A stretch of 64,000 nucleotides of DNA, taken from NCBI GenBank assembly GCA_039815145.1, contig JBCBZW010000009.1, positions 1 to 64,000 on the forward strand, given 5' to 3'. This document shows positions 1 to 64,000 of the stretch, piece by piece. The DNA comes from Pseudomonadota bacterium. Lineage in GTDB: Bacteria; Pseudomonadota; Gammaproteobacteria; Steroidobacterales; JBCBZW01. The position numbers and the translations under genes are program-made. The notes under the pieces were generated by a model. That model ran no database searches. It worked only from the letters and a program-made list of their open reading frames with translations, and was not told where the DNA came from. Position 1 is the stretch's first letter; every line of letters begins with the position of its first letter.

Positions 1-79
1 ACCTATGCCCCTTATGTCGGCCTGCGGGCCGGGAGCTTTAGGGGGGCGTCAAATGCTGAGGATTGTCGGGAACGTCATT

Positions 80-98
80 GACAATGATTCGCATTTAA
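80..98 (+). promoter_or_regulatory. Fur-box-like site upstream of bfd
   Basis: The sequence GACAATGATTCGCATTTAA resembles the 19-bp Fur consensus GATAATGATAATCATTATC, with a strong left half (GA-AATGAT) and a weaker right half. It lies 15 nt before the bfd start, where Fur would block transcription or initiation. Fur control of bfd is well established in other gammaproteobacteria; the assignment here is by inspection only. Confidence 0.5.
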
Positions 99-112
99 GT
101 TTTGATAGCCCC

Positions 113-346
113 ATGTACATCTGCATCTGCAATGGCGTTACTGATCGCGAGATTCGCGAAGCCGCTGCCGCGGGCGCCGACTCTCTGGACGCGTTGCGTG
201 AGGAGTTGGGCGTCGCCAGCTGCTGTGGCACCTTCTCTTGCGCCGCCGAGGCCATCCTCGAAGGCCAGGGCAGCGACCGCGTACCGGGCGCGGGCTCGGC
301 CCGCACCGGCCGAAAGGTGACGTCGGGCCTCTCCGCCGGCGCCTGA
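113..346 (+). CDS. bfd: Bacterioferritin-associated ferredoxin
   Basis: A 77-residue BFD-like [2Fe-2S] protein, expected to pass electrons to bacterioferritin so that stored ferric iron is released as ferrous iron. The N-terminus MYICICNGVTDREIREA is the family signature and carries Cys4 and Cys6. The second cysteine pair is unusual: instead of the normal C-x2-C it reads SCCGTFSC (Cys37, Cys38, Cys43), a two-residue expansion. After about residue 55 the chain becomes a Gly/Ala/Arg-rich tail of low conservation. The start is the ATG directly before YICIC; longer upstream frames add nothing conserved. No clear Shine-Dalgarno is visible. bfr follows 214 nt downstream on the same strand and a Fur-like site precedes the gene, so it belongs to an iron-homeostasis pair. 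Confidence 0.88.
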   Translation: MYICICNGVTDREIREAAAAGADSLDALREELGVASCCGTFSCAAEAILEGQGSDRVPGAGSARTGRKVTSGLSAGA

Positions 347-560
347 CCCTCGGTCCCAGCGCCTCACTTCCACCAGTCTTTCTTTCCTTCCCAGCCACTT
401 AGGCGCGGCCAGCGCCCGAGCGCCTGCGCGCGTGCCCATGCACGCCATCCGTGTCGCTTGCCAAAGCGACGCTCGGGCCTCCAGAATCGCCTCCTAGCAA
501 CCCGTAACTATCTGTTTTCTAAATAAGAATTGTTTTTATCCGCAACGGAGAAGAGTTCTG

Positions 561-1037
561 ATGAAGGCGCAAGCCGGCGTTATCGCACTACTGAACGAAG
601 TCCTGAAGAACGAGCTGACGGCGATCAACCAGTACTTCCTGCATTCCCGGATGTTCGACGACTGGGGCCTGAAGGCGATCGGTAAGAAAGAGTACGAAGA
701 GTCCATCGACGAGATGAAGCATGCGGACAAGTTGATCGCCCGCATCCTGTTTCTCGAAGGCCTCCCCAATCTGCAGGATCTGGGCAGGCTGCGGATCGGT
801 GAGAACACCAAAGAGATCCTGGAGTGTGACCTCGCCCTCGAATACGACGCCCTCCCGGCCCTGCGCCAGGGCGTCAAGCACTGCGAGGACTGCCAGGACT
901 ACGTTACGCGCGATCTGTTCCAGCACATCCTCGATGCGGAAGAGGAGCACGTCGACTGGCTCGAAACGCAGCTCGGCCTGATTGACAAGGTGGGCATCGA
1001 GAACTTCAACCAGACCCAGATTGGCGAGGCCGACTAG
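561..1037 (+). CDS. bfr: Bacterioferritin
   Basis: A 158-residue haem-containing ferritin, the normal length, forming the 24-subunit iron-storage shell in the cytoplasm. All diiron ferroxidase ligands are present at the standard positions: Glu18, Glu51, His54, Glu94, Glu127 and His130. Met52, the axial haem ligand at the twofold interface, is also present, so this is a true Bfr and not a ferritin-like relative. The start is supported by GGAG at 547-550, 10 nt upstream. The preceding 40 nt are A/T-rich (around 515-540), unlike the surrounding DNA, and probably hold the promoter. The neighbour bfd encodes its reductase partner. The gene ends TAG and converges on the MFS gene at 1070. Confidence 0.96.
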
Positions 1038-1069
1038 AGCTCCCCGCGCGCCGTGTCCGACCTCGAGGG

Positions 1070-2272
1070 TCAGGCCGCAGGGGCGGGCGTCGGCGCTGCT
1101 CGCGGCGTCCGCGCCGCGGGCAGGGTGAAGGCGGCGAGGGTCGCCAGCAGCGCGAGCAGGGCGAGGCCGAAGAATAGCGGCGCGGGCGATCCCTGCCAGC
1201 GCACCACCGCTGCCGCCACGGCCACGGCCAACGGCGCGCTGCCGAAGGCGAGCACGAACTTCAGCCCGAAGAACAGCCCGTGCCGGGCCGGTGGTGCGTG
1301 CCGGGCCAGCAACATGTTCTCGGCCGGCATGGCGCCGGCGGAGACCACCACCGCCGCCGTCGCGGCCACCACCAACGGCATCCCCATCAGCGAGGCCAGC
1401 AGCAGCAAGAGCGGCAGCTGCAGGAGGGCTGCGGAGGCGTACAGGGGGCGCAGGGGCACGCGATCGGCGAGCCATCCTCCCGCCAGCTGCATGATCCCCG
1501 CCACCCCGTAGACGACGGTGATCCACCAGCCCGCAGCCGTTGCGGACGCGTTCGGGCCGGTCACCCGTTCGGCGAAGACCTTCGGGAACACCGCCTGACT
1601 CGCCTGGTAGATGAAACCAAGGGCGAACATCGCGATCAGCAGCGCCGCCAGGGGCAGCCATGACGTCCCCTCGTCCGTGCTCGATCGATCTGCAGGCGAC
1701 GCTTGGCGTTGCGCGGTCTGCTCCGGCAACTTGCCGCCCAGGAGCATCGCACCCATGGCGATGCCAGCGGCCAGGCTGATCGCCCCGGGCACGATGAAGG
1801 CGGCTTGCCAGCCCCAGCGCTCGACGAGCACTGCGACGACGCCACCGCTCGCCGCCACGCCGAGGGCGCCGAACACGCCGTTGGCGCCGAGGATCAGGCC
1901 GCGCCGCTCCGATCGCGCCGCGCGCACTAGCCACGGAATGCCGACGGGGTGGTAGATCGCCGCGAAGGCCCCGAGCAGGGTCAAGCCCACGCCCATGACC
2001 CGACCGTCGGCGGCACTCGCGCAGAGCAGGCAGGCCGCTCCCATACCGAAGAACATCACCACCAACATCCCGGGGGCGCTCCAACGATCGGCCAGCCACC
2101 CCGCCGGCAGCGCGCACACGCCGACGGCCAGGGCACCCGCGGTCCATAGCGGCAGTAGTTGGGCGTAGGGCAGGGTCCAGGCGGATTCGAGGGCTAGCAC
2201 GACCACGAAGAACATGGCCGTGAGCATGTGCATCAGGGCATGGCCGAGGCTTGCGAAGAACAGTGCTGACAT
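1070..2272 (-). CDS. MFS transporter, fosmidomycin-resistance-like
   Basis: A 400-residue major facilitator protein with about 12 hydrophobic segments and a longer polar central loop (residues about 190-210) between two six-helix halves. Gly-rich helices and the A-like motif GWLADRWSAPG after helix 2, repeated as GGWLADRVPLRP in the second half, are typical of drug:proton antiporters. The arrangement resembles the Fsr/YfcJ-type sugar-phosphate or drug exporters, but the substrate cannot be read from sequence. The C-terminal tail is Ala/Pro-rich. It stands alone, converging with bfr and followed upstream by a palindromic element, so there is no operon context. Confidence 0.8.
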   Translation of the reverse strand: MSALFFASLGHALMHMLTAMFFVVVLALESAWTLPYAQLLPLWTAGALAVGVCALPAGWLADRWSAPGMLVVMFFGMGAACLLCASAADGRVMGVGLTLLGAFAAIYHPVGIPWLVRAARSERRGLILGANGVFGALGVAASGGVVAVLVERWGWQAAFIVPGAISLAAGIAMGAMLLGGKLPEQTAQRQASPADRSSTDEGTSWLPLAALLIAMFALGFIYQASQAVFPKVFAERVTGPNASATAAGWWITVVYGVAGIMQLAGGWLADRVPLRPLYASAALLQLPLLLLLASLMGMPLVVAATAAVVVSAGAMPAENMLLARHAPPARHGLFFGLKFVLAFGSAPLAVAVAAAVVRWQGSPAPLFFGLALLALLATLAAFTLPAARTPRAAPTPAPAA

Positions 2273-2332
2273 GGGTGTCTGGCGGTAGGAACTTGGGGGT
2301 TGGTCACGCAGGTCATCGCGCTCTCGCGCATA

Positions 2333-2497
2333 CTAGCGCCATGAGTTGGAAGTTCGTTGAAGAATATTCGGCGGCCTCACGGCGCTGGCGGCGTTGGAAC
2401 TCCTCGCCATAGCGGTGCTATGGCTCGTCGTTCCGCCTTGCCAGCACCGCGAGGGCGCGTGAATCGTCTTCAACGAACTTCCAACTCAGGGCACTAG
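2333..2497. repeat. 165-bp palindromic element, copy 1
   Basis: Almost the whole 165 bp is one imperfect inverted repeat. The outer arms read CTAGCGCC then TGAGTTGGAAGTTCGTTGAA on the left, and the reverse complement (TTCAACGAACTTCCAACTCA then GGGCACTAG) on the right. The inner part pairs through a central CCATAGCGGTGCTATGG-type loop. It has the same length class, the same CTAGTGCCC-type termini, the same GTTGAAGAATA core and the same CTCCTC/CTCGTCGT centre as the element at 17908-18073. No coding frame is convincing. It looks like a REP/MITE-like non-autonomous element that would fold into a long RNA hairpin. Confidence 0.75.
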
Positions 2498-2529
2498 CGC
2501 CCAACAGCACACCTATCGACACGATCCAA

Positions 2530-3774
2530 ATGCAATCGACCTCCCACCCCTCCGCCCGCGCGCCAGCTGTGCACAGCTCAGCGGTCCTCGCCAACGTACG
2601 CTAGGAGATCCGCGGTCGTCTGGCGCGACGGGCCAGCGAACTCGAGCGCCAGGGCTACGAGATCCTGGCCCTGAACATCGGCAACCCCGGCCAGTTCGGC
2701 TTGCGCACCCCGGAGACCATGCGCCGTGCGGTGGTGGAGAACCTCGCCTCCGCAGAGCCCTACTGCCCCTCGCGCGGCATCTTCCCTGCCCGCGAGGCAG
2801 TGGTCTTGCAGCACCAGAATCGCGGCGTGATGGATGTCACTGCGGACGATGTCTTCATGGGCAACGGCGTCAGCGAGCTGATCGACCTCACCCTGCGCGC
2901 CATGCTCAACAGCGGCGATGAGGTGCTGGTGCCGAGCCCCGACTATCCCCTGTGGACCGCGGCAGTGAACCTCAACGGTGGCCGTGCCGTGCACTACCCC
3001 TGTCGGCCGGAGCGAGGCTTCGAGCCCGACGCGAGCGAACTCGAGGCGTTGATCACGCCGCGTACGCGCGCCATGGTGGTGATCAACCCCAACAACCCCA
3101 GCGGCGCGGTGTACTCGCGCGAGACCCTCGAGCAGCTGGCGGCCCTGGCCGAGCGTCACCATCTCGTGCTGATGTGTGACGAGGTGTACGACCAGATCGT
3201 CTACGGCGATGCGCAGTTCGTGCCGATGGCCACCCTGGTGCGCGACACGCTGTGCGCCACCTACAGCGGCCTGTCGAAGGTGTATCGGGCGTGTGGCTAT
3301 CGCGTTGGTTGGGTGGCCCTCAGCGGCAACCGCGACGGTGCCGCACACTACCTGGAGGCGATGGAGACCTTGGCGAGCTTGCGCCTGTGCAGCAACGTGC
3401 CGGGGCAGTGGGCCGTGCAAACCGCCTTAGGGGGACACCAGAGCATTCACCAGCTCACCGCGCCCGGCGGGCGTTTGTACGAGAGTCGCCAGGCGGTGAT
3501 CGAGGCTGTGTCCGCCAGCGATGCGTTGGATATTCAAGCGCCGGCCGGGGCCATCTACGCCTTCCTTCGCGTGCGCGACGATGTGGTGCCGAGCTTCGAC
3601 GACGAGGCCTTCGCCATGGAGCTACTGGAGCAGCAGCACGTGCTGGTGGTGCCGGGCTCGAGCTTCAATTTCCCCCAACGCGATCACCTGCGCATCACCC
3701 TGTTGCCCGACCGGGAGATGCTCGAAGACGTATTCCGCCGCATTCACGAGGTGCTCGGGAGCTGGCGCGGATGA
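2530..3774 (+). pseudogene. alaA: AlaA-like alanine aminotransferase gene interrupted by an in-frame TAG
   Basis: A PLP-dependent class I/II aminotransferase of the AlaA/YfbQ type (pyruvate-glutamate/alanine transamination). From 2605 to the stop the frame is uninterrupted and family-like: LNIGNPGQFG, then INPNNPSGAVYS, then SGLSKVYR with the Schiff-base lysine, then the C-terminal small domain. The family N-terminal arm, normally N-V-x-Y-x-I-R-G, is also here in the same frame as NVR-stop-EIRG: codon 2602-2604 is TAG where Tyr (TAC/TAT) is expected. ATG 2530 or GTG 2569 could begin the full frame. The alternative TTG at 2701 would delete the arm and has no ribosome site. The gene overlaps the next one by ATGA. 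It is either a nonsense mutation or a sequencing error. Confidence 0.75.
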
Positions 3775-4685
3775 AGCTGCCGCGCGCGCTGCTGATCAGT
3801 ATCGTCAGTCTCTGGCTCAACAGCCTGCATCGGGTGGCGCCCAACCGGGCGCGACGCCAGGCGCTAAGGATCTTTTGCTCGCCGACCAAGCGCAGTCCCC
3901 CGGCGCCGCGCCACGGCCCGCTCTTGGCGAGCGCCGAGCGTAGGACCATGCGTCTGCCCGGGCGGGAGGAGAACGCGGTGGTGACCTATCGCTGGTCTTC
4001 ACCCGATGCCGATCCAGCGCAGGTGCGGCCGCTGGTCATGCTGGCCCACGGGTGGGAGTCCTGCGTCGGGCGCCTCGCCGACTGGATCGGACCGCTGCAC
4101 GCGGCGGGCTACGATGTGGTCGGCGTCGACGCGCCGGCGCACGGCGAATCCGAGGGCGGCGAGCTCACCGCGATCGACTACTCACGTGCCATGCAGATGC
4201 TGGCCTCGCGCGAGCCCGTGGCCGCCGTGATCGGGCATTCCTTCGGCGGCCTGTGCGCGGCCCTGGCCGTGGGTGCCGTCGGCCTGGACGCCCCCTTGCA
4301 GGCGGAGCGTTTGGTGCTGATCGCGGCGCCCCTCAGTGTGCAGTCACTCACCCACCGCTACGCGCAGATCCTCTCCCTGCGTCCGGCCCTGTTCGAGGAC
4401 GTGGTGAGCTTGATCGAAGAGCGTACGGGCGTGGCCCTCGAGTGCTTCGATGCGGCCAAAGCCCTCGCCGGCGCATCTCAGTCACTACTGGTGGTGCACG
4501 ATACCCGTGATGAAGAGGTGCCCTACGCCGATGGGGAAGCCCTGGCGAGCGCCCTCGGCCACGCCGAGCTCTACACCACCACCGGGCTCGGCCATCGCCA
4601 GGTGGCGCGCAACTCACACGTGATCCGATACGTAGTCCAACAACTACAGCAGTCCAAGGCGCTCCAGGCTCAAGCCAGCGCCTGA
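3771..4685 (+). CDS. Alpha/beta hydrolase
   Basis: A 304-residue alpha/beta-hydrolase-fold enzyme. The oxyanion region LAHGWES follows a hydrophobic strand at about residues 88-97. The nucleophile elbow is GHSFGG with Ser157, the acid is probably Asp247 (HDTRDEEVP) and the base His275 (GLGHRQV), so the triad is complete. An N-terminal amphipathic or weakly hydrophobic helix (residues 5-20) may tether it to the membrane. The start ATG overlaps the stop of the upstream aminotransferase (ATGA), implying translational coupling. The substrate cannot be inferred; esterase or lysophospholipase-like activity is the usual range for such proteins. Confidence 0.85.
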
Positions 4686-4713
4686 CCTTTTATTCTCGTT
4701 AGCTAAAGGGGAA

Positions 4714-5523
4714 ATGCCCATGTCAATGGATGTTATCGATTTCGAAATCTTCGGCGACGACATGCAGTTCGTGGAGATCGAGCTCGATCCCGGCGAGGCT
4801 GCCATCGGCGAGGCCGGCGCCATGATGATGATGGAAGACGGTGTGCAGATGGACACGGTGTTTGGCGACGGCTCCCAGCAGTCGCAGAGCGGTGGGCTGA
4901 TGGACAAGCTGATGGGGGCGGGCAAGCGCCTGATCACCGGCGAGTCGCTGTTCACGACCATCTACCACAACGAATCCAGCATGAAGCGCAAAGTGGGCTT
5001 TGCCGCTCCCTATCCGGGCAAGATCATCCCGATCGATCTGGGGCAGATGGGCGGCACCTTCATCTGTCAGAAGGATGCCTTTCTGTGTGCGGCACGCGGG
5101 GTCTCCCTAGGTATCGCCTTCCAGCGCAAGATCGGCACGGCCCTGTTCGGCGGTGAAGGCTTCATCATGCAGCGCCTGGACGGCGACGGCATGGCCTTCG
5201 TCCACGCCGGCGGCACCCTGGCCAAGCGCGAACTCGGCCCCGGCGAGGTGCTGCGTTGTGATACGGGCTGCGTGGTGGCGTATCAGCCGAGCGTCTCCTT
5301 CGATATCGAGTACGTGGGCAAGCTGAAGTCGGCGGTCTTCGGCGGTGAGGGTCTGTTCTTCGCCACCCTGCGCGGGCCCGGCACCGTGTGGCTGCAGTCC
5401 CTGCCGATCTCTCGCCTCGCCGGCCGCATGCTGGCCTACGCGCCGCAGACCGGTGGCGCTACCAAGGGTGAGGGCTCGATCCTCGGCGGCATCGGAGGCC
5501 TGCTCGACGGCGACAACTTCTGA
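4714..5523 (+). CDS. AIM24/TIGR00266-family protein
   Basis: A 269-residue cytosolic beta-rich protein of the AIM24 (DUF124, TIGR00266) family, widespread in bacteria and without an established biochemical role. Visible family features are the N-terminal [19 protein letters not shown] segment, the central Gly-rich repeats ([38 protein letters not shown]), and a Gly-rich tail ending [13 protein letters not shown] purine-rich ribosome site (AAAGGGGAAA) sits just before the start. The stop TGA overlaps the ATG of the M48 peptidase gene by one base, so the two are coupled. Pairing with an M48-type protease hints at a shared envelope or quality-control role (inference). Confidence 0.85.
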
Positions 5524-6653
5524 TGGACGACGCCTCGTCCGCCGTCTCCTGCCTGCTGTTCGGCCCGGACCTGCCGCCCGCAGGCGAGGCGGCGACGGTG
5601 GCGGTGGCGGGCGATGGCATCCTCTTGCGTCGGGCCGAAGGCGGGGCCACCAGGCGCATCGAGGCGAACCTGCTCACCCTGCGCCGAGTGGGCTTCGATG
5701 AGCGGGGCCTGGAGCTCGCCTGGCGCGATCTCGAGCACCCGGATCACCCCGCCTACGCCTGCCACGTGCTGGACCCGGATTGCGCAAAACACGTATTGCA
5801 TGCGCTGCCGCAGAGCCTCCGGGCCGACCAAGATGAGGTTCGTCGCTACGATCAGCGCCAGGCCCTGAAGCGGCGGGCGGGGCTCACCACCGTGGGCCTG
5901 TTCATCGCCCTGCCGCTGGTCCTGCTAATGGCGTTCGTGTTGCACATCGACAAGCTGGCCGGCGTCATCGTCGACCGAATCCCTATTTCTCAGGAGCTTG
6001 CGCTCGCCCGCCGTTACATCGAGGACTTCGATGCCGATCCCAATTTGCGACGCACAGGAAATCGTCATCGTGTGATCACGGGTGTGCTCGATCGCCTGCT
6101 CGCGCACGACGCCGCTTATGACTACACGCTGTACATCGCAAACGATTCGCAGATCAACGCCTATGCCTTGCCAGGGGGGGTGATCGTGGTGAACGATGGC
6201 CTCCTGGACGCTGCGGCAAACGTTGAGGAAGCGGCCGGCGTGCTGGCCCACGAGATCCAGCACGTGGAGCTCCGCCACGGCTTGCGCGGCGTTGTGAAGG
6301 AGGCGGGGCTGGCCCTCGTGGTCACGCTGATCACCGGGGACACCAGTGCCACGTTGGCCGGCGAGGCGGGCCAGCGGTTGATCGGCCTCAAGTTCTCGCG
6401 GGACGCGGAACGCCAGGCGGATCTAACGGGGTTCGATCGCCTCGTGAGTGTCGGCGTCGATCCGGACGGGATGGCCAGCTTCTTCGACACACTGGCGCGG
6501 GAGAAGGGCGCTGGGCAGGCCGAGTTCTTGTCCACCCATCCGGCCAGCGAGCAACGCGCGCTAGCGCTTCGCGCTCGGCTCGACGAGGTGGATCGCACGG
6601 CGTTGCGCCCCTTCGACGGAATCGATGTCTGGCCACCGGAGCGCGCGCCGTGA
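5523..6653 (+). CDS. M48-family zinc metallopeptidase, membrane-anchored
   Basis: A 376-residue protein with a cytoplasmic N-terminal domain (1-115), one transmembrane segment at about 120-140, then a peptidase domain. The zinc motif HEIQH has His243, Glu244 and His247; the third ligand is probably Glu296 in SRDAERQAD, the M48 ExxxD pattern. The C-terminus ends with STHPASEQR, typical of M48 proteins (BepA/LoiP/Oma1-like). The N-terminal 115 residues are not part of the usual family and look like an added beta-rich domain. It is translationally coupled to the AIM24-like gene through TGATG. A role in periplasmic or membrane protein quality control is plausible. Confidence 0.88.
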   Translation: MDDASSAVSCLLFGPDLPPAGEAATVAVAGDGILLRRAEGGATRRIEANLLTLRRVGFDERGLELAWRDLEHPDHPAYACHVLDPDCAKHVLHALPQSLRADQDEVRRYDQRQALKRRAGLTTVGLFIALPLVLLMAFVLHIDKLAGVIVDRIPISQELALARRYIEDFDADPNLRRTGNRHRVITGVLDRLLAHDAAYDYTLYIANDSQINAYALPGGVIVVNDGLLDAAANVEEAAGVLAHEIQHVELRHGLRGVVKEAGLALVVTLITGDTSATLAGEAGQRLIGLKFSRDAERQADLTGFDRLVSVGVDPDGMASFFDTLAREKGAGQAEFLSTHPASEQRALALRARLDEVDRTALRPFDGIDVWPPERAP

Positions 6654-6659
6654 CCGCAC

Positions 6660-6666
6660 AGGGGGA
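6660..6666 (+). promoter_or_regulatory. Ribosome binding site that sets the decarboxylase start
   Basis: AGGGGGA lies a few bases before GTG 6670. It supports that codon over the upstream ATG 6625, which lies inside the previous gene and has no comparable site. Confidence 0.6.
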
Positions 6667-6669
6667 CGA

Positions 6670-8088
6670 GTGGAAAGAGCAACGCCTGAGCAACCGGATT
6701 TCCTCGCCCGCGCGAAGGAACTGCTGGCAGAAGGATTTGTCCACTTACCGAGCGTAGCGTCTACGGGCCTCGCCAAATACGAGCAGGACGCGCTGCTCGA
6801 AGCGGCGGAACGGCTGCAGGACAATTATCCCTACCATCATCCGCTCTACGTAGGGCAGATGCTCAAGCCACCCCACCCGCTGGCGCGCAATGCCTACGCG
6901 CTCGCCATGTGCCTCAATCCGAACAATCACGCCCTCGATGGGGGGCGCGCCAGTTCGCGCATGGAGCGCGAGGCGGTGGCGGGCCTAGCAAATATGTTCG
7001 GTTGGGATGAGCATCTTGGCCACCTCTGCGGTGGCGGCACGATGGCGAACTTCGAGGCCCTCTGGGTCGCTCGCGAGGAATCGCGAAGCCGTCATGGCGT
7101 CGCGGGCGCGGTCGCGGCGTCGGCGCAAGCGCATTACACGCACGAGCGCCTGAGCAGCGTGCTCGATCGCCCCTTCGTGAAGATCGATGTGGACGCTGCG
7201 GGACGCATGTCGATTCCGTCGCTCGAGCGCGCCCTGGAGGCCGCCTCGCAGACCATCGATACGGTGGTGGTGACGCTCGGTACCACTGCGGCCGGCGCCA
7301 TAGATCCCTTGCCAGCCGTGCTGGCGCTGCGCGAGCGCTACGGCTTCCGGATCCACGTCGACGCCGCCTACGGGGGCTACTTCACGCTCGCCGACGGCAT
7401 CAGCGCCTACGCGCGAGCCGCCTTCGATGCGATCCGCGCGGTCGACTCGGTGGTGATCGATCCGCACAAGCACGGTCTGCAACCTTACGGCTGTGGCTGT
7501 GTGCTGTTTCGTGATCCTACGGTGGGGCGCCACTACCGCCACGACTCGCCCTACACCTATTTCAGTTCCGACGAACTACACCTCGGCGAAATCTCCCTGG
7601 AGTGCTCCCGGGCCGGCGCTGCCGCCGTTGCCCTCTGGACCACCATGCGCGCCATGCCGTTGGAGCGCGAGGGCGACTTCGCGTGCGGGTTGGAGGCCTG
7701 TCTGTCCGCCGCTCGACGCTTGTACAAGCATTGCCAACAGCATCCGCGTCTGGCGCCGATCTTCGCGCCCGAGCTGGATCTGCTAGTGGTGGCGGTCAAG
7801 TCGCCGACGGCCGCGGAGAGTTCCACGCTGGCCCAGGAGATCTTCGACGAAGCGGCGGCCTGCGACCTGCACCTCGCGGTGGTGCGCGTGCCGCGGGCCC
7901 TCGCCCTTCGCGCCGAGGCGGTGACGGACTGGCAGGACGAAGAGACGATTCTGTGCCTGCGCTTTTGCACCATGAAGCCCGAGCACCTGCCGTGGTTGGA
8001 GCAGATCCGCAAGCGCCTGGACGGTGCCGTCACCACCGTGTTCGAGCGCGCCGCGCAGACCGAGTCCCTGCAAGCCCAAGTGCGCTGA
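6670..8088 (+). CDS. PLP-dependent group II decarboxylase-like protein
   Basis: About 472 residues of the fold-type I PLP enzyme family that includes glutamate, aromatic-amino-acid and tyrosine decarboxylases. Recognisable parts are the substrate-side CGGGTMANFEALW segment (the family G-G-T/S-x-A-N motif), LGTTAAGAIDP, HVDAAYGGYF with the PLP-pyridine Asp, and IDPHKHGLQPYGCG with the Schiff-base lysine. The substrate is not predictable by eye. GTG 6670 is preferred as start; ATG 6625 would add 15 residues overlapping the M48 gene. It is the last member of the packed run starting at 2530. Confidence 0.82.
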   Translation: MERATPEQPDFLARAKELLAEGFVHLPSVASTGLAKYEQDALLEAAERLQDNYPYHHPLYVGQMLKPPHPLARNAYALAMCLNPNNHALDGGRASSRMEREAVAGLANMFGWDEHLGHLCGGGTMANFEALWVAREESRSRHGVAGAVAASAQAHYTHERLSSVLDRPFVKIDVDAAGRMSIPSLERALEAASQTIDTVVVTLGTTAAGAIDPLPAVLALRERYGFRIHVDAAYGGYFTLADGISAYARAAFDAIRAVDSVVIDPHKHGLQPYGCGCVLFRDPTVGRHYRHDSPYTYFSSDELHLGEISLECSRAGAAAVALWTTMRAMPLEREGDFACGLEACLSAARRLYKHCQQHPRLAPIFAPELDLLVVAVKSPTAAESSTLAQEIFDEAAACDLHLAVVRVPRALALRAEAVTDWQDEETILCLRFCTMKPEHLPWLEQIRKRLDGAVTTVFERAAQTESLQAQVR

Positions 8089-8096
8089 ACTAGCTC

Positions 8097-9686
8097 GTGT
8101 CGTTGGTCGAGGGTTCCCCGCGTCCCTGCGAGGCGGTCCGCGCGCAGGTCGCCTGTTCGCCGGCGGCGGCGGGTGAGGACTGCCCTCGTGAGCGCCGTGG
8201 TTGGGTGCTACTGGCCGCGATCCTCGGCTCCAGTATCGCGTTCGTGGAAGGGTCCGTGGTCGGCCTTGCGCTGCCCCGCATCCAGGCCTGGTTCGGCGTC
8301 GACTCGATGGCCCTGCAGTGGGTGTCCAACGGCTATCTCCTACTGCTAGGGGCCTGCATGTTGCCCGGGGGAATCGCCGGTGATCGCTTCGGGCTGCGAC
8401 GCGTGTTCGTGCTCGGGACGGTCCTCTTCAGCGTGGGTGCGATCCTGTGCGCGCTCGCGCCGAGCTTCTCGATCCTGTTAGCTGCGCGCGCGCTGCAAGG
8501 CCTGGGCGGTGCTTTGCTCGTGCCCAACAGTCTGGCGCTGATCAGTGTGCACTACCCGGTGGATGCCCGTGCCGAAGCCATCGGTCGCTGGGCTGGGGCG
8601 GCGGCGCTGACCACGGCCGCAGGCCCCGTGCTCGGTGGCGTGCTGGTGGATGAACTCGGGTGGCGATCGGTGTTCCTGGTGGTCGTGCCCGTCGCCTGCG
8701 CCGCGATCGCCGTGACCCTGCTGCGGGTGCCGCCCGCACGCCCCGCCTCCAACCAAACGATCGACTGGCTGAGCGCAGCACTGCTGGTGCTTGGGCTCGG
8801 GCTGGCGCTGCTCAGTCTGACGCGCGCAGCTGAGGGTGCCGGCGGCTCAGTCGAGGTGGTCACCGCTGGGCTCGGGGGTATGTTGCTGGTGGCGTTCTGG
8901 CGACGTCAGCGCCGAGCATCGGCGCCGATGCTGCCACCGGCCTTGCTCGCCAACCGTGCCTTCGTCGGTGCCAATCTGGTGACTGCCTTGCTCTACGCAG
9001 GTCTCGGCGCGGCGCTGTACTTCCTGCCGTTTCAGCTCATTCAGGGGCTGGGGTACAGCGCGACTCAGGCGGGGGCGGCTTTGCTGCCGTTCACCTTGAT
9101 CATCGGCTTCGGATCCGGTGCCGCCGGGCGCCTGATGGGACGCTTAGGCACGCGAACCTTGCTGGTCGCGGGGCCTGTCCTGGCCGGCGTGGGCTTGGGT
9201 TTGCTCGCCGCGAGCGGTGCCGAGGGTGGGTTCGTGTGGGGCGTGTTGCCTGGGGTGACCGCGCTCGGCGTGGGGATGGCGTTGAGTGTCGCACCGCTCA
9301 CGGCAGCGGTGATGGCGGCGGTGGACGACGAGTCGGCGGGCGTTGCCTCTGGCATCAACAACACCGCCTCGCGCCTGGCGGGCTTGCTAGCGGTAGCGCT
9401 CGCCACGGTGTTGGCGGTGACCGTGTTCCGCGGCAGTCTTGCCACCCAACTGGCAAACCTCGCGCTGCCGGGCGCGGTTCGCATCGACCTGCTGGGCGAG
9501 GCGGGGCGGTTGGCGGACCTTCCCGTGCCGGAAGCACTACCGGCTGCGCTGAGGGTGCAGGTGGCGCAAGCGGTGACGGACGCGTTCACGGCGGCCTTCC
9601 GCTGGATCATGGCCTTGTGTGCCGTCGCCGCGGGGTGCGCAGCGGTGGTTAGCGCCCTCACCTTACGCGAGGGATCGCCTACCTGA
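8097..9686 (+). CDS. DHA2-type 14-helix MFS drug exporter
   Basis: A 529-residue major facilitator of the EmrB/QacA (DHA2) type, expected to have 14 transmembrane helices and to export drugs by proton antiport. Family landmarks are the first helix with SSIAFVEGSVVGLALPRIQ, motif A as GDRFGLRRVF, RALQGLGGALLVPNSLALI in helix 4, and motif C-like GPVLGG. It starts with GTG 8097, 8 nt after the decarboxylase stop; an extra polar N-terminal stretch of about 33 residues precedes helix 1. The 3' end overlaps the convergent amidase gene by 8 bp. No EmrA-like adaptor is adjacent. Confidence 0.87.
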   Translation: MSLVEGSPRPCEAVRAQVACSPAAAGEDCPRERRGWVLLAAILGSSIAFVEGSVVGLALPRIQAWFGVDSMALQWVSNGYLLLLGACMLPGGIAGDRFGLRRVFVLGTVLFSVGAILCALAPSFSILLAARALQGLGGALLVPNSLALISVHYPVDARAEAIGRWAGAAALTTAAGPVLGGVLVDELGWRSVFLVVVPVACAAIAVTLLRVPPARPASNQTIDWLSAALLVLGLGLALLSLTRAAEGAGGSVEVVTAGLGGMLLVAFWRRQRRASAPMLPPALLANRAFVGANLVTALLYAGLGAALYFLPFQLIQGLGYSATQAGAALLPFTLIIGFGSGAAGRLMGRLGTRTLLVAGPVLAGVGLGLLAASGAEGGFVWGVLPGVTALGVGMALSVAPLTAAVMAAVDDESAGVASGINNTASRLAGLLAVALATVLAVTVFRGSLATQLANLALPGAVRIDLLGEAGRLADLPVPEALPAALRVQVAQAVTDAFTAAFRWIMALCAVAAGCAAVVSALTLREGSPT

Positions 9687-10575
9687 GGGTGTCCAGCGTT
9701 TGGGGTCGGTAGCGTTCGAGGAGGGCGAATAGGATGGCGCTGGTGTCCGTGTCGATGCGTCCGTCGTGGCGGGTCGGCCGGAAGTGTAGCTGTAGGGCGC
9801 GCACTGCGTCGCGGGTGGCATCGTCCGGCGCTCCGGTCGGCTCGAGATCGAAGCCCCACGCGATGAGGGCGCGCTGGAGTGTTGGCAGTGACGGGGCATT
9901 GGCTTCGAAGCGTCCGCGCCAACGCTCGGCCGCGTCCTCGTCGTACCAGGCACCGACGCCGGCCTCGTGGAGCGCCCGCCAGGGGAATTGTGGGCCGGGA
10001 TCCACCCTGCGCGAGGGCGCGATATCGGAGTGAGCGAGCACGCGCCAGGGCTCGATATCCGGGTGACGTGCCAGGATCTCCTGGCACAGGGCGATCACGG
10101 CGTCGATCTGCTCCGGCGGGTACGGGGTGAAGGCGCAGCCCTCGAGGGTCTCCTGCGGGGTGCACGCCGACTCGTTCACTATCTCGATCCCGATCGAACT
10201 GGCGTTCAACGCCGTCTCGCCCAACCAATGGCTGCGCCCGGCGTGCCAAGCGCGCGCAGACTCCGGCACCAGGCGGTAGACCCGAACGTTGCCGCGCCGA
10301 CCGTCAGGGCGGTCGACCAGGTAGTGCGAGCTCACAGGGTTGGATGACGGCTGCGTCAGCAGGCGGAGCGATTCGTCGGTGTCTTCGCTGGTGTAGTGCA
10401 GGATCAGGTGGCGCACGCGGCCATCCTGATTAGTCGAGGGTTGTTCGCGCAGGACGTAGGTAGACGTGCCACAAGCACTTAAGGTGGCGGCGATCGCGAT
10501 GATGGCGACGAAGGCGGTCGCCCTGCCCTGGACCCGACTTACCCAACCCGCGTTTGCACTGGTAGCCTCTGTCAT
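9679..10575 (-). CDS. amiD: AmiD-like N-acetylmuramoyl-L-alanine amidase lipoprotein
   Basis: A 298-residue lipoprotein. The signal segment ends in lipobox TLSAC (Cys35). It is followed by an Amidase_2 (PGRP-like) domain with zinc ligands His60 (LILHY), a second His in LAHSD and Asp in RVDPGPQFPW. A C-terminal peptidoglycan-binding domain (about residues 220-290) carries LQRALIAWGFD and DDATRDAVRALQLHF. It cleaves the amide between N-acetylmuramate and the stem peptide, probably from the inner face of the outer membrane, as in E. coli AmiD during wall recycling. The start ATG 10575 gives a compact signal peptide; ATG 10617 would add 14 residues and overlap the divergent gene region. Confidence 0.88.
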   Translation of the reverse strand: MTEATSANAGWVSRVQGRATAFVAIIAIAATLSACGTSTYVLREQPSTNQDGRVRHLILHYTSEDTDESLRLLTQPSSNPVSSHYLVDRPDGRRGNVRVYRLVPESARAWHAGRSHWLGETALNASSIGIEIVNESACTPQETLEGCAFTPYPPEQIDAVIALCQEILARHPDIEPWRVLAHSDIAPSRRVDPGPQFPWRALHEAGVGAWYDEDAAERWRGRFEANAPSLPTLQRALIAWGFDLEPTGAPDDATRDAVRALQLHFRPTRHDGRIDTDTSAILFALLERYRPQTLDTLR

Positions 10576-10629
10576 AACGTAGAGAGTAGCGTGTCCTCGC
10601 TGCTCTCGTGCACTCATCGAGGTCTCACC

Positions 10630-11856
10630 ATGCCATCTGTACCGACGCTAGCCTCCTGCGGCCGTCGTTCGTTCACCGCGCTCGTCATCACCTCGTGCTC
10701 GCTGCTGGCGGGGTGTTCCCTGGAAGATGTGTTGGGCGGCCCTGGCGGCTCCCGCGAGGCGCCACCGCCGCCCGCGGTCACCGTGGCCACGCCGCTCGTC
10801 GAGCAAATCGTCGATTGGGACGAGTACACGGGGCGCCTGGCCGCGATCGATCGGGTGGAGGTGCGCGCCCGCGTGAGTGGCTATCTGGACTCATCGGCGT
10901 TCGATGAGGGGCAGTTCGTGGCGGAGGGCGATCCGCTCTTCGTGGTCGATCCCAGGCCCTATCAGGCGGTGTTGGACGCTGCCGAGGCGGAGCGCAAACG
11001 CGCTCAGTCGGCCCTGGATCTGGCGCGGATCGAGCTCGATCGCGCGGAACGCCTCCTGCGCAGCAACGCGGGCTCTGCGGAGCTTCGTGACACGCGTTCC
11101 GCCGAGTTCCAACAGGCGACCGCTGCGCTCGAAGCGGCCGTGGCGTCGGTGGCGTCGGCGCGCCTGGACGTGCAGTTCACCACGGTGCGCGCGCCGATCG
11201 CGGGTCGCGTCGGGCGCAAGCTGGTGACCGAGGGCAACCTCGTGACCGGGGGAGCTTCCGGCGCCACCTTGCTCACGACGATCGTCTCCTTAGATCCCGT
11301 GCATTTCTACTTCACGGCGGACGAGAGCGCCTACCTCAAGTACGCGCGCCTCGCTCGCGAGGGGAAGCGCCCGAGTTCGCGCACCACGGCGAACCCCGTG
11401 CAACTGAAGCTCGCGGATGAGGCGAGCTTCGTCCACGAGGGCCGCATGGACTTCGTCGACAACGAGGTGGATCAGGCGACGGGCACGATTCAGGGGCGGG
11501 CCATCTTCGACAACGCCGACCAGCTGCTCACGCCCGGGCTCTTCGCGCGCATCCGACTGCTCGGTCGCGGCCCCTACGAGGCCTTACTGGTGCCGGAGAT
11601 CGCCATCGGCGCCGATCAGTCGCGCCGCTTCGTCTTCGTCCTCAGTGAGGACGAGCTGCCGGAGCGGCGCTACATCGAGCTAGGGCGAACGCTAGGTGAT
11701 ATGCGCATCGTGGCCAGCGGGATCACGCCCGAAGATCGCGTGATCGTCAATGGCGTTCAGCGGGTGCGGGGCAACAGCCCGGTGACCGTCGAGAACACGG
11801 AGCTCGCGCCCTTGGATCCGGCCGTCGCCGGTCGGGTCGGGAGCGAGGCACGGTGA
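10630..11856 (+). CDS. RND efflux periplasmic adaptor lipoprotein (AcrA/MexA type)
   Basis: A 408-residue membrane-fusion protein. The signal peptide ends with lipobox LLAGC. Next come the family segments EYTGRLAAIDRVEVRARVSG, the lipoyl half-motifs flanking an alpha-helical hairpin (residues about 105-175, Glu/Ala/Arg-rich), FTTVRAPIAGRVGR, and the beta-barrel and membrane-proximal domains. The start ATG is preceded by GAGG. The stop overlaps the pump gene start (GTGA), so the two are translated together. No outer-membrane TolC-like channel gene is adjacent, so the pump must recruit one encoded elsewhere. Confidence 0.92.
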   Translation: MPSVPTLASCGRRSFTALVITSCSLLAGCSLEDVLGGPGGSREAPPPPAVTVATPLVEQIVDWDEYTGRLAAIDRVEVRARVSGYLDSSAFDEGQFVAEGDPLFVVDPRPYQAVLDAAEAERKRAQSALDLARIELDRAERLLRSNAGSAELRDTRSAEFQQATAALEAAVASVASARLDVQFTTVRAPIAGRVGRKLVTEGNLVTGGASGATLLTTIVSLDPVHFYFTADESAYLKYARLAREGKRPSSRTTANPVQLKLADEASFVHEGRMDFVDNEVDQATGTIQGRAIFDNADQLLTPGLFARIRLLGRGPYEALLVPEIAIGADQSRRFVFVLSEDELPERRYIELGRTLGDMRIVASGITPEDRVIVNGVQRVRGNSPVTVENTELAPLDPAVAGRVGSEAR

Positions 11857-14800
11857 GGATCGGGCATTTCTTCATCGACCGGCCGCGCTTTGCGGCGGTC
11901 CTCTCCATCCTGCTGCTGATCGTCGGTACCATCGCCTACCGCGCGCTGCCGGTGGCGCAGTATCCGGAGATCGCGCCGCCGACCATCGTCGTCACCGCCT
12001 CCTACCCAGGGGTCACGCCCGAAGTCATCGCCGACACGGTGGCCACGCCCCTCGAGCAGGAGATCAACGGCGTCGAGAACATGCTGTACATGACCTCGTC
12101 CTCCACCACCGATGGGCAGATGAGTCTCACCATCGTGTTCGAGTTGGGGACCGATCTCGACACGGCGCAGGTGTTGGTGCAGAACCGCGTGTCCATCGCT
12201 GAGGCGCGCTTGCCGGAAGAAGTGCGGCGCCTGGGCGTGGTCACCCAGAAGAGCTCGCCGGATCTGATGATGGTGGTACACCTGCTGTCGCCCGACGAGA
12301 GCTACGATCAGCTCTACATCTCCAACTACGCCTTCCTGCAGATCCGCGATGTGCTCAATCGCATCGATGGCGTCGGCCGCCTCACGGTGTTCGGCGCACG
12401 CGAGTACAGCATGCGCGTGTGGTTGGACCCTGAACGGCTGGCGGCGCTCGAGATGACCGCCGGCGATGTGCTGGCGGCCCTGCGCGGCCAGAACGTGCAG
12501 GTGGCCGGCGGTGCCCTGCGCGCCCCGCCCATGCCCCTGCAGACGGCACAGCAGTTCACGGTGAACACGCAGGGACGCTTTGCCGACGCCAACGAGTTTC
12601 GTGCGGTCATCGTCAAGACCGGAGAGGACGGGCGCATCACACGCCTCGGCGACGTGGCCCGCGTGGAACTAGGCGCACGGGACTACGTCACCAACAGCTA
12701 CCTCGACAACAAGCCGGCGGTGGCGCTCGCGATCTTTCAGCGGCCAGGCTCGAACGCCATCGAGACCGCCGATGAGATCATCGAGACCATGGAGGAGCTG
12801 TCGCACCAGTTCCCCGAGGGCCTCGAGTACACGATCGTCTACAACCCCACGGAGTTCGTGGAGGAGTCCGTGGAGGCGGTGTACCACACGATCTTCGAGG
12901 CCGTAGCCTTGGTGATTCTGGTGATCGTGCTGTTCCTGCAGACCTGGCGCGCGGCGATCATCCCCATCGTGGCGATTCCCGTCTCCTTGATCGGCACCTT
13001 CGCCGTGATGGCCGTCTTCGGCTTCTCGTTGAACAACCTCTCGCTCTTCGGTCTGGTCTTGGCCATCGGCATCGTGGTCGACGATGCGATCGTGGTGGTG
13101 GAGAACATCGAGCGAAACCTAGAGGCAGGGCTCGAGCCGCGGGAGGCGGCGCGGCTGACCATGGACGAGGTGGGAGCTGCGCTGATCTCCATCGCCCTCG
13201 TGCTAACGGCGGTATTCGTGCCCACCGCGTTTCTCGGCGGCATCTCGGGACAGTTCTTCCGCCAGTTCGCCTTGACCATCGCCGTGGCGACCATCATCTC
13301 TGCCTTCAACTCGCTCACCTTGAGTCCGGCCCTCGGGGCGATCCTGCTCAGGCATCGCGCGGAGGGCGAGAAACGGGGCCTGTGGGATCTGATCCTGGGC
13401 CCCGTCTTCAAGGTCTTCAACGCCATGTTCGACGCCCTCGAGAAGACCTACGCAGGGCTCATCGGTGTGGTCACGCGTCAGGCCGTGCTGATGATCGTGG
13501 TGTTTCTGGGGTTGCTCGCGGGCACCTTCTTCATGCTGGCGCGTACGCCTGCAGGCTTCATTCCCGAGCAGGACCAGGGCTATCTCATCGTGGCCGTCGA
13601 GCTGCCGAAGGGCGCGTCGCTGCAGCGAACCGATGCGGTGATCAACGATGCCGTCGAGCGCATCTTGGAAGTCCCTGGTGCGGCCCACGCGGTGAGCTTC
13701 GTCGGCTTCTCCGGCGCCACCTTCAGCGCCGCCTCGAATGCGGGCGCCATCTTCGTGCCCATGGAGCCCTTCGCCGAGCGCGCGCCTGGCGTGACGGCGC
13801 AGAACCTCCTGGGCGAGTTGTACGCGGCGTTGGCGCCGATTCAGGATGCGCAGCTGTTCGTGATCATGCCGCCGCCGGTGCGCGGTATCGGTAACGGTGG
13901 CGGCTTCAAGATGATGGTGCAGGATCGCACGGGACGGGGCCTGAAGACGCTGGAGGACGCCACCTGGCAACTGGTCGGTGCGGCCAACCAGGCGCCGGAG
14001 GCGAACCAGGTGTTCAGCACCTACTCCCTGTCGACGCCCCAGTACTACCTCGATATCGATCGGGTGCGCGCCGAACAGCTGCGCGTGCCCATCGCGAACA
14101 TCTTCGAGGCCTTGGAGATCTACCTGGGGTCCAGCTACGTCAACGACTTCAATCTGTTCGGGCGTGCGTACCGGGTGACGGCCCAGGCCGACGCACCCTA
14201 CCGCTTCGACCCTGAGGACATCATGAAGCTACGCGCTCGTAACGAGCTGGGGCGCATGGTGCCCTTGGGCTCGGTGATGCAGGTGAGGCTCACCAGTGGG
14301 GCGGACCGATTGGTGCGGCACAACCTCTATCCAGCGGCGGAGATTCAAGGCAACAACACGCGTGGCTACAGTTCCGGCGAGGTGATCGCCAAGCTGGAGA
14401 CCTTGGCCGAGGACGCGCTCCCAGGGGGCTTGAGCTACGACTGGACCGAGATCGCCTTCCAGCAAAAGCTAGCGGGTGACGCGGGCAATTGGGTGTTTCC
14501 GCTCAGCATCCTCCTGGTGCTGCTGGTGCTCGCCGCGCAGTACGAAAGCTGGGCCCTGCCCTTTGCGATCGTGCTCATCGTGCCCCTCTCGATTCTGTTC
14601 GCGCTGGTCGGCGTGACCATGCGCGGAATGGACAACAACATCCTCACCCAGATTGGTTTCGTCGTGCTGTTGGGGCTGGCGAGCAAGAACGCGATCCTGA
14701 TCGTCGAGTTTGCGCGGCAGAAGGAGGCTGAGGGGCGGTCGGTGCTGCAGGCGGCGTGCGAGGCGGCGCGCCTGCGCTTGCGACCGATCCTCATGACCTC

Positions 14801-14990
14801 GGCGGCGTTCATCCTCGGTGTGGTGCCCTTGGTCACGGCGAGCGGAGCGGGGGCGGAGATGCGCCAGGTGCTCGGCACGGCGGTGTTCAGCGGCATGATC
14901 GGGGTGACCGTGATCGGCCTGGTGCTGACGCCGGTGCTGTACGTGGTGGTTCGACGTCTCGTCGGGGCGGGTGGCACGGACGCGCCGTGA
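11853..14990 (+). CDS. RND multidrug efflux pump, HAE1 (AcrB/MexB) type
   Basis: A 1045-residue inner-membrane pump, the standard family length. It has 12 transmembrane helices, two large periplasmic loops, and the proton-relay aspartates Asp410 and Asp411 in AIGIVVDDAIVVVENIE, corresponding to AcrB Asp407/408. The N-terminus RIGHFFIDRPRFAAV and the sequence SQFPEGLEY-like region before helix 2 are typical. GTG start overlapping the adaptor stop. The divergent amidase and the convergent APC gene frame the two-gene operon. Substrates cannot be predicted. No local TetR repressor is seen. Confidence 0.94.
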   Translation: MRIGHFFIDRPRFAAVLSILLLIVGTIAYRALPVAQYPEIAPPTIVVTASYPGVTPEVIADTVATPLEQEINGVENMLYMTSSSTTDGQMSLTIVFELGTDLDTAQVLVQNRVSIAEARLPEEVRRLGVVTQKSSPDLMMVVHLLSPDESYDQLYISNYAFLQIRDVLNRIDGVGRLTVFGAREYSMRVWLDPERLAALEMTAGDVLAALRGQNVQVAGGALRAPPMPLQTAQQFTVNTQGRFADANEFRAVIVKTGEDGRITRLGDVARVELGARDYVTNSYLDNKPAVALAIFQRPGSNAIETADEIIETMEELSHQFPEGLEYTIVYNPTEFVEESVEAVYHTIFEAVALVILVIVLFLQTWRAAIIPIVAIPVSLIGTFAVMAVFGFSLNNLSLFGLVLAIGIVVDDAIVVVENIERNLEAGLEPREAARLTMDEVGAALISIALVLTAVFVPTAFLGGISGQFFRQFALTIAVATIISAFNSLTLSPALGAILLRHRAEGEKRGLWDLILGPVFKVFNAMFDALEKTYAGLIGVVTRQAVLMIVVFLGLLAGTFFMLARTPAGFIPEQDQGYLIVAVELPKGASLQRTDAVINDAVERILEVPGAAHAVSFVGFSGATFSAASNAGAIFVPMEPFAERAPGVTAQNLLGELYAALAPIQDAQLFVIMPPPVRGIGNGGGFKMMVQDRTGRGLKTLEDATWQLVGAANQAPEANQVFSTYSLSTPQYYLDIDRVRAEQLRVPIANIFEALEIYLGSSYVNDFNLFGRAYRVTAQADAPYRFDPEDIMKLRARNELGRMVPLGSVMQVRLTSGADRLVRHNLYPAAEIQGNNTRGYSSGEVIAKLETLAEDALPGGLSYDWTEIAFQQKLAGDAGNWVFPLSILLVLLVLAAQYESWALPFAIVLIVPLSILFALVGVTMRGMDNNILTQIGFVVLLGLASKNAILIVEFARQKEAEGRSVLQAACEAARLRLRPILMTSAAFILGVVPLVTASGAGAEMRQVLGTAVFSGMIGVTVIGLVLTPVLYVVVRRLVGAGGTDAP

Positions 14991-15000
14991 GCGCTGCAGG

Positions 15001-16242
15001 TCAGTGACCGGCCGATACTTCACCCAGGAGGCTGATGGCGATCAGCCCTACGCTCAGGAGCACGCCCAGAGCGGGTAGGGCCAGCCGTCGCGCATGCGCA
15101 CCTTCGCGCAGGAGCAGGCGAATCAGGGCGACGTTGACCATCGTGAAGACGAGCAAGACGATCAGGCTCGTGGCTTTAGCCAACACCAGCAGCGGGAACC
15201 AGGCGGCGAGGGCGACGACCAGGGCCACGGTCAGGCCCGTCGCCAGCAGCGGCGTCTTGCGCACCGGGTGGATGCGGGCGAGCAAGCGGGGGGCATGGCC
15301 ACCGTCGGCCATGCCGTAGACCACCCGCGACACCATCACCAGCTGGGCCAACGCACTGTTGCTCACGCTCAGCATCGACAGGGTGGCGATGATCGCCGGC
15401 CACGGCGCGCCAGCGTGAGCGACCATGGCGGCGAGGGGCGCGGGATGGCCGGCGAGGGCCAGTTCCTGGTTGGCCAGCACCGCCATCAGGGCGACCAGCA
15501 GGTAGAGCGTCGTGGCGCCGGTGAGGGCGATGAGAATCGCGGGCACCATCGTGCGCTCGGGCTCGCGCGTCTCCTCGGCGACGTTGACCATGTCCTCGAA
15601 GCCGATGAACGCGTAGAAGGCGACGAAGGCGCCCGCGGTGATGGCGAGCCACGCCCCGTCGGCGCTGGGCGTGAGCAGGGGCAACAGCTCCGGCAGATGC
15701 GAGAGGTAGCGGCTCGAGACCACCAATACCGTCAGCAGTCCGAGCACGGACAGCGCGGTGATGATCATCGCCACCCAGATGGTGTGCCCGATACCCCAGG
15801 CGACGATCAGGCCGAGGACGATGATGAAGCCCGGCGCTGCCAGCGCTTGCGTACCGGGAAAGAAAAACGAGAAGTACCCAGCGAATCCCTTGGCCAGGGT
15901 ACCGCTGGAGACCAGTCCCGTGAGGGCGACGGCCCAGCCGGTGGCGCGGGTGAGGACGGGCAGGTCGAAGGCCTGTTCCACGTAGACCGCTTCGCCAGCG
16001 CTCTTGGGGAAGCGGCGAGCCAGCTGGCCGTAGCTCAGCGCCGTGCACGCCGCCACCAGCGCCGCGAGCAGGAAGGCCCACGGCGCGAAGGCCCCGCTTA
16101 CCGCCAGGATTTCACCCACGAGTACGTAGATGCCGGCACCGACCATCGTGCCCAGCCCGAACAGGACGAGCATCGGCAGGGTCAGGCGCCGCGTCAGCTT
16201 GGGAGCGCTGTCCACCTCCCGAGTATGCGCTCTCGGGAGCAT
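15001..16242 (-). CDS. APC-superfamily amino acid permease
   Basis: About 413 residues with roughly 11-12 hydrophobic segments. The first helix carries LFGLGTMVGAGIYVLVGEI, the unwound-helix Gly motif of APC transporters. Helix 6 has FVAFYAFIGFEDMVNVAEETREPERTMVPAI, the classic cationic/neutral amino acid transporter consensus. The length is shorter than 14-helix CAT proteins. ATG 16242 is chosen because residues upstream in the same frame are Arg-rich and unrelated to the family. It ends 10 bp from the convergent RND pump gene. Confidence 0.85.
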   Translation of the reverse strand: MLPRAHTREVDSAPKLTRRLTLPMLVLFGLGTMVGAGIYVLVGEILAVSGAFAPWAFLLAALVAACTALSYGQLARRFPKSAGEAVYVEQAFDLPVLTRATGWAVALTGLVSSGTLAKGFAGYFSFFFPGTQALAAPGFIIVLGLIVAWGIGHTIWVAMIITALSVLGLLTVLVVSSRYLSHLPELLPLLTPSADGAWLAITAGAFVAFYAFIGFEDMVNVAEETREPERTMVPAILIALTGATTLYLLVALMAVLANQELALAGHPAPLAAMVAHAGAPWPAIIATLSMLSVSNSALAQLVMVSRVVYGMADGGHAPRLLARIHPVRKTPLLATGLTVALVVALAAWFPLLVLAKATSLIVLLVFTMVNVALIRLLLREGAHARRLALPALGVLLSVGLIAISLLGEVSAGH

Positions 16243-16405
16243 CGGTTCGTATCGTGGATTACCCCAGCCGCGCCTTGTGGCCGGAGCGATACAATGGAGG
16301 TGTGCTCGACGCCTGCGTCGTGTGAGGCGGTCGAGATCGGTGCAAACGCGGAGCGACGCCGGCTGGTGCCGACCGCCCATCGCGCAAGTGCGCAGGAGTC
16401 GACCC

Positions 16406-16762
16406 ATGGGTGCATCCAACCATCACATCAAACAGTACGAGTGCGGGCTATCGCTCGGCGGTGCCGAGGCGGGGCCGGACGCCACCCTTTACCTCTACGG
16501 AGAACGCCGCGAGTTGCTCGCCGCGATCGCCTTTCGCGCCGATGCGAAGTCGCAGGTACCAGCGTCGGTGCAGGAGGACACCGGGGTGGTCCTGGCGACG
16601 CTGCCCACCTCGGCCTACGACCGTATCGTCGACATGCTTCGCAATGAGCGTCCGGTGGTGCTGTGCTCGGATCCCGCGGCCGGGTCGTTGCGCCTGACAA
16701 CGGGTAACGAGCCCGTGGGCGAGGAGGAGCTGCGGCGCATGTTCTCCTGGATGTACGTCTAG
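16406..16762 (+). CDS. Small soluble protein of unknown function
   Basis: A 118-residue cytosolic protein not recognised. It has no signal peptide or membrane segment. Alternating hydrophobic residues (ATLYLYGERRELLAAIAF, GVVLATLPTSAYDRIVDML) suggest a small alpha/beta fold, ending in EEELRRMFSWMYV. An AGGAG at 16394-16398 with 7-nt spacing supports ATG 16406. It lies 95 nt upstream of the flavoprotein gene on the same strand and may be co-transcribed. Confidence 0.65.
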   Translation: MGASNHHIKQYECGLSLGGAEAGPDATLYLYGERRELLAAIAFRADAKSQVPASVQEDTGVVLATLPTSAYDRIVDMLRNERPVVLCSDPAAGSLRLTTGNEPVGEEELRRMFSWMYV

Positions 16763-16857
16763 CCGCGGCGAGCGGCGGTGCGGCGAATTGCAGGGTAGAT
16801 CGTCAGGCACTATCCTGCCGGTCCCTGCCCGCCGCCGACCCTTAGGACGCTCCGACC

Positions 16858-17910
16858 GTGACTGACGCCACCACCACGCCCATCGAGACCGACGTGCTGA
16901 TCGTCGGCGCCGGCCCCTGTGGCCTGTTTCAGGTGTTCGAACTCGGCCTTCTGGGCCTCAAGGCGCATCTGGTGGATGCCCTGCGGGCGCCCGGCGGCCA
17001 GTGCACGGAGCTCTATCCGGACAAGCCAATCTACGACATCCCGGCCCTGCCCATCGTGGGCGCCCAGGAGCTGATCGATCGCCTGATGGAGCAGATCGCG
17101 CCCTTCGATCCCACCTTCCACCTCGGCCAGGAGGTGCAGGTGGTGGAGCCCCTGGGGGAGGGCGAGGGCTTTCGCGTCGTCACCAGCGCGGGCACCACCT
17201 TCATGGCCAAGACCGTGATCATCGCGGGCGGCGTGGGCTCCTTCCAGCCGCGCAAGCTGCGCGTGGAGGGGGCGGATCGCTACGAAGGTGAGCAGATCCA
17301 TTACAAGGTCAGCAATCCCGATCAGTACGCGGGCAAGCACTTGGTGGTCATGGGCGGTGGCGATTCGGCCCTCGACTGGACCCTGGAGCTGCGCGAGCGG
17401 GCTGCGAGCATGACCCTGATCCACCGTCGCGAGGAGTACCGGGCGCAGCCCGCCTCCGTGGCCAAGATGCAGGCGCATTGCGAGGCCGGTGATATGCGCT
17501 CGCTGATCGGCGCCGCCACGGCCCTGCGTGAGAGCGACGGTGTGCTCACGGGCTTGGAGGTGCGTGACCTCGCGGGCGAGATGCACGAGGTGCCGGCCGA
17601 TCAGGTGTTGGTGTTCTGGGGCTTACGTCCCGCCTTGGGGCCCATCGCCAACTGGGGTTTGAACCTTCATCGCAACACCATCCCCGTGGACACGGAGAAG
17701 TTCCAGACCAGCGCGCCGGGGATCTTCGCGGTGGGCGACATCAACCAGTACCCGGGCAAGAAGAAGCTGATCTTGAGCGGCTTCCACGAGGCGGCCCTCG
17801 CGGCCTTCGCGATCAAGGCGATCGTGGCACCTGATGAGAAGGTTCGTCTGCAGTACACCACGACCAGCCCCCTGATGCAGGAGCGCCTCGGCGTCAAGGA
17901 AGCGCGGTAG
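16858..17910 (+). CDS. Ferredoxin/flavodoxin-NADP+ reductase, thioredoxin-reductase-like (YumC type)
   Basis: A 350-residue FAD- and NADPH-binding flavoprotein. FAD site IVGAGPCGLFQVFELG near the N-terminus, GGQCTELYPDKPIYDIP (family signature), NADP site VVMGGGDSALDWTLEL mid-protein, and the second FAD contact VGDINQYPGKKKLILSGFHEAALA near the C-terminus. The redox CxxC of thioredoxin reductase is absent, so it fits the TrxR-like ferredoxin-NADP reductases. GTG start. The TAG stop codon is the first three bases of the palindromic element at 17908. Confidence 0.9.
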   Translation: MTDATTTPIETDVLIVGAGPCGLFQVFELGLLGLKAHLVDALRAPGGQCTELYPDKPIYDIPALPIVGAQELIDRLMEQIAPFDPTFHLGQEVQVVEPLGEGEGFRVVTSAGTTFMAKTVIIAGGVGSFQPRKLRVEGADRYEGEQIHYKVSNPDQYAGKHLVVMGGGDSALDWTLELRERAASMTLIHRREEYRAQPASVAKMQAHCEAGDMRSLIGAATALRESDGVLTGLEVRDLAGEMHEVPADQVLVFWGLRPALGPIANWGLNLHRNTIPVDTEKFQTSAPGIFAVGDINQYPGKKKLILSGFHEAALAAFAIKAIVAPDEKVRLQYTTTSPLMQERLGVKEAR

Positions 17911-18073
17911 TGCCCTGTCACGTTAGTTCGTCGAAGAATACGCACGGGGCTTTTTGCCCCTGAGCACGTTGCTCCTCCTCCCCGTGGGGCCTGCCACGCT
18001 CGTCGTCGCGCCGCACTCAGGAACAAAAAGCCCCGTGCGTATTCTTCAACGGACTAACGTGACGGGGCACTAG
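17908..18073. repeat. 165-bp palindromic element, copy 2, between convergent genes
   Basis: A near-perfect inverted repeat. The left arm begins TAGTGCCCTGTCACGTTAGT, then TCGAAGAATACGCAC and GGGGCTTTTTG. The right arm is its reverse complement with few mismatches, ending CGTGACGGGGCACTAG. Arms of about 50 bp surround a GC-rich centre containing CTCCTCCTCC and CTCGTCGTC. The outermost TAG is the stop codon of the flavoprotein gene and the outermost CTA (18070-18072) is the stop codon of the YceH gene on the other strand. The element shares termini and core with copy 1 and would act as a bidirectional hairpin terminator. Confidence 0.85.
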
Positions 18074-18729
18074 CGCTCCTCGATCAAGGCCTTCAGGCGC
18101 GCGACGTCTTCCTCCAAGCGGGTCACCCGTTCTTCGAGCTCCGCCCGTGAGGCGGCGCTGCCCCCGCTCGAGCCCGGCGCCGGTGCTTGGGCTTCGTAGG
18201 CCTCGACATCGATCGGGCCGCACAGCAGGTGCATGTACTCCGCGTCCTTGCGTCCCGCCCGGCGCGGAAGCTTGACCACCAGCGGATCCGGATCACGCTC
18301 GATCAGCCCCGTGAGGCTGCTCACCACGGCGCCGTTGTCATCGAAGGTGTGCAAGCGCGCGCTGCGCGTGCGCAGCTCCCCCGGCGTTTGCGGGCCACGC
18401 AGGAGCAGGAGGCACATGACGGCCACCTCGCCTTCATCGAGCTGCAGGGTGCTGTAGCGCGTGTTGCAGAAGCGGTGCGAGTACTTGTCGACGCGACTGT
18501 TGCTGCGCAGGTTTTCCTGGCGCGTGAGCAAGTGTCGATCTTCGAGGGCCCGCGCCGCATGCTCCACCTCGCCCTGGGTGAGGGACATGACGGGCTCACG
18601 GGAGGACTTCTGATTGCACGCGTTGACCAGCGCGTTGAGGGTGAGCGGGTACTGGTCGGGGGTGGTGATCGACTTCTCGATCAGGCAGCCGATCAGCCGC
18701 GCTTCTTGGTCGGTGAACTGAGGAATCAC
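18070..18729 (-). CDS. yceH: YceH-family (DUF480) protein
   Basis: A 219-residue protein of the UPF0502/YceH family, common in gammaproteobacteria and without a settled function; the fold is two winged-helix domains. Typical segments are EARLIGCLIEKSITTPDQYPLTLNALVNACNQKSSREPVM and VMCLLLLRGPQTPGELR. A C-terminal coiled-coil (ELEERVTRLEEDVARLKALIEER) is preceded by a Ser/Ala-rich linker. Start GTG 18729. It is 8 bp downstream of the CBS-domain gene, so they form an operon. The stop codon lies in the palindromic element. Confidence 0.9.
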   Translation of the reverse strand: MIPQFTDQEARLIGCLIEKSITTPDQYPLTLNALVNACNQKSSREPVMSLTQGEVEHAARALEDRHLLTRQENLRSNSRVDKYSHRFCNTRYSTLQLDEGEVAVMCLLLLRGPQTPGELRTRSARLHTFDDNGAVVSSLTGLIERDPDPLVVKLPRRAGRKDAEYMHLLCGPIDVEAYEAQAPAPGSSGGSAASRAELEERVTRLEEDVARLKALIEER

Positions 18730-18737
18730 GGGAATCG

Positions 18738-19163
18738 TTAGCTGCTGATGTACTGTTCGAGTTGAGCGATCTCTTCTTGTTGGTCGGCGATGATCGCGGC
18801 CACCAGGTCGCCGATGGAGATCACACCGAGCAGTTCGTCATCCATCACGGGCAGGTGGCGGAAGCGGTGCTCGGTCATGGTGTTCATGCACTTGCGCACG
18901 GAGTCATCGCTGCGCGCGGTGATGACGTCGGCGGTCATGATGTCGCGGACGGGGGTCGCGTCGGAGGCGCGGCCGAGGAGGATCACCTTACGGGCGTAGT
19001 CGCGCTCCGACACGATGCCGGCGAGCTTGCCGTCCTCGAGCACGAGGAGGGCGCCGATGCTCTTCTCCGCCATGAGTTTGATGGCGTCGAGCACCGTGTT
19101 GTCCGGCGTCACGGAGACGATCTCGTCTCCCTTGTCTGCCAGCAGATGTTTCACCAATCGCAT
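18738..19163 (-). CDS. Tandem CBS-domain protein
   Basis: A 141-residue protein made of two CBS motifs (about 10-60 and 75-130), forming one Bateman module that usually binds adenine nucleotides or NAD. Segments such as IGALLVLEDGKLAGIVSERDYARKVIL and RHLPVMDDELLGVISIGDLV are diagnostic. No catalytic domain is attached. ATG 19163 follows a GGGAG ribosome site; an upstream ATG in frame adds 25 Arg/Ser-rich residues without family character. First gene of a two-gene operon with yceH. Confidence 0.88.
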   Translation of the reverse strand: MRLVKHLLADKGDEIVSVTPDNTVLDAIKLMAEKSIGALLVLEDGKLAGIVSERDYARKVILLGRASDATPVRDIMTADVITARSDDSVRKCMNTMTEHRFRHLPVMDDELLGVISIGDLVAAIIADQQEEIAQLEQYISS

Positions 19164-19240
19164 GGGCACGCTCCCGTGGCTTACTTCGCTTAAGGACCTG
19201 CCCTCGATTGTAGACCTAAGGGCGCGCGAGCGGTGCAACT

Positions 19241-19268
19241 GCGGACGGTGCGCTGCGGCACCGTCCGC
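19241..19268 (-). terminator. Hairpin downstream of the secreted unknown
   Basis: GCGGACGGTGC (19241-19251) pairs perfectly with GCACCGTCCGC (19258-19268) around a 6-nt loop. It lies 12 nt beyond the stop of the gene at 19281. There is no T-run, so it may be a weak or Rho-assisted terminator. Confidence 0.5.
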
Positions 19269-19280
19269 GATCGTTCGTGC

Positions 19281-20048
19281 TCAGTCGCCCTTCGGATCCT
19301 GCGCGGTCCAGAACACGTTGCCGGAGCCCTCGGGTTCATGGAATTGGCCGAGGAATTCGTTCAACTGGGTGACGTTGCCGTTCATCACGAGGAAGTTGAA
19401 TTCGGACGGATTGCCGAACAGCGCCCGGCCGAAGTCAGTGAACAGCCAGTTGGCCCAGTGCAGTTCGACATCACCGTTGGCGACGCCGTCGGTCTCGCTC
19501 TTCTCGCCGTAGGAAAGCGCGGTGGAGACGCCCACGAGGAGGTCGTCGGTGTCGCCGCTGATGCGCACGGTGCAGTCCACGATCTCGATCACCGTGTCCT
19601 GCAGCGGATCGAGGATCATCTCGGTGACGGCGCCGTTGGGGATGGCCAGGTAGTTCAAGCGGCTGCCACTCGGCGTGCCCTGGACGTTACCCACCTGGCG
19701 GCCTCGATAGTCGTAGGTCATGTACATGGCGTAGTCGCTGACGTCGATGCCGTTCAGCTGAGAGGGCACCACGGCGGTGTCGTCCTGGTAGGAGGAGAAC
19801 CACAGGTAGCCGCGCTCCTGGTAGCGGCGAGCCTGCGGGAACTGCGTGCAGGCGTGGTAGGTGAAGTCGAGGCTGTCGGCCTCGAGCATGTTGGCGCGGG
19901 CTTCGGGCACGGCGCTCTCGTCCACGAGGAAGGGTGAGCCGTCACCCACCGCGAAGGCTGAGGGTGTGGCGCCCAGGGCGACGATGAGCAGTGCGGCGGT
20001 GGGCACGGCGCGTGGCAGCCGGTGGTTGATGGTGTCGTTGAGCATCAT
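19281..20048 (-). CDS. Secreted protein of unknown function
   Basis: A 255-residue protein with a signal peptide (hydrophobic PTAALLIVALGATPSAFA, cleavage around residue 33). The mature part is acidic and beta-rich with Tyr/Asp/Gly-rich stretches (DVSDYAMYMTYDYRGRQVG) and two widely spaced cysteines. It ends with an Asn/Gln-rich C-terminus. No family is recognised. GGAGA lies 8-9 nt before the first of two ATGs, either of which could be the start. Expected location: periplasm or outside. Flanked by a hairpin downstream and a 373-nt regulatory gap upstream. Confidence 0.7.
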   Translation of the reverse strand: MMLNDTINHRLPRAVPTAALLIVALGATPSAFAVGDGSPFLVDESAVPEARANMLEADSLDFTYHACTQFPQARRYQERGYLWFSSYQDDTAVVPSQLNGIDVSDYAMYMTYDYRGRQVGNVQGTPSGSRLNYLAIPNGAVTEMILDPLQDTVIEIVDCTVRISGDTDDLLVGVSTALSYGEKSETDGVANGDVELHWANWLFTDFGRALFGNPSEFNFLVMNGNVTQLNEFLGQFHEPEGSGNVFWTAQDPKGD

Positions 20049-20421
20049 GGTCGTGTTCTCCGGTTGTGTAAGGGGGTGTGGCGGGGCACGCGACCGGCGC
20101 CAATCGCAGCGCTCCCGTGATCAGATATTCGCGATCACGTCGAAGGATCTGACGGTGCGAGGCGGCCCATGTTGCGCTGCCGCAGACAAGGGATGTTCAT
20201 CCCCGCTGCTGAGCCATGCCTTATGGGCAACGCCATGTTCCCTTAACTCGTTGAAATGTATGGAATAGAAGCTAAAAGAGCGGATTTCCTTTACCCGCGA
20301 GGGTGGCTCCCGTAGACTCAAATGAAAGCGAGCGTCCGCTCGTTTTTGGGTGCCCCGGCCGCCACGGCTTCGGGGCCGGCTCTGTAGCGGGGACCGAAAC
20401 GGCCCCGGAGGAGAACAACGC
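20049..20421. other. Gap between divergent genes, with two palindromes
   Basis: No gene is supported here. CGTGATC (20116-20122) and GATCACG (20133-20139) form a spaced inverted repeat near the divergent secreted gene. The 22-bp palindrome at 20325-20346 is listed separately. The stretch 20235-20290 is A/T-richer than its surroundings and probably holds the fadE promoter. Confidence 0.5.
20325..20346. promoter_or_regulatory. Probable TetR-type operator upstream of fadE
   Basis: A 22-bp palindrome with only one mismatch, core CGAGCG-TC-CGCTCG flanked by A/T runs. Symmetry and size suit a TetR-family dimer pair. It is 76 nt before the fadE start and the same operon encodes a TetR-type regulator. 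It could also be read as a hairpin followed by TTTTT, but its position before a start codon favours an operator. Confidence 0.5.
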
Positions 20422-22911
20422 ATGACGATCCTCATCGCCCTGCTCGTGCTGCTGGGAGCTGGCGTTCTGCTCGCCGCCCTCGGCGCCACCACCGCCGTCG
20501 CGGCGGGCACCTTGGCCGCCCTCACCGTGGGCGCTGCTCTGTTTTCCGGTGGCATCACGCCCATCGTGGTGGTTTACGGCGCGGTCGCGTTGGCGCTGGC
20601 GGTGCTAGCAGCGCGCCCCCTGCGCAAGGCGCTGCTCACCAAGCCTCTGTTCCGCTGGTACCGCAAGGCGCTGCCGGGCATCTCGGACACGGAGCGCGAA
20701 GCGATCGACGCGGGCACCGTGTGGTGGGACGGCGAGCTGTTCTCCGGTCGCCCCGATTGGGACAAGCTGCTCAAGTACGGCAAGGCGGAGTTCTCGCCCG
20801 AAGAGCAGGCCTTCCTGGACGGCCCCGTGAAGGAGGTGTGCGCCCTCTCCGAGCCCTGGAAGCTGAACCGCGATTGGAGCGAAGTGCCCGAGCCGATCAT
20901 GGACGTGCTCCGTCGCGAACGCTTCTTCGGCATGATCATTCCTAAGCGCTACGGCGGCCTCGAACTCTCCGCTGTCGCGCAGACCGAGGTGGTCGCGCGT
21001 CTGCAGGCCTGCGGTAACGCCGTCGCCAACCTCGTCACCGTGCCCAACTCCTTGGGCCCCGGCGAGCTGCTGCTGAAGTACGGCACGGAAGAGCAGAAGA
21101 ACCACTACCTGCCGCGCCTCGCCACCGGCGAGGAGATTCCTTGCTTCGCCCTCACGGGCCCCACGGCCGGCTCCGACGCTACCTCCCTGCCCGACACGGG
21201 CGTGGTCTGTCGCGGCATGTGGGAAGGTGAGGAAGTGCTCGGCCTGCGCCTGAACTTCTCCAAGCGCTACATCACCCTGGCGCCGATCGCGACGCTGGTA
21301 GGCCTCGCCTTCCGCATGCAGGATCCAGACGGCCTGCTCGGCGACACCAAGGACTACGGCATCACCTGCGCCCTCCTGCCCCGCGACCTCGAGGGCATGG
21401 ACATCGGCCGTCGCCACATGCCCTGCGGCGATAACTTCTTCAACGGCCCGATCTTCGGTAAGGACGTGTTCATCCCGCTCACGCAGATCATCGGCGGGGC
21501 GGAGATGGCCGGTAAGGGCTGGACCATGCTGGTCAACTGCCTCTCCGTGGGCCGCTGCATCAGCTTGCCCTCGGGCGCGAGCGGCATCGCCCAGCGCGCC
21601 CTCGCCGGTACTTCGGCTTACGCGGCGCTGCGCGAGCAGTTCGGCCTGCCCATCTCGAAGTTCGAAGGCGTGCAGGCGCCGCTGGCACGCATCGCGGGCC
21701 TCTCGCGCATCGCGCGGGCGGCACGCATGCAAACGGCGGTCTCCCTGGACAAGGGCGAGAAGCCGAGCGTGGCGTCTGCCATCCTGAAGTACCACTGCAC
21801 GGAGCTTGCCCGCATCGCCCTGACCGATGCCATGGACATCCATGGCGGTAAGGCCGTGATCCGCGGGCCGAAGAACTACCTAGCCGATTACTTCGGCGGC
21901 ATTCCCATCGCCATCACGGTGGAGGGGGCCAACATCATGACCCGCAACCTCATGATCTTCGGCCAGGGCGCCACCCGCAGCCATCCCTACGTGCTGCAGG
22001 AAATGCAGCTCGCGGGGCAGAAGGACAGCGCCAAGACCCTCGACGCCTTCGACAAGGTGTTCTTCGACCACGTCGGCTTCACCCTGACCAACGCGGCCCG
22101 CTCGCTGGTCATGGGCCTCACGGGCGGTCGCCTGCAGGGCTCGCCGAACGAGGGTCCGCTGGGCGAGTACTACGGCAAGCTCAACCGCATGAGCGCCAAC
22201 TTCGCCCTGACGGCGGACGTCGCGATGCTCACGCTCCAGGGGCGCTTGAAGTTCATGGAGATGCTGTCGGCTCGCCTGGGCGACCTGTTGAGCAACCTCT
22301 ACCTGGCGTCGATGGTGATCAAGGACTACGAGGATGCGGGCTGTCCCGAGGAAGAGCTGCCGTCCGTGCAGTGGTCCCTCGATTACCTGATCGATCGCTA
22401 CCTCACGGCCTTCGACGAGGTGCTCGCGAACTTCCCCGTGCGTCCCATCGCCATGGGCCTGCGCATGGTCACCCACCCGTGGGGCGTGAAGACCCGTGCG
22501 CCGTCCGATCGCCTGTCGCGTCGGGTGGCCAAGCTCGTCGCCACGCCCACGGCCACCCGTGAGTCCCTGATCCAGGGCGCCGTGCTCGACGTCACGCCGG
22601 GCAACCCGCTCGGCTTCGTCAACGCCGTGTTCCTGGAAGCGCCGAAGTTCTCCGAGCTGAAGCGTCGCGTCACCCGCGCCGCCAAGCACGGCGAGATCCC
22701 GCGCGCCATGCCCCTCGACATGGTGACCTCCGCCGCCGAGGCAGGCATTCTGACCGCCGAGGAAGCGTCGGGCCTGCGTGGCCATCTGGAGCGGGTGATG
22801 GAGATCGTGCACGTGGATCACTTCGCGTCGCTGGAGGAGATCGAAGCCTCCCGCGATCTGACCGCTGGCACCGGCGGTCGCGACGGCGCGTCGCTCGCTG
22901 AGGCCAGTTGA
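20422..22911 (+). CDS. fadE: Acyl-CoA dehydrogenase, FadE type
   Basis: An 829-residue long-form acyl-CoA dehydrogenase, close to E. coli FadE (814 residues), which performs the first oxidation of fatty-acid beta-oxidation with FAD. Two or three N-terminal hydrophobic segments (residues 1-70) anchor it to the membrane. Then come the ACDH domain with ERFFGMIIPKRYGG, CFALTGPTAGSDATSLPDTG and FGLPISKFEGVQAPLARIAG, and a FadE-specific C-terminal domain of about 280 residues. GGAGGAG precedes ATG 20422; the upstream frame is not conserved. It overlaps the TetR gene by TTGA. A palindrome upstream suggests feedback control by that regulator. Confidence 0.94.
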   Translation: MTILIALLVLLGAGVLLAALGATTAVAAGTLAALTVGAALFSGGITPIVVVYGAVALALAVLAARPLRKALLTKPLFRWYRKALPGISDTEREAIDAGTVWWDGELFSGRPDWDKLLKYGKAEFSPEEQAFLDGPVKEVCALSEPWKLNRDWSEVPEPIMDVLRRERFFGMIIPKRYGGLELSAVAQTEVVARLQACGNAVANLVTVPNSLGPGELLLKYGTEEQKNHYLPRLATGEEIPCFALTGPTAGSDATSLPDTGVVCRGMWEGEEVLGLRLNFSKRYITLAPIATLVGLAFRMQDPDGLLGDTKDYGITCALLPRDLEGMDIGRRHMPCGDNFFNGPIFGKDVFIPLTQIIGGAEMAGKGWTMLVNCLSVGRCISLPSGASGIAQRALAGTSAYAALREQFGLPISKFEGVQAPLARIAGLSRIARAARMQTAVSLDKGEKPSVASAILKYHCTELARIALTDAMDIHGGKAVIRGPKNYLADYFGGIPIAITVEGANIMTRNLMIFGQGATRSHPYVLQEMQLAGQKDSAKTLDAFDKVFFDHVGFTLTNAARSLVMGLTGGRLQGSPNEGPLGEYYGKLNRMSANFALTADVAMLTLQGRLKFMEMLSARLGDLLSNLYLASMVIKDYEDAGCPEEELPSVQWSLDYLIDRYLTAFDEVLANFPVRPIAMGLRMVTHPWGVKTRAPSDRLSRRVAKLVATPTATRESLIQGAVLDVTPGNPLGFVNAVFLEAPKFSELKRRVTRAAKHGEIPRAMPLDMVTSAAEAGILTAEEASGLRGHLERVMEIVHVDHFASLEEIEASRDLTAGTGGRDGASLAEAS

Positions 22912-23681
22912 GCACGCCCGATCCATCGACTGTCGGCGACGGCGAGCCCGCCACGGGCTCGCCGTCTTCCCCGCCCCTGCTCGCGGCGAATGGGCCGCTG
23001 CCGGCCGGGGACTTCGCCTCCTTCAAGCGCGCCTTCCCCTACCGGGGGCGCGCCCTCTACGAGGTGATCTTCGCCCGCCACGGCGATCAGCTGCGCACGA
23101 AGAAGGCGAAGTTCGCCGTTAGCAACCTCGAGAAGATCTTCTCGGCCACCTTCAAGCTCTCCAATCAGATCGGCTTCCAGGCCATGTCCCTGCGCCAGCT
23201 CTCCTCGGAGACGGGCATCAGCATGGGCGGCCTCTACTCGTGTCTCTCCAGCAAGGAGGACATCGTGCTCATGGCCAAGGCCCTGGTCGAAGCGCTCTGC
23301 CAGGAGCTGATCGACGCGGTGGCCGCGATAGAGGATCCGGTGGAGGCGATGGAGACGGCCCTGCGCCAGCAGGTCTACGCGACCCAGCTGCTGCAGCCCT
23401 GGTTCAGCTTCCTTTACTTCGAGACCCGCAGCCTGCCGCGACCGCAGCAGGATGAGACCAAGAACATCGAGTTGCGCATCTGCGATCACCTGCAGGACAT
23501 CATCGTGCGCGGCCAGGCGCAGGGGCAGTTTCGGGCGGACCTGCCGGAGTTTGCGGCGAGCTCGCTGATGGCCCTGATCCAGGACGGTTACCTGAAGCCC
23601 TGGAAGTGGCGTGCGCGCGAGATCGATGCGGATCGCTACGCGGACGGACTGGTGGACGTGGCGCGGCGCCTGCTGCGATAG
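22908..23681 (+). CDS. TetR-family regulator co-transcribed with fadE
   Basis: A 257-residue regulator. The helix-turn-helix is at about residues 85-125: SNQIGFQAMSLRQLSSETGISMGG then LYSCLSSKEDIV. It is preceded by an unusually long N-terminal extension of about 75 residues (Pro/Ser/Gly-rich, then FKRAFPYRGRALYEVIF). The C-terminal ligand domain is helical. The TTG start overlaps the fadE stop (TTGA), so production is coupled to FadE. It probably senses a fatty acyl-CoA and represses the operon through the 20325 palindrome (inference from context). Confidence 0.85.
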   Translation: MSTPDPSTVGDGEPATGSPSSPPLLAANGPLPAGDFASFKRAFPYRGRALYEVIFARHGDQLRTKKAKFAVSNLEKIFSATFKLSNQIGFQAMSLRQLSSETGISMGGLYSCLSSKEDIVLMAKALVEALCQELIDAVAAIEDPVEAMETALRQQVYATQLLQPWFSFLYFETRSLPRPQQDETKNIELRICDHLQDIIVRGQAQGQFRADLPEFAASSLMALIQDGYLKPWKWRAREIDADRYADGLVDVARRLLR

Positions 23682-23698
23682 GCGAGACGTCAGCGCGC

Positions 23699-23959
23699 TC
23701 AGCTCGGCTGGGCTGGTACCGCCAGGATCAAGTTCTCCGTCGCATCAACGTGTGCGCCAGGCGGAGAAGACTTGGCGCCACAAACGCCTTCGGCGCGGTA
23801 GACCTCCCAGGTAGCCTTGCCCCGTCGCTTCACCCCATAAAGCGCCACATCGGCCTCCCCCAGGAGCTCATTGAAGGGCAGCTCGCGGCCGCAGGCGAGG
23901 GCGACACCTATGCTAGCGCCGACCTGAACCGAGCGGCCTGCTCGGTGTTTCGACAGTGC
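23699..23959 (-). pseudogene. Decayed C-terminal fragment of a GGDEF protein
   Basis: An 86-codon open stretch on the minus strand matches the C-terminal part of the neighbouring diguanylate cyclase: QVGASIGVALACGRELPF, then NELLGEADVALY and TWEVYRAEGV, against EVGASIGIALAGNRDLPF, YELLGEADVALY and TWRVYRPEGV in the intact gene. The GGDEF core and everything N-terminal are missing, and a TGA precedes the match at 23960-23962. It is the remnant of a tandem duplicate. It still has an unrelated tail of about 25 residues and a TGA stop. Confidence 0.8.
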
Positions 23960-24023
23960 TCACCTAGGGCGGCGGTCGCGCAGACGTATTCGCTGCGTAT
24001 CGGGTTCGAGCCTCAAGAGCTTC

Positions 24024-25322
24024 CTACGCCGAAGACGCGAGCGCAGCTGATCGCTGTCTGTGCCCGGAGTCGGTCGGCGGTTCGGCGAGTTGGGGTGATG
24101 AGGTGCTCTCGTGCACGCCCTCCGGTCGATAGACTCGCCAAGTTCCCTTGCCGCCGTGCTTCGCTTCGTACAGGGCGACGTCCGCTTCACCGAGTAGCTC
24201 GTAGAACGGCAGATCGCGGTTCCCGGCCAACGCGATACCGATACTCGCCCCCACCTCCACCGCACGCCCGGCGACGGTGATGGGCTCAGATACACGCTGG
24301 ATTAGCCGTTCCGCCACCAACGCGTGATCGTCCTCGTGCTCCATCTGCGAGAGCACGACAACGAACTCATCACCCCCTGCCCGTGCTACACAGTCAGACT
24401 CACGCAGGGAGCGTTGCATGCGTGATGCCACTTCACGCAAGAGCGCATCACCAGCGGCATGGCCGAGCACATCGTTGACTTGCTTGAAACCGTCAAGATC
24501 GATTTGCATGACCGCCTGGGGCTTGCCGGCTCTAAACTGCTCGTTCGCTACGCTCCGAAGAAAGCGTCGGTTGGGTAGGCCCGTAAGCTCATCGTGGTTG
24601 GCTTGGTGATCGAGCTGATCACGGGTCGTTTGCAGCAACTGTGTGCGCTCAGCAACATCGCGAGCCATGGGGCGGAAGATGAAGAGCGCCTCGCAGATCA
24701 ACAGGGTCATGGTGAGGGCGAAGATAGCGATGTCTGCTAGCAGAATCGTACGCACTCGGGCGTGAGACTCGCTCTCGTGTTGATCTACGACATCGTTCAG
24801 CCTCGTCAGCAGAGTGGTGCGGGCGAATCGGGAGAGGGCGTCCAGGCGACTAGCTGTCGCTGTATCGACCAAAGAGGCGGCAAGCAGCTGCTCGATCTCA
24901 CCCTCGAACCAAGCAATGTACGCGTTGAGTGAGTTTTCACCCTCGTAGATGTCACGCAGGGCGTCGGAGTGTTGAGTCTGTGTCCCGGGCAGACCGTGCT
25001 CGTGCGACAGCACCAGATGATTGGTGTGAAATTCTCCTAAGGCCTCACGGAGGAGAGTTTCCGATTGAGTCCGCTCACTCGAGCCGATCGCGTTGACGGT
25101 TTCTCGCGTGAGAAGTGTGATCTGCTGCGAGAGCATTCTCTGACGACCGCTGACGTTGATTAGGCGTGCACTTTCGTCCTGCGACATAATCAGGACGTGG
25201 ACGCTAGCGAAGACCGTGCTAGCGGCGGCAGCCGTGAGGCCCAGCGCCAACAGGTAGGCGAGAGTGATCCGTCGATAGATGGCGCGAGGGGACTTCGCGG
25301 GGGATGTAGGGTCTGATGTCAC
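24024..25322 (-). CDS. Membrane diguanylate cyclase with PilJ-type sensor
   Basis: A 432-residue protein. N-terminal transmembrane helix (about 18-45), a periplasmic four-helix-type sensor beginning ARLINVSGRQRMLSQQI, the signature of PilJ/NarX-like N-terminal domains, a second transmembrane helix (about 192-216), then a GGDEF domain. The catalytic motif is RAGGDEF (residues 314-320). An RxxD inhibitory site (RESD, 307-310) precedes it at the correct spacing, so product inhibition by c-di-GMP is likely. It converts 2 GTP to cyclic di-GMP in response to a periplasmic signal. The C-terminal 30 residues are a Ser/Pro/Gln-rich tail. A decayed copy lies directly downstream. Confidence 0.92.
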   Translation of the reverse strand: MTSDPTSPAKSPRAIYRRITLAYLLALGLTAAAASTVFASVHVLIMSQDESARLINVSGRQRMLSQQITLLTRETVNAIGSSERTQSETLLREALGEFHTNHLVLSHEHGLPGTQTQHSDALRDIYEGENSLNAYIAWFEGEIEQLLAASLVDTATASRLDALSRFARTTLLTRLNDVVDQHESESHARVRTILLADIAIFALTMTLLICEALFIFRPMARDVAERTQLLQTTRDQLDHQANHDELTGLPNRRFLRSVANEQFRAGKPQAVMQIDLDGFKQVNDVLGHAAGDALLREVASRMQRSLRESDCVARAGGDEFVVVLSQMEHEDDHALVAERLIQRVSEPITVAGRAVEVGASIGIALAGNRDLPFYELLGEADVALYEAKHGGKGTWRVYRPEGVHESTSSPQLAEPPTDSGHRQRSAALASSA

Positions 25323-25829
25323 GTGGGCATCGTCTTTAAGGGGCAGATCTGACCGTCCTGTTTTGCCTTACTGATTCGATCGTCTCAAGGGAATGGCTCT
25401 GGTGGCGGCGGAGTGCAATGACGAATTGAGAACCAGCGCGCTCTGCGTTGCGCTGATGGCTGCCCCGAGGATCGGCGGGGATGGTTGATCGACACGTCCC
25501 GGGTCCGTGAGCTTGAGTGCGATCTCTCACGGCATGACAGCCTCATCGATAAACTCAAGTACACACCTGATCACTTATGTAATCGACGAAGAAACTTACA
25601 TGCGTGCGCGTGGATCGCCGGGGCTTCTCGCTATTGCTCTGATTCCAAAGGGGTAAGAGTCCTGGCACGACGCATGCAGAAAGGGCTGGGCGTTGCGATC
25701 CCACTCCTGATCCAGGACGTCGCGGCGCCGAGTGTGTGTGCGGTAGTGGAGATGCTGGTGCAGCGGCATCTCCCAGGGAGGCCTCGCCACGATGAGCGAG
25801 GTCTCCCGACCTGATCTCTTGGCGGCAGC
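25323..25829. other. 507-nt gap without an intact gene
   Basis: Base composition is less G+C-rich in parts than in neighbouring genes (for example 25540-25600). A plus-strand open frame of about 110 codons (25485-25814) lacks a ribosome site and looks non-functional. Its 3' half is a possible carrier-protein relic, listed separately. Confidence 0.5.
25641..25814 (+). pseudogene. Possible relic of a polyketide/peptide carrier-protein domain
   Basis: The frame reads SDSKGVRVLARRMQKGLG, then VAIPLLIQDVAAPSVCAVV and EMLVQRHL. This follows the second half of PKS acyl-carrier domains (D-S-L-x-A-V-E-L-x-x-R-x-x-x-x-L-G-V-x-I-P then P-S-V-x-x-L). The Ser would be the phosphopantetheine site, but the following Leu is Lys and nothing N-terminal is recognisable. 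No PKS or NRPS gene is nearby. The match is short and rests on my own comparison. Confidence 0.3.
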
Positions 25830-26450
25830 CTACAGGCGTGTTTTGCTGCGTCTTGCTTGCGGCAGTGACCATCCAAAGGCGATTGCGCTAGCGCGAACGC
25901 CGAAGCCAAACAGCACCGCTAGCGCGAGGGCCACCTGAGCGCCCAACCCCAGGCGAACGCACAGCACCAGCACCGCGCTGGCGACGAAGGCGGCGGTCGC
26001 GTAGATCTCACCGCGCAAGATCAGGGGGATCTCGTTACAGATGACGTCGCGGATCATGCCGCCGGCCACGGCCGTGGTGACGCCGAGCATGACGGCCACG
26101 AGGGCACCGGCACCGTGCTGCAGGCTCACCTGCGCGCCGAGGGCGGCGAAGAGGGCAAGGCCCATGGCGTCCATCCAGATCAGCACCTGGCGCCGCCCAC
26201 CGGGCTCGTAAGACGTGACGTACACGATCACGGCCGCGATCATCGCCACGCTCACGTAGCGCACGTCCGCCACCCAGAACACGGGTACGCGATCGAGGAT
26301 CAAATCGCGCAAGGTGCCACCGGCTACCGCTGGCAACAGGGCGAGGACCAGGAAGCCGAAAATGTCCATGCCTTTGCGGGCGGCGGCCAGGGCGCCGGAC
26401 ACCGCGAAGGCCGCGGTGCCGAGCATCTCCAGGATGAAGGTGAGTGTCAT
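25830..26450 (-). CDS. TRIC/UPF0126-family membrane channel protein
   Basis: A 206-residue protein with seven hydrophobic segments arranged as two homologous three-helix halves. The half-repeats carry the family signatures AVAGGTLRDLILDRVPVFW and AVAGGMIRDVICNEIPLILR. Prokaryotic members of this family (YicG/YadS) are trimeric cation channels. Last gene of a three-gene minus-strand operon with MAPEG and Vgb-like genes; the gap to the MAPEG gene is 33 bp. Confidence 0.9.
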   Translation of the reverse strand: MTLTFILEMLGTAAFAVSGALAAARKGMDIFGFLVLALLPAVAGGTLRDLILDRVPVFWVADVRYVSVAMIAAVIVYVTSYEPGGRRQVLIWMDAMGLALFAALGAQVSLQHGAGALVAVMLGVTTAVAGGMIRDVICNEIPLILRGEIYATAAFVASAVLVLCVRLGLGAQVALALAVLFGFGVRASAIAFGWSLPQARRSKTRL

Positions 26451-26483
26451 CGCCCTAGCCCACGCGCGGCCGCGACGTCGCGA

Positions 26484-26915
26484 TCACCAGGCGGCTAGGG
26501 CGGTGCGCACGATTAACGCGATGAGCACCAGCGAGGACAGCACGAACAGACCGAAGCGCACGAGGACGCGATTCACCGTGGCTTGTACCAGCGAGTGCAT
26601 CACACGCAGCCCGACGTAGGCCCAGGCCAGCAGCAGGTTCAGGCCCTCACCGCCTTGGCCCAGCAGGGTCAGGGCGATGACCACCGCGTAGAACACCGTG
26701 GGCGCTTCGTGGAGGTGGTTGTAGTTGTGCGCCTTCCACTGCACGGGCGGCGGCAGAAATCGATCGAGGGATGCTTCAGGATCCTGGGCCAGTCGATCCG
26801 GCTCCACCCGAGCGGCCTTCATGGCCGGAATACGCGTCGCGTACATCCACAGCCACATCACCATGGTCCACGCCGCCAGCACGATCAGTGGCTGCAGGAT
26901 CTCCCGTCCTTCCAT
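26484..26915 (-). CDS. MAPEG-family membrane protein
   Basis: A 143-residue four-helix membrane protein of the MAPEG superfamily (eicosanoid and glutathione metabolism in eukaryotes; bacterial members mostly uncharacterised). Typical features: first helix QPLIVLAAWTMVMWLWMY, then the conserved segment VQWKAHNYNHLHEAPTVFYAVV, containing the N-x-x-E-x-P substrate-site motif, then AWAYVGLRVMHSLVQ. It begins 2 nt after the Vgb-like stop, so it is co-transcribed. Confidence 0.88.
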   Translation of the reverse strand: MEGREILQPLIVLAAWTMVMWLWMYATRIPAMKAARVEPDRLAQDPEASLDRFLPPPVQWKAHNYNHLHEAPTVFYAVVIALTLLGQGGEGLNLLLAWAYVGLRVMHSLVQATVNRVLVRFGLFVLSSLVLIALIVRTALAAW

Positions 26916-26917
26916 GG

Positions 26918-27991
26918 CTAACGTCCGGGTAAGCTGGCGCGGACCATGGTGTTGGCATCGGTGCCGAACCAGAGCGTGTCGGAGCTTGGGTGGTGGACCA
27001 TGTAGCGGGCGGTCAGGCCGCCGCTGGCGATGGCCTCACGGGCGATGAAGCGCTCGGTCTTGGCGTCGAAGCCCACCAGGTGGCTGCGATTGCTCGGGGA
27101 CTCGACGAACCACAAGCGGTCCTGATCGTCCACGGTCATGGCGTAGGGGATGGCTTGGGACTCGCCGGGGGCGGCCCACTCGGTGAATTCCTCGGTGGTC
27201 GGGTCGAGGCGGCCGAGGAAGCCGCGCGCGTAATCTACGTACCAGACCCGATCGTCGGAGGTCACGGCCAGGCGGCGCGGGCGGGCGCGCTCGTCGGGGA
27301 TGGCGTAGGTGCGCATCTTCATGGTGGCGGGATCCACCGTGGCGATGCGGTTGGTGCCGAACAGGGCGATCCAGGGCTGCTCCTTGCTGTCGAGCATGAT
27401 GCCGTAGGGCCGTGCGCGCGGGTACGGGGTTTGCACGAGCTCGTAGTCGCCCGTGCTGGTGTCGAGGCGACCGACGTAGTTCGCGTGCTGGGCGGTGAAC
27501 CAGAGGGTCTTGCCGCCGTTCGCGAGCACCAGCGTGTGCGGGTCCATCTTGTCGTTCTCGATGGGGAACTGTTGGATCTCGCCGGTGGCCGGGTCCAAGC
27601 GGCCGATGTGGCCGTTGCGGTTGCCGGCGTACCAGATCTGATCTTCGCTATCGATCACCAGGTTGTGCGGATGGGTGCGTTCGGGGAGGGCGTAGCGCTT
27701 GAACTCGCCCGTGCTCGGCACGAGGCGGCCGATGTAGTTGCCCCCCTGACCGCAAAACCACACGTTGCCCTGGCTATCGAGGGCGGGGTCGCGGGGGCGG
27801 GTCATGGTGCGGCCTTCGCCGGGGTAGGTATCGAACAGCGTGCCGTCGCTGTCCATGCTGATGGGCACGCGCCACTCGGTGAGTTCGATGTTCAGGGAGC
27901 TTTGCGCCTGTAGCGCTGGTGCGAAGAGCAGACCAACGACGATGGTTGCCGCGAGGGTCTTGAAGGGGAGAGGCGTGGAGGTGCTAGTCAT
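26918..27991 (-). CDS. Virginiamycin-B-lyase-like secreted beta-propeller
   Basis: A 357-residue protein with a signal peptide (LAATIVVGLLFAPALQAQ) and about seven repeats of 40-45 residues, such as GNVWFCGQGGNYIGRLVPSTGEFKRYALP and QIWYAGNRNGHIGRLDPATGEIQQFPI. This is the streptogramin-lyase (Vgb/YncE-like) propeller fold. True Vgb is cytosolic and linearises streptogramin B. This exported version probably binds or acts on another ligand, so an antibiotic-resistance role should not be assumed. ATG 27991 follows CGGAG; an upstream in-frame ATG lacks a signal peptide. Divergent from the TonB receptor gene. Confidence 0.82.
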   Translation of the reverse strand: MTSTSTPLPFKTLAATIVVGLLFAPALQAQSSLNIELTEWRVPISMDSDGTLFDTYPGEGRTMTRPRDPALDSQGNVWFCGQGGNYIGRLVPSTGEFKRYALPERTHPHNLVIDSEDQIWYAGNRNGHIGRLDPATGEIQQFPIENDKMDPHTLVLANGGKTLWFTAQHANYVGRLDTSTGDYELVQTPYPRARPYGIMLDSKEQPWIALFGTNRIATVDPATMKMRTYAIPDERARPRRLAVTSDDRVWYVDYARGFLGRLDPTTEEFTEWAAPGESQAIPYAMTVDDQDRLWFVESPSNRSHLVGFDAKTERFIAREAIASGGLTARYMVHHPSSDTLWFGTDANTMVRASLPGR

Positions 27992-28080
27992 CGGGGCTCC
28001 GTTCCTGGAACTGGCGCTACTTGTGAAGCCGCCATGGTATCGAAGCGCGGCCATCGTACGGATAGTCACAAATACGTAAC

Positions 28081-28099
28081 GATAATGATTTGCGTTAGC
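28081..28099 (+). promoter_or_regulatory. Fur-box-like site before the TonB receptor operon
   Basis: GATAATGATTTGCGTTAGC matches the left half of the Fur consensus perfectly (GATAATGAT) with a degenerate right half. It lies 65 nt before the receptor start in the divergent region, in locally A/T-rich DNA. Confidence 0.6.
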
Positions 28100-28163
28100 G
28101 ATTGCGTTTGACTAGGCTCTAGCCGAACGGCATGTCCTGTGTCCGATCGTGATAGGAGTCTCC

Positions 28164-30296
28164 GTGAACAGCATTCCGCCGGGACGTCTCGTCCGCCCAT
28201 TCAGCGTCGTCCTGGGGGCCACGGGGCTAGTCCTCTTGTCGTCGCCTCTCGCCTTGGGGCAGGAGGTGGAAGAGGTGCTGGTGATCGGTGAGAAGACCGA
28301 GCGCGGCCTGCAGGACGTGGTCGCCAGCGTTGCCGTGGCCACCGGCGAGGTGATCGATCGCGAGCCGCTGGCCAATCTCTACGACGTGGTCGACCGCATC
28401 CCGAACGTGTCTTCTTCCTTCGGCGGCTTGGGGTTCTCGATCCGTGGCATCGACCAGCGGGGTATCGCCGGCAGCGGCTTAGGCCAGACCCTGACCGTCT
28501 ACGTGGACGATGCCCCGCTCGGTAACTTCACCACCTTCTTCGGGCCCCTGAGCGCTTGGGATTTGGGCCAGGTGGAGGTCTACCGCGGCCCTCAGTCCAC
28601 CAACTTCGGGCGCAATGCGCTCGCCGGTGCCATCTACGTGCGCACCCGCGACCCAAGCTACGAGACGGACGTCCGCACGCGCCTGGAAGCGGGCAACAAC
28701 GGTCTGTTGCAGGGGGCGATTGCTGGTGGCACGGCGCTGATCGAAGACAAGCTCGCGTTCCGCGCCTCCTTCAATCATCGCGAGACGGATGGTTTTGTCG
28801 ACAACACGTTTTTGGACGCCCCCGCCGATGCCACGGAGCTTACCGAGGGGCGTCTGAAGTTCCTCTTCGACCCCACGGCGACTCTGCGCATCATCAGCAC
28901 CACCTCGTACACGGAGAACTTCGCCGGTGAGGATGGCGTGCCCTTCGAGAACGGCCGGGACCGCGAAGTGGCCTACGACACGCCGGGTCGCGAGGGCACG
29001 CAGACGCTGCTGCAGTCCTTGAACATCGACTGGCAGATCAATGAGCGTTTCGCCCTGCAGTCGATCACCTCCTACCAGAACAGCGACTACGTGCGTACGG
29101 AGGACTTCGACCTCACGCCGGCGCCCATCGCCGCCCTCGATCGCACCGGTGAGGACGTCGCCCTCGCCCAGGAGCTACGACTGAAGTACGCGGGCGATCG
29201 CCTGAGCGGTGTCGCGGGCTTCTACTTCGTGGACACGAGCGTTGGTTTCGTGGACGAGTTCACCGTGCCCGTCACACTGATCGACCCGAACATCCCCCTC
29301 GACAACCTCGTGACCCGTGTCGGGGAGACGGACAACGACGCCACCAATCTGGCCTTCTTCATGGACGGGCAATGGTCCATGGGCGATCGCTGGGACCTGC
29401 TGTTCGGCGTGCGCCTCGATCGTGAGGAGCAGGACAACGCCACGGTGACCACCACCGACATCCTCGGTGAACTGCCCCCAGGCTTCGAGTTCCTCGAGGC
29501 GCTCGAAGGCGATGTCGTGGAGACCACGGACGCCGATTTCAGCGCCGTGCTGCCGAAGCTGGGTGTACGTTGGCACGTGTCGGAGGATGCCAATGTGGCG
29601 TTCACCGTGCAGCGTGCCTACCGCGCCGGTGGCTCGGCGATCAACTTCGTCACCGGCGAGGTGGAGGACTTTGATCCCGAGTTCCTCATCAACTACGAAC
29701 TGGCCTGGCGCTCCGTTTGGTTGGACGGCCGCATGACCTGGAACGCCAACGTGTTCTACGCGGACTGGACCGACCAGCAGGTGCAAGTGCCGCTCGAGGA
29801 CTTGCCCCAGTTCAGCCGCACGATCAACGCCGGTGAGTCCCGCCTGTGGGGAGTGGAGACGGATGTGGCGTTCGCCGTGAGCCGCCACCTCGACGTGTAC
29901 GGTTCGATCGGTTACGTCGACACGCAATTCACCGATTTCCCGAACGCCGCCCCGCCGCCCGATAGCTTCGATGGCAACGACTTCCCCTATGCACCCGAGC
30001 TCACCCTCAACGCCGGTGTCAGCTACGACCGCGGTCGGGGCGTGTTCGGTGGCATCGACGTCAACTATCAGTCCGAAGCGCAGATCGATCAGAACAACTT
30101 CGCGCAGGATTTCGTCGAAGAGCGTACGTTGATCAACGCGCGCATCGGCTACGCCTTTGCGGATCACTACCGCCTCAGCATCTACGCGCGAAATCTCCTC
30201 GACGAGGACTACTTCGCGCTAGCCAACGCGACGTCGAACTTCGCGCGCCTCGGCGATCGGCGGATCGTTGCCATTCGCTTCGACAGCAACTTCTGA
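28164..30296 (+). CDS. TonB-dependent outer-membrane receptor
   Basis: A 710-residue receptor. The signal peptide ends at LALGQ, followed by a TonB box-like EEVLVIGEK. The plug domain (about 45-155) contains RIPNVSSSFGGLGFSIRGID and VEVYRGPQSTNFGRNALAGAIYVRT. A 22-strand barrel follows, ending with IVAIRFDSNF, whose terminal Phe is the BAM signal. The Fur-like site upstream and the PepSY-TM gene downstream indicate ferric-siderophore or haem-type iron uptake. GTG 28164 is preceded by AGGAG with 5-nt spacing, better than the GTG at 28149. The stop overlaps the next ATG (TGATG). Confidence 0.93.
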   Translation: MNSIPPGRLVRPFSVVLGATGLVLLSSPLALGQEVEEVLVIGEKTERGLQDVVASVAVATGEVIDREPLANLYDVVDRIPNVSSSFGGLGFSIRGIDQRGIAGSGLGQTLTVYVDDAPLGNFTTFFGPLSAWDLGQVEVYRGPQSTNFGRNALAGAIYVRTRDPSYETDVRTRLEAGNNGLLQGAIAGGTALIEDKLAFRASFNHRETDGFVDNTFLDAPADATELTEGRLKFLFDPTATLRIISTTSYTENFAGEDGVPFENGRDREVAYDTPGREGTQTLLQSLNIDWQINERFALQSITSYQNSDYVRTEDFDLTPAPIAALDRTGEDVALAQELRLKYAGDRLSGVAGFYFVDTSVGFVDEFTVPVTLIDPNIPLDNLVTRVGETDNDATNLAFFMDGQWSMGDRWDLLFGVRLDREEQDNATVTTTDILGELPPGFEFLEALEGDVVETTDADFSAVLPKLGVRWHVSEDANVAFTVQRAYRAGGSAINFVTGEVEDFDPEFLINYELAWRSVWLDGRMTWNANVFYADWTDQQVQVPLEDLPQFSRTINAGESRLWGVETDVAFAVSRHLDVYGSIGYVDTQFTDFPNAAPPPDSFDGNDFPYAPELTLNAGVSYDRGRGVFGGIDVNYQSEAQIDQNNFAQDFVEERTLINARIGYAFADHYRLSIYARNLLDEDYFALANATSNFARLGDRRIVAIRFDSNF

Positions 30297-30877
30297 TGGG
30301 CGCTTCCCCACTGCTGGGTCTGCTCAGTGCCGCGTCACTCGGCGGTGGCCTCTGGCTGTTGCGTGAGCGGTGGGGCGGGCGGGTCGGCCGGCGAGTGGGC
30401 CTGTCGGCTGCTTGGGCCTTGCTGTTCGCTTGCGCCGCGGCGAGCAGCTGGGTGGTCGGTGCTGAGCTCGGCATCGCGGTGGCATTGGTGGCGCTGAGCG
30501 TTGCGGCACCAGCGCTCGTCCTGACGGGTATCGAGCACCGGTCAGGGAGGGCGCGCCGCGTCCGTGAGGGGCGGCGCAACTCGTCAACGGACGAAGCCAG
30601 CATCGACCCGCAAGCGCGAACGCGTCGAGCCTGGCGCGCAACCGTCCGGTGGCTAGCGGCGTTCTTCGTCGCCGGACTGCTCGCACTCGGAATCAGTATG
30701 CTGTTCGCTACCCGAGCGCCACTCGGCGAAGTGGATCGCATCGCACTGGCGGGGTTGGCCATTCCCGTGCTTTGGGCCGGGTGTATGGCTTGGTTGTTCA
30801 TGACCGGTCGCGTCTTACAGCTCACCGTTGCCTTGGCCTGCGTTGGTGGCGTGAGTCTGGCGCTCGCGTTGGTATAA
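30296..30877 (+). CDS. Small inner-membrane protein of the iron-uptake operon
   Basis: A 193-residue protein with about five hydrophobic segments in two groups (residues 3-22, 36-72 and 118-190), separated by a polar Arg-rich loop (80-112). It is not recognised by family. It sits between a TonB receptor and a PepSY-TM protein, and such operons often carry a small integral membrane protein beside a PepSY-TM reductase. One-base overlap with the receptor stop shows coupling. Confidence 0.75.
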   Translation: MGASPLLGLLSAASLGGGLWLLRERWGGRVGRRVGLSAAWALLFACAAASSWVVGAELGIAVALVALSVAAPALVLTGIEHRSGRARRVREGRRNSSTDEASIDPQARTRRAWRATVRWLAAFFVAGLLALGISMLFATRAPLGEVDRIALAGLAIPVLWAGCMAWLFMTGRVLQLTVALACVGGVSLALALV

Positions 30878-30890
30878 GGGGGAGGCTGCC

Positions 30891-32411
30891 ATGCAGAGCG
30901 CTGAGCGGCGACATCATCTCTGGCCGAAGGTGCCCGCCCGTTTCGTCGGGGCGATGTTGGCAGGCCATTCCTCCCTGGGGCTGGCGCTTGCGGCGCTGAT
31001 CTACCTCGTGGCTCTCTCCGGCACGATCCTCGTGTTCGAACGCGAGCTGAGTCGTTGGGAGCAGCCCGAGGGCCCGGTCGTCGTGGAGATCAGCGATGAG
31101 CAGATCGCCGACCTGGTGAGTGAGGTGTACTCACGGGCTGAGGCCCTGGAGGCTACCCAGAGTATCTCCGTCGAGCTACCAACACAGGCCTTCCCGCGTT
31201 TGCAGGCGCGCGCCAGCGACTTCGAGCGCGGTATCGACGAGCATTGGGTGGCTGACCGTGACGGCAGGCTGGGTGAGCGGCAGGTAGCAACGCCGTTCCT
31301 GGATTTCATGAAGGAGCTGCACTTCTACCTCTTCCTGCCGCGTACGATCGGCCTGACGGTGGTCGGTATGGTAGGCATCGCCCTGCTGGCGTCGCTCTTC
31401 TCGGGCGTGTTGTCCCATCCTCGTTTGTTCCGAGATGCCTTCACCTTGCGATGGGGTGGTTCGAAGCGCTTGCAGGAAGCTGATCTACACAATCGACTAG
31501 GTATCTGGTGTTTACCCTTTCATCTTGCGGTCACCGTGACGGGTGCCATTCTCGGATTGTCGACGATTATCCTGGGGTTGCTGGCCCTCGCCGCCTTCGA
31601 CGGCGACACGGGCAAGGCACGCAGTGCGATCGCCGGCCCGGTGGTGGCTGCCGACGCCACGCGAGCAGACCTTCCGCCGGTGCGCGCCGTGTTGGAACAG
31701 CTGCGAGCCTTGCAGCCCGAGTCACGGATCACCCGCGTGCGTGTGCTCTCGCCCGGCACTGCGGGGCAGACCCTCGAGGTGCGCACCGATTCGCCCGAGC
31801 ACCTGCAACTCGATGAACGCTTGACCTTCGACGGTCGAGGGCAGCGCCTCGAAGCACCACCGCGAGGCGTCGGCCACCTCATCATCGGTGCATTTGGCGC
31901 CGTTCACTTCGGGTGGTTCGCCGGCATCGCCGTGAAGTCCGCCTACCTTGTGATGGGCCTGGCCCTCTGTGTGGTGACGGCTGGAGGGGTGTCCATCTGG
32001 GTGGCGCGCCGAGCCGATCGAGGCCGTGCGGTGCCCACGTGGCACCGGGTGTGGACGGCGTTCGTCTGGGGCGTACCGCTTCTGCTAGCGACGATAGCGC
32101 TGTTCGCCATGACGCTCTCGAGCGTACCTTTGGTGTCGCTATTTCTTGGCGGGCTGTGCTTGCTCGTCGCGGGCGGGTGGTTTGCCGGTTCCGTGCGGGC
32201 CGTATCGCGCGCACTGCGTGCCGGTTGTGCGTGCACGCTGGCTACCCTCGTCGGACTTCACGCGCTGCGTTGGGGAGGCACGATGGAAGACCCGATGGGA
32301 TGGGCGCTCGATGGAGTCTTCCTGCTGGTGACCGCAGGGTTGATCGTCTCGCTATTGCCCCGCCCGGCCGCAGCCGCGCCGGATCGAGCGCCGAATCCGA
32401 CCGCAGGTTAG
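30891..32411 (+). CDS. PepSY-associated transmembrane protein
   Basis: A 506-residue integral membrane protein of the PepSY-TM family, frequently encoded with TonB-dependent siderophore receptors and in several cases shown to reduce ferric siderophores. The first helix ALAALIYLVALSGTILVFERE is typical. The next blocks are FMKELHFYLFLP, then DLHNRLGIWCLPFHLAVTVTGA with conserved histidines (candidate haem ligands), then VGHLIIGAFGAVHFGWFAGI, and three more C-terminal helices. A purine-rich ribosome site (AAGGGGGAGG) precedes ATG 30891. Its TAG stop overlaps the stop of the convergent amylase gene (TTAG). Confidence 0.88.
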   Translation: MQSAERRHHLWPKVPARFVGAMLAGHSSLGLALAALIYLVALSGTILVFERELSRWEQPEGPVVVEISDEQIADLVSEVYSRAEALEATQSISVELPTQAFPRLQARASDFERGIDEHWVADRDGRLGERQVATPFLDFMKELHFYLFLPRTIGLTVVGMVGIALLASLFSGVLSHPRLFRDAFTLRWGGSKRLQEADLHNRLGIWCLPFHLAVTVTGAILGLSTIILGLLALAAFDGDTGKARSAIAGPVVAADATRADLPPVRAVLEQLRALQPESRITRVRVLSPGTAGQTLEVRTDSPEHLQLDERLTFDGRGQRLEAPPRGVGHLIIGAFGAVHFGWFAGIAVKSAYLVMGLALCVVTAGGVSIWVARRADRGRAVPTWHRVWTAFVWGVPLLLATIALFAMTLSSVPLVSLFLGGLCLLVAGGWFAGSVRAVSRALRAGCACTLATLVGLHALRWGGTMEDPMGWALDGVFLLVTAGLIVSLLPRPAAAAPDRAPNPTAG

Positions 32412-33790
32412 CGGTCAGCGATACCGGTGTAGACGCGGTAACCCCATGGCGGCAGGGTCATCCGAAAGTCCGCGTCGATCACCTCGTCCTCGCCCGTGAA
32501 GATCTCCAGGTAGCGGCCTTCGAAGGGCGCATCCGAGAAGGTCACCGATTGCGGCTCGTCGCTGAAGTTGATGGCGACAAAGACCTTGTCCTCGGCGTTC
32601 TGCCGCACGAAGCTGAACACGGCTTCAGGCGCGGTGTTCCACACCCGCAGCATGGTGGCGCCGTGGGCACCGTTGTGCAGCGTCGTGTTGCGTTCCTTCA
32701 GATCGAACAGGGTCTCGTAGAGGTCACCGATCGGGTGCTCGCGCCAGGTGATCGGGTCCTTCTCGAAGAAGGCCAGGCGCCGCGGATTGCCCGCCTCCTG
32801 ACCGTTGTAGATGAGCGGCATGCCGTCGCCGACCACCGAGAGCACGATGGCGGCCTCGAGGCCGTCGCCGAACTTCTCGAACTGCGTGCCCTCCCAGGCA
32901 TTGCTGTCATGGTTGGCGATGTAGGTCATACGGTAGGCATCGGCGGGGTAGGCGCTCTCGCGCCAGGAGTAGTAGACGAAGAGGGCGTCGAGGCCGGCGT
33001 GGCCCTGAATCACGTCGTGTACGGCCTCGTGCCAGCTCCAGGCGTAGGTGGCGTCGAAGGCTTCGGCGTGCAGGTCCCGCGATTCCCACTCGGCGAGCAT
33101 GAACACGGGCTTGATGGCGTCCAGGCGCGCGCGCACCTGCTTCCAGAAGTCCAGCGGGACGAAGCCGGCCACGTCGCAGCGGTAGCCGTCGATGCCCACC
33201 TCGCGCACCCAGTAGCTCATGGCGTCCGCCATGTACTCGCGTACGCCCGCCTGTCGGTAGTCGAGGTCGATGATGTCCGACCAGTCCCACCAGGGCGTGG
33301 GGCGGTAGTCGCCCTTGTAGTCGCGGTCGTACCACTCGGGGTGCTGCTCGCGGATGGGATTGTCCCAGGCCGTGTGGTTGGCGACCCAGTCGAGGATCAC
33401 GTACATGCCCTGGGCGTGGGCAGCATCGACCAGGGCCTTCAGGTCATCGAGGGTGCCGAACTCTGGGTTGACGGCGTAGTAGTCCTTCACCGCGTAGGGG
33501 CTGCCGAGGGAGCCCTTGCGCTTCTCCTCGCCGATCGGGTGGATGGGCATCAGCCACAGGATGTCCACGCCGAGGGCCTTGAGCCGTGGCAGCTGGGCCT
33601 GCACGGCGGCAAAGGTGCCTGCCTTGGAGAACTGGCGCGTGTTGATCTGGTAGAGGCTCGCCGAACGGGTCCAGGCGGGGTGTTGCAGCTTCACGTAGGG
33701 CTGCGGCGGCGGCAACGTCACGGCGGCGGCGATGGCCAGGGTCGGCGCCAGCAGGATAGCGGCGCCGAGCAGTCGAGTGATCCGGTCCAT
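32408..33790 (-). CDS. Secreted GH13 alpha-amylase-family enzyme
   Basis: A 460-residue glycoside hydrolase family 13 protein with a signal peptide (ending AIAAA). The catalytic set is intact: nucleophile Asp206 in DGYRCDVAGF, acid/base Glu234 in MLAEWES, and transition-state Asp295 in YIANHDSNAW. Region I is VILDWVANHT. A C-terminal beta domain starts about residue 375. It should hydrolyse or rearrange alpha-glucans outside the cytoplasm. No maltodextrin transporter or regulator is adjacent. Confidence 0.93.
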   Translation of the reverse strand: MDRITRLLGAAILLAPTLAIAAAVTLPPPQPYVKLQHPAWTRSASLYQINTRQFSKAGTFAAVQAQLPRLKALGVDILWLMPIHPIGEEKRKGSLGSPYAVKDYYAVNPEFGTLDDLKALVDAAHAQGMYVILDWVANHTAWDNPIREQHPEWYDRDYKGDYRPTPWWDWSDIIDLDYRQAGVREYMADAMSYWVREVGIDGYRCDVAGFVPLDFWKQVRARLDAIKPVFMLAEWESRDLHAEAFDATYAWSWHEAVHDVIQGHAGLDALFVYYSWRESAYPADAYRMTYIANHDSNAWEGTQFEKFGDGLEAAIVLSVVGDGMPLIYNGQEAGNPRRLAFFEKDPITWREHPIGDLYETLFDLKERNTTLHNGAHGATMLRVWNTAPEAVFSFVRQNAEDKVFVAINFSDEPQSVTFSDAPFEGRYLEIFTGEDEVIDADFRMTLPPWGYRVYTGIADR

Positions 33791-33843
33791 TAGGGCCCCA
33801 TCGAGTGGTAGCGAGGGCTCCAGGGTAGCGAATCGGGGGCAGC

Positions 33844-33864
33844 GGGGTGACCTGTCGTCACCCC
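33844..33864 (-). terminator. Hairpin after the CotH gene
   Basis: GGGGTGA and TCACCCC form a perfect 7-bp stem with a 7-nt loop, 20 nt after the CotH-gene stop. A second overlapping inverted repeat CCCTGAC/GTCAGGG (33864-33889) spans the stop codon itself. There is no T-run. Confidence 0.4.
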
Positions 33865-33883
33865 CCTGACAGGGCGGTGGCGG

Positions 33884-36238
33884 TCAGGGCACGTCCTGCT
33901 CACACAGGTGGGGCACCTTCACGTCGCGCACGTCCACCGGCGGCGCGGCCAGCTCCGCGAGCACATCGCCCTCCCGGTTGCTGAGCCAGCTACGCAAGGT
34001 GTCCTGGAAGAAGCGCATCTCGTTCACGGCACCTTGACCGAACAACGCCAGTAGGCGCGGGGACAGCAGCGCATCCACGCGATCGATCTCCGCCAGGTAC
34101 GCGTCCGCATCCCACAGCGTGTCGACCAACGCCTGCACCTCGGCCAGGAACAGGGCCTGGGTGTCCGGCAGGTTGTACATGCGCCGGGCGAGGGCCGAGC
34201 GGATGGCGAAGATCGACTGGCCTTCAGGGAAGAAGTCCGAGTCCATGTCCCAGGGGCCGAAGCGCATCTGGTTATCCATCGGGGAGACGTAGAAGAAGCT
34301 GTTGTTCATGTTGAAGGCGTAGCCGTCGCTGTGGGCGATGAGCGCTTCGATGGCCCAGTAGCGGACGAACCAGGGGATGTCGACGCGCGCCTCCAGCTCC
34401 GGCAGCAACGTCTCGTAGGGGGTGAACTCCAGCACGTTGGCCAGGTCGAGGATCTCCTCGTTGCCGTCCTCGGCGGTCTCCGTGTCCGGGTCCCAGGTGT
34501 TGATCCAGGGGCCGGGCCAGAAGTCGCTGATCTCCGCCTCGAAGAGCTTGCCGAGGGGATCGTTGAAGTTGCGCGCGACGAAGGTCTCGTCCACCTCCTC
34601 CACGTTGACGTAGATGCCGAGCTCCTCGCCGTTCACGCTCACCTGGGCGAAGTTGCAGCGCGAGGCGGCGAGGCCCGCGTCGCGGTAGATCTGGAACGCC
34701 AGGCACTGCTTGACGAGCGAGGGGTCCTGGCGCGCGTTGTTCAGCGTGAGGCGGGTGACGCCGTTGATGTCACTGCCAGCGATGAAGCGGCCCAGGTCGA
34801 GCTTGAGGGCGGGTTTCTCCTCGGAGAGCGAGCCCTGGAAGCCCTTCTTGCGAATGCCGACGAGGTTGATCTGCTGTGCGCCGTCGACCGTGATATCGGC
34901 GGGGAACCAGGTGAAGGGGCTCGGCCAGGGGCGCGTGCCGCACTCGGGGTCTTCGATCAGCTCGTTGATGTCGCGGGTCTGCTCGCGCAGGGTCTGGAAG
35001 TCGGTCGGATCCATGGTGACGTCGATCTCCACCACCCGGTCCGCGGCGTAGAGGAGATCGGTCTCGTCCTCGGGCCCCACCGCGGCCTCGCAGCTTTGGG
35101 TCACGCCGGGGGGCTGGCCCGTCTGGGCGCGCAGGATCACCGCGGCATCGAAGAGGTCGCAAAGGCCGTCACCGCTGACGTCGCACTTCGTGGGTGAGGG
35201 CAGCTGCGGGAGGATGCCGAGGGCGAAGGCGCGCACGCGCAGGCCGTCGTTCTGCAGCACCTGGCCGTCGTTGTTCACATCGCCGCACTGGCAGGCGTTG
35301 CCGATGCCGTCGGCGAGGGCGTTGCCGATGCCGCCGGTGTCGGCCTGGCCCGGGTTGGCGACGAGGGCGCAGTTGTCGTCGCAGTTTGCGGTGGCGCCGC
35401 CGATGCAGGTGGCGTCACCGACGATGCCGTTGCGGTTGCCGTCTTCGGAGATGCCGTCGAAGTCGCGGTCGGGCCAGGGCTGGTCCGTGCGCAGCGGGGT
35501 GAAGTCTTGGGCGACCTGGTCGAGGACGCCGTTGGGGGCGCCGAAGCTCGAGGTGTTGCTGTCGTTGTAGCCGGGATCGTCGCGGCCTATGTCCGCGGCG
35601 GGGCTGGCCTGCAGGGCGAACACTTCGCGACTGTTGACGCCGATGTCCGAGGCGATGCCGTCGTCGCTGACGATGCCTTCGCCGGCGGGGCCGAACACCA
35701 CGTTACCCTCAGCATCGTAGATCGTCAGCTGCCAATCATCGTTGTTGACCGGGAAGTTGTCCGCGGTGATGAACTCACCGGTACCGCCGTCTTCGGGGTT
35801 GGCCGCGTTGACGTTGATCCACCAGTCGCCGTTGGCGGGGTCGTAGGAGGGATCATCGGGCACGTCTTCGGCTACGGTGATGATCGTGCCCGCTTCCAGG
35901 CTCTGCCAGAGAGAGGCGTCCGTGAAGACCAGGCGCGGCTCCACCACACCGTCGCTGAAGATCTCGAGCTGCCAGCCGCGGATGTCGAGGCCCTCGGCCA
36001 CCACCACCAGTTCGAACCAGTCGCCGCCGTTGCCCTGGACGCGGCCGAAGAAGGGATCGAAGGGCGGCGAGGTGTTGCCGTCCTCGTCGACGAACTCGTC
36101 GCCCCCGTTCAGGAAGTTTGACCCCGACACCGCGTTGTATTCGTTCAGTACCAGGGGCTCTGCGCTGGCGATCGTAGCGATCAGTCCCATAAGGAGCAGG
36201 GGGCACTGACCTCGCCGAGGGGGTATCCGTGTTGTCAT
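33884..36238 (-). CDS. Secreted multi-domain CotH-kinase-fold protein
   Basis: A 784-residue exported protein. Signal peptide (LLLMGLIATIASA), then a lamin-tail-like beta domain (LVLNEYNAV and GDWFELVVV, residues about 20-230), then a calcium-binding region of thrombospondin-type-3 and dockerin-like character (DRDFDGISEDGNRNGI, DDNCALVANPGQADTGGIGN, GDVNNDGQVLQNDGLR, CDVSGDGLCDLFDAAVIL). A CotH domain of about 350 residues ends the protein, with RKKGFQGS near its start and FGPWDMDSDFF near its end. CotH proteins are atypical secreted kinases. The start ATG 36238 follows AAGGAAG. Expected to work outside the cell in a Ca-dependent form. Confidence 0.85.
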   Translation of the reverse strand: MTTRIPPRRGQCPLLLMGLIATIASAEPLVLNEYNAVSGSNFLNGGDEFVDEDGNTSPPFDPFFGRVQGNGGDWFELVVVAEGLDIRGWQLEIFSDGVVEPRLVFTDASLWQSLEAGTIITVAEDVPDDPSYDPANGDWWINVNAANPEDGGTGEFITADNFPVNNDDWQLTIYDAEGNVVFGPAGEGIVSDDGIASDIGVNSREVFALQASPAADIGRDDPGYNDSNTSSFGAPNGVLDQVAQDFTPLRTDQPWPDRDFDGISEDGNRNGIVGDATCIGGATANCDDNCALVANPGQADTGGIGNALADGIGNACQCGDVNNDGQVLQNDGLRVRAFALGILPQLPSPTKCDVSGDGLCDLFDAAVILRAQTGQPPGVTQSCEAAVGPEDETDLLYAADRVVEIDVTMDPTDFQTLREQTRDINELIEDPECGTRPWPSPFTWFPADITVDGAQQINLVGIRKKGFQGSLSEEKPALKLDLGRFIAGSDINGVTRLTLNNARQDPSLVKQCLAFQIYRDAGLAASRCNFAQVSVNGEELGIYVNVEEVDETFVARNFNDPLGKLFEAEISDFWPGPWINTWDPDTETAEDGNEEILDLANVLEFTPYETLLPELEARVDIPWFVRYWAIEALIAHSDGYAFNMNNSFFYVSPMDNQMRFGPWDMDSDFFPEGQSIFAIRSALARRMYNLPDTQALFLAEVQALVDTLWDADAYLAEIDRVDALLSPRLLALFGQGAVNEMRFFQDTLRSWLSNREGDVLAELAAPPVDVRDVKVPHLCEQDVP

Positions 36239-36545
36239 AATTCTTCCTTGAATCGCTGGTGTGGCCTGCTTGTTGTTCGCGTACCGATATTCTGCCGCTA
36301 TTAGGTACGGACACGGTAGGGGAATCGCGACACGTGCGCCCGGCCGTCCAATGTCCGGACAGGCGGGGGCCAAGAACTGGGGATTCCTGAGCGTCTAACG
36401 CCTGAACTCATCGCACTTCGATAATTTCTTCGTATACCTTCGCTAACATCTTCATACGGTGTGCAACTTCTGTAGCACTCATGGTTCAGAATACACAACT
36501 CAACGACATGCTCGAGGTGCACGAACAGTGCGTAGGAAGCCGCTA
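36239..36545. other. 307-nt divergent intergenic region
   Basis: Lies between the divergent CotH and TonB-C-like genes and must hold both promoters. The 36410-36490 part is A/T-richer. No operator or coding relic was recognised. Confidence 0.4.
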
Positions 36546-37505
36546 GTGTTCACTCCCGCCAGCCGCCGTGTTTACCTGGTGGCCTTGGCGACCCTGATCG
36601 GCATCACCGGTGCGGTGGCCAATGCGGACGAGATCGTGCCGGCGCGTTTGACGGGAGAGGCCGTGGTGCCGGCATCGCCGGAGCACGGCAAGGTGCCCGT
36701 GTCGTCGCAGTTCCGCTTCCCAGACGACTTCCGCCCCCGCGATGAGTCCTCGAAGATCGTCTGCCAGGTGCTGGTGAGTCGGGGCGGCGAGGTGAGTGCG
36801 CGCAAGTGTGCGCAGCACGGCGGCTCCGAGCGCCTTCGCGCCTGGCTACGCAACGAGATTCTCCTCCGCCTGGAGCGCGCGCGCTTTCGCCCCGCGCAGG
36901 TGGACGGCGAGCGCGTGGCGGTGTCGATGCCGGTTCGCGCGCTGGTGAGCTGTGACGCCGATGGTGATTGTGGCGTGGGGGTGTACCCGAACGCAGGGCT
37001 CTACACCGCCCGCTACGGCGATGCCTACTACGCTCCGCAGGAGATCATCGACGACACGGGCACCTGGTACGACCGTTTGGTGGCTAGCGAGTACTGCGCC
37101 GCGGGCAAGGCCCGAGCGTGCAAGAACGCCACGGCGTTCGCCTTCGGCGCCTCCGTGCGCGTGGGCAACGACGGACTGGTCAACGGCGTGGGCGTGCTGG
37201 ACGGTATCGAGGCGGAAGAATTTCCCGTGGATGGCGCCTTCGCGCGTCTGGTGGAGGCCCGCTACATCCCGGCTCAGGTCGAGGGGGAGGCGATGCAGCT
37301 GCTGGTGCACACGCCCACGATCCACAAGCGGAACAGCCGTTATTTCCCGCGCAATCAGTGCCGTCGCCGATTCGAGATCGGCACCCGGCTCGGCATGGAC
37401 TGTTTCACGATGCAGGAGCTCGCCGCCTACCGCCCCGACGACGAGAGCGGCTTCGCGGAAGCGCTCACCTTCTGGTTGGTCGGCGGGAGCGCCGGCGGCA
37501 TCTAA
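36546..37505 (+). CDS. Secreted protein with two TonB-C-like repeats
   Basis: A 319-residue protein starting at GTG 36546 (AGGAAG upstream), with a signal peptide ending GAVANA. Two segments resemble the C-terminal domain of TonB: CQVLVSRGGEVSARKC, then AWLRNEILLRLERARFRPAQ and VDGERVAVSMPVRA; and VRVGNDGLVNGVGV, then FARLVEARYIPAQVEGEAMQL. Each has the V-x(n)-G-x-V strand and the R-F/Y-x-P-A-x-x-x-G-x-x-V hairpin. No proline-rich spacer or TM anchor is present, so it is not a working TonB. Four cysteines in the second half may form disulfides. The role is unknown. Confidence 0.7.
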   Translation: MFTPASRRVYLVALATLIGITGAVANADEIVPARLTGEAVVPASPEHGKVPVSSQFRFPDDFRPRDESSKIVCQVLVSRGGEVSARKCAQHGGSERLRAWLRNEILLRLERARFRPAQVDGERVAVSMPVRALVSCDADGDCGVGVYPNAGLYTARYGDAYYAPQEIIDDTGTWYDRLVASEYCAAGKARACKNATAFAFGASVRVGNDGLVNGVGVLDGIEAEEFPVDGAFARLVEARYIPAQVEGEAMQLLVHTPTIHKRNSRYFPRNQCRRRFEIGTRLGMDCFTMQELAAYRPDDESGFAEALTFWLVGGSAGGI

Positions 37506-37513
37506 GGCCCCAC

Positions 37514-37566
37514 GGGTAGCGCGTGGCCCTTCCCCGGTCGGGGTCGCGCGTTGCCCACCTTTTTTT
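37514..37566 (+). terminator. Rho-independent terminator
   Basis: GGGTAGCGCG (37514-37523) pairs with CGCGTTGCCC (37547-37556, two G-T wobbles) around an inner CCCC-GGTC-GGGG stem, followed by ACC and seven T (37560-37566). It lies just after the stop of the gene at 36546. Confidence 0.75.
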
Positions 37567-37575
37567 GGACGGACG

Positions 37576-38148
37576 CTAGTGCGCCTTACCGCGCAGGCGG
37601 GCGACGAACAGGTTGGTCGCCCGATCGAAGTCCTCCACCCTTCCTGACGCGCGGCCGTGCAGTTGCGCGCCCTCGACCAGCGCCAGCAGGGCGCTCGCCT
37701 CTTCTCGCGGGTCACTCGCGTCCGGCAGGTTGCCCAGCGAGATCGCGTCCTGGATCACCGCCTCCAGCCAATCGATGCTCTCGCCGTGAAAGGCGTTCAG
37801 GGACTCGCGCACCTGTTCGCTGAGTCGGTCGGGGCTCAAGGCGAGGGACACGCACAAACACAGCATGCCGCCCTCGCCCAGCGCCTGGCGGTAGTGGGCC
37901 ACGTAGCGGCTCAGCTTATCCCCGGGGTCCAAGGCAGACCCGTCTACCTCATCGCGGAACGCCTGGTTGGCCTCGCGATAGCGGGTCACCAGCGCCATCG
38001 CCAGATCCGCCTTGGTGGGGAAGTGGTAGTGGATGCTGGCCTTCTTGATGCCCACGCTCGCCGCCAGATCGGCGTAGCTGAAGCCGTCGTAGCCCCGTTC
38101 GCGGGCCGCGCGCTCCGCGGCGTCGAGGAGCTGAGTCTTGGTGTCCAT
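37576..38148 (-). CDS. TetR/AcrR-family repressor
   Basis: A 190-residue regulator. The N-terminal helix-turn-helix (residues 5-50) reads LLDAAERAARERGYDGFSYADLAASVGIKK then ASIHYHFPTKADL, a strong TetR match. The C-terminal ligand domain has a Cys pair (MLCLCVSLAL), as in AcrR/NemR-type sensors of electrophiles. It is divergent from the glutathione S-transferase gene, and a dyad at 38247-38264 lies between them, so it probably represses that gene and itself. Confidence 0.9.
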   Translation of the reverse strand: MDTKTQLLDAAERAARERGYDGFSYADLAASVGIKKASIHYHFPTKADLAMALVTRYREANQAFRDEVDGSALDPGDKLSRYVAHYRQALGEGGMLCLCVSLALSPDRLSEQVRESLNAFHGESIDWLEAVIQDAISLGNLPDASDPREEASALLALVEGAQLHGRASGRVEDFDRATNLFVARLRGKAH

Positions 38149-38224
38149 GTGGCTCTAGGATTCCTGAGAGTGTTCATCGAATCAATGGGCTAGGAGGGAC
38201 CGAGGTCGGGGCGCGCAGGTCTGC

Positions 38225-38264
38225 TTGCAACCCTTGGGCATCTTCTCTACCATCTAGTAGGTAG
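38225..38264 (+). promoter_or_regulatory. GST promoter with overlapping repressor operator
   Basis: TTGCAA (38225-38230) and TACCAT (38248-38253) are separated by 17 bp and fit a sigma-70 promoter. The 18-bp dyad CTACC-N2-CTAG-N2-GGTAG (38247-38264) covers the -10 element, an arrangement expected for a TetR-type repressor site. Confidence 0.55.
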
Positions 38265-38290
38265 ATAGCATTCACCCAAGGAGTACCCCC

Positions 38291-38911
38291 ATGAAGATCT
38301 ACGATGTAGAAGGTTTCCCCAACCCGGCCCGCGTGCGCATCGCCCTTGCGGAGAAGGGCGCCACGGAGCAGGTGGAGTTCGTCCCGGTGGACCTCATGAA
38401 CGGTGAGCACCGCACCGACGCCTTCCGCGCCCGCAACCCCGATGCCACCGTGCCCTACGCCGAGCTCGAGTGCGGCACATGCATCTCCCAGTGCACCGCC
38501 ATCACGGAGTACATCGACGGTCACTTCGATGGCCCATCGCTGTTCGGCGAGACGCCGAAGCAGCGCGCGGTCACCCAGATGATGAATCTGCGCGCCGAGG
38601 CCGGCCTGATGGACGCGGTGGGTGCCTACTTCCACCACGCCACGCCGGGCTTGGGTCCCGATCTCGAGACCTACCAGAATCAGGACTGGGGCCAGAAGCG
38701 CAAGCAGGTGGCGCAGGACACGATGCGCTACCTCGACGGTGTGCTGGAAGACCAGCCGTACCTCGCCGGCGATAGCTTCACCGTGGCCGACATCACCGCC
38801 TTCGCGGGCCTCGCCTTCGCTGATTTCGCGAAGGTGGAGATTCCGGAGGAGCTCAACAACCTGCGTGCCTGGCGTGATCGCGTGGCGTCGCGTCCCAGCA
38901 TCGCCGGCTGA
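38291..38911 (+). CDS. Glutathione S-transferase family protein
   Basis: A 206-residue cytosolic protein with the GST layout: N-terminal thioredoxin-like domain (MKIYDVEGFPNPARVRIALAEKG, then DATVPYAELECGTCISQCTAI) and a C-terminal helical domain with the N-capping motif YLAGDSFTVADITAFAGLAFADF. The conserved cis-Pro/Ser glutathione-binding segment appears as VPYAELECGTCISQ. It conjugates or reduces electrophiles with glutathione. Controlled, by context, by the divergent TetR repressor. A cupin gene follows 30 nt downstream in the same direction. Confidence 0.9.
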   Translation: MKIYDVEGFPNPARVRIALAEKGATEQVEFVPVDLMNGEHRTDAFRARNPDATVPYAELECGTCISQCTAITEYIDGHFDGPSLFGETPKQRAVTQMMNLRAEAGLMDAVGAYFHHATPGLGPDLETYQNQDWGQKRKQVAQDTMRYLDGVLEDQPYLAGDSFTVADITAFAGLAFADFAKVEIPEELNNLRAWRDRVASRPSIAG

Positions 38912-38941
38912 TCGAAGGCATCAGGGAAGGAGGAAGTCCCC

Positions 38942-39625
38942 GTGGAACTCAACGCCGATTTCTCCCAGCGTGTGCTGCTGCACGCGGACGAGTTGTCGTG
39001 GCAGCCCTCGCCCATGGCGGGGGTGGACCGTCGCATGCTCGATCGCATCGGCGATGAGGTGGCCCGCGCCACCACCATCGTGCGCTACGCGCCCGGCAGT
39101 CACTTCAGCCCCCATGCGCACGGGGGTGGCGAGGAGTTCATCGTGCTGGACGGTGTGTTCCAGGACGAACACGGGGATTTTCCTGCGGGTGCCTACGTGC
39201 GCAATCCGCCGACCTCCCGTCACACCCCGGGCTCCGCGCCGGGCTGTGTGATCTTCGTCAAGCTCTGGCAGTTCGATCCCGCGGATCGCACGCCCGTGAT
39301 GATCGACATGAACAAGATGGCGAGCGTCGAGGCCCGGGATCGACAGGGCGTGTCAGTGATGCCCCTGTTCGAGGATGCGCGCGAATCGGTGCGGGTGGAG
39401 ACGTGGGCGCCGGGCCAGGAGGTGACTCTCGATCTGCCCGGCGGCGGGGAGTTCCTCGTTCTCGAGGGCGGCTTCGACGAGTCTCGCGATCGCTTGCGCC
39501 AGCACTCCTGGCTACGGCTACCGATAGGTCGTCGGTTGTCAGCGGTGGCGGGCGCGCACGGGGCTCGCGTGTGGACGAAGGTCGGTCATTTGCCCTTCGC
39601 CGAGGCGCCGGCGGTCGGCGCCTGA
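38942..39625 (+). CDS. ChrR-like two-cupin protein
   Basis: A 227-residue protein with two cupin halves. The first has [21 protein letters not shown] then EDEHGDF-like [19 protein letters not shown], giving the His/His/Glu/His metal set of ChrR-type cupins. The second half (about 135-215) keeps the fold but lacks the metal residues. The N-terminal zinc-binding anti-sigma domain of ChrR is absent. GTG start with strong AAGGAGGAAG upstream. Co-transcribed with the GST gene, so a role in oxidative or electrophile stress is plausible. Confidence 0.82.
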
Positions 39626-39629
39626 TCGC

Positions 39630-40172
39630 TCATAGGCCGAGTACGTGGAGCCCGTCCTCTGGCGAGTTTGCGCGCCACGCGCGCAGGCGGCGCGCAGACG
39701 TTTGCGTGAGGTCGAGCAGTCGCTTCCGCGTGCCGTTGAAGTCCGCTTCGAAGGCTTGATCTACATTGGCCGCTGAGAGGGAGAACCAGTAGTTGTCCAC
39801 CTGGGTGTCGTCGGCGGCGTCCTGTAGGTTCTGCGCAAGCGTCTCCAGCCGCGCGGTGAAGGCCTCGAACACGGCCGTACCGTAGTGAAGAAACGAATAG
39901 GGCGTGTAGCTGTCGAGGGCGTCGAGTAGCGGGGAGAGCAGGTCGAAGGTGGGAGGGGTGTAGTACAGGGCAGCCCCGTTCCAGCAGGTTCTGTCTCGCA
40001 GGTGATCGGGCACGAGTTCGATGTAGCCGGTGTGCGAAAGGGCTGCCGGGTCCTCAATGGCCACGGCGTACTGCTCATCGGCCCACGCGCGCAGCGGTGA
40101 CGAATCCTGACGGTCGTAGGCGCCGGGGCCTTCGGCATCGCCGAGTGGTGGCTTGCGGCTGCTCCCAGTCAT
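39630..40172 (-). CDS. Protein of unknown function
   Basis: A 180-residue soluble, acidic protein with no signal peptide and no recognised family. It contains an aromatic-rich middle (WNGAALYYTPPTFDLLSPLLDALDSYTPYSFLHYG) and helical second half (AFTARLETLAQNLQDAADD). It lies 5 nt downstream of the lipoprotein gene on the same strand and is probably co-transcribed and functionally linked with it. Confidence 0.6.
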   Translation of the reverse strand: MTGSSRKPPLGDAEGPGAYDRQDSSPLRAWADEQYAVAIEDPAALSHTGYIELVPDHLRDRTCWNGAALYYTPPTFDLLSPLLDALDSYTPYSFLHYGTAVFEAFTARLETLAQNLQDAADDTQVDNYWFSLSAANVDQAFEADFNGTRKRLLDLTQTSARRLRAWRANSPEDGLHVLGL

Positions 40173-40177
40173 GCGCC

Positions 40178-41500
40178 CTAGCGCGGCATCGCGCGCAGCT
40201 TCTCCAGCAGGTAGTCGCTAACGGTTTTGGTGATACGCGCATCCTGCAGATCGAACAGCTCATCTGCGACGCGGTCAGCGTCGCGTAGCTCCCACCGCGC
40301 GTTGCGGCGATCGAATTCGAAGGTCAGCGTCTTCTCGAAGCTGCGCGATGGAAAGCCCAGCGACTCGATCAGCGCCGTTTGCGGCATGTTCTTCGGCATG
40401 TTCACGGCGCGCGAGAACACTTCCAGCGCCACCTTCGCGCTGCAGCGTTGGCGTCGCTTGTCGCCTTCGCACCCGATCACCTGCACCTTGCGCACGGTGT
40501 GGCTGAGCACGGGCGTGGTCACTACCCCCGGCAGCAGTTCGCTGAACGCCACGAAGCGCGTGCCGGAGTTGCTGTGCTCGGTCACGATGCGCGTGCCGTC
40601 GCGTCGTGTATCCGATTCTGGCGCGCGCGAGATGGCGGCGATGACCAGCGCGCGTCGGACCACGGCATCGGACGGCGAGGAGATGCGATGGCGTTCCGTC
40701 TGCCAACGGGCGAGGGTGGGGCACACGATCTCTTGCTTGTCCTTCGCGGAGAACAAAGCCTGGCGAAGGATCGCTTGGTCCGAAGGTGCGGGCCCGCAGG
40801 CCAACACGGGGCATTTGCCCGTCTCGGCGCAGCCGGGTTCGTCCTTGGGATCGGTCTCGTCGGGGGCTAAGCCAAAGCCCACGGGGGAGAGATCGAACTC
40901 GGCCTCGCCGAGCAGGGCGCGTAGGGCGTCGAGGCTCTGCTTCGCGGACACCTCGCGTTCCACCTTCTTCCCAAAGCGGCCGATGCCCGGGGCGCCATCA
41001 GGGCGAGGGCGTAGCAGCAAGCGGCCGATCTCTGGGGCGTGCAGGCCGTACACCTGCTGCACCACGCCGTCCTCGTCGCGTTGCACCTCGATCTCCAGCA
41101 CCTGCTCACCGTCGGCAACGCCCACCAGGGTCACGAAGTCCGTCCCAGAACGCCCGCGCTCGCGGAGCAGGTAGATCCCTGCCTCGACGAGGGCGCAGCT
41201 GAGGTCGTCGCCATGGCGGCGGGGAAGCTTGAAGCCCTTGCCCGAGAGTTTGGCCGCGGGCACGTCGGCGAGCGCCGGGTCCTCACCGCAGGGGCGGATA
41301 CGGCGGTTGAAGCGGTTGCTGTAGACGTGGTCGATCAGCTGCTGGCGGGTTTCCTTGGGCCAGCCGTCCTGGATGGCTTTGGCTTGCTCCGGCGTGAGGT
41401 AGCCGTCGTCGACGCGCAGGGTTTGGGCGTCGGACGAACAGGCGCCCAGCCCAAGGGCGAGGACGCCCAGCAGGAGCAATCGTAGGTGATGGAGGTTCAT
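40178..41500 (-). CDS. Lipoprotein of unknown function
   Basis: A 440-residue lipoprotein: signal segment LRLLLLGVLALGLGAC with Cys at the lipobox and Ser-Ser after it (outer-membrane sorting expected). The mature part has several Cys pairs (CAETGKCPVLACG, CEGDKRRQRC), an acidic start (DDGYLTPEQAKAIQDGWPKETRQ) and no recognised domain. ATG 41500 is chosen because residues upstream in the same frame are Arg-rich and non-conserved. It forms a two-gene unit with the small unknown downstream. Confidence 0.65.
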   Translation of the reverse strand: MNLHHLRLLLLGVLALGLGACSSDAQTLRVDDGYLTPEQAKAIQDGWPKETRQQLIDHVYSNRFNRRIRPCGEDPALADVPAAKLSGKGFKLPRRHGDDLSCALVEAGIYLLRERGRSGTDFVTLVGVADGEQVLEIEVQRDEDGVVQQVYGLHAPEIGRLLLRPRPDGAPGIGRFGKKVEREVSAKQSLDALRALLGEAEFDLSPVGFGLAPDETDPKDEPGCAETGKCPVLACGPAPSDQAILRQALFSAKDKQEIVCPTLARWQTERHRISSPSDAVVRRALVIAAISRAPESDTRRDGTRIVTEHSNSGTRFVAFSELLPGVVTTPVLSHTVRKVQVIGCEGDKRRQRCSAKVALEVFSRAVNMPKNMPQTALIESLGFPSRSFEKTLTFEFDRRNARWELRDADRVADELFDLQDARITKTVSDYLLEKLRAMPR

Positions 41501-41524
41501 CGCGCGCTCGCCTGGGAAACCTCC

Positions 41525-41556
41525 TTGCAGGGTACCGCCTGCGCGGTACCGTGCAA
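41525..41556 (-). terminator. Hairpin separating two minus-strand units
   Basis: A 14-bp stem with one mismatch (TTGCAGGGTACCGC with GCGGTACCGTGCAA) and a 4-nt loop, 9 nt beyond the serine-hydrolase stop. It probably ends that transcript before the lipoprotein gene. Confidence 0.6.
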
Positions 41557-41565
41557 CCCGTAGGC

Positions 41566-43113
41566 TTAGTCGTGTTCGCGCAAAGTGCTCGAGACCGCCG
41601 AGGCAGCGCGCACCTTGCGGTACTCGTGACCGTCTCGTTGAAGTCCTATCACCTCGCCCTCGTCGTCGCGCAAGAAGCGCACCGGGGACCAGGCCTCGAG
41701 CGGACTCGACCGGGTAGCGAAAAGATCTGGCGCCGCGGGTTCCAGGGGCATGGAGATATCTCCCCAGTCGGCGATCAGCTGGCTGCGCACCCCGACGGTC
41801 CACTCCAGGTACTTCTCGCCCGTGCGATAGCGACCGGCGTACTCACCCAAGGTCTGCGCGTTGGGTGACCACTGCCATCCTTGCCACTGCGGATCCCCCT
41901 CGCTCTTGGCGACTCGCTCGGACAGGTAGGTGAGCTGGCGGGCCACGCGCTGCGGATAACGTTCGACGCGCAGGGCACGCATCCTTTCCGTGTCCGGGTG
42001 ATCCGTGAGGAACTGCAGGAACATCGTGACGGTGCGGCTGGTGAACCATCCCGTTTGGTTGTCCGAGTTGGAGAAGGCGGCCACGCCCACCCCCAGGTCT
42101 TTGGAGAACGCCATCATCGTGCGGTTGCCCGTGTAGCCGCCGCCGTGGATGAACACCTCGTGGCTTGCGAAGTCGCACAGATTCCAGCCCAGGGAGTAGC
42201 CGCTGCAGACGAGCTCGTAGGCGTTCTTGCGGTCTTCCATGCCCGTTTGGATGAACGATGTGTGCGCCAGGGTCACCACCTCACGGGAGAAGGGGGACTC
42301 ATCGCCTCCGCCGGTGAGCTGAAGTTGGAGGAAGCGCGCCATGTCCGCGGTGGACGTCACGATGCCGCCGGCGGAGTGCATCATGCCGTCGTATTTGGGG
42401 CGCACATCGTGCCAGCCCTGCTCCCCCTGCCATTGGTGGCTGAAGGCCAACTCGTCGAGGCTGAAATCCGAGGTGCGCGCCGAGGTCCGCGTGAGCTTCA
42501 GGGGGGCGAAGACCTCCTCGTCCAGCCATTGCTGCCAGGTCTTGCCTGTGTGGGTCTCTAAGATGGCGCCGTAAATGTTGTAGCCCAAATTGTCGTAGTC
42601 GAACCCTGTTTCGCGGCGCTCGGCGTAATCGCGGATCAGACGTGGATAGTCCTTGGGGTCGATGCGCGTTACGTAGGCTTCCGTGTTGACGATGAAGTCC
42701 GCGCGGATCGGCACCTCGTGCACCAGGAGCTGGCGCAGGGTGTAGTCCTGCGCCGCCAAGCCGTCGGGTAGGGTCAGCGCCGGCCAGTAGTCCGCCAGGG
42801 TGCTGTCGAGCGGTAACACGCCGCGTTGGTCGAGCACGGCCGCGAGCAGTCCCATGTACGCCTTGGTCTGGGAGGCGATGTAGATAGGGGTGTCGATCGT
42901 GAGTGGCGCGCCCGTCGACGCGCGCCTCACGCCCATCACCTTGTTCAGGGGCACCTCATCGGCGGTGACGACGACAGCGGCAAAACCGGGACCCAGGTCT
43001 GGGATGTCATCGATGAAGGCGTTCAGTCGATCCGCGGCCTCCTGGGGAGAGGCGGCGAGCGCCCGGGCGCTCAGCCCGATCACGGCGAGCACGAAAATGA
43101 CGTGTTTCAGCAT
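41566..43113 (-). CDS. Secreted class C beta-lactamase-fold serine hydrolase
   Basis: A 515-residue exported protein of the serine beta-lactamase/DD-peptidase-like superfamily. Signal peptide VIFVLAVIGLSARALA. Motifs: SxxK as SQTK (Ser81-Lys84), YxN as YDN (Tyr173-Asn175), and HxG as IHGGGYTGN. The C-terminal extension of about 120 residues is beta-rich. Members include esterases, D-aminopeptidases and peptide hydrolases. The length exceeds AmpC (about 360 residues), so antibiotic hydrolysis should not be assumed. ATG 43113 gives the signal peptide; the upstream frame does not. The AraC-type gene lies 64 nt upstream on the same strand. Confidence 0.87.
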   Translation of the reverse strand: MLKHVIFVLAVIGLSARALAASPQEAADRLNAFIDDIPDLGPGFAAVVVTADEVPLNKVMGVRRASTGAPLTIDTPIYIASQTKAYMGLLAAVLDQRGVLPLDSTLADYWPALTLPDGLAAQDYTLRQLLVHEVPIRADFIVNTEAYVTRIDPKDYPRLIRDYAERRETGFDYDNLGYNIYGAILETHTGKTWQQWLDEEVFAPLKLTRTSARTSDFSLDELAFSHQWQGEQGWHDVRPKYDGMMHSAGGIVTSTADMARFLQLQLTGGGDESPFSREVVTLAHTSFIQTGMEDRKNAYELVCSGYSLGWNLCDFASHEVFIHGGGYTGNRTMMAFSKDLGVGVAAFSNSDNQTGWFTSRTVTMFLQFLTDHPDTERMRALRVERYPQRVARQLTYLSERVAKSEGDPQWQGWQWSPNAQTLGEYAGRYRTGEKYLEWTVGVRSQLIADWGDISMPLEPAAPDLFATRSSPLEAWSPVRFLRDDEGEVIGLQRDGHEYRKVRAASAVSSTLREHD

Positions 43114-43177
43114 CGGATTCCCTCGATGTGGCTGCTCGGGTAACGGCGCCGCGATGGTGGCCCGAGGCGAGGGAGAT

Positions 43178-43981
43178 CTATTGTACGGACGTAACCTTGC
43201 CGCGCTGGGCCAGGCGGCTGAGGGCACCGGGGGTGAGCCCCGTCTGGCGGCGCACGACCCGGTGCAGGTGCGCCTGATCCGCGAAGCCCGCCTCGCTGGC
43301 GGCGCTGCTCAGGGAGTGACCCGCGGCGAGGGCCGTGACCGCCTTGGCCATGGCGCTGCGTGAGCGGTAGGCGCTGGGGGTGGTGCCGAAGTGGCGTGAG
43401 AAGCTACGGGAGAGGTGTACGCGATGAACGCCCGTCTCCTGGGCGATGGTGGCGATGTCCAGCTCGGGACCGCCCTCACGCAAAGCATCGCGAACGTTCG
43501 CTAACCATGCGGGCGGCGTCGACACGCTCTGCGCATCCTCGCGATGCGCCTGGGAGAGGGCGAGCAGATCCCACACCACCTGCTCGCGACAAGCCGTTGG
43601 CTCAGCGAGCAGCGGCATCAGCTCGGCGAAGCGCCGCCGCGCCACCTCATCCTCGGGAAGGCGCCAGCACCAGTCGGAAAGAGGTAGCGCCTCGAGCGCC
43701 TGCGTCATCTCGGGATCGATGTTGATGGCGAGGATCAGCGATCCCGACGGCCCGTAGTGATTGGCGTGGGTGAACCCCGCGGGCTTCACGCCGCAGGAGA
43801 AGCGGTACACGTCGCGCGCTGCGCGTCGTCCGGACTCCTGCATCTCCCCCACGAGTAGCCAAGACACCTGGTGGTGCTCGTGGCAGTGCTTCGCCATGCG
43901 CAAGTGCGGCGTGTAGTAGCAGACGCTCGCCGAAAGGCCCTTGCCCTGAAACAGCATTTGCTTGCGTTGGACGTCGTTCAT
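43178..43981 (-). CDS. AraC-family transcriptional regulator
   Basis: A 267-residue regulator with an N-terminal cupin-like sensor domain (HEHHQVSWLLVGEMQESG and FSCGVKPAGFTHANHYGPSG) and a C-terminal AraC DNA-binding domain with two HTH units: IATIAQETGVHRVHLSRSF and LSSAASEAGFADQAHLHRVVRR followed by TGLTPGALSR. It is directly upstream of the serine-hydrolase gene and likely regulates it or itself. The ligand is unknown. Confidence 0.9.
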   Translation of the reverse strand: MNDVQRKQMLFQGKGLSASVCYYTPHLRMAKHCHEHHQVSWLLVGEMQESGRRAARDVYRFSCGVKPAGFTHANHYGPSGSLILAINIDPEMTQALEALPLSDWCWRLPEDEVARRRFAELMPLLAEPTACREQVVWDLLALSQAHREDAQSVSTPPAWLANVRDALREGGPELDIATIAQETGVHRVHLSRSFSRHFGTTPSAYRSRSAMAKAVTALAAGHSLSSAASEAGFADQAHLHRVVRRQTGLTPGALSRLAQRGKVTSVQ

Positions 43982-44265
43982 GCGCAGCCGATTCGCTTCT
44001 CGAGGAGGGGGCGATGGGCGTCTTCACGCCTTCCGCAGGCGCCACACTAGCAGACGGTAGGGGCGACGCAACCGTTAGGCAGCGACATCTCCGTGCCGGT
44101 TCCCTCACGCGAAAAAAAATCCCCTGACCGTGACCTCCGCAGTCGATCGCCAGCGCAGGTTCGAGTGACCGCAGCGAGTGCCGAGTTCGTACCGCTGCAG
44201 GTCCCCGCCTCGGTGCATCAGTGCGCCGAGTCATCAACCTCGAGCGATTACGAATGGAGAAGACA

Positions 44266-45345
44266 GTGAACAAGATTGGAAACAGCCTCGGCGCGACCGC
44301 GCTCGCCCTGACCCTGGCCAGCAATGTTGCCGATGCTGGCATCGGCAACCTGGCCATCGACATCGACCCCATGGCCTTCGGCAACCCCACGGTGGAGATC
44401 TTCGTCAGCGGGCCCTTCGCTGGCGACATCGAGTGGACCGCCTCCGGTGAACCTGTGCCGTTCCCGGCTGGCGCCTGCGGCTTCCGCGTCAAGGGCAACA
44501 ACCTGAACGAGTGGGGATGGTACGAAGGCGGTGTGGCAGGCAACGACTTCATGGCCGGCCTGAACAACAACGGCCTCGATCTCCCCCACGTGCCCAACGA
44601 GTGGTTGGAGTTCACCGGCCCCTACGGGGACAACTGCGAGGATGGCTACGTCTTCCACACCCCTGCCACCCCGACCTCCCTGCCGCCTGCCGGCGCGGTC
44701 AAGCTGGTGATTCAGTTCATCGATTGGGACGACATCGAGTTCCTCGAAGCGGGCTTCCACCCCTTCGAAGTGCCGGACGGCATCGAGCCCCCCGATGAGC
44801 CGCCCCCGCTGTGCGAAATCGTGCCGGAGTTCTGCGAGCCGGTCACCGACGAGCTGACCTTCGATGCTGGCTGTCAGGAACACATCGTGGGCGACTGTGA
44901 CGACGGCGAGGAAGGCGCGGAGCACGGTGCCCTCACCACCTTCAGTGCGGGCTGGAACGTGCGCGGCACCGTGCAGGTGTTGGAGCTCCCGAGCGCACCC
45001 CTGTACGCCGACCTGTTGATTCCCCTGGCCAACGCCCGCGACTACACGGTGGCGGCTAAGCACACTTCGCGTGAGCTCCTCGAGTTCGCTCAGAGCGAGC
45101 GGGTCAGCCGGGAGGAATCCCTGCTAGCCGCACGCTTCGCGAACGCAGCGGACCTCGCTGAGCGCAAGCTCGAGACGTGTACCGCAGCCGTTGAGCGCGC
45201 GCTCTACGAGTCGGGTCGAGGCTTGCGGGAGGAAGCGGTGGCGCAGTGTGAGGGCGCTGCCATGCAGCTGTTCGATGCCCACGAGTCTGCCCAGGCCTTC
45301 GCCCGCTTACGCAGCCACGACCGCAAGGGGGTGAACAAGCGCTAG
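44266..45345 (+). CDS. Secreted acidic protein of unknown function
   Basis: About 359 residues. GTG 44266 has GGAG at 44256-44259; the in-frame ATG 44254 overlaps that site and lacks its own. A signal peptide follows (SLGATALALTLASNVADA). Residues 20-190 form a Gly/Asp/Trp-rich beta domain (AFGNPTVEIFVSGPFAGDI, EWGWYEGGVAGNDFMAG). A Pro/Asp/Glu-rich linker with cysteines (PDEPPPLCEIVPEFCEPV) leads to a helical Arg/Glu/Ala-rich C-terminus (EEAVAQCEGAAMQLFDAHESAQ). No known family. A strong hairpin follows the stop. Confidence 0.7.
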   Translation: MNKIGNSLGATALALTLASNVADAGIGNLAIDIDPMAFGNPTVEIFVSGPFAGDIEWTASGEPVPFPAGACGFRVKGNNLNEWGWYEGGVAGNDFMAGLNNNGLDLPHVPNEWLEFTGPYGDNCEDGYVFHTPATPTSLPPAGAVKLVIQFIDWDDIEFLEAGFHPFEVPDGIEPPDEPPPLCEIVPEFCEPVTDELTFDAGCQEHIVGDCDDGEEGAEHGALTTFSAGWNVRGTVQVLELPSAPLYADLLIPLANARDYTVAAKHTSRELLEFAQSERVSREESLLAARFANAADLAERKLETCTAAVERALYESGRGLREEAVAQCEGAAMQLFDAHESAQAFARLRSHDRKGVNKR

Positions 45346-45353
45346 CAACGGCG

Positions 45354-45385
45354 CAGAGGTGGTGGCCTCGTCGCCGCCACCTCTG
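45354..45385. terminator. Bidirectional hairpin terminator
   Basis: A 12-bp stem (CAGAGGTGGTGG with CCGCCACCTCTG, one G-T pair) and an 8-nt loop, 8 nt after the secreted-protein stop and 43 nt from the stop of the convergent uup gene. Confidence 0.6.
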
Positions 45386-45428
45386 GCCACGACCGGCTCG
45401 CGCGACGGCACACGCCACGGGCGGGTGG

Positions 45429-47354
<1,926 letters not shown>

Positions 47355-47733
47355 GGGCGTGCTCGGGTGGGGGTGGAGGGGGAGTATAGCGCTGGTGGTG
47401 GCCTGGGAGGGGTGGGGTGGGTCGTCGTTGGCAGGTCCGGTGCGCCCAATCGGTCCCTTGCTCCGCGGGTTGATGGTGCGCCTACGTCTTCGCGCCTGGT
47501 GTTGCGACCGCCGCCCAAAGGGCGCAGTCTGGGTGAGTCGGCGCGTTGGGGGATGCCTTGCGCGCTGGTCGATGCCCTAGGCGTTTGTCCGCAGGGCCGA
47601 GCCCCGGCCGCACGGTAGGGACCAGCCACCTGCCTTTCGTCTCTTTTCGAACACGTCGGGCACAACAGGAGGCGCGCGCGACAGGCCTGAAGGCGCCCCG
47701 CTTTCGGCTGCTTGGCGCGGCGCGAACACGCCC
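47355..47733. other. 379-nt gap between divergent genes
   Basis: Upstream of both uup and the Pvc16-like gene. The first 100 nt are strongly G-rich on the plus strand. No gene, relic or convincing operator was found. Confidence 0.4.
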
Positions 47734-48276
47734 ATGATAGACGCCGCTATCGAACACCTCGCCGCACGGCTGAACCTGCAGCTACGGAGTGCCTTCGCCA
47801 CGGACGAGGACCTCGTGGTGGTCTCCAACTTGTGCGAGCAGGACGGCTCCGCCGCGCCGGACGTCGCCAACAAGTTGGCCGTGTTCCTGGTCAACTTGGA
47901 GCAGGAGGCAGCGGCGCGCACGGCACCCGCCGTACGCGTCGCCGGTGGCGGCCTATCGCTCAGCTCAGCGCCGCCCCTGCAACTGAACCTCTACATGATG
48001 GTCGCAGCCAACTTTCACACCGAGAGCTACGTGCAAGGCTTGCGTTACCTATCAGAGGCGCTGAGTTTCTTCCAATGTCATCCGGTCTTCGACCAGCAAG
48101 CCTCGCCCGACCTGCCAGCACCGATCGAGCGCTTGGTACTGGATATCAAGAATCAGTCGCTGGAGGAGCTTGGGACGCTGTGGGGGAGCCTCGGTGGCCA
48201 CTACAGGCCATCGATTCTGTACAAGGTGCGCTACGTGCTGCAGGCCGCGGACGACACCAACGGCCATTGCCCGTGA
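47734..48276 (+). CDS. Pvc16/DUF4255-family protein, orphan
   Basis: A 180-residue protein matching the Pvc16 N-terminal (DUF4255) family of contractile injection systems. The family order is visible: N-terminal helix IEHLAARLNLQL, then LVVVSNLCEQDG, NKLAVFLVNLEQE, LQLNLYMMVAANF, ALSFFQCHPVFD, IERLVLDIKNQSLEELGTLWG and YRPSILYKVRYVL. In extracellular contractile injection (PVC/Afp-like) particles this protein caps the tube/sheath terminus. Here no sheath, tube, baseplate, spike or AAA+ ATPase gene is within the window, so it is isolated, either a remnant or acting in another role. No ribosome site is evident. Confidence 0.75.
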   Translation: MIDAAIEHLAARLNLQLRSAFATDEDLVVVSNLCEQDGSAAPDVANKLAVFLVNLEQEAAARTAPAVRVAGGGLSLSSAPPLQLNLYMMVAANFHTESYVQGLRYLSEALSFFQCHPVFDQQASPDLPAPIERLVLDIKNQSLEELGTLWGSLGGHYRPSILYKVRYVLQAADDTNGHCP

Positions 48277-48295
48277 ACGCAGGCTCGGGTAGACC

Positions 48296-48361
48296 CGTAG
48301 AACTCTTGTCTCTAGCGATGTCATTCGCCGTCTGCAGGTAGCGCAGCTGCATCGCCCGCTC
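48296..48361 (-). pseudogene. Relic of a stomatin/SPFH (slipin) C-terminus
   Basis: On the minus strand, 22 codons read ERAMQLRYLQTANDIARD then KSST, which matches the highly conserved C-terminal segment of slipins (M-Q-L-R-Y-L-Q-T-L-x-E-I-A-x-D-x-S-S-T followed by I-V-F-P-L-P). The following FPLP is lost and no SPFH domain precedes it. It is a short but specific relic. Confidence 0.45.
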
Positions 48362-48410
48362 AGACCTACCGCGCTCGCCACCCGCCAGCGGCCTGCGCTA
48401 CGCTTGTCGT

Positions 48411-48809
48411 ATGAACCGATCGGACATCATTGCGACCGTAGCCGAGGCCTGTCGGCGCTTCGACGCGCGGATCGTGGCCGCTTGGGTTTTCGGTAGCGTA
48501 GGCCGGGACGAAATGCGCGCCGATAGCGATGTCGATGTAGCGGTGCGGTTCGCAAGTGCCCCGGAAGGCAAGCTCGCCGCGCCGCCGGGTCGCTTAGAGG
48601 CGGAACTCGCGGCCCTGCTGTCTCGCGAAGTGCAAGTGATCGATCTGCATCGCGCCCCCGTCGACTTGATACATCGCGTGCTACGAGACGGTGTGCTCGT
48701 CTACGAGGGGGATGCCAGCGCGCGAATAGCGTTCGAAGTACGTACGCGTAACGAGTATTTCGATCTGTTGCCGACGCTCCAGCGCTACCGGCGGGAGGTA
48801 GGTGCATGA
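48411..48809 (+). CDS. mntA: MNT-type nucleotidyltransferase antitoxin
   Basis: A 132-residue minimal nucleotidyltransferase. The motif GS-x10-DxD is exact (Gly28-Ser29 and Asp40-Val-Asp42: FGSVGRDEMRADSDVDVAVRF). In HEPN/MNT (HepT/MntA) modules the MNT protein adenylylates a tyrosine of the HEPN RNase and so blocks the toxin. Its stop overlaps the start of the HEPN frame by ATGA, the usual coupling. The partner is broken here, so the antitoxin persists alone. Confidence 0.88.
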   Translation: MNRSDIIATVAEACRRFDARIVAAWVFGSVGRDEMRADSDVDVAVRFASAPEGKLAAPPGRLEAELAALLSREVQVIDLHRAPVDLIHRVLRDGVLVYEGDASARIAFEVRTRNEYFDLLPTLQRYRREVGA

Positions 48810-49129
48810 CTGACCGGGACCTGATCGCCAAGCGCCTCGCCTTCATCCGCAGCTGTGTCGCTGATCTTCAGCGTGAGGCCCGACCGCAGGACTTGGAGAC
48901 GAGCGTTCGGGAGCGCCGATTCGTAGAACACACCTTGCTGCTGGCGAAGGGTGGTTGGTTGGAGTAGGCCCTCGCCACCCAGCTTTCGCTGATGGCTGGA
49001 TTTCGCAACGTGCTCGTCCACGGCTACGCGGAGGTGGATCTCGAGATCGTCAGAGACGTGCTCACCAATCGTCTAAGTGACCTTCTCGACTTCGCGGTGG
49101 CTATTAGCGAACGTCTAGGCGATCACTGA
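48806..49129 (+). pseudogene. hepT: HEPN toxin (HepT-like), broken by a stop and an internal deletion
   Basis: The frame starts MTDRDLIAKRLAFIRSCV and runs 53 codons to TAG at 48965-48967 (after AKGGWLE). The same frame then continues LSLMAGFRNVLVHGYAEVD to TGA at 49127-49129. The RX4HXY active-site motif RNVLVHGY lies after the stop. Compared with normal HEPN/DUF86 proteins (about 135-145 residues), about 30-35 residues between the first helix pair and MAGFRN are missing. So it carries both a deletion and a nonsense codon and should yield no active RNase. Confidence 0.82.
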
Positions 49130-49905
49130 TCACGACCACCCGTGTAGGTGTGCGATCGCTCCGGGGCGATCGACGCCAGCGCGTGCCGGGTGCACGCATC
49201 GAGGTCGAGGCTGCCTGCGCCTTTCGCGCGACCCGCCCAGGCCTGCACGATCCGCGCGACGGTCTGCTCTCGCGCAGCGGGATCCTCAAAATCTTCGTAG
49301 CGCACGATTACTACGCGGGGGTCCTGGCGCCACCCCTTGTACGGTCGGATCCGCTCTTCGAATGACGGGTACAGCTCCGGGTGATGCGGCGATCCGTCGC
49401 GCACCCGGTCTAGCGCCGCGCGCTCATCCAGCCCCCGAAACTCCCGGGCCATGCGATGGAAGCGATTCATGTGCCTCAAGTAGTGCGCTTCGGAGCGGAT
49501 GATCGCCTCGTGGTCGCGCACGATCATCAGGTGCAGGGCGTTGATCGACTCCAGCTTCGCCGAGGTGGCCTCGCTGAAATGCAGGTGCGCGCCGACGGCC
49601 TCACCCGGGACCACGCGATCTAAGTGGAAGGCGATCGAACGTTCGGGGCGTTTGCGCAAGTCCAGCGACGAGGCCCAGGCGAGGAAGCTGCCGTAGTAGC
49701 GCGTACGCGGAAGCGCGCGGGCGATCTGCAGCAGTAGGTGTGTACCACTCTTCGGGATCGAGTTGGCGACGATCGGTGGCGCGTGGGCGAAGTCCTGCGG
49801 GCGGGCAACCAAGCGGCGCGCGGTGCGAGCGCCCTGGAGCGAGTAGGCGATGGCCTTACGTGCGACGTTGGAGCGTCGCGCCAGGGAGCTGTCGATGGGA
49901 TGCAA
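49123..49905 (-). CDS. Sulfotransferase-like protein
   Basis: A 260-residue protein of the PAPS-dependent sulfotransferase superfamily. The 5'-phosphosulfate loop is SIPKSGTHLLLQ (Lys52, Ser53-Thr55), and the 3'-phosphate site is MIVRDHEAIIRSEAHY (Arg130, Ser138). The C-terminal YEDFEDPA is also typical. It would move a sulfo group from PAPS to a hydroxyl acceptor such as a polysaccharide or lipid; the acceptor is unknown. Overlaps the end of the broken HEPN gene by 7 bp in convergent orientation. Confidence 0.82.
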   Translation of the reverse strand: MHPIDSSLARRSNVARKAIAYSLQGARTARRLVARPQDFAHAPPIVANSIPKSGTHLLLQIARALPRTRYYGSFLAWASSLDLRKRPERSIAFHLDRVVPGEAVGAHLHFSEATSAKLESINALHLMIVRDHEAIIRSEAHYLRHMNRFHRMAREFRGLDERAALDRVRDGSPHHPELYPSFEERIRPYKGWRQDPRVVIVRYEDFEDPAAREQTVARIVQAWAGRAKGAGSLDLDACTRHALASIAPERSHTYTGGRDQ

Positions 49906-50022
49906 TGTGTGCGCTCAGGGTGGCGACTGCGTTCCCATGATACGAGTAGCCACGATGCCAGGGTAGGAACTGCGCCCGAGCGAAGCGAGCGGACGGTAAG
50001 CGATTGCCTGCCCCTCGCGGTC

Positions 50023-50652
50023 TCAGCGCTTGCGCGCCATCACTTCTGCGATGTCCAACAGATGCGTCGCGCGATGCAGGCGCACGAGTGCCCGCTGCCC
50101 CACGAAGGCGGCACCGTAGACCATCAGCAGCAGGCCGAGCCCCAGCAGGGCCGGCCACCCTAAGCCGGCGCCCTTGTCGAGCAGTACGTACAAGGCCAGC
50201 AGGAGCGGTATCACGCCCACCAGGTGCAGTGGGCCGACGAGCAGGCCGAAGGTGCTGCGCAGCCGTTCGGCCTCCTGGCTCAAGCGGATACGCGCGGCGG
50301 CGCGTTGGGTCGCGTCCGCATCGAGGAGCTGTGCGAGGACCGCCTCGTCGCCGCTGATCTGAACACCCAAGGCGTCCACGTAGTCAGCTGATCCCGCCGG
50401 GTCGCGCGCTGCCGACACGGCGGCGGCGGCCACGTAGCCGGCGACCAGCAGAACGATCGTGGCCAGGACGAGATCGCCGAGCCCAAGCGATAGCACCTTC
50501 ACCAGGAGGAGCACCGTGGCCACGGCGCTACCGATCAACACCGTAAGGTCGATGGTACCCAGATCGCCGGTGGCGCCCATGTGCTCACCGTCGGGAGACT
50601 GCCCTAGCAGGGCCGAGTACAAGGCGAGAGACTCTGTCGCTTGATTGCTCAC
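50023..50652 (-). CDS. Four-helix membrane protein of unknown function
   Basis: A 209-residue protein with two pairs of transmembrane segments (about 35-55 and 60-82; 145-160 and 166-185), separated by a polar helical domain (90-135, DADATQRAAARIRLSQEAERLR). No family recognised. The intervening domain probably faces the cytoplasm. It is followed upstream by a 317-nt gap; no operon partner is evident. Confidence 0.65.
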   Translation of the reverse strand: MSNQATESLALYSALLGQSPDGEHMGATGDLGTIDLTVLIGSAVATVLLLVKVLSLGLGDLVLATIVLLVAGYVAAAAVSAARDPAGSADYVDALGVQISGDEAVLAQLLDADATQRAAARIRLSQEAERLRSTFGLLVGPLHLVGVIPLLLALYVLLDKGAGLGWPALLGLGLLLMVYGAAFVGQRALVRLHRATHLLDIAEVMARKR

Positions 50653-50969
50653 AGGGTTGGATCGCTCCGTTGGCTGTGGTCACCGCGAGCGCCGCGGATC
50701 GAAGGCGTCGCTCGTAAAAGCGAGGGGCGAAGGATACCGGCTTTTTCTGATAGAACGATGGCACAGGTGGCGAGTATTGGGGGGGCGATTCGTGCTAAGC
50801 GGCAGCGTCGGTCGCACGCCGTTGATCACCCCACGTTTTGCTCGGGAATTGAGTGTCCGCTGTCGCTCGCGCGCCGAGGGCGTGCCCCGCATAGCGGATC
50901 TCATAAGTGGTGACGCTGCCCGAGGGGATGGGCCAGGCCCCGATTGGAGCCCGGCGCCGTCTTGCCGGG
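50653..50969. other. 317-nt gap downstream of dabA
   Basis: Contains the hairpin at 50948-50971 next to the dabA stop and the promoter region of the membrane-protein gene. A long T-run (GGCTTTTTCTG near 50730) is the only other notable feature. No gene is supported. Confidence 0.4.
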
Positions 50970-50971
50970 CT
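50948..50971 (-). terminator. Hairpin at the end of dabA
   Basis: AGCCCGGC and GCCGGGCT form a perfect 8-bp stem with an 8-nt loop. The stem overlaps the dabA stop codon by two bases. There is no T-run on the transcript side. Confidence 0.45.
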
Positions 50972-53411
50972 AGCTCGCGGCAGCTGACAGGGGTGGCGAG
51001 GTGTCGAAGGCGCCGCCGGTCGCGCTGCCCTCGAGCTCCTCAGCCCACTGCAGATCCCCCGTGTAGCGCCACAGGCGATCGCCGTCGATGCTGAACAAGT
51101 GCAGCCAACCGTTATCGAAGAGGTCGCGTACGCCGTCGTGGCGGCCGAGGATCTCACTGATCGCCTCGCGCGGGGCCTCGGCGATCACGGACAGGCGCAG
51201 CGGTTCGTGCTGGTAGCCCTCGCCGTCGTGCACCGACTGCCAGGGCAGACCCGCGCGCAGCAGGCCGCCGTTGCCCTCGACCACGCCGATGCCGCCGACC
51301 ACGTTGTGCAGCAGCTTGTTACCGCCGCCGAACACCTCGGGGCTCACGCTCGAGCCGTAGTACTGCAGGCTGATCCAACTCGCCACCACCACGGGGGCGG
51401 TGAGGATGAGCTCCAGCACGCCGAAGCCCTCGTCCTGCTGCCAGTCGTAGTTGTGCAGGAAGGCGCGACCGCCAAGGTCGTGGCCGGCCGTGCGACCGCG
51501 CGGGGCGGCGATGAAGGCGCGGCAGCCGGCGAGGGCCCACTCGGGCCGGGTCTCGGCCCAGTCGCCGCTGCGCGCGGAGACCTCGTCGCCGCTCTCGGCG
51601 CGGGGCAGGCTCAGGGCACGCTCGCCGCGTGTCACCTGACCGGCGCTGCGAAGCCAGGTCCGCACCTGCGCGAGGTCCTCGGCGTGCTCCGTGGACGGCG
51701 AATCGTCGGCGTAGAGGGTGACGGCGTCGGTGGTGGTGTCGTGCAGGGCACCGACGAACCAGGTGTCTTCGGGGATCTCGAGACCGCCGTCGCGCAGGCC
51801 CTGGCGCACGTCGCCATCGTTGAGCAGGCCTGCGAGTAGCCGCGCGTTGACCTCACCCGAGTAGCCGCCACAGGCGCCGCAGTGCAGGGCGCTGGCGTGG
51901 GGGTTGTTGACCACGTTGGCGCCGTGGCCGGCGAGCACCACCACGCGAGCGAAGTTGTCCGTGAGGGACATCGCGCTGAGTACGGTACGCGCAGCGGCGA
52001 TGCGCTGCTCCAGGTGGAGGTCGGGATCGAGACGCGGGGCGGGATCCGTGGGCGCCGCATCGTGGGCGCTGCCGCCGAGGGAGTCGCGGATCAGCTTCAC
52101 GATGTACAGCGGGCCGGAGGCCTCGACGAACGCGAAGGACGACACCGCCGCCAACTTGAAACGACCCCAGGCGCGCGTGGCGCGGGCCTTGATGCGGCTA
52201 GCGAATGCCTTGGGCTCGTGATCGCAGGTGCCGGACACCGAGTGCACGCCCGCGTTCAAGAGCACCGGCAGGCGGTGCTCCGCGGTGTCCGAGGCGAAGC
52301 GCTTGTGCGAGGTGGCGATGCCGAAGAAGCCGGCGAAGCCAAGGGTCTCGATGCGTGCGTCCAGACCCTCCAGGGCGCGTCGGAAGACCTCCGAGCGCAC
52401 ATCGATGCAGAAGGCGGCCTGCAGGGCCGGGCGGGTGCGATCGCCATCGTCGGCGGCGACCGGCCCCAGGTTCAGCTTGCCGGCGATGTCGCACTGCGCG
52501 GCGCGCTCGGCTGCTTCCTGGAGAATGGCGTCCAGCCATAGCTCAGCATCCGCTTCCAACGGCGTTGAGTGCTCTGCACGCGTGACCAACCACTGTTCCG
52601 TGAGAGCCTCACGGTGTTGCTCGTAGAGTGCCAGCTCGTAGGTGAGTCGGATCGCCAACAGGTCGATCGCGGTCTCGTCGCTGGTGCCGGCCAGCTCCGC
52701 CTGCCACAGGTGATAGCGCGCCACCTGGGCCCAGCCGTTCACGGTCATCAGCAGCTGGTGGAAGTAGGTGTCGAGGGCCTCGGCGTCGAGACCCAGGCCG
52801 TCGACGGCGCGGGCGATGGCTTCGCTGGCGCTATCCGGCGCCTCGGCGACGCGCTGGGCAAAGCCCGCAAGGCCGTGGATCTCGGGCGTGAGGTCGTGGG
52901 TGGCGGTGGCCCGCCAGGCGGTCCAGGCGTTGCGCCCGCGCGGGGCGCTCCAGAGGGCTTGGCCCGCATCGAAATAGCCCGCGGCCCAGTGACCGACACG
53001 TTCGGCGATCAGGCGTGGCCAGTCGGTGCCGCTCTCCTGAGCGGCGAGTTCCGCCACCGTGGGCAACGCCTTCGGCGCCGGAGCCGGGGTGGCCGCGGCC
53101 GCTTTCAGGGCCTCCACGTCCTGCGGACGCAGGTGGTCCGGCGCTTTGGCTAAGGCATCGGCTAGGTGATCATCGGTGATGGTGCCGGCGGCGATACGCT
53201 CGAGGTACCAGCTGCGCGGCATGGTGATCGGGCACCCGGCCACGCGGGCCAGGCGGGCACCGGTCCGCGCCAGGGTGTCGCCGGTCTGCCCCAGGTAGGG
53301 GTTGACGGCGACGGAGGAGGCCAGGGGCCACACGGGGGGCACGGCGCGCACAGCCGCGTCGGCGGCGGCCAGCAGGCCGGTCTGCACAGTCGTCTCTTGT
53401 ACGTTGCTCAT
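50970..53411 (-). CDS. dabA: Inorganic carbon transporter subunit DabA
   Basis: An 813-residue DUF2309/UPF0753 protein. The beta-carbonic-anhydrase-like zinc site is intact: Cys335 and Asp337 (FCIDVRSE), His496 (AGHGANV) and Cys511 ([16 protein letters not shown]). The 15-residue His-Cys spacing matches Halothiobacillus DabA. With DabB it is thought to couple cation-driven membrane energy to one-way hydration of CO2 to bicarbonate, thereby accumulating inorganic carbon. ATG 53411 is preceded by a strong GAGGAGGAAG; an upstream frame of 70 residues is Arg/Pro-rich and antisense to nothing conserved. It lies 11 nt downstream of dabB in one operon. Confidence 0.93.
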
Positions 53412-53422
53412 GATCTTCCTCC

Positions 53423-54964
53423 TCAGGCAGCGGTGCGCGATGGGCGACGGGTGATGGACCAACCGCCGACGAGGCGATCGAACAGGGCGTTTACGTACAG
53501 GCCGTTCGAGAGGTGTACGCGCAAGCCCGCGGCGGCGGGGTGGTAGGCCCACAGGGGGAAGGTGGCTTGGCCCACCGCCACCAGAGCGAAGCTCAGCACC
53601 GACAGCACCATCAGCGCCCACTCAAGGGAGTCCGGCGTCGGCGGCGCCGGCAGCGTGCCGGCGGTGAGCCACTCGGCGGCGTTGTGCAGGGTGAAGTAGG
53701 CGACGGAGGTCACCACCGAGTAGAGCGCCGTGCGACGGGTGAGCTCGCGCGGCGCTGCATCGGCAAAGCCCTGCGCCAGCAGGTAGGCCACGCCCAGCAC
53801 GAGAATGGCGCCGAGCACGATGGCCTGGGCCGACTTGTGATCGAGGCCGAAGGCGAGGCCGATGGCGCAGTAGATCGTGAGTGCCGCGATGAATGACAGG
53901 ACCACCGCGCCCGCGCGCGGGATAGCCACCGGCCCCGGGCGCTGGATCGACGCGACCCGCTCGACCGCGCCGCCAGCGGCGAGGAACGCGTGCGCCTTGT
54001 AGAGCGAGTGGGCAACGATGTGCAGCAAGGCCAGGGCGAACAGGCCGAGACCGCACTGGAGGGTCATGAAGCCCATCTGAGCCACGGTCGACCAGGCGAG
54101 GGAAGTCTTCACGGTCGGCTGGGTCAGCATCACGCAGCTGCCGTACAGCGCGGTGAAGCCACCGATGATCACCAGCACGGCGAGCATGCCGGGCGCCAGC
54201 AGCATCACGTCGGCGAAGCGTAAGAGGAGGAAGCCCCCGGCGTTGATCAAGCCCGCGTGGAGCAGGGCCGACACCGGCGTCGGCGTCTCCATCACCTCCG
54301 TCAGCCAGCCGTGGGTGGGGAACTGGGCCGACTTGAGCAGGGCCGCGATGGCGATCAGGCCTGCCGCCAGGGTGAGCGACGCACTGCTCTCGCCGGTGCT
54401 CGCGGCACTCAGGATGGTGGCGATGTCGCCGGTGCCGAAGGCGTTGGCAAGAAGCACGACAGCGCCGAGTAGCGCACCGTCACTGAGTCGGGCGACGACG
54501 AACTTCTTGGCGGCGGCGCGCTGGGCGGGCACGCGATCGGGGTAGAACAGAAGCAGACGATGCAGCGTCAGGCTCGTGCTCACCCAGGCCACGAACAGTT
54601 GCGTTAGGTTGCCCGCCTGCACGAGGAGGAGTACGGCGGCGAGCGTGAGGCACATCCAGCCCGTGAACGCGCCCTGGCGCGACTCGCCGTCGAGGTAGTT
54701 GCGCGAGTAGCGCAGCACCACCCAGCCGACGAAGCTCACCAACAGCAGCATCAGTACGCTCACCACATCGAGGCGCGAACTCAAGCCCAGCAGGGCGGGG
54801 CTGGTGCCGGGGCCCTGGGTGATCAGCACCAGCCCGGCGCCGAGGCTGCTGGCCATGGCGAACAGAGCCAGGATCTCCGCCACCAAGGGCCCGCGGTTGG
54901 TCGGGCGGCGACCGGGGTTGGCGAAGGAGACGGCGGCGGCAAGCAGCATCAACGCTGGTGCCAC
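53423..54964 (-). CDS. dabB: Inorganic carbon transporter membrane subunit DabB (NuoL/MrpA-like)
   Basis: A 513-residue protein with about 13 hydrophobic helices related to proton-pumping NuoL/MrpA subunits. Landmarks: [64 protein letters not shown] (the channel-helix motif with conserved Lys and Pro residues), and [21 protein letters not shown] 54964 is the furthest in-frame start after a TGA; ATG five codons later is also possible. First gene of dabBA; an FNR-type box lies 82 nt upstream. Confidence 0.92.
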
Positions 54965-55269
54965 GATGGGGGATCATGTACGTCGGCACGGTGGGCTTCC
55001 TCCGAGGCGATTGGGAACGCGGAGGATTAAAGCGCATCGCATCAATTGATCCAGATCAATTTAGTGCCATCTGAATTCCAATAAATAGAATCGAAACAGA
55101 TGCCGCAAATCGGATTACTGGCTTGGCTTTCGCGATAACCGTGCGGAGCACCCGACCGACGGCGAATTCACCCGGTGACGCCTGCCGGCGTCGTCGTCGA
55201 CCAGGGACATCAGGAATTCTGACGCGCGTTGATTATGCTCAATACCGGTCTTTCATCCTGGAAACGTTC
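54965..55269. other. 305-nt divergent control region
   Basis: Apart from the FNR-type box and nearby A/T-rich -10 candidates (55015-55095), nothing else is seen. The plus-strand frame that runs from 55123 into the next gene is Arg-rich and probably not translated. Confidence 0.5.
55046..55059. promoter_or_regulatory. Perfect FNR/Anr-type box between dabB and the divergent gene
   Basis: TTGATCCAGATCAA equals the FNR consensus TTGAT-N4-ATCAA, inside an 18-bp perfect palindrome arm pair (55044-55061). On the plus strand, ATAAAT (55081-55086) has its centre 31 bp from the box centre, close to class II activator spacing. On the minus strand, TTTAAT (complement of 55026-55031) is only 24 bp away. 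Either or both divergent units may be controlled by oxygen limitation. Confidence 0.65.
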
Positions 55270-57813
55270 ATGAATCAGCTCCCATCTGCCGCCTGTATCG
55301 CGCACCTAATGCGTTGTGCAGGTGGGGTCGCGCTCGTGCTCCTTAGCTTGGGTACGGGCCTCGCGCATGCCGCACAGATCAGTGGCTCGCTGATCACCTG
55401 GCACCCCCTTACGGTCGACTTCGTCGGCCCTGAAGCCAATGAGCGGGATGACGCCCCAAACCCCTTCCTCGACTACCGACTGACCGTGGAGTGGACCGGA
55501 CCCGACGGTCAGCTGATCTCCGTGCCCGGGTTCTTCGCCGGTGACGGCAGCGGTGGTGCGACGGGAGATGTCTGGCGCGTACGTTTCGCGCCGGAGGCGC
55601 CCGGCACCTGGCAGTACACGGCGCGCTTTCGAAGCGGTGAGGAAGTGGCCATCTCCCTCGACCCCCAGGCAGGCGAGGCCACCGGGCCCGACGGTGAGAC
55701 TGGCAGCGTCGACATCGCGCCCATCGACCCCGATGCCAGTGGCTTTCTGCCCTGGGGCCGATTGGAGTACGTCGGTGAGCACTACCCGAAGTTTCGCGAC
55801 GGACCCTACTGGCTGAAGGGTGGCGTCGATAGCCCTGAGAACTTCCTCGGCTACGCCGGCTTTCACAACACGGAAGACCAGGGCGGCATCAACTCGGGCT
55901 TCCTCCACGAGTACGCACCCCACCGCCAGGACTTCTCTCCCGGCGATCCCGAGTTTTTCAACGAGCAGAGCGGCGTCGACAGCGAGGGCATCATCGGCGC
56001 CCTGAACTACCTCGCGAGTGCCAAGGTGAACTCCATCTACTTCCTGCCGATGAATCTCGGCGGGGACGGTCAGGAGACCTACCCCTTCGTGGGGCCCGCC
56101 GACGATCGCTTCGACAAGACCCACTACGACATCCGAAAGCTCTACGAATGGAACCTGGTGCTCAATCACGCCCAGGAGCAGGGCATCTCACCGCACTTCG
56201 TGCTGGCGGAGACCGAATCGCCAAACGAGCAATGGCTGGACGACGGAACCCTGGGCGTGGAGCGCAAGCTCTATTATCGCGAGCTCATCGCCCGCTTCGC
56301 CTACCTGCTGACCGGCAAGTGGAACCTCTCCGAAGAGAACGACTACAACGTCTCGGCGCTGCGCGAGTTCGCCGACTACCTGCGCGCCCTCGATTGGTCC
56401 GGCAAGCACATCGCCGTGCACACGAAACCGAACAACTTTCGTGACTACGATGAGATCGTCGGCGAAGACCGCTTCGATGCCACCTCGATCCAGTACGCCC
56501 CGGATCAGGCGGGCGATCACGTGGAGACCTGGCGCCAGAACTCCGCCGCCGTGGGCCGCCCGTGGATCCTCGACATGGACGAGAACAACCCCGCCGGCTC
56601 GGGCCTCAACGATGAGAATGCCGAGGACCTGCGCAAGCGCGTGCTCTACGACGTGTACTTCTCCGGCGGTGCCATCGAGTGGTACTTCGGCTACCACGAC
56701 CTGCCCTTGGGCGGCGACATGCGCACGGAGGACTTCCGCACCCGCGCGGAGATGTACGACTACATGTGGTACGCCCGGCGCTTCCTCGAGGAGCAGGTGC
56801 CGTTCTGGGAGATGGCCCCGAACGACGCGCTCCTGAGCGGCGAGGCCGGCGCCTTCGGCGGTGGCGAGGTGCTCGCCAAGGTGGGCGAGGCCTACGCGAT
56901 CTATTTGCCCGACGCCGATCCGGCAGGCTCTCTGGATTTAGGCGGCGTGGCGGGCAGCTTCGTGCGTCGCTGGTACGACCCCGTCACCGGCGAGTTCGCA
57001 GGTGAGCCACTCACCCTGCTCGGCGGCGCGCCGGCCGCCTTGGGCACATCGCCCTCACGCCCCTCGGAAGACTGGGTGGCCTTGATCCTGCGCGACGACG
57101 ACGCCCCGCCGCCGCCCCCGCCGGACTTCGCCGTGGTGGAGCTCGCCTTGATCGACGCGGACTTGGATCAGCCGATCCCCGACCAGGACCCCCTGGCCGA
57201 CGGCGCTACCCTCAACCTCGCGACGCTCCCCACCCGCAACCTCAACGTGGTGGCGCGCACGGACGGTGAGATCGGCAGCGTTCGCTTCCTCCTCGACGGT
57301 GCCGTGTTCTCCACGGAGAACGTCGCGCCCTACGCCCTCGCTGGCGACAGCAACGGCGACTTCAACGCCTGGACCCCGCCCCTCGGCGAGCTCACGATCA
57401 CGGCCACGGCCTACGCTGGGGAAGGCGCTGGCGGCGAGGTGGGCGGCAGCGTGATGATCACCCTCGACGTGGTGGACGAGGCACCGCCCCCACCCGTGTT
57501 CACCTTGTCGCCCACGGCCCCCGGTGAGGCCGGCGTGGTGAACGAGTGGGAGACCCTCAATGGCTCGCCCGGCGGCGTCAGCCTGATCTTCGCCGCGGGC
57601 AACGAAGGCGACACGCCGATCACCGTGGGCAACTGTGAGGTCACCCTCGCCCTGGCGTCCGAGCGGCGTCTCGCGGGCGCTCAGGCCGACCCCGAGGGTC
57701 GCGCCCTGGCTTCGCGTCCACTGCCGATTAGCCTGGCCGGACGCACGCTCTACTTCCAGGCCCTCGATCTGCAGAGCTGCACCCTCAGCAACGTCACCCA
57801 AAGCACCCTGTGA
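55270..57813 (+). CDS. Secreted DUF5060-type glycoside-hydrolase-like protein
   Basis: An 847-residue exported protein. Signal peptide (VALVLLSLGTGLAHA); DUF5060-like beta domain (about 35-140: WHPLTVDFVGP, VWRVRFAPEAPGTWQYTARF); TIM-barrel catalytic-type domain (about 175-560: GRLEYVGEHYPKFRDGPYWLKG, NSIYFLPMNLGGDGQE, ISPHFVLAETE, PWILDMDENN); a small C-terminal barrel-cap domain; a Pro linker and Ig-like domain (about 620-735: VVARTDGEIGSVRFLLDGAVFS); and a final module (about 745-847) shared with the next protein. It probably degrades an extracellular polysaccharide. The ATG has only a weak ribosome site (CTGGAAA). Confidence 0.8.
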   Translation: MNQLPSAACIAHLMRCAGGVALVLLSLGTGLAHAAQISGSLITWHPLTVDFVGPEANERDDAPNPFLDYRLTVEWTGPDGQLISVPGFFAGDGSGGATGDVWRVRFAPEAPGTWQYTARFRSGEEVAISLDPQAGEATGPDGETGSVDIAPIDPDASGFLPWGRLEYVGEHYPKFRDGPYWLKGGVDSPENFLGYAGFHNTEDQGGINSGFLHEYAPHRQDFSPGDPEFFNEQSGVDSEGIIGALNYLASAKVNSIYFLPMNLGGDGQETYPFVGPADDRFDKTHYDIRKLYEWNLVLNHAQEQGISPHFVLAETESPNEQWLDDGTLGVERKLYYRELIARFAYLLTGKWNLSEENDYNVSALREFADYLRALDWSGKHIAVHTKPNNFRDYDEIVGEDRFDATSIQYAPDQAGDHVETWRQNSAAVGRPWILDMDENNPAGSGLNDENAEDLRKRVLYDVYFSGGAIEWYFGYHDLPLGGDMRTEDFRTRAEMYDYMWYARRFLEEQVPFWEMAPNDALLSGEAGAFGGGEVLAKVGEAYAIYLPDADPAGSLDLGGVAGSFVRRWYDPVTGEFAGEPLTLLGGAPAALGTSPSRPSEDWVALILRDDDAPPPPPPDFAVVELALIDADLDQPIPDQDPLADGATLNLATLPTRNLNVVARTDGEIGSVRFLLDGAVFSTENVAPYALAGDSNGDFNAWTPPLGELTITATAYAGEGAGGEVGGSVMITLDVVDEAPPPPVFTLSPTAPGEAGVVNEWETLNGSPGGVSLIFAAGNEGDTPITVGNCEVTLALASERRLAGAQADPEGRALASRPLPISLAGRTLYFQALDLQSCTLSNVTQSTL

Positions 57814-57898
57814 CACGCGGCAAGCACCGATAGGTCGCCCGCTATCGAATGGTGCTCTGTGCATGGTGGCAACGGCGAGATTGCTGCACACTGCCCCG

Positions 57899-57940
57899 GC
57901 TGCATGCCCACGGCCGCTTCGTGCGCTGTGGGCATGCAGC
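57899..57940. terminator. Long perfect hairpin between the two secreted-protein genes
   Basis: GCTGCATGCCCAC (57899-57911) pairs perfectly with GTGGGCATGCAGC (57928-57940) around a 16-nt loop. It lies 86 nt after one stop and 42 nt before the next start, so it may terminate the first transcript or stabilise/process a shared one. There is no T-run. Confidence 0.5.
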
Positions 57941-57981
57941 GTTATGGATAACGCCTATCACCAAAAGAGGCAGGATTCCTC

Positions 57982-59814
57982 ATGACGACACCCAAGACAG
58001 CGTGCAAAACGCTGCTACTGCTGCCCTTGAGCATCGCACTCGCGCTCAACACCAACGCCCACGCCCAGGAGCTGCAATCTCTCTATCGTGAAGCCCCCAA
58101 CGATCCCCCGGCCAAGGTTCGCGCGCAGGATGACCCTGCGGCGCGCTCCGCTGCTCGGCGCATCGTGGGCGGTCCCTACGTCAGCGTTCAAGTTAATGTG
58201 GATGCTAACGGTATGAACATCGTGGGCGATGCGGCGAACGAGCCGTCCCTCACGGTGAGCGCCACCGACCCCGACAACATCGCTGTCGGCTGGCGCCAGT
58301 TCGACAGCATCAACTCCGACTTCCGCCAGGCCGGCAACGCCTTCAGCTTCGACGGTGGCCAGAACTGGACAGCCCCCGCCGTCCTCACGCCGGGCGTGTT
58401 CCGCTCAGACCCTGTGCTCGCGAGCTTGAGCGACGGTCGCCTGCTCTACCAGAGCCTGCAGGAGACCTTCGCCGTGGAGACCTTCACCTCCACCAACGGC
58501 GGCGTCTCCTACGGCCCGCCCATCCCGAGCTTCGGCGGGGATAAGAACTGGCTGGCCGTGGACGCCACCGGCGGCCTCGGTGATGGCCATGCCTACGGCA
58601 TCTGGCAGCGCTTCTTCGGCTGCTGCGGCAGCAATGTGCTGACCCGCTCCATCGACGCCAACGACAGCTGGCAGTTCCCCGTCGCCGTGGATTTGAGCCC
58701 GACCTTCGGCACCCTCGCGGTGGGGCCCGACGGCACCCTGTACTCCGCCGGCGTCGACGGCACGTTCACCCAGGATCTCAACCAGTTCGTGGTCTCCCGC
58801 TCGACGGACGCCCAGAACCCGGCGGTCACCCCCAGCTTCAGCGGTGAGCGGGTGGAGATGGGGGGCTCGATGGTGCTCGGCGCTGGTCCCAACCCAGGCG
58901 GTTTGTTAGGTCAGGCCAACGTCATGGTCGACCGCTCGGACGGCGACACGCGCGGCCACGTGTACCTGCTGGCCTCGGTCAACCCGCCGGGGGCCGACCC
59001 CCTCGACGTCAACATCATCCGCAGCACCGATGGTGGTGACACCTGGTCTGCGCCGGTGCGGGTGAATAACGACGCCGGCACCGGATGGCAGTGGCTGGCG
59101 GCGGGCGATGTGGCTCTCGACGGGCGCATCGATGCGATCTGGGCGGATACGCGCAACAGCGGCCAGGAGAACATCTCGGAGATCTTCTACGCCTGGTCTT
59201 ACGACGGCGGCCAGACCTGGCAGGGCAATGAGCCCATCACCCCCGCCTGGGACTCCTTCGTCGGCTTCCCCCGCCAGAGCAAGATCGGTGACTACTACCA
59301 AGTCGTCTCGGGCCGCGAGGATGCGAGCGCCGTGTACTCGGCCACCCTCAACGGTGAGCAGGACGTCTACTACGTGCGCCTGTTCCCGGACTGCAACGAC
59401 AACGGTCGCTCGGACGTCACGGACATCGATACGGGCGACAGCCTCGACACCGATGGCTCCGGCGTGCCGGATGAGTGCGAGGGCATCAGCGGCGGTTTCG
59501 TGCTGAGTGAACCGTCGCCGGGCATCGCCGGGCAGGTGAACGACTTCGCCGTGAGCGGGGCGGGCGCCGATCAGGCCGTGCTGTACTACCTGGGGGCACC
59601 CGCCGGTACGACGCCAGGCCTTGGCCCCTGTGCAGGCGAGGTGATCGAGCTTGGCAACGCCCGCTTGGTCGGCTTCGCGCGAGCGGATGCGGCCGGTGAC
59701 GCCGTGCTCACCCGCGATGTGCCGGCAGGGCTCAGCGGTCGCACGCTGGGCTTGCAGGCGATCGATCTCGGTAGCTGCGCGCTCTCGAACGAGTTGCTGT
59801 TCACCTTCGACTAG
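57982..59814 (+). CDS. Secreted BNR-repeat (sialidase-like propeller) protein
   Basis: A 610-residue exported protein with a signal peptide (LLLPLSIALALNTNAHAQ). A six-bladed sialidase-type propeller is indicated by Asp-boxes: SFDGGQNW, STDGGDTW and SYDGGQTW, plus a degenerate STNGGVSY. The catalytic arginine triad and Tyr/Glu pair of true sialidases are not evident, so it is more likely a binding or structural propeller. Residues about 468-500 form a Ca-binding spacer (DCNDNGRSDVTDIDTGD, then DTDGSGVPDEC). The last 105 residues are the module shared with the upstream protein. Confidence 0.82.
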   Translation: MTTPKTACKTLLLLPLSIALALNTNAHAQELQSLYREAPNDPPAKVRAQDDPAARSAARRIVGGPYVSVQVNVDANGMNIVGDAANEPSLTVSATDPDNIAVGWRQFDSINSDFRQAGNAFSFDGGQNWTAPAVLTPGVFRSDPVLASLSDGRLLYQSLQETFAVETFTSTNGGVSYGPPIPSFGGDKNWLAVDATGGLGDGHAYGIWQRFFGCCGSNVLTRSIDANDSWQFPVAVDLSPTFGTLAVGPDGTLYSAGVDGTFTQDLNQFVVSRSTDAQNPAVTPSFSGERVEMGGSMVLGAGPNPGGLLGQANVMVDRSDGDTRGHVYLLASVNPPGADPLDVNIIRSTDGGDTWSAPVRVNNDAGTGWQWLAAGDVALDGRIDAIWADTRNSGQENISEIFYAWSYDGGQTWQGNEPITPAWDSFVGFPRQSKIGDYYQVVSGREDASAVYSATLNGEQDVYYVRLFPDCNDNGRSDVTDIDTGDSLDTDGSGVPDECEGISGGFVLSEPSPGIAGQVNDFAVSGAGADQAVLYYLGAPAGTTPGLGPCAGEVIELGNARLVGFARADAAGDAVLTRDVPAGLSGRTLGLQAIDLGSCALSNELLFTFD

Positions 59815-59827
59815 CCTAGTAGGCCGC

Positions 59828-59861
59828 GAGGCGGTTCGGCTCGGGTGAGTCGGGCCGCCTC
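59828..59861. terminator. Bidirectional hairpin between convergent genes
   Basis: A 14-bp stem with several G-T pairs (GAGGCGGTTCGGCT with AGTCGGGCCGCCTC) and a 6-nt loop, lying between the BNR-protein stop and the histidine-kinase stop. Confidence 0.5.
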
Positions 59862-61557
59862 AGGCGGCTTCGCGCGAAGCGCTCTGGGGCAAGCGGATCG
59901 TGAGGCGGGTCCACGCGCCGTGTTCGCTCTCCAGGTCGAGCGTGCCCTCGTGCTCCTCGGTCACGATGCGGTGGGCGATCGAGAGGCCCTGGCCCGTGCC
60001 CTCACCCAACTCTCGGGTGGTGAAGAAGGGATTGATCACCCGGTCCAGATTCTCCGGCGCGATGCCGCAGCCCGTGTCCTCGATCACCAGCTCAGCCTGC
60101 TGATCGCGCTGGCGGGTGATGATCCGAATCGTCCCCTCACCGCCTTTTTCTGCCACGGCTTGCGCGGAGTTGCGCAGCACGTTGAGCAGGGCCTGGTGTA
60201 TCGCTGAGGGATCGCAGGGGGTGTGCTGCAGCCCGTCGTCGAGTTGCACGGCGAGTTCGGCGGTGGCCGGGCATTCACCACGCGCGAGCATCGCCACGTT
60301 CTCGATCAGCTCGTTGAGGTCCGTGGGCGCTCGCTCGCTTGGATCCACCGGGTCGGTCAGGCGGCTCATGGCGCCGACGATCTTCTTGATGTGGCGCATG
60401 CCCTCGAGCGACTGCTCGATGGCGGGAGCGTACTCGTCCAGGTAGTACTGCAGGTCGTCGTCGCAGCCGTCGGGCAGTGCCGCGAGCAGCCCCTTGACGA
60501 GGGCGTCGCAGGTCTCCTGCAGGAACTCCAAGTTGTCGATCACGTACTGCGAGGGCGTATTCACCTCGTGGGCCACGGCGAAGGCGAGCTGCCCCACCGC
60601 TTCCAGGCGCTCGGCCACCCGCAGGCGGTTGGCGACGCGGTCGCGCTCGGTTTCCGCCTGGCGGATCTCCGTGAGATCGAACAGCGTCACCATCAGGGCT
60701 TCGCCGGAGGAGCTGCGCGCCGGTCGTGGGTTGAGGTACATGCGCGCCGGGAACTCGTGCTGCGCACTCACCAGGCACTGGGTGTCCGTGGTGGAGCGCA
60801 CGCCGCTCTCCAGGGCGATGACGATCTGCTGCAAGGCGAGATCGCGTTGCTCGTCCGCGATCAACGACACCAGGGGCTTGCCGACGATGGCGGTGCGCTC
60901 CACATCGAAGCGGTTCAACAGGAAGCTGTTCACATCGGTGATGGTGCCGTTGCTGTCCGCGCTGAGCAGGGCCACGGGGGTCTCGTCGTAGAGGCGTCGG
61001 AAGCGCTCGCGACTGGCACGAACGGCGCGCTTGACGCTGTAGAACTCGGTCATGTCGATGGCGGCGCCTTCGACCCGCTGATCTGCTGGCGAGGCGGCGT
61101 CGCTCAGGCGCACGTAGAGGAGTACGTCCTTCGCTTCGCCGTCGCGCGTGAAGATCGTCTCCTTGGTGCGCATACCGCCCGCTCGGTTGCGAATCGTGAG
61201 ACGGCGCGCGCTGACGGCGATGGGTTCGGCGAGGTTGAGTCCCGCCAGGTCACCTTCGGCCGTTCCCTCGAGCCTGAGGAGGTCGCGAAGTGCAGCGTTG
61301 GTCTCGGTGATCTCGCCGTCGACGGTCGCGCGAAACATCGGCATGGGGCTGAAGCGGAAGGTGTCGTCGTCGGCGGCCGGGGCGGATGGGCGACGCAGCA
61401 GGGCGATGGCGCCGAGTGTGCCGAGCACGGCGACGACGGCGATGGCGGCGGCAAAGGTGTCGCCGTCCAGCCAGCGGTAGCAAGCGCCCATCGCCAGCCC
61501 CTGGATCGCCAGGAGCAGGGCTGCCTTGGGGGCGGTCGGAGCGGCGCGGGTGGTCAT
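59860..61557 (-). CDS. Membrane PAS sensor histidine kinase
   Basis: A 565-residue kinase. Two transmembrane helices (about 11-28 and 35-56) with a very short periplasmic loop; PAS 1 (about 68-175), PAS 2 (about 185-300); dimerisation/phosphoacceptor helix with His330 in AFAVAHEVNTPSQYV; HATPase domain with N-box LRNSAQAV (Asn463), G1 DTGCGI, F-box FFTTRELGEG and G2 TGQGLSIAHR. The H-box (HEVNTP) is typical of the NtrB/HPK4-like class. No response-regulator gene is adjacent, so it is an orphan kinase. Confidence 0.92.
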   Translation of the reverse strand: MTTRAAPTAPKAALLLAIQGLAMGACYRWLDGDTFAAAIAVVAVLGTLGAIALLRRPSAPAADDDTFRFSPMPMFRATVDGEITETNAALRDLLRLEGTAEGDLAGLNLAEPIAVSARRLTIRNRAGGMRTKETIFTRDGEAKDVLLYVRLSDAASPADQRVEGAAIDMTEFYSVKRAVRASRERFRRLYDETPVALLSADSNGTITDVNSFLLNRFDVERTAIVGKPLVSLIADEQRDLALQQIVIALESGVRSTTDTQCLVSAQHEFPARMYLNPRPARSSSGEALMVTLFDLTEIRQAETERDRVANRLRVAERLEAVGQLAFAVAHEVNTPSQYVIDNLEFLQETCDALVKGLLAALPDGCDDDLQYYLDEYAPAIEQSLEGMRHIKKIVGAMSRLTDPVDPSERAPTDLNELIENVAMLARGECPATAELAVQLDDGLQHTPCDPSAIHQALLNVLRNSAQAVAEKGGEGTIRIITRQRDQQAELVIEDTGCGIAPENLDRVINPFFTTRELGEGTGQGLSIAHRIVTEEHEGTLDLESEHGAWTRLTIRLPQSASREAA

Positions 61558-61791
61558 GCGAGTGGGGGGCTCCAGCTACGCGTCATCTTGGCTGTCGAGG
61601 CCGCCTTGGGGCGTTCCCGGCGCCCACCAGCGGTCTTCGAAGCCTCGCATCGCACCGCGGAGTTTTCCGTGTGTCGAGTCACAGGCCACGGACCCGATCG
61701 CCATACCAGCTCACCGGTTCGTGAGACACGCCGCGCGCTGACATCGATTGGGGTACCCTTGCCGCCACGAACCTCGACGCCATGGAAGACG

Positions 61792-63336
61792 ATGATCAGC
61801 GCGCAATCCCTCGTGGCCCGCGACGAACAGGGTGTTCAATTCGCCGCCAACGCCGACGGCAAACGCAGTACCACCGCGATCAGCCAGCACGTGTTGGCGA
61901 GCGCGCTGCAGGCCGTGGACAGCCAGGGCGCGGTCGCCATCCGTCGCGAGGGCGATTGGCGCAAGCGCTACGGTCGCCATTTCCTGGCGATGGTCCGGGC
62001 CGGTGTGGAGCGCTCCGACGACGCCATGATCGCCATGGCCACCCGTGGCCTCGACGCCGTCCACGGCGCCTTCGAGTTCCTGCGCGACGACGATCAGCTC
62101 GCGCCCCGCATCGCCCTGGAGCGCTATGGGCAAGACACCCTGCGCACCGGTGAGCTCATGGGCGAGGGCGCGCGGCAACGCGAGTTCACCGTGCCCTACG
62201 GTGATCAGGTGCTCGCCGGAGACGCCCTGCGCCAGCAGATCGATCGCTGGCAGTCACAGGGAATTCTGGAGCCCACGGCCGCGCATGCCCTGCACGAGGT
62301 GTGCGCGCACCAGCACGAGTGGCTGGACCTGCGCGATCAGCAGATCGCCCTGCTCGGGGCCGGCGCTGAACTGGGGCCCTTCGAATGCCTGAGTGCCTGG
62401 GGCGCCGACCTGATCGCCGTGGACATCGACCGCCCCGCCATCTGGCAGCGGCTGTTCACCCTCGCGCGCAGCGGCGCGGGTCGCCTGCGCTATCCCCTGC
62501 GTGAGGCGGTGGCGGCGGACGCGAGCGATGCGGCGCGCTCGCAGGCGGCGGGTGCCGACCTGTTGCTGATGACGCCCGAGGTCACCACCTGGCTGGCAGC
62601 GATCGAGGGGCCGATGTGCGTCGGCGCCTACGGCTACATGCATGGGCGCGATCATGTGCGCCTCGAAGTGGCGATGGACGCCGTCATGGAGCACCTCACC
62701 GCCAAGCGTTTGGACGTGTCCCTGGCCTTCCTTCTCACGCCATCGGACGTGTTTGCCGTGCCCGAAGACGCTGCGGCCGCGGCCCGCCAGCGCTACGCCA
62801 GCCACGGCCTGCGCAACCTGTGGCGCAAGCCCCTTAACGCGTTGACCGGTGGGCGGCTGTACGTGCCTAACGTCGCCGATGACGTACGTGCCCCGAGCGG
62901 GAGCGCCTACGGGCTCTACGACGGCATCGTGCCGGCGCAGGGGCCGAACTACGCCCTCGCCAAGCACATTCAGAAGTGGCGCGCCCTGCACGCGCGCGCT
63001 CAGGGCGTGCGCGTATCGGCCAACGTGGCGCCGTCCACGGCCACCGCCTCGGTGCTCGCCCGGCGTGCCTTCGGTGCCGCCTTCGCGGGTGCCGCCCACT
63101 ACGGCGTGGAGATCTTCGCGCCCGCCACCAGCAACGCGCTCATGGCGGCCCTCCTGGTGCACGATCTGCGGGCCGCGGAGACGGCCGCCGATCCCACGCT
63201 GGCGCTGAGCCATCCGTCGGTGCTGTTCACGGACAAGGCCGTGCACGGTGGCTTGTGGCGGATCGGTGTGCAGCTGCGCTCCGTGCTCGAGATCGCCGCC
63301 CTGCGCGGCATGCTCAAGGCATCGCCCCAGCGCTGA
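61792..63336 (+). CDS. Large soluble protein of unknown function with a Rossmann-like segment
   Basis: A 514-residue cytosolic protein not recognised. A Gly-rich turn IALLGAGAELGPFECLSAWGADLIAVDI (about residues 184-210) looks like a Rossmann nucleotide-binding beta-alpha-beta unit with a terminal acidic residue (Asp) that would favour NAD or SAM ribose. Other marked segments are FRDD-like AFEFLRDDDQLAPRIALERY, GAYGYMHGRDHVRLEVAMDAV and LWRKPLNALTGGRLYVPNV. ATG 61792 is preceded by GGAAG. There are no operon partners on the same strand. Confidence 0.7.
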   Translation: MISAQSLVARDEQGVQFAANADGKRSTTAISQHVLASALQAVDSQGAVAIRREGDWRKRYGRHFLAMVRAGVERSDDAMIAMATRGLDAVHGAFEFLRDDDQLAPRIALERYGQDTLRTGELMGEGARQREFTVPYGDQVLAGDALRQQIDRWQSQGILEPTAAHALHEVCAHQHEWLDLRDQQIALLGAGAELGPFECLSAWGADLIAVDIDRPAIWQRLFTLARSGAGRLRYPLREAVAADASDAARSQAAGADLLLMTPEVTTWLAAIEGPMCVGAYGYMHGRDHVRLEVAMDAVMEHLTAKRLDVSLAFLLTPSDVFAVPEDAAAAARQRYASHGLRNLWRKPLNALTGGRLYVPNVADDVRAPSGSAYGLYDGIVPAQGPNYALAKHIQKWRALHARAQGVRVSANVAPSTATASVLARRAFGAAFAGAAHYGVEIFAPATSNALMAALLVHDLRAAETAADPTLALSHPSVLFTDKAVHGGLWRIGVQLRSVLEIAALRGMLKASPQR

Positions 63337-63339
63337 GGC

Positions 63340-64000
63340 TCAGCGCGCTGGCGACGATAGCTGCGTGGTCAGCGCGCCGAGACACCCCTCGTAGGCGCCG
63401 ATATCGATCCGATCGATCGTCGGGCGCGGGCGGTAAGCGACGGGGTGCACGTACTCGAGCGTGGGTAGAACCTCGTGCGCCTCACCGCTGTCGATGGCCG
63501 GCGAGGTTCGGGTCAGCGCGAAGTCGAAGTTGGCTGGATCGCGCAGGCCATGGTCGACCGCCAGCAGGTTGGCCTCGCGTGCCACGTAGGTCACGTACTC
63601 CGTATCGACCAGGCCGACCGGCGCGCCCACGGCCACGTTGTTGACTGCCCAGGTTCGCGTGCGCGTGTGCAGGTGGGCGAGCACGCCGTTGTAGGTGCGG
63701 TTGTAGAGGGAGTTGTTCACCAGCTGCAAGCTGTGCGTCTCGCCACGCAGGCCCTCGCCTGCGTAGGAGATGGCGAACTGGTTGTGGGCCTTGGTGTTCT
63801 GCTCGAGCACGTTCCCCATCACCGTCACCTCGCCGCCGTTCGGGGTGTCGATGAGGTAGCTGGAATCACCTTGCTCGTCCGTTAGGCGGTTGTACCAGAT
63901 CTGGGTGCGGGCAGCGCGGGATTTCACCAGGTGGCCCACGTGGCTGTCGTGGGAGTAGCTGTAGCGCATGATCAGCTCGGCGATCTTGCCCACGTACACA
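63340..64000 (-). CDS. Right-handed beta-helix protein, C-terminal part (cut by window edge)
   Basis: At least 219 residues of a larger protein whose N-terminus lies beyond the window. Repeats with Asn/Thr/Val ladders (VTVMGNVLEQNTKAHNQFAI, LQLVNNSLYNRTYNGVLAHL, WAVNNVAVGAPVG) are typical of pectate-lyase-fold beta-helices. The end DFALTRTSPAIDSGEAHEV then IDRIDIGAYEGC is the standard C-terminal cap (S-P-A-I-D-x-G and D-I-G-A-Y-E). Likely secreted and polysaccharide-related, in line with the two secreted proteins at 55270-59814. The apparent GTG at 63999 is internal. Confidence 0.85.
   Translation of the reverse strand, partial: VYVGKIAELIMRYSYSHDSHVGHLVKSRAARTQIWYNRLTDEQGDSSYLIDTPNGGEVTVMGNVLEQNTKAHNQFAISYAGEGLRGETHSLQLVNNSLYNRTYNGVLAHLHTRTRTWAVNNVAVGAPVGLVDTEYVTYVAREANLLAVDHGLRDPANFDFALTRTSPAIDSGEAHEVLPTLEYVHPVAYRPRPTIDRIDIGAYEGCLGALTTQLSSPAR

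Follow-up and report, generated by a model that had tools for sequence, protein, structure and literature searches.

The window, that is, the whole stretch of 64,000 nucleotides that was analysed, contains two neighbouring genes on the forward strand, 168 bases apart, whose products each begin with a putative signal peptide and end in a similar module (Table 1). The sequence-only reading had described a shared motif pattern at the ends of both proteins, and every motif that it named is found in its described place: PGEAGVVN, a Cys, ADPEGRA and GRTLYFQALDLQSCTLSN in module 1, and PGIAGQVN, a Cys, ADAAGDA and GRTLGLQAIDLGSCALSN in module 2. Also in the window, on the reverse strand (50970-54964), a DabA protein (PF10070, E = 5.8e-256) adjoins a Proton_antipo_M protein; judged from these matches, this neighbour of the module genes is a DabAB-type inorganic carbon uptake pair.

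Table 1. The two module-bearing genes of the window and the features of their products.
Feature	Position	Strand	Description
Protein 1	55270..57813	+	847 aa from the ATG at 55270, a start codon picked by eye (hydrophobic N-terminus); the open frame starts at 55123
Layout of protein 1			Putative signal peptide, DUF5060, barrel-like middle, Big_7-like stretch, Pro-rich linkers, C-terminal module
Pro-rich linker EAPPPP	57478..57495	+	Abuts module 1; from the translation
Module 1	57496..57810	+	105 aa; its final residue is the last residue of protein 1
Module 1 middle Cys	57634..57636	+	Module residue 47, counted on the translation; column pairs with the end Cys
Module 1 end Cys	57778..57780	+	Module residue 95, counted on the translation; column pairs with the middle Cys
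Protein 2	57982..59814	+	610 aa: putative signal peptide, BNR/Asp-box propeller, C-terminal module
Module 2	59494..59811	+	106 aa; its final residue is the last residue of protein 2; Ig-like beta-sandwich predicted by AlphaFold2
Module 2 middle Cys	59629..59631	+	Module residue 46; invariant alignment column; co-occurs with the end Cys
Module 2 end Cys	59776..59778	+	Module residue 95; invariant alignment column; co-occurs with the middle Cys

The two modules are identical at 39 of 99 aligned positions (39%; BLASTP, E = 9e-17), and their local alignment score of 151 lies far above that of 2000 shuffles (mean 29.6, sd 5.6, maximum 58). By these sequence comparisons, modules 1 and 2 are homologous beyond chance. 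The upstream parts had been called unrelated, which agrees with our results: the two bodies score 51 against each other, at the level of shuffled sequences (mean 46, sd 6), without detectable kinship, and they match different Pfam families (DUF5060 in protein 1, E = 1.1e-18; BNR_2 in protein 2, E = 5.9e-8). The gene pair also lies side by side in a sister species (G001), with identities to the window of 87% and 93% for the bodies and 83% and 86% for the modules.

A profile built from the two modules found eight copies at E ≤ 1.7e-13 in the own genome (6.0 Mb, 295 contigs), and an eight-row profile recovered the same eight. The objection raised beforehand, that the genome might hold no other copies, therefore fails, and a coincidence between two proteins is ruled out by the many copies. 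With a 24-row profile we also detected a ninth copy, on contig C142 (E = 2.2e-22, this copy being itself among the rows), in a protein with FG-GAP repeats. The eight carriers comprise the two window proteins, two tandem BNR proteins (contig C170), a frame of 653 residues without a Pfam match (C32), a Peptidase_M14 protein (C102), a Peptidase_M36 protein with a PA domain (C13) and a short, nearly module-only protein (C27). In each of the eight, 0 or 1 residue lies between the module and the stop codon. When the bodies of seven carriers were compared, leaving out the second C170 copy, only the two BNR bodies were related (24%). The proposal of a common terminal module with two conserved cysteines on unrelated exported proteins is thus well supported. 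The sister species has seven complete copies, likewise C-terminal, together with two identical fragments of 31 residues at contig starts (L034 and L035, bases 1-93 of its contigs C34 and C73). As the same 31-residue module end opens both contigs, the gene concerned is probably present in several copies that broke the assembly.

In an alignment of 24 modules taken across the groups, one Gln and the end Cys are invariant. We then considered 131 modules, made up of 33 profile rows, 65 modules from the planctomycete genome G403 and 33 from the class of a second planctomycete genome, G404, with some proteins occurring in more than one of these sets; one Gln was present in 131/131 and one Gly in 99%. 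Of the 131, 100 have both the middle and the end Cys and 31 have neither, with no mixed case; a shift of 3 was allowed for the Cys columns, and the relatedness of the modules makes a co-occurrence p-value meaningless as a probability. The natural reading of this co-occurrence would be a disulfide that links the two cysteines in most members. Conservation does not peak in the last strand, as the mean information in the last tenth of the module is 1.75 bits versus 2.24 in the preceding tenth. As a separate observation, two modules of the sister species (L030 on C43 and L032 on C9) have DGDNDASVTI and DANLDGVVTI in place of the mid-module ADxxGxA; these replacements look like calcium loops and by eye recall an EF-hand or dockerin loop.

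AlphaFold2 models of module 2 and of a planctomycete module (L045) had mean pLDDT values of 94.2 and 94.4 (four rows each), with the last beta-strand at the chain end, and they confidently predict an Ig-like sandwich. The best structural neighbours by VIA-align were the Nir2 C-terminal region (Z 10.2, 88 residues, 2.2 Å) and a neocarzinostatin mutant (Z 8.4, 91 residues, 3.0 Å), followed by many antibody-like domains. Likeness to Nir2 and to the neocarzinostatin-type apoproteins is restricted to structure (12-18% identity, no common context) and, on the models, would reflect a common sandwich arrangement, kinship being not shown. Foldseek against the PDB gave 1827 matches at E ≤ 10 and none at E ≤ 0.001; the best 50 of the 1827 include no structure of a type IX secretion system (T9SS) C-terminal domain (CTD), which excludes nothing. 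A sequence search of the PDB returned nothing significant (flagellar protein 3c12, E = 0.13; an antibody light chain, E = 0.75).

In scans of Pfam-A and NCBIfam with 24 members at E ≤ 0.1, no family covered the module. The weak Pfam matches, each below the cut-off and in one member of the 24, were Ig_7 (E = 0.002) and Big_3_5 (E = 0.047), and neither window protein has an Ig-like Pfam match inside its module. Ig_7 (PF19081, the CHU_C-associated Ig-like domain) is the best of the Pfam matches, and by its name shares the beta-sandwich. NCBIfam gave only single matches at chance level (lipase chaperone, RnfB, FlhE). As far as these scans reach, the family has no Pfam-A or NCBIfam entry. Full-text searches of an open-access library, judged by titles and the openings of abstracts, yielded no description of the module, and neither did a search there for T9SS in Planctomycetota; PMC11131199 mentions T9SS in the title of a reference only.

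The module is rare among the relatives of the own genus and frequent in parts of another phylum. It was present in 2 of 39 genomes in a sample of relatives, both from the own genus (two-row profile), and in the own genome only among 369 genomes of its class (eight-row profile) and 398 of its phylum (24-row profile); in the large genome samples scoring covered only the 12 to 32 best candidates of each genome, so weak, scattered members may have escaped detection. Scanning GTDB contigs produced 34 pattern matches, two of which are relatives. Both come from planctomycetes and, named by eye from their sequences, are an M28-like peptidase of Phycisphaerales and a protein resembling C-type lectins. 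Their genomes, G403 and G404 respectively, contain 143 and 21 matches at E ≤ 0.01. In the class of G403, 2 of 198 genomes matched at E ≤ 1e-5 (eight-row profile), and in that of G404, 78 of 151 matched at E ≤ 1e-6, the other 73 having none at this threshold. Copy numbers in the latter class fall into two groups, with at least 12 copies in 26 genomes, at most 8 in 52 and no genome between; 32 of the 78 positive genomes have a single copy. None of 64 pattern matches on viral contigs was a relative. By sequence, then, the module is a large domain family, found especially in Planctomycetota. Among the sampled genomes of its phylum the own genus stands alone, which would most simply be explained by horizontal transfer. 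The contrast between 1 of 398 genomes in the own phylum and 78 of 151 in the class of G404 suggests that the own phylum is not Planctomycetota. In G403 we also noticed tandem arrays with several module genes in a row (L092, C33:57500-77400; L094, C70:59000-70000).

The position of the module within its carriers is nearly uniform. With a 33-row profile, 20 stretches of G403, chosen for many matches of all strengths and not for where the module lies in the protein, contained 65 modules, spread over 64 frames. A stop codon was visible for 63 of the frames, and each of these ends at most 20 residues after a module; 63 of the 64 modules in these frames are terminal, the sole internal one being the first of a tandem pair; one further frame reaches the contig end directly after its module. 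The module was also C-terminal in 30/30 of the loci from G403 and G404 and in 33/33 frames taken from 30 loci in the class to which G404 belongs, a few proteins being present in more than one of these sets. As a control, none of 13 PKD_4 matches, some of them in the same protein, lay within 20 residues of the frame end (6 of 7 searched genomes); 100 to 500 residues follow them, frames still open at the locus edge being counted as at least 500. The F5/F8 matches of the own genome (n = 3) are followed by 320 or more residues. Module frames also pass a crude signal-peptide rule, which is not a trained predictor, more often than other long frames of the same stretches (46/59 versus 36/95, p = 1.2e-6, only frames with stops on both sides). 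A counterexample to the terminal position is a distant relative in the own genome (E = 0.0011, eight-row profile; L037, G000:C24:57123-57401, and L044, G000:C251:3368-3460), which is N-terminal, adjoining a signal peptide and followed by a propeller with CxxCH motifs. Hence, the wider superfamily is not always C-terminal. The ends of contigs C24 and C251 seem to share the gene of this distant relative. For the module itself, the terminal position calls for an explanation in terms of function.

In a tree of 79 cysteine-type modules, which is rough given the few columns, 12 of the 15 modules of the own genus fall in one clade (95/92) that covers the DUF5060 carrier, two BNR types, the C32 type and the short proteins. 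The M36 module was placed outside this clade, as was the M14 pair. A single origin of all 15 was not rejected (AU p = 0.41), and the tree as it stands needs two changes. The simplest reading is that the module, rather than whole genes, was copied onto new bodies within the genus, and copying between bodies is what the importance of a shared receptor would predict.

From the observed family, position and predicted fold we infer a function and a machinery: by analogy with the C-terminal domain of T9SS, we consider it somewhat probable that the module acts as a C-terminal tag by which proteins are exported to the cell surface or kept there. Carriers would leave the cytoplasm via Sec through their N-terminal signal peptides. 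In the oxidising periplasm the module would fold as the predicted Ig-like beta-sandwich, probably closed by a disulfide in most members, and a candidate receptor at the outer membrane or cell surface would recognise it irrespective of the body. Recognition would then lead to the protein being passed across the outer membrane or kept at the surface. The bodies would be interchangeable, with related modules joined to different enzymes and propellers within the genus, and in Planctomycetota the same tag would sit on up to dozens, or more than 100, proteins per genome. More specifically, and tentatively, the module might mark the cargo of an undescribed system for outer-membrane export or surface anchoring that has its centre in Planctomycetota and would possess a receptor, and perhaps a translocon, of its own. 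One genus of another phylum could have taken up the module as a working tag and then copied it onto new proteins.

Several results count against a sorting role. Conservation is not focused on the last strand, and the distant relative is N-terminal. The 32 of 78 positive genomes with a single copy are not what a dedicated sorting system would lead one to expect. A search for partner machinery, made with one T9SS component (SprA_N), detected none in 5 genomes, with no positive control. The Ig-like fold would also serve ligand binding or stabilisation, although it is no argument against sorting, since the T9SS CTD, a proven sorting signal, is also described as Ig-like (PMC4804311). An anchoring, sorting or assembly signal had been proposed from the two window proteins; of this proposal the module, its terminal position and the Cys pair stand as observations, and a sorting role is what we infer from them.

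A first alternative, which we judge rather unlikely, is that the module works as an Ig-like domain for ligand binding or adhesion, for instance a carbohydrate-binding module, that holds enzymes and propellers on a substrate or matrix and has no role in secretion. Its sandwich fold would be appropriate, and peptidases, the DUF5060 protein and C-type-lectin-like proteins among the carriers are in line with such a role. However, the bodies have no common substrate class, no Pfam family covers the module, and binding modules need not be last, yet those in all 63 closed frames of G403 and in 33/33 of the class of G404 are. Improbable in our view is a C-terminal domain for folding, capping or protease resistance that stabilises exported proteins without any receptor. 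The strict C-terminal position, the probable disulfide and the short linkers ahead of the module would fit, but the module is attached to very different folds, often via a Pro- or Gly-rich linker, and a general stabiliser is hard to reconcile with 26 of 151 genomes having at least 12 copies and 73 none at the threshold.

We regard as very unlikely that the module is a divergent T9SS CTD and that its hosts possess a T9SS. The likeness to this signal is considerable: the T9SS CTD is described as combining an Ig-like C-terminal fold with a signal function (PMC4804311, PMC10202324), and both domains have about 100 residues, lie at the extreme C-terminus of many unrelated, diverse exported proteins, form large paralogous sets per genome and, as far as the models of the module show, adopt an Ig-like beta-sandwich of about seven strands. 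In contrast, none of 24 members matches a Pfam or NCBIfam model of the T9SS CTD, whose types A and B have the accessions PF18962/TIGR04183 and PF13585/TIGR04131 (PMC10202324), and the module has paired cysteines and a PGxAGxxN start. CTD proteins are reported as restricted to Bacteroidota (PMC10202324), whereas the module occurs in Planctomycetota and in a single genus of a different phylum. SprA_N (PF14349) was found in 0 of 5 genomes in a search that had no positive control. The module thus resembles the T9SS CTD by analogy at most, as membership fails on the sequence models. Least credible is a generic bacterial Ig-like domain of no special position, noticed through chance adjacency, the generic Ig-like domain being an objection already foreseen in the sequence-only reading: the Ig-like fold and the weak single-member matches to Ig_7 and Big_3_5 speak for it, but no known Ig-like family passes the cut-off, the module has a signature of its own in its Gln (131/131) and Gly (99%), and the control Ig-like domain, PKD, was terminal in 0/13 matches.

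Other known sorting signals were compared as well. PEP-CTERM signals have a membrane segment and a basic tail. The tails that follow C-terminal modules are 0-20 residues long and, by eye, lack a hydrophobic segment in those shown; a sortase (LPXTG) or PEP-CTERM/exosortase signal was rejected for want of a terminal membrane segment with a basic tail. The translocator of an autotransporter (type V) was rejected as the wrong fold, the module being a compact sandwich of about 105 residues without a Pfam barrel model. PEP-CTERM is described as a short C-terminal homology domain with the PEP motif and further features of a sorting signal, and the module resembles it in being a C-terminal homology domain of many unrelated exported proteins that is sporadic across genomes (PMC1569441). 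Unlike PEP-CTERM, the module is an entire folded domain with a beta-strand at its end, and the tails seen are without a terminal membrane segment.

To our knowledge, it is still largely an open question how planctomycetes transport and retain the very large number of proteins at their surface and outside the cell. A domain that is strictly terminal and easy to recognise provides a candidate cargo list for each genome, and the profile of many, few or no copies across genomes could be used to search for the missing receptor, in the way that phylogenetic profiling linked PEP-CTERM to EpsH (PMC1569441). The family would also annotate many protein ends that the searched curated libraries leave blank.

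Finally, on contig C27 of the own genome (L016:11441-12829, reverse strand), we noticed a propeller-like protein with a different conserved-looking C-terminal block, composed of an FG-GAP-like DLNNDGREDL and a CVSG...GCD cysteine pair, which may be another terminal domain.
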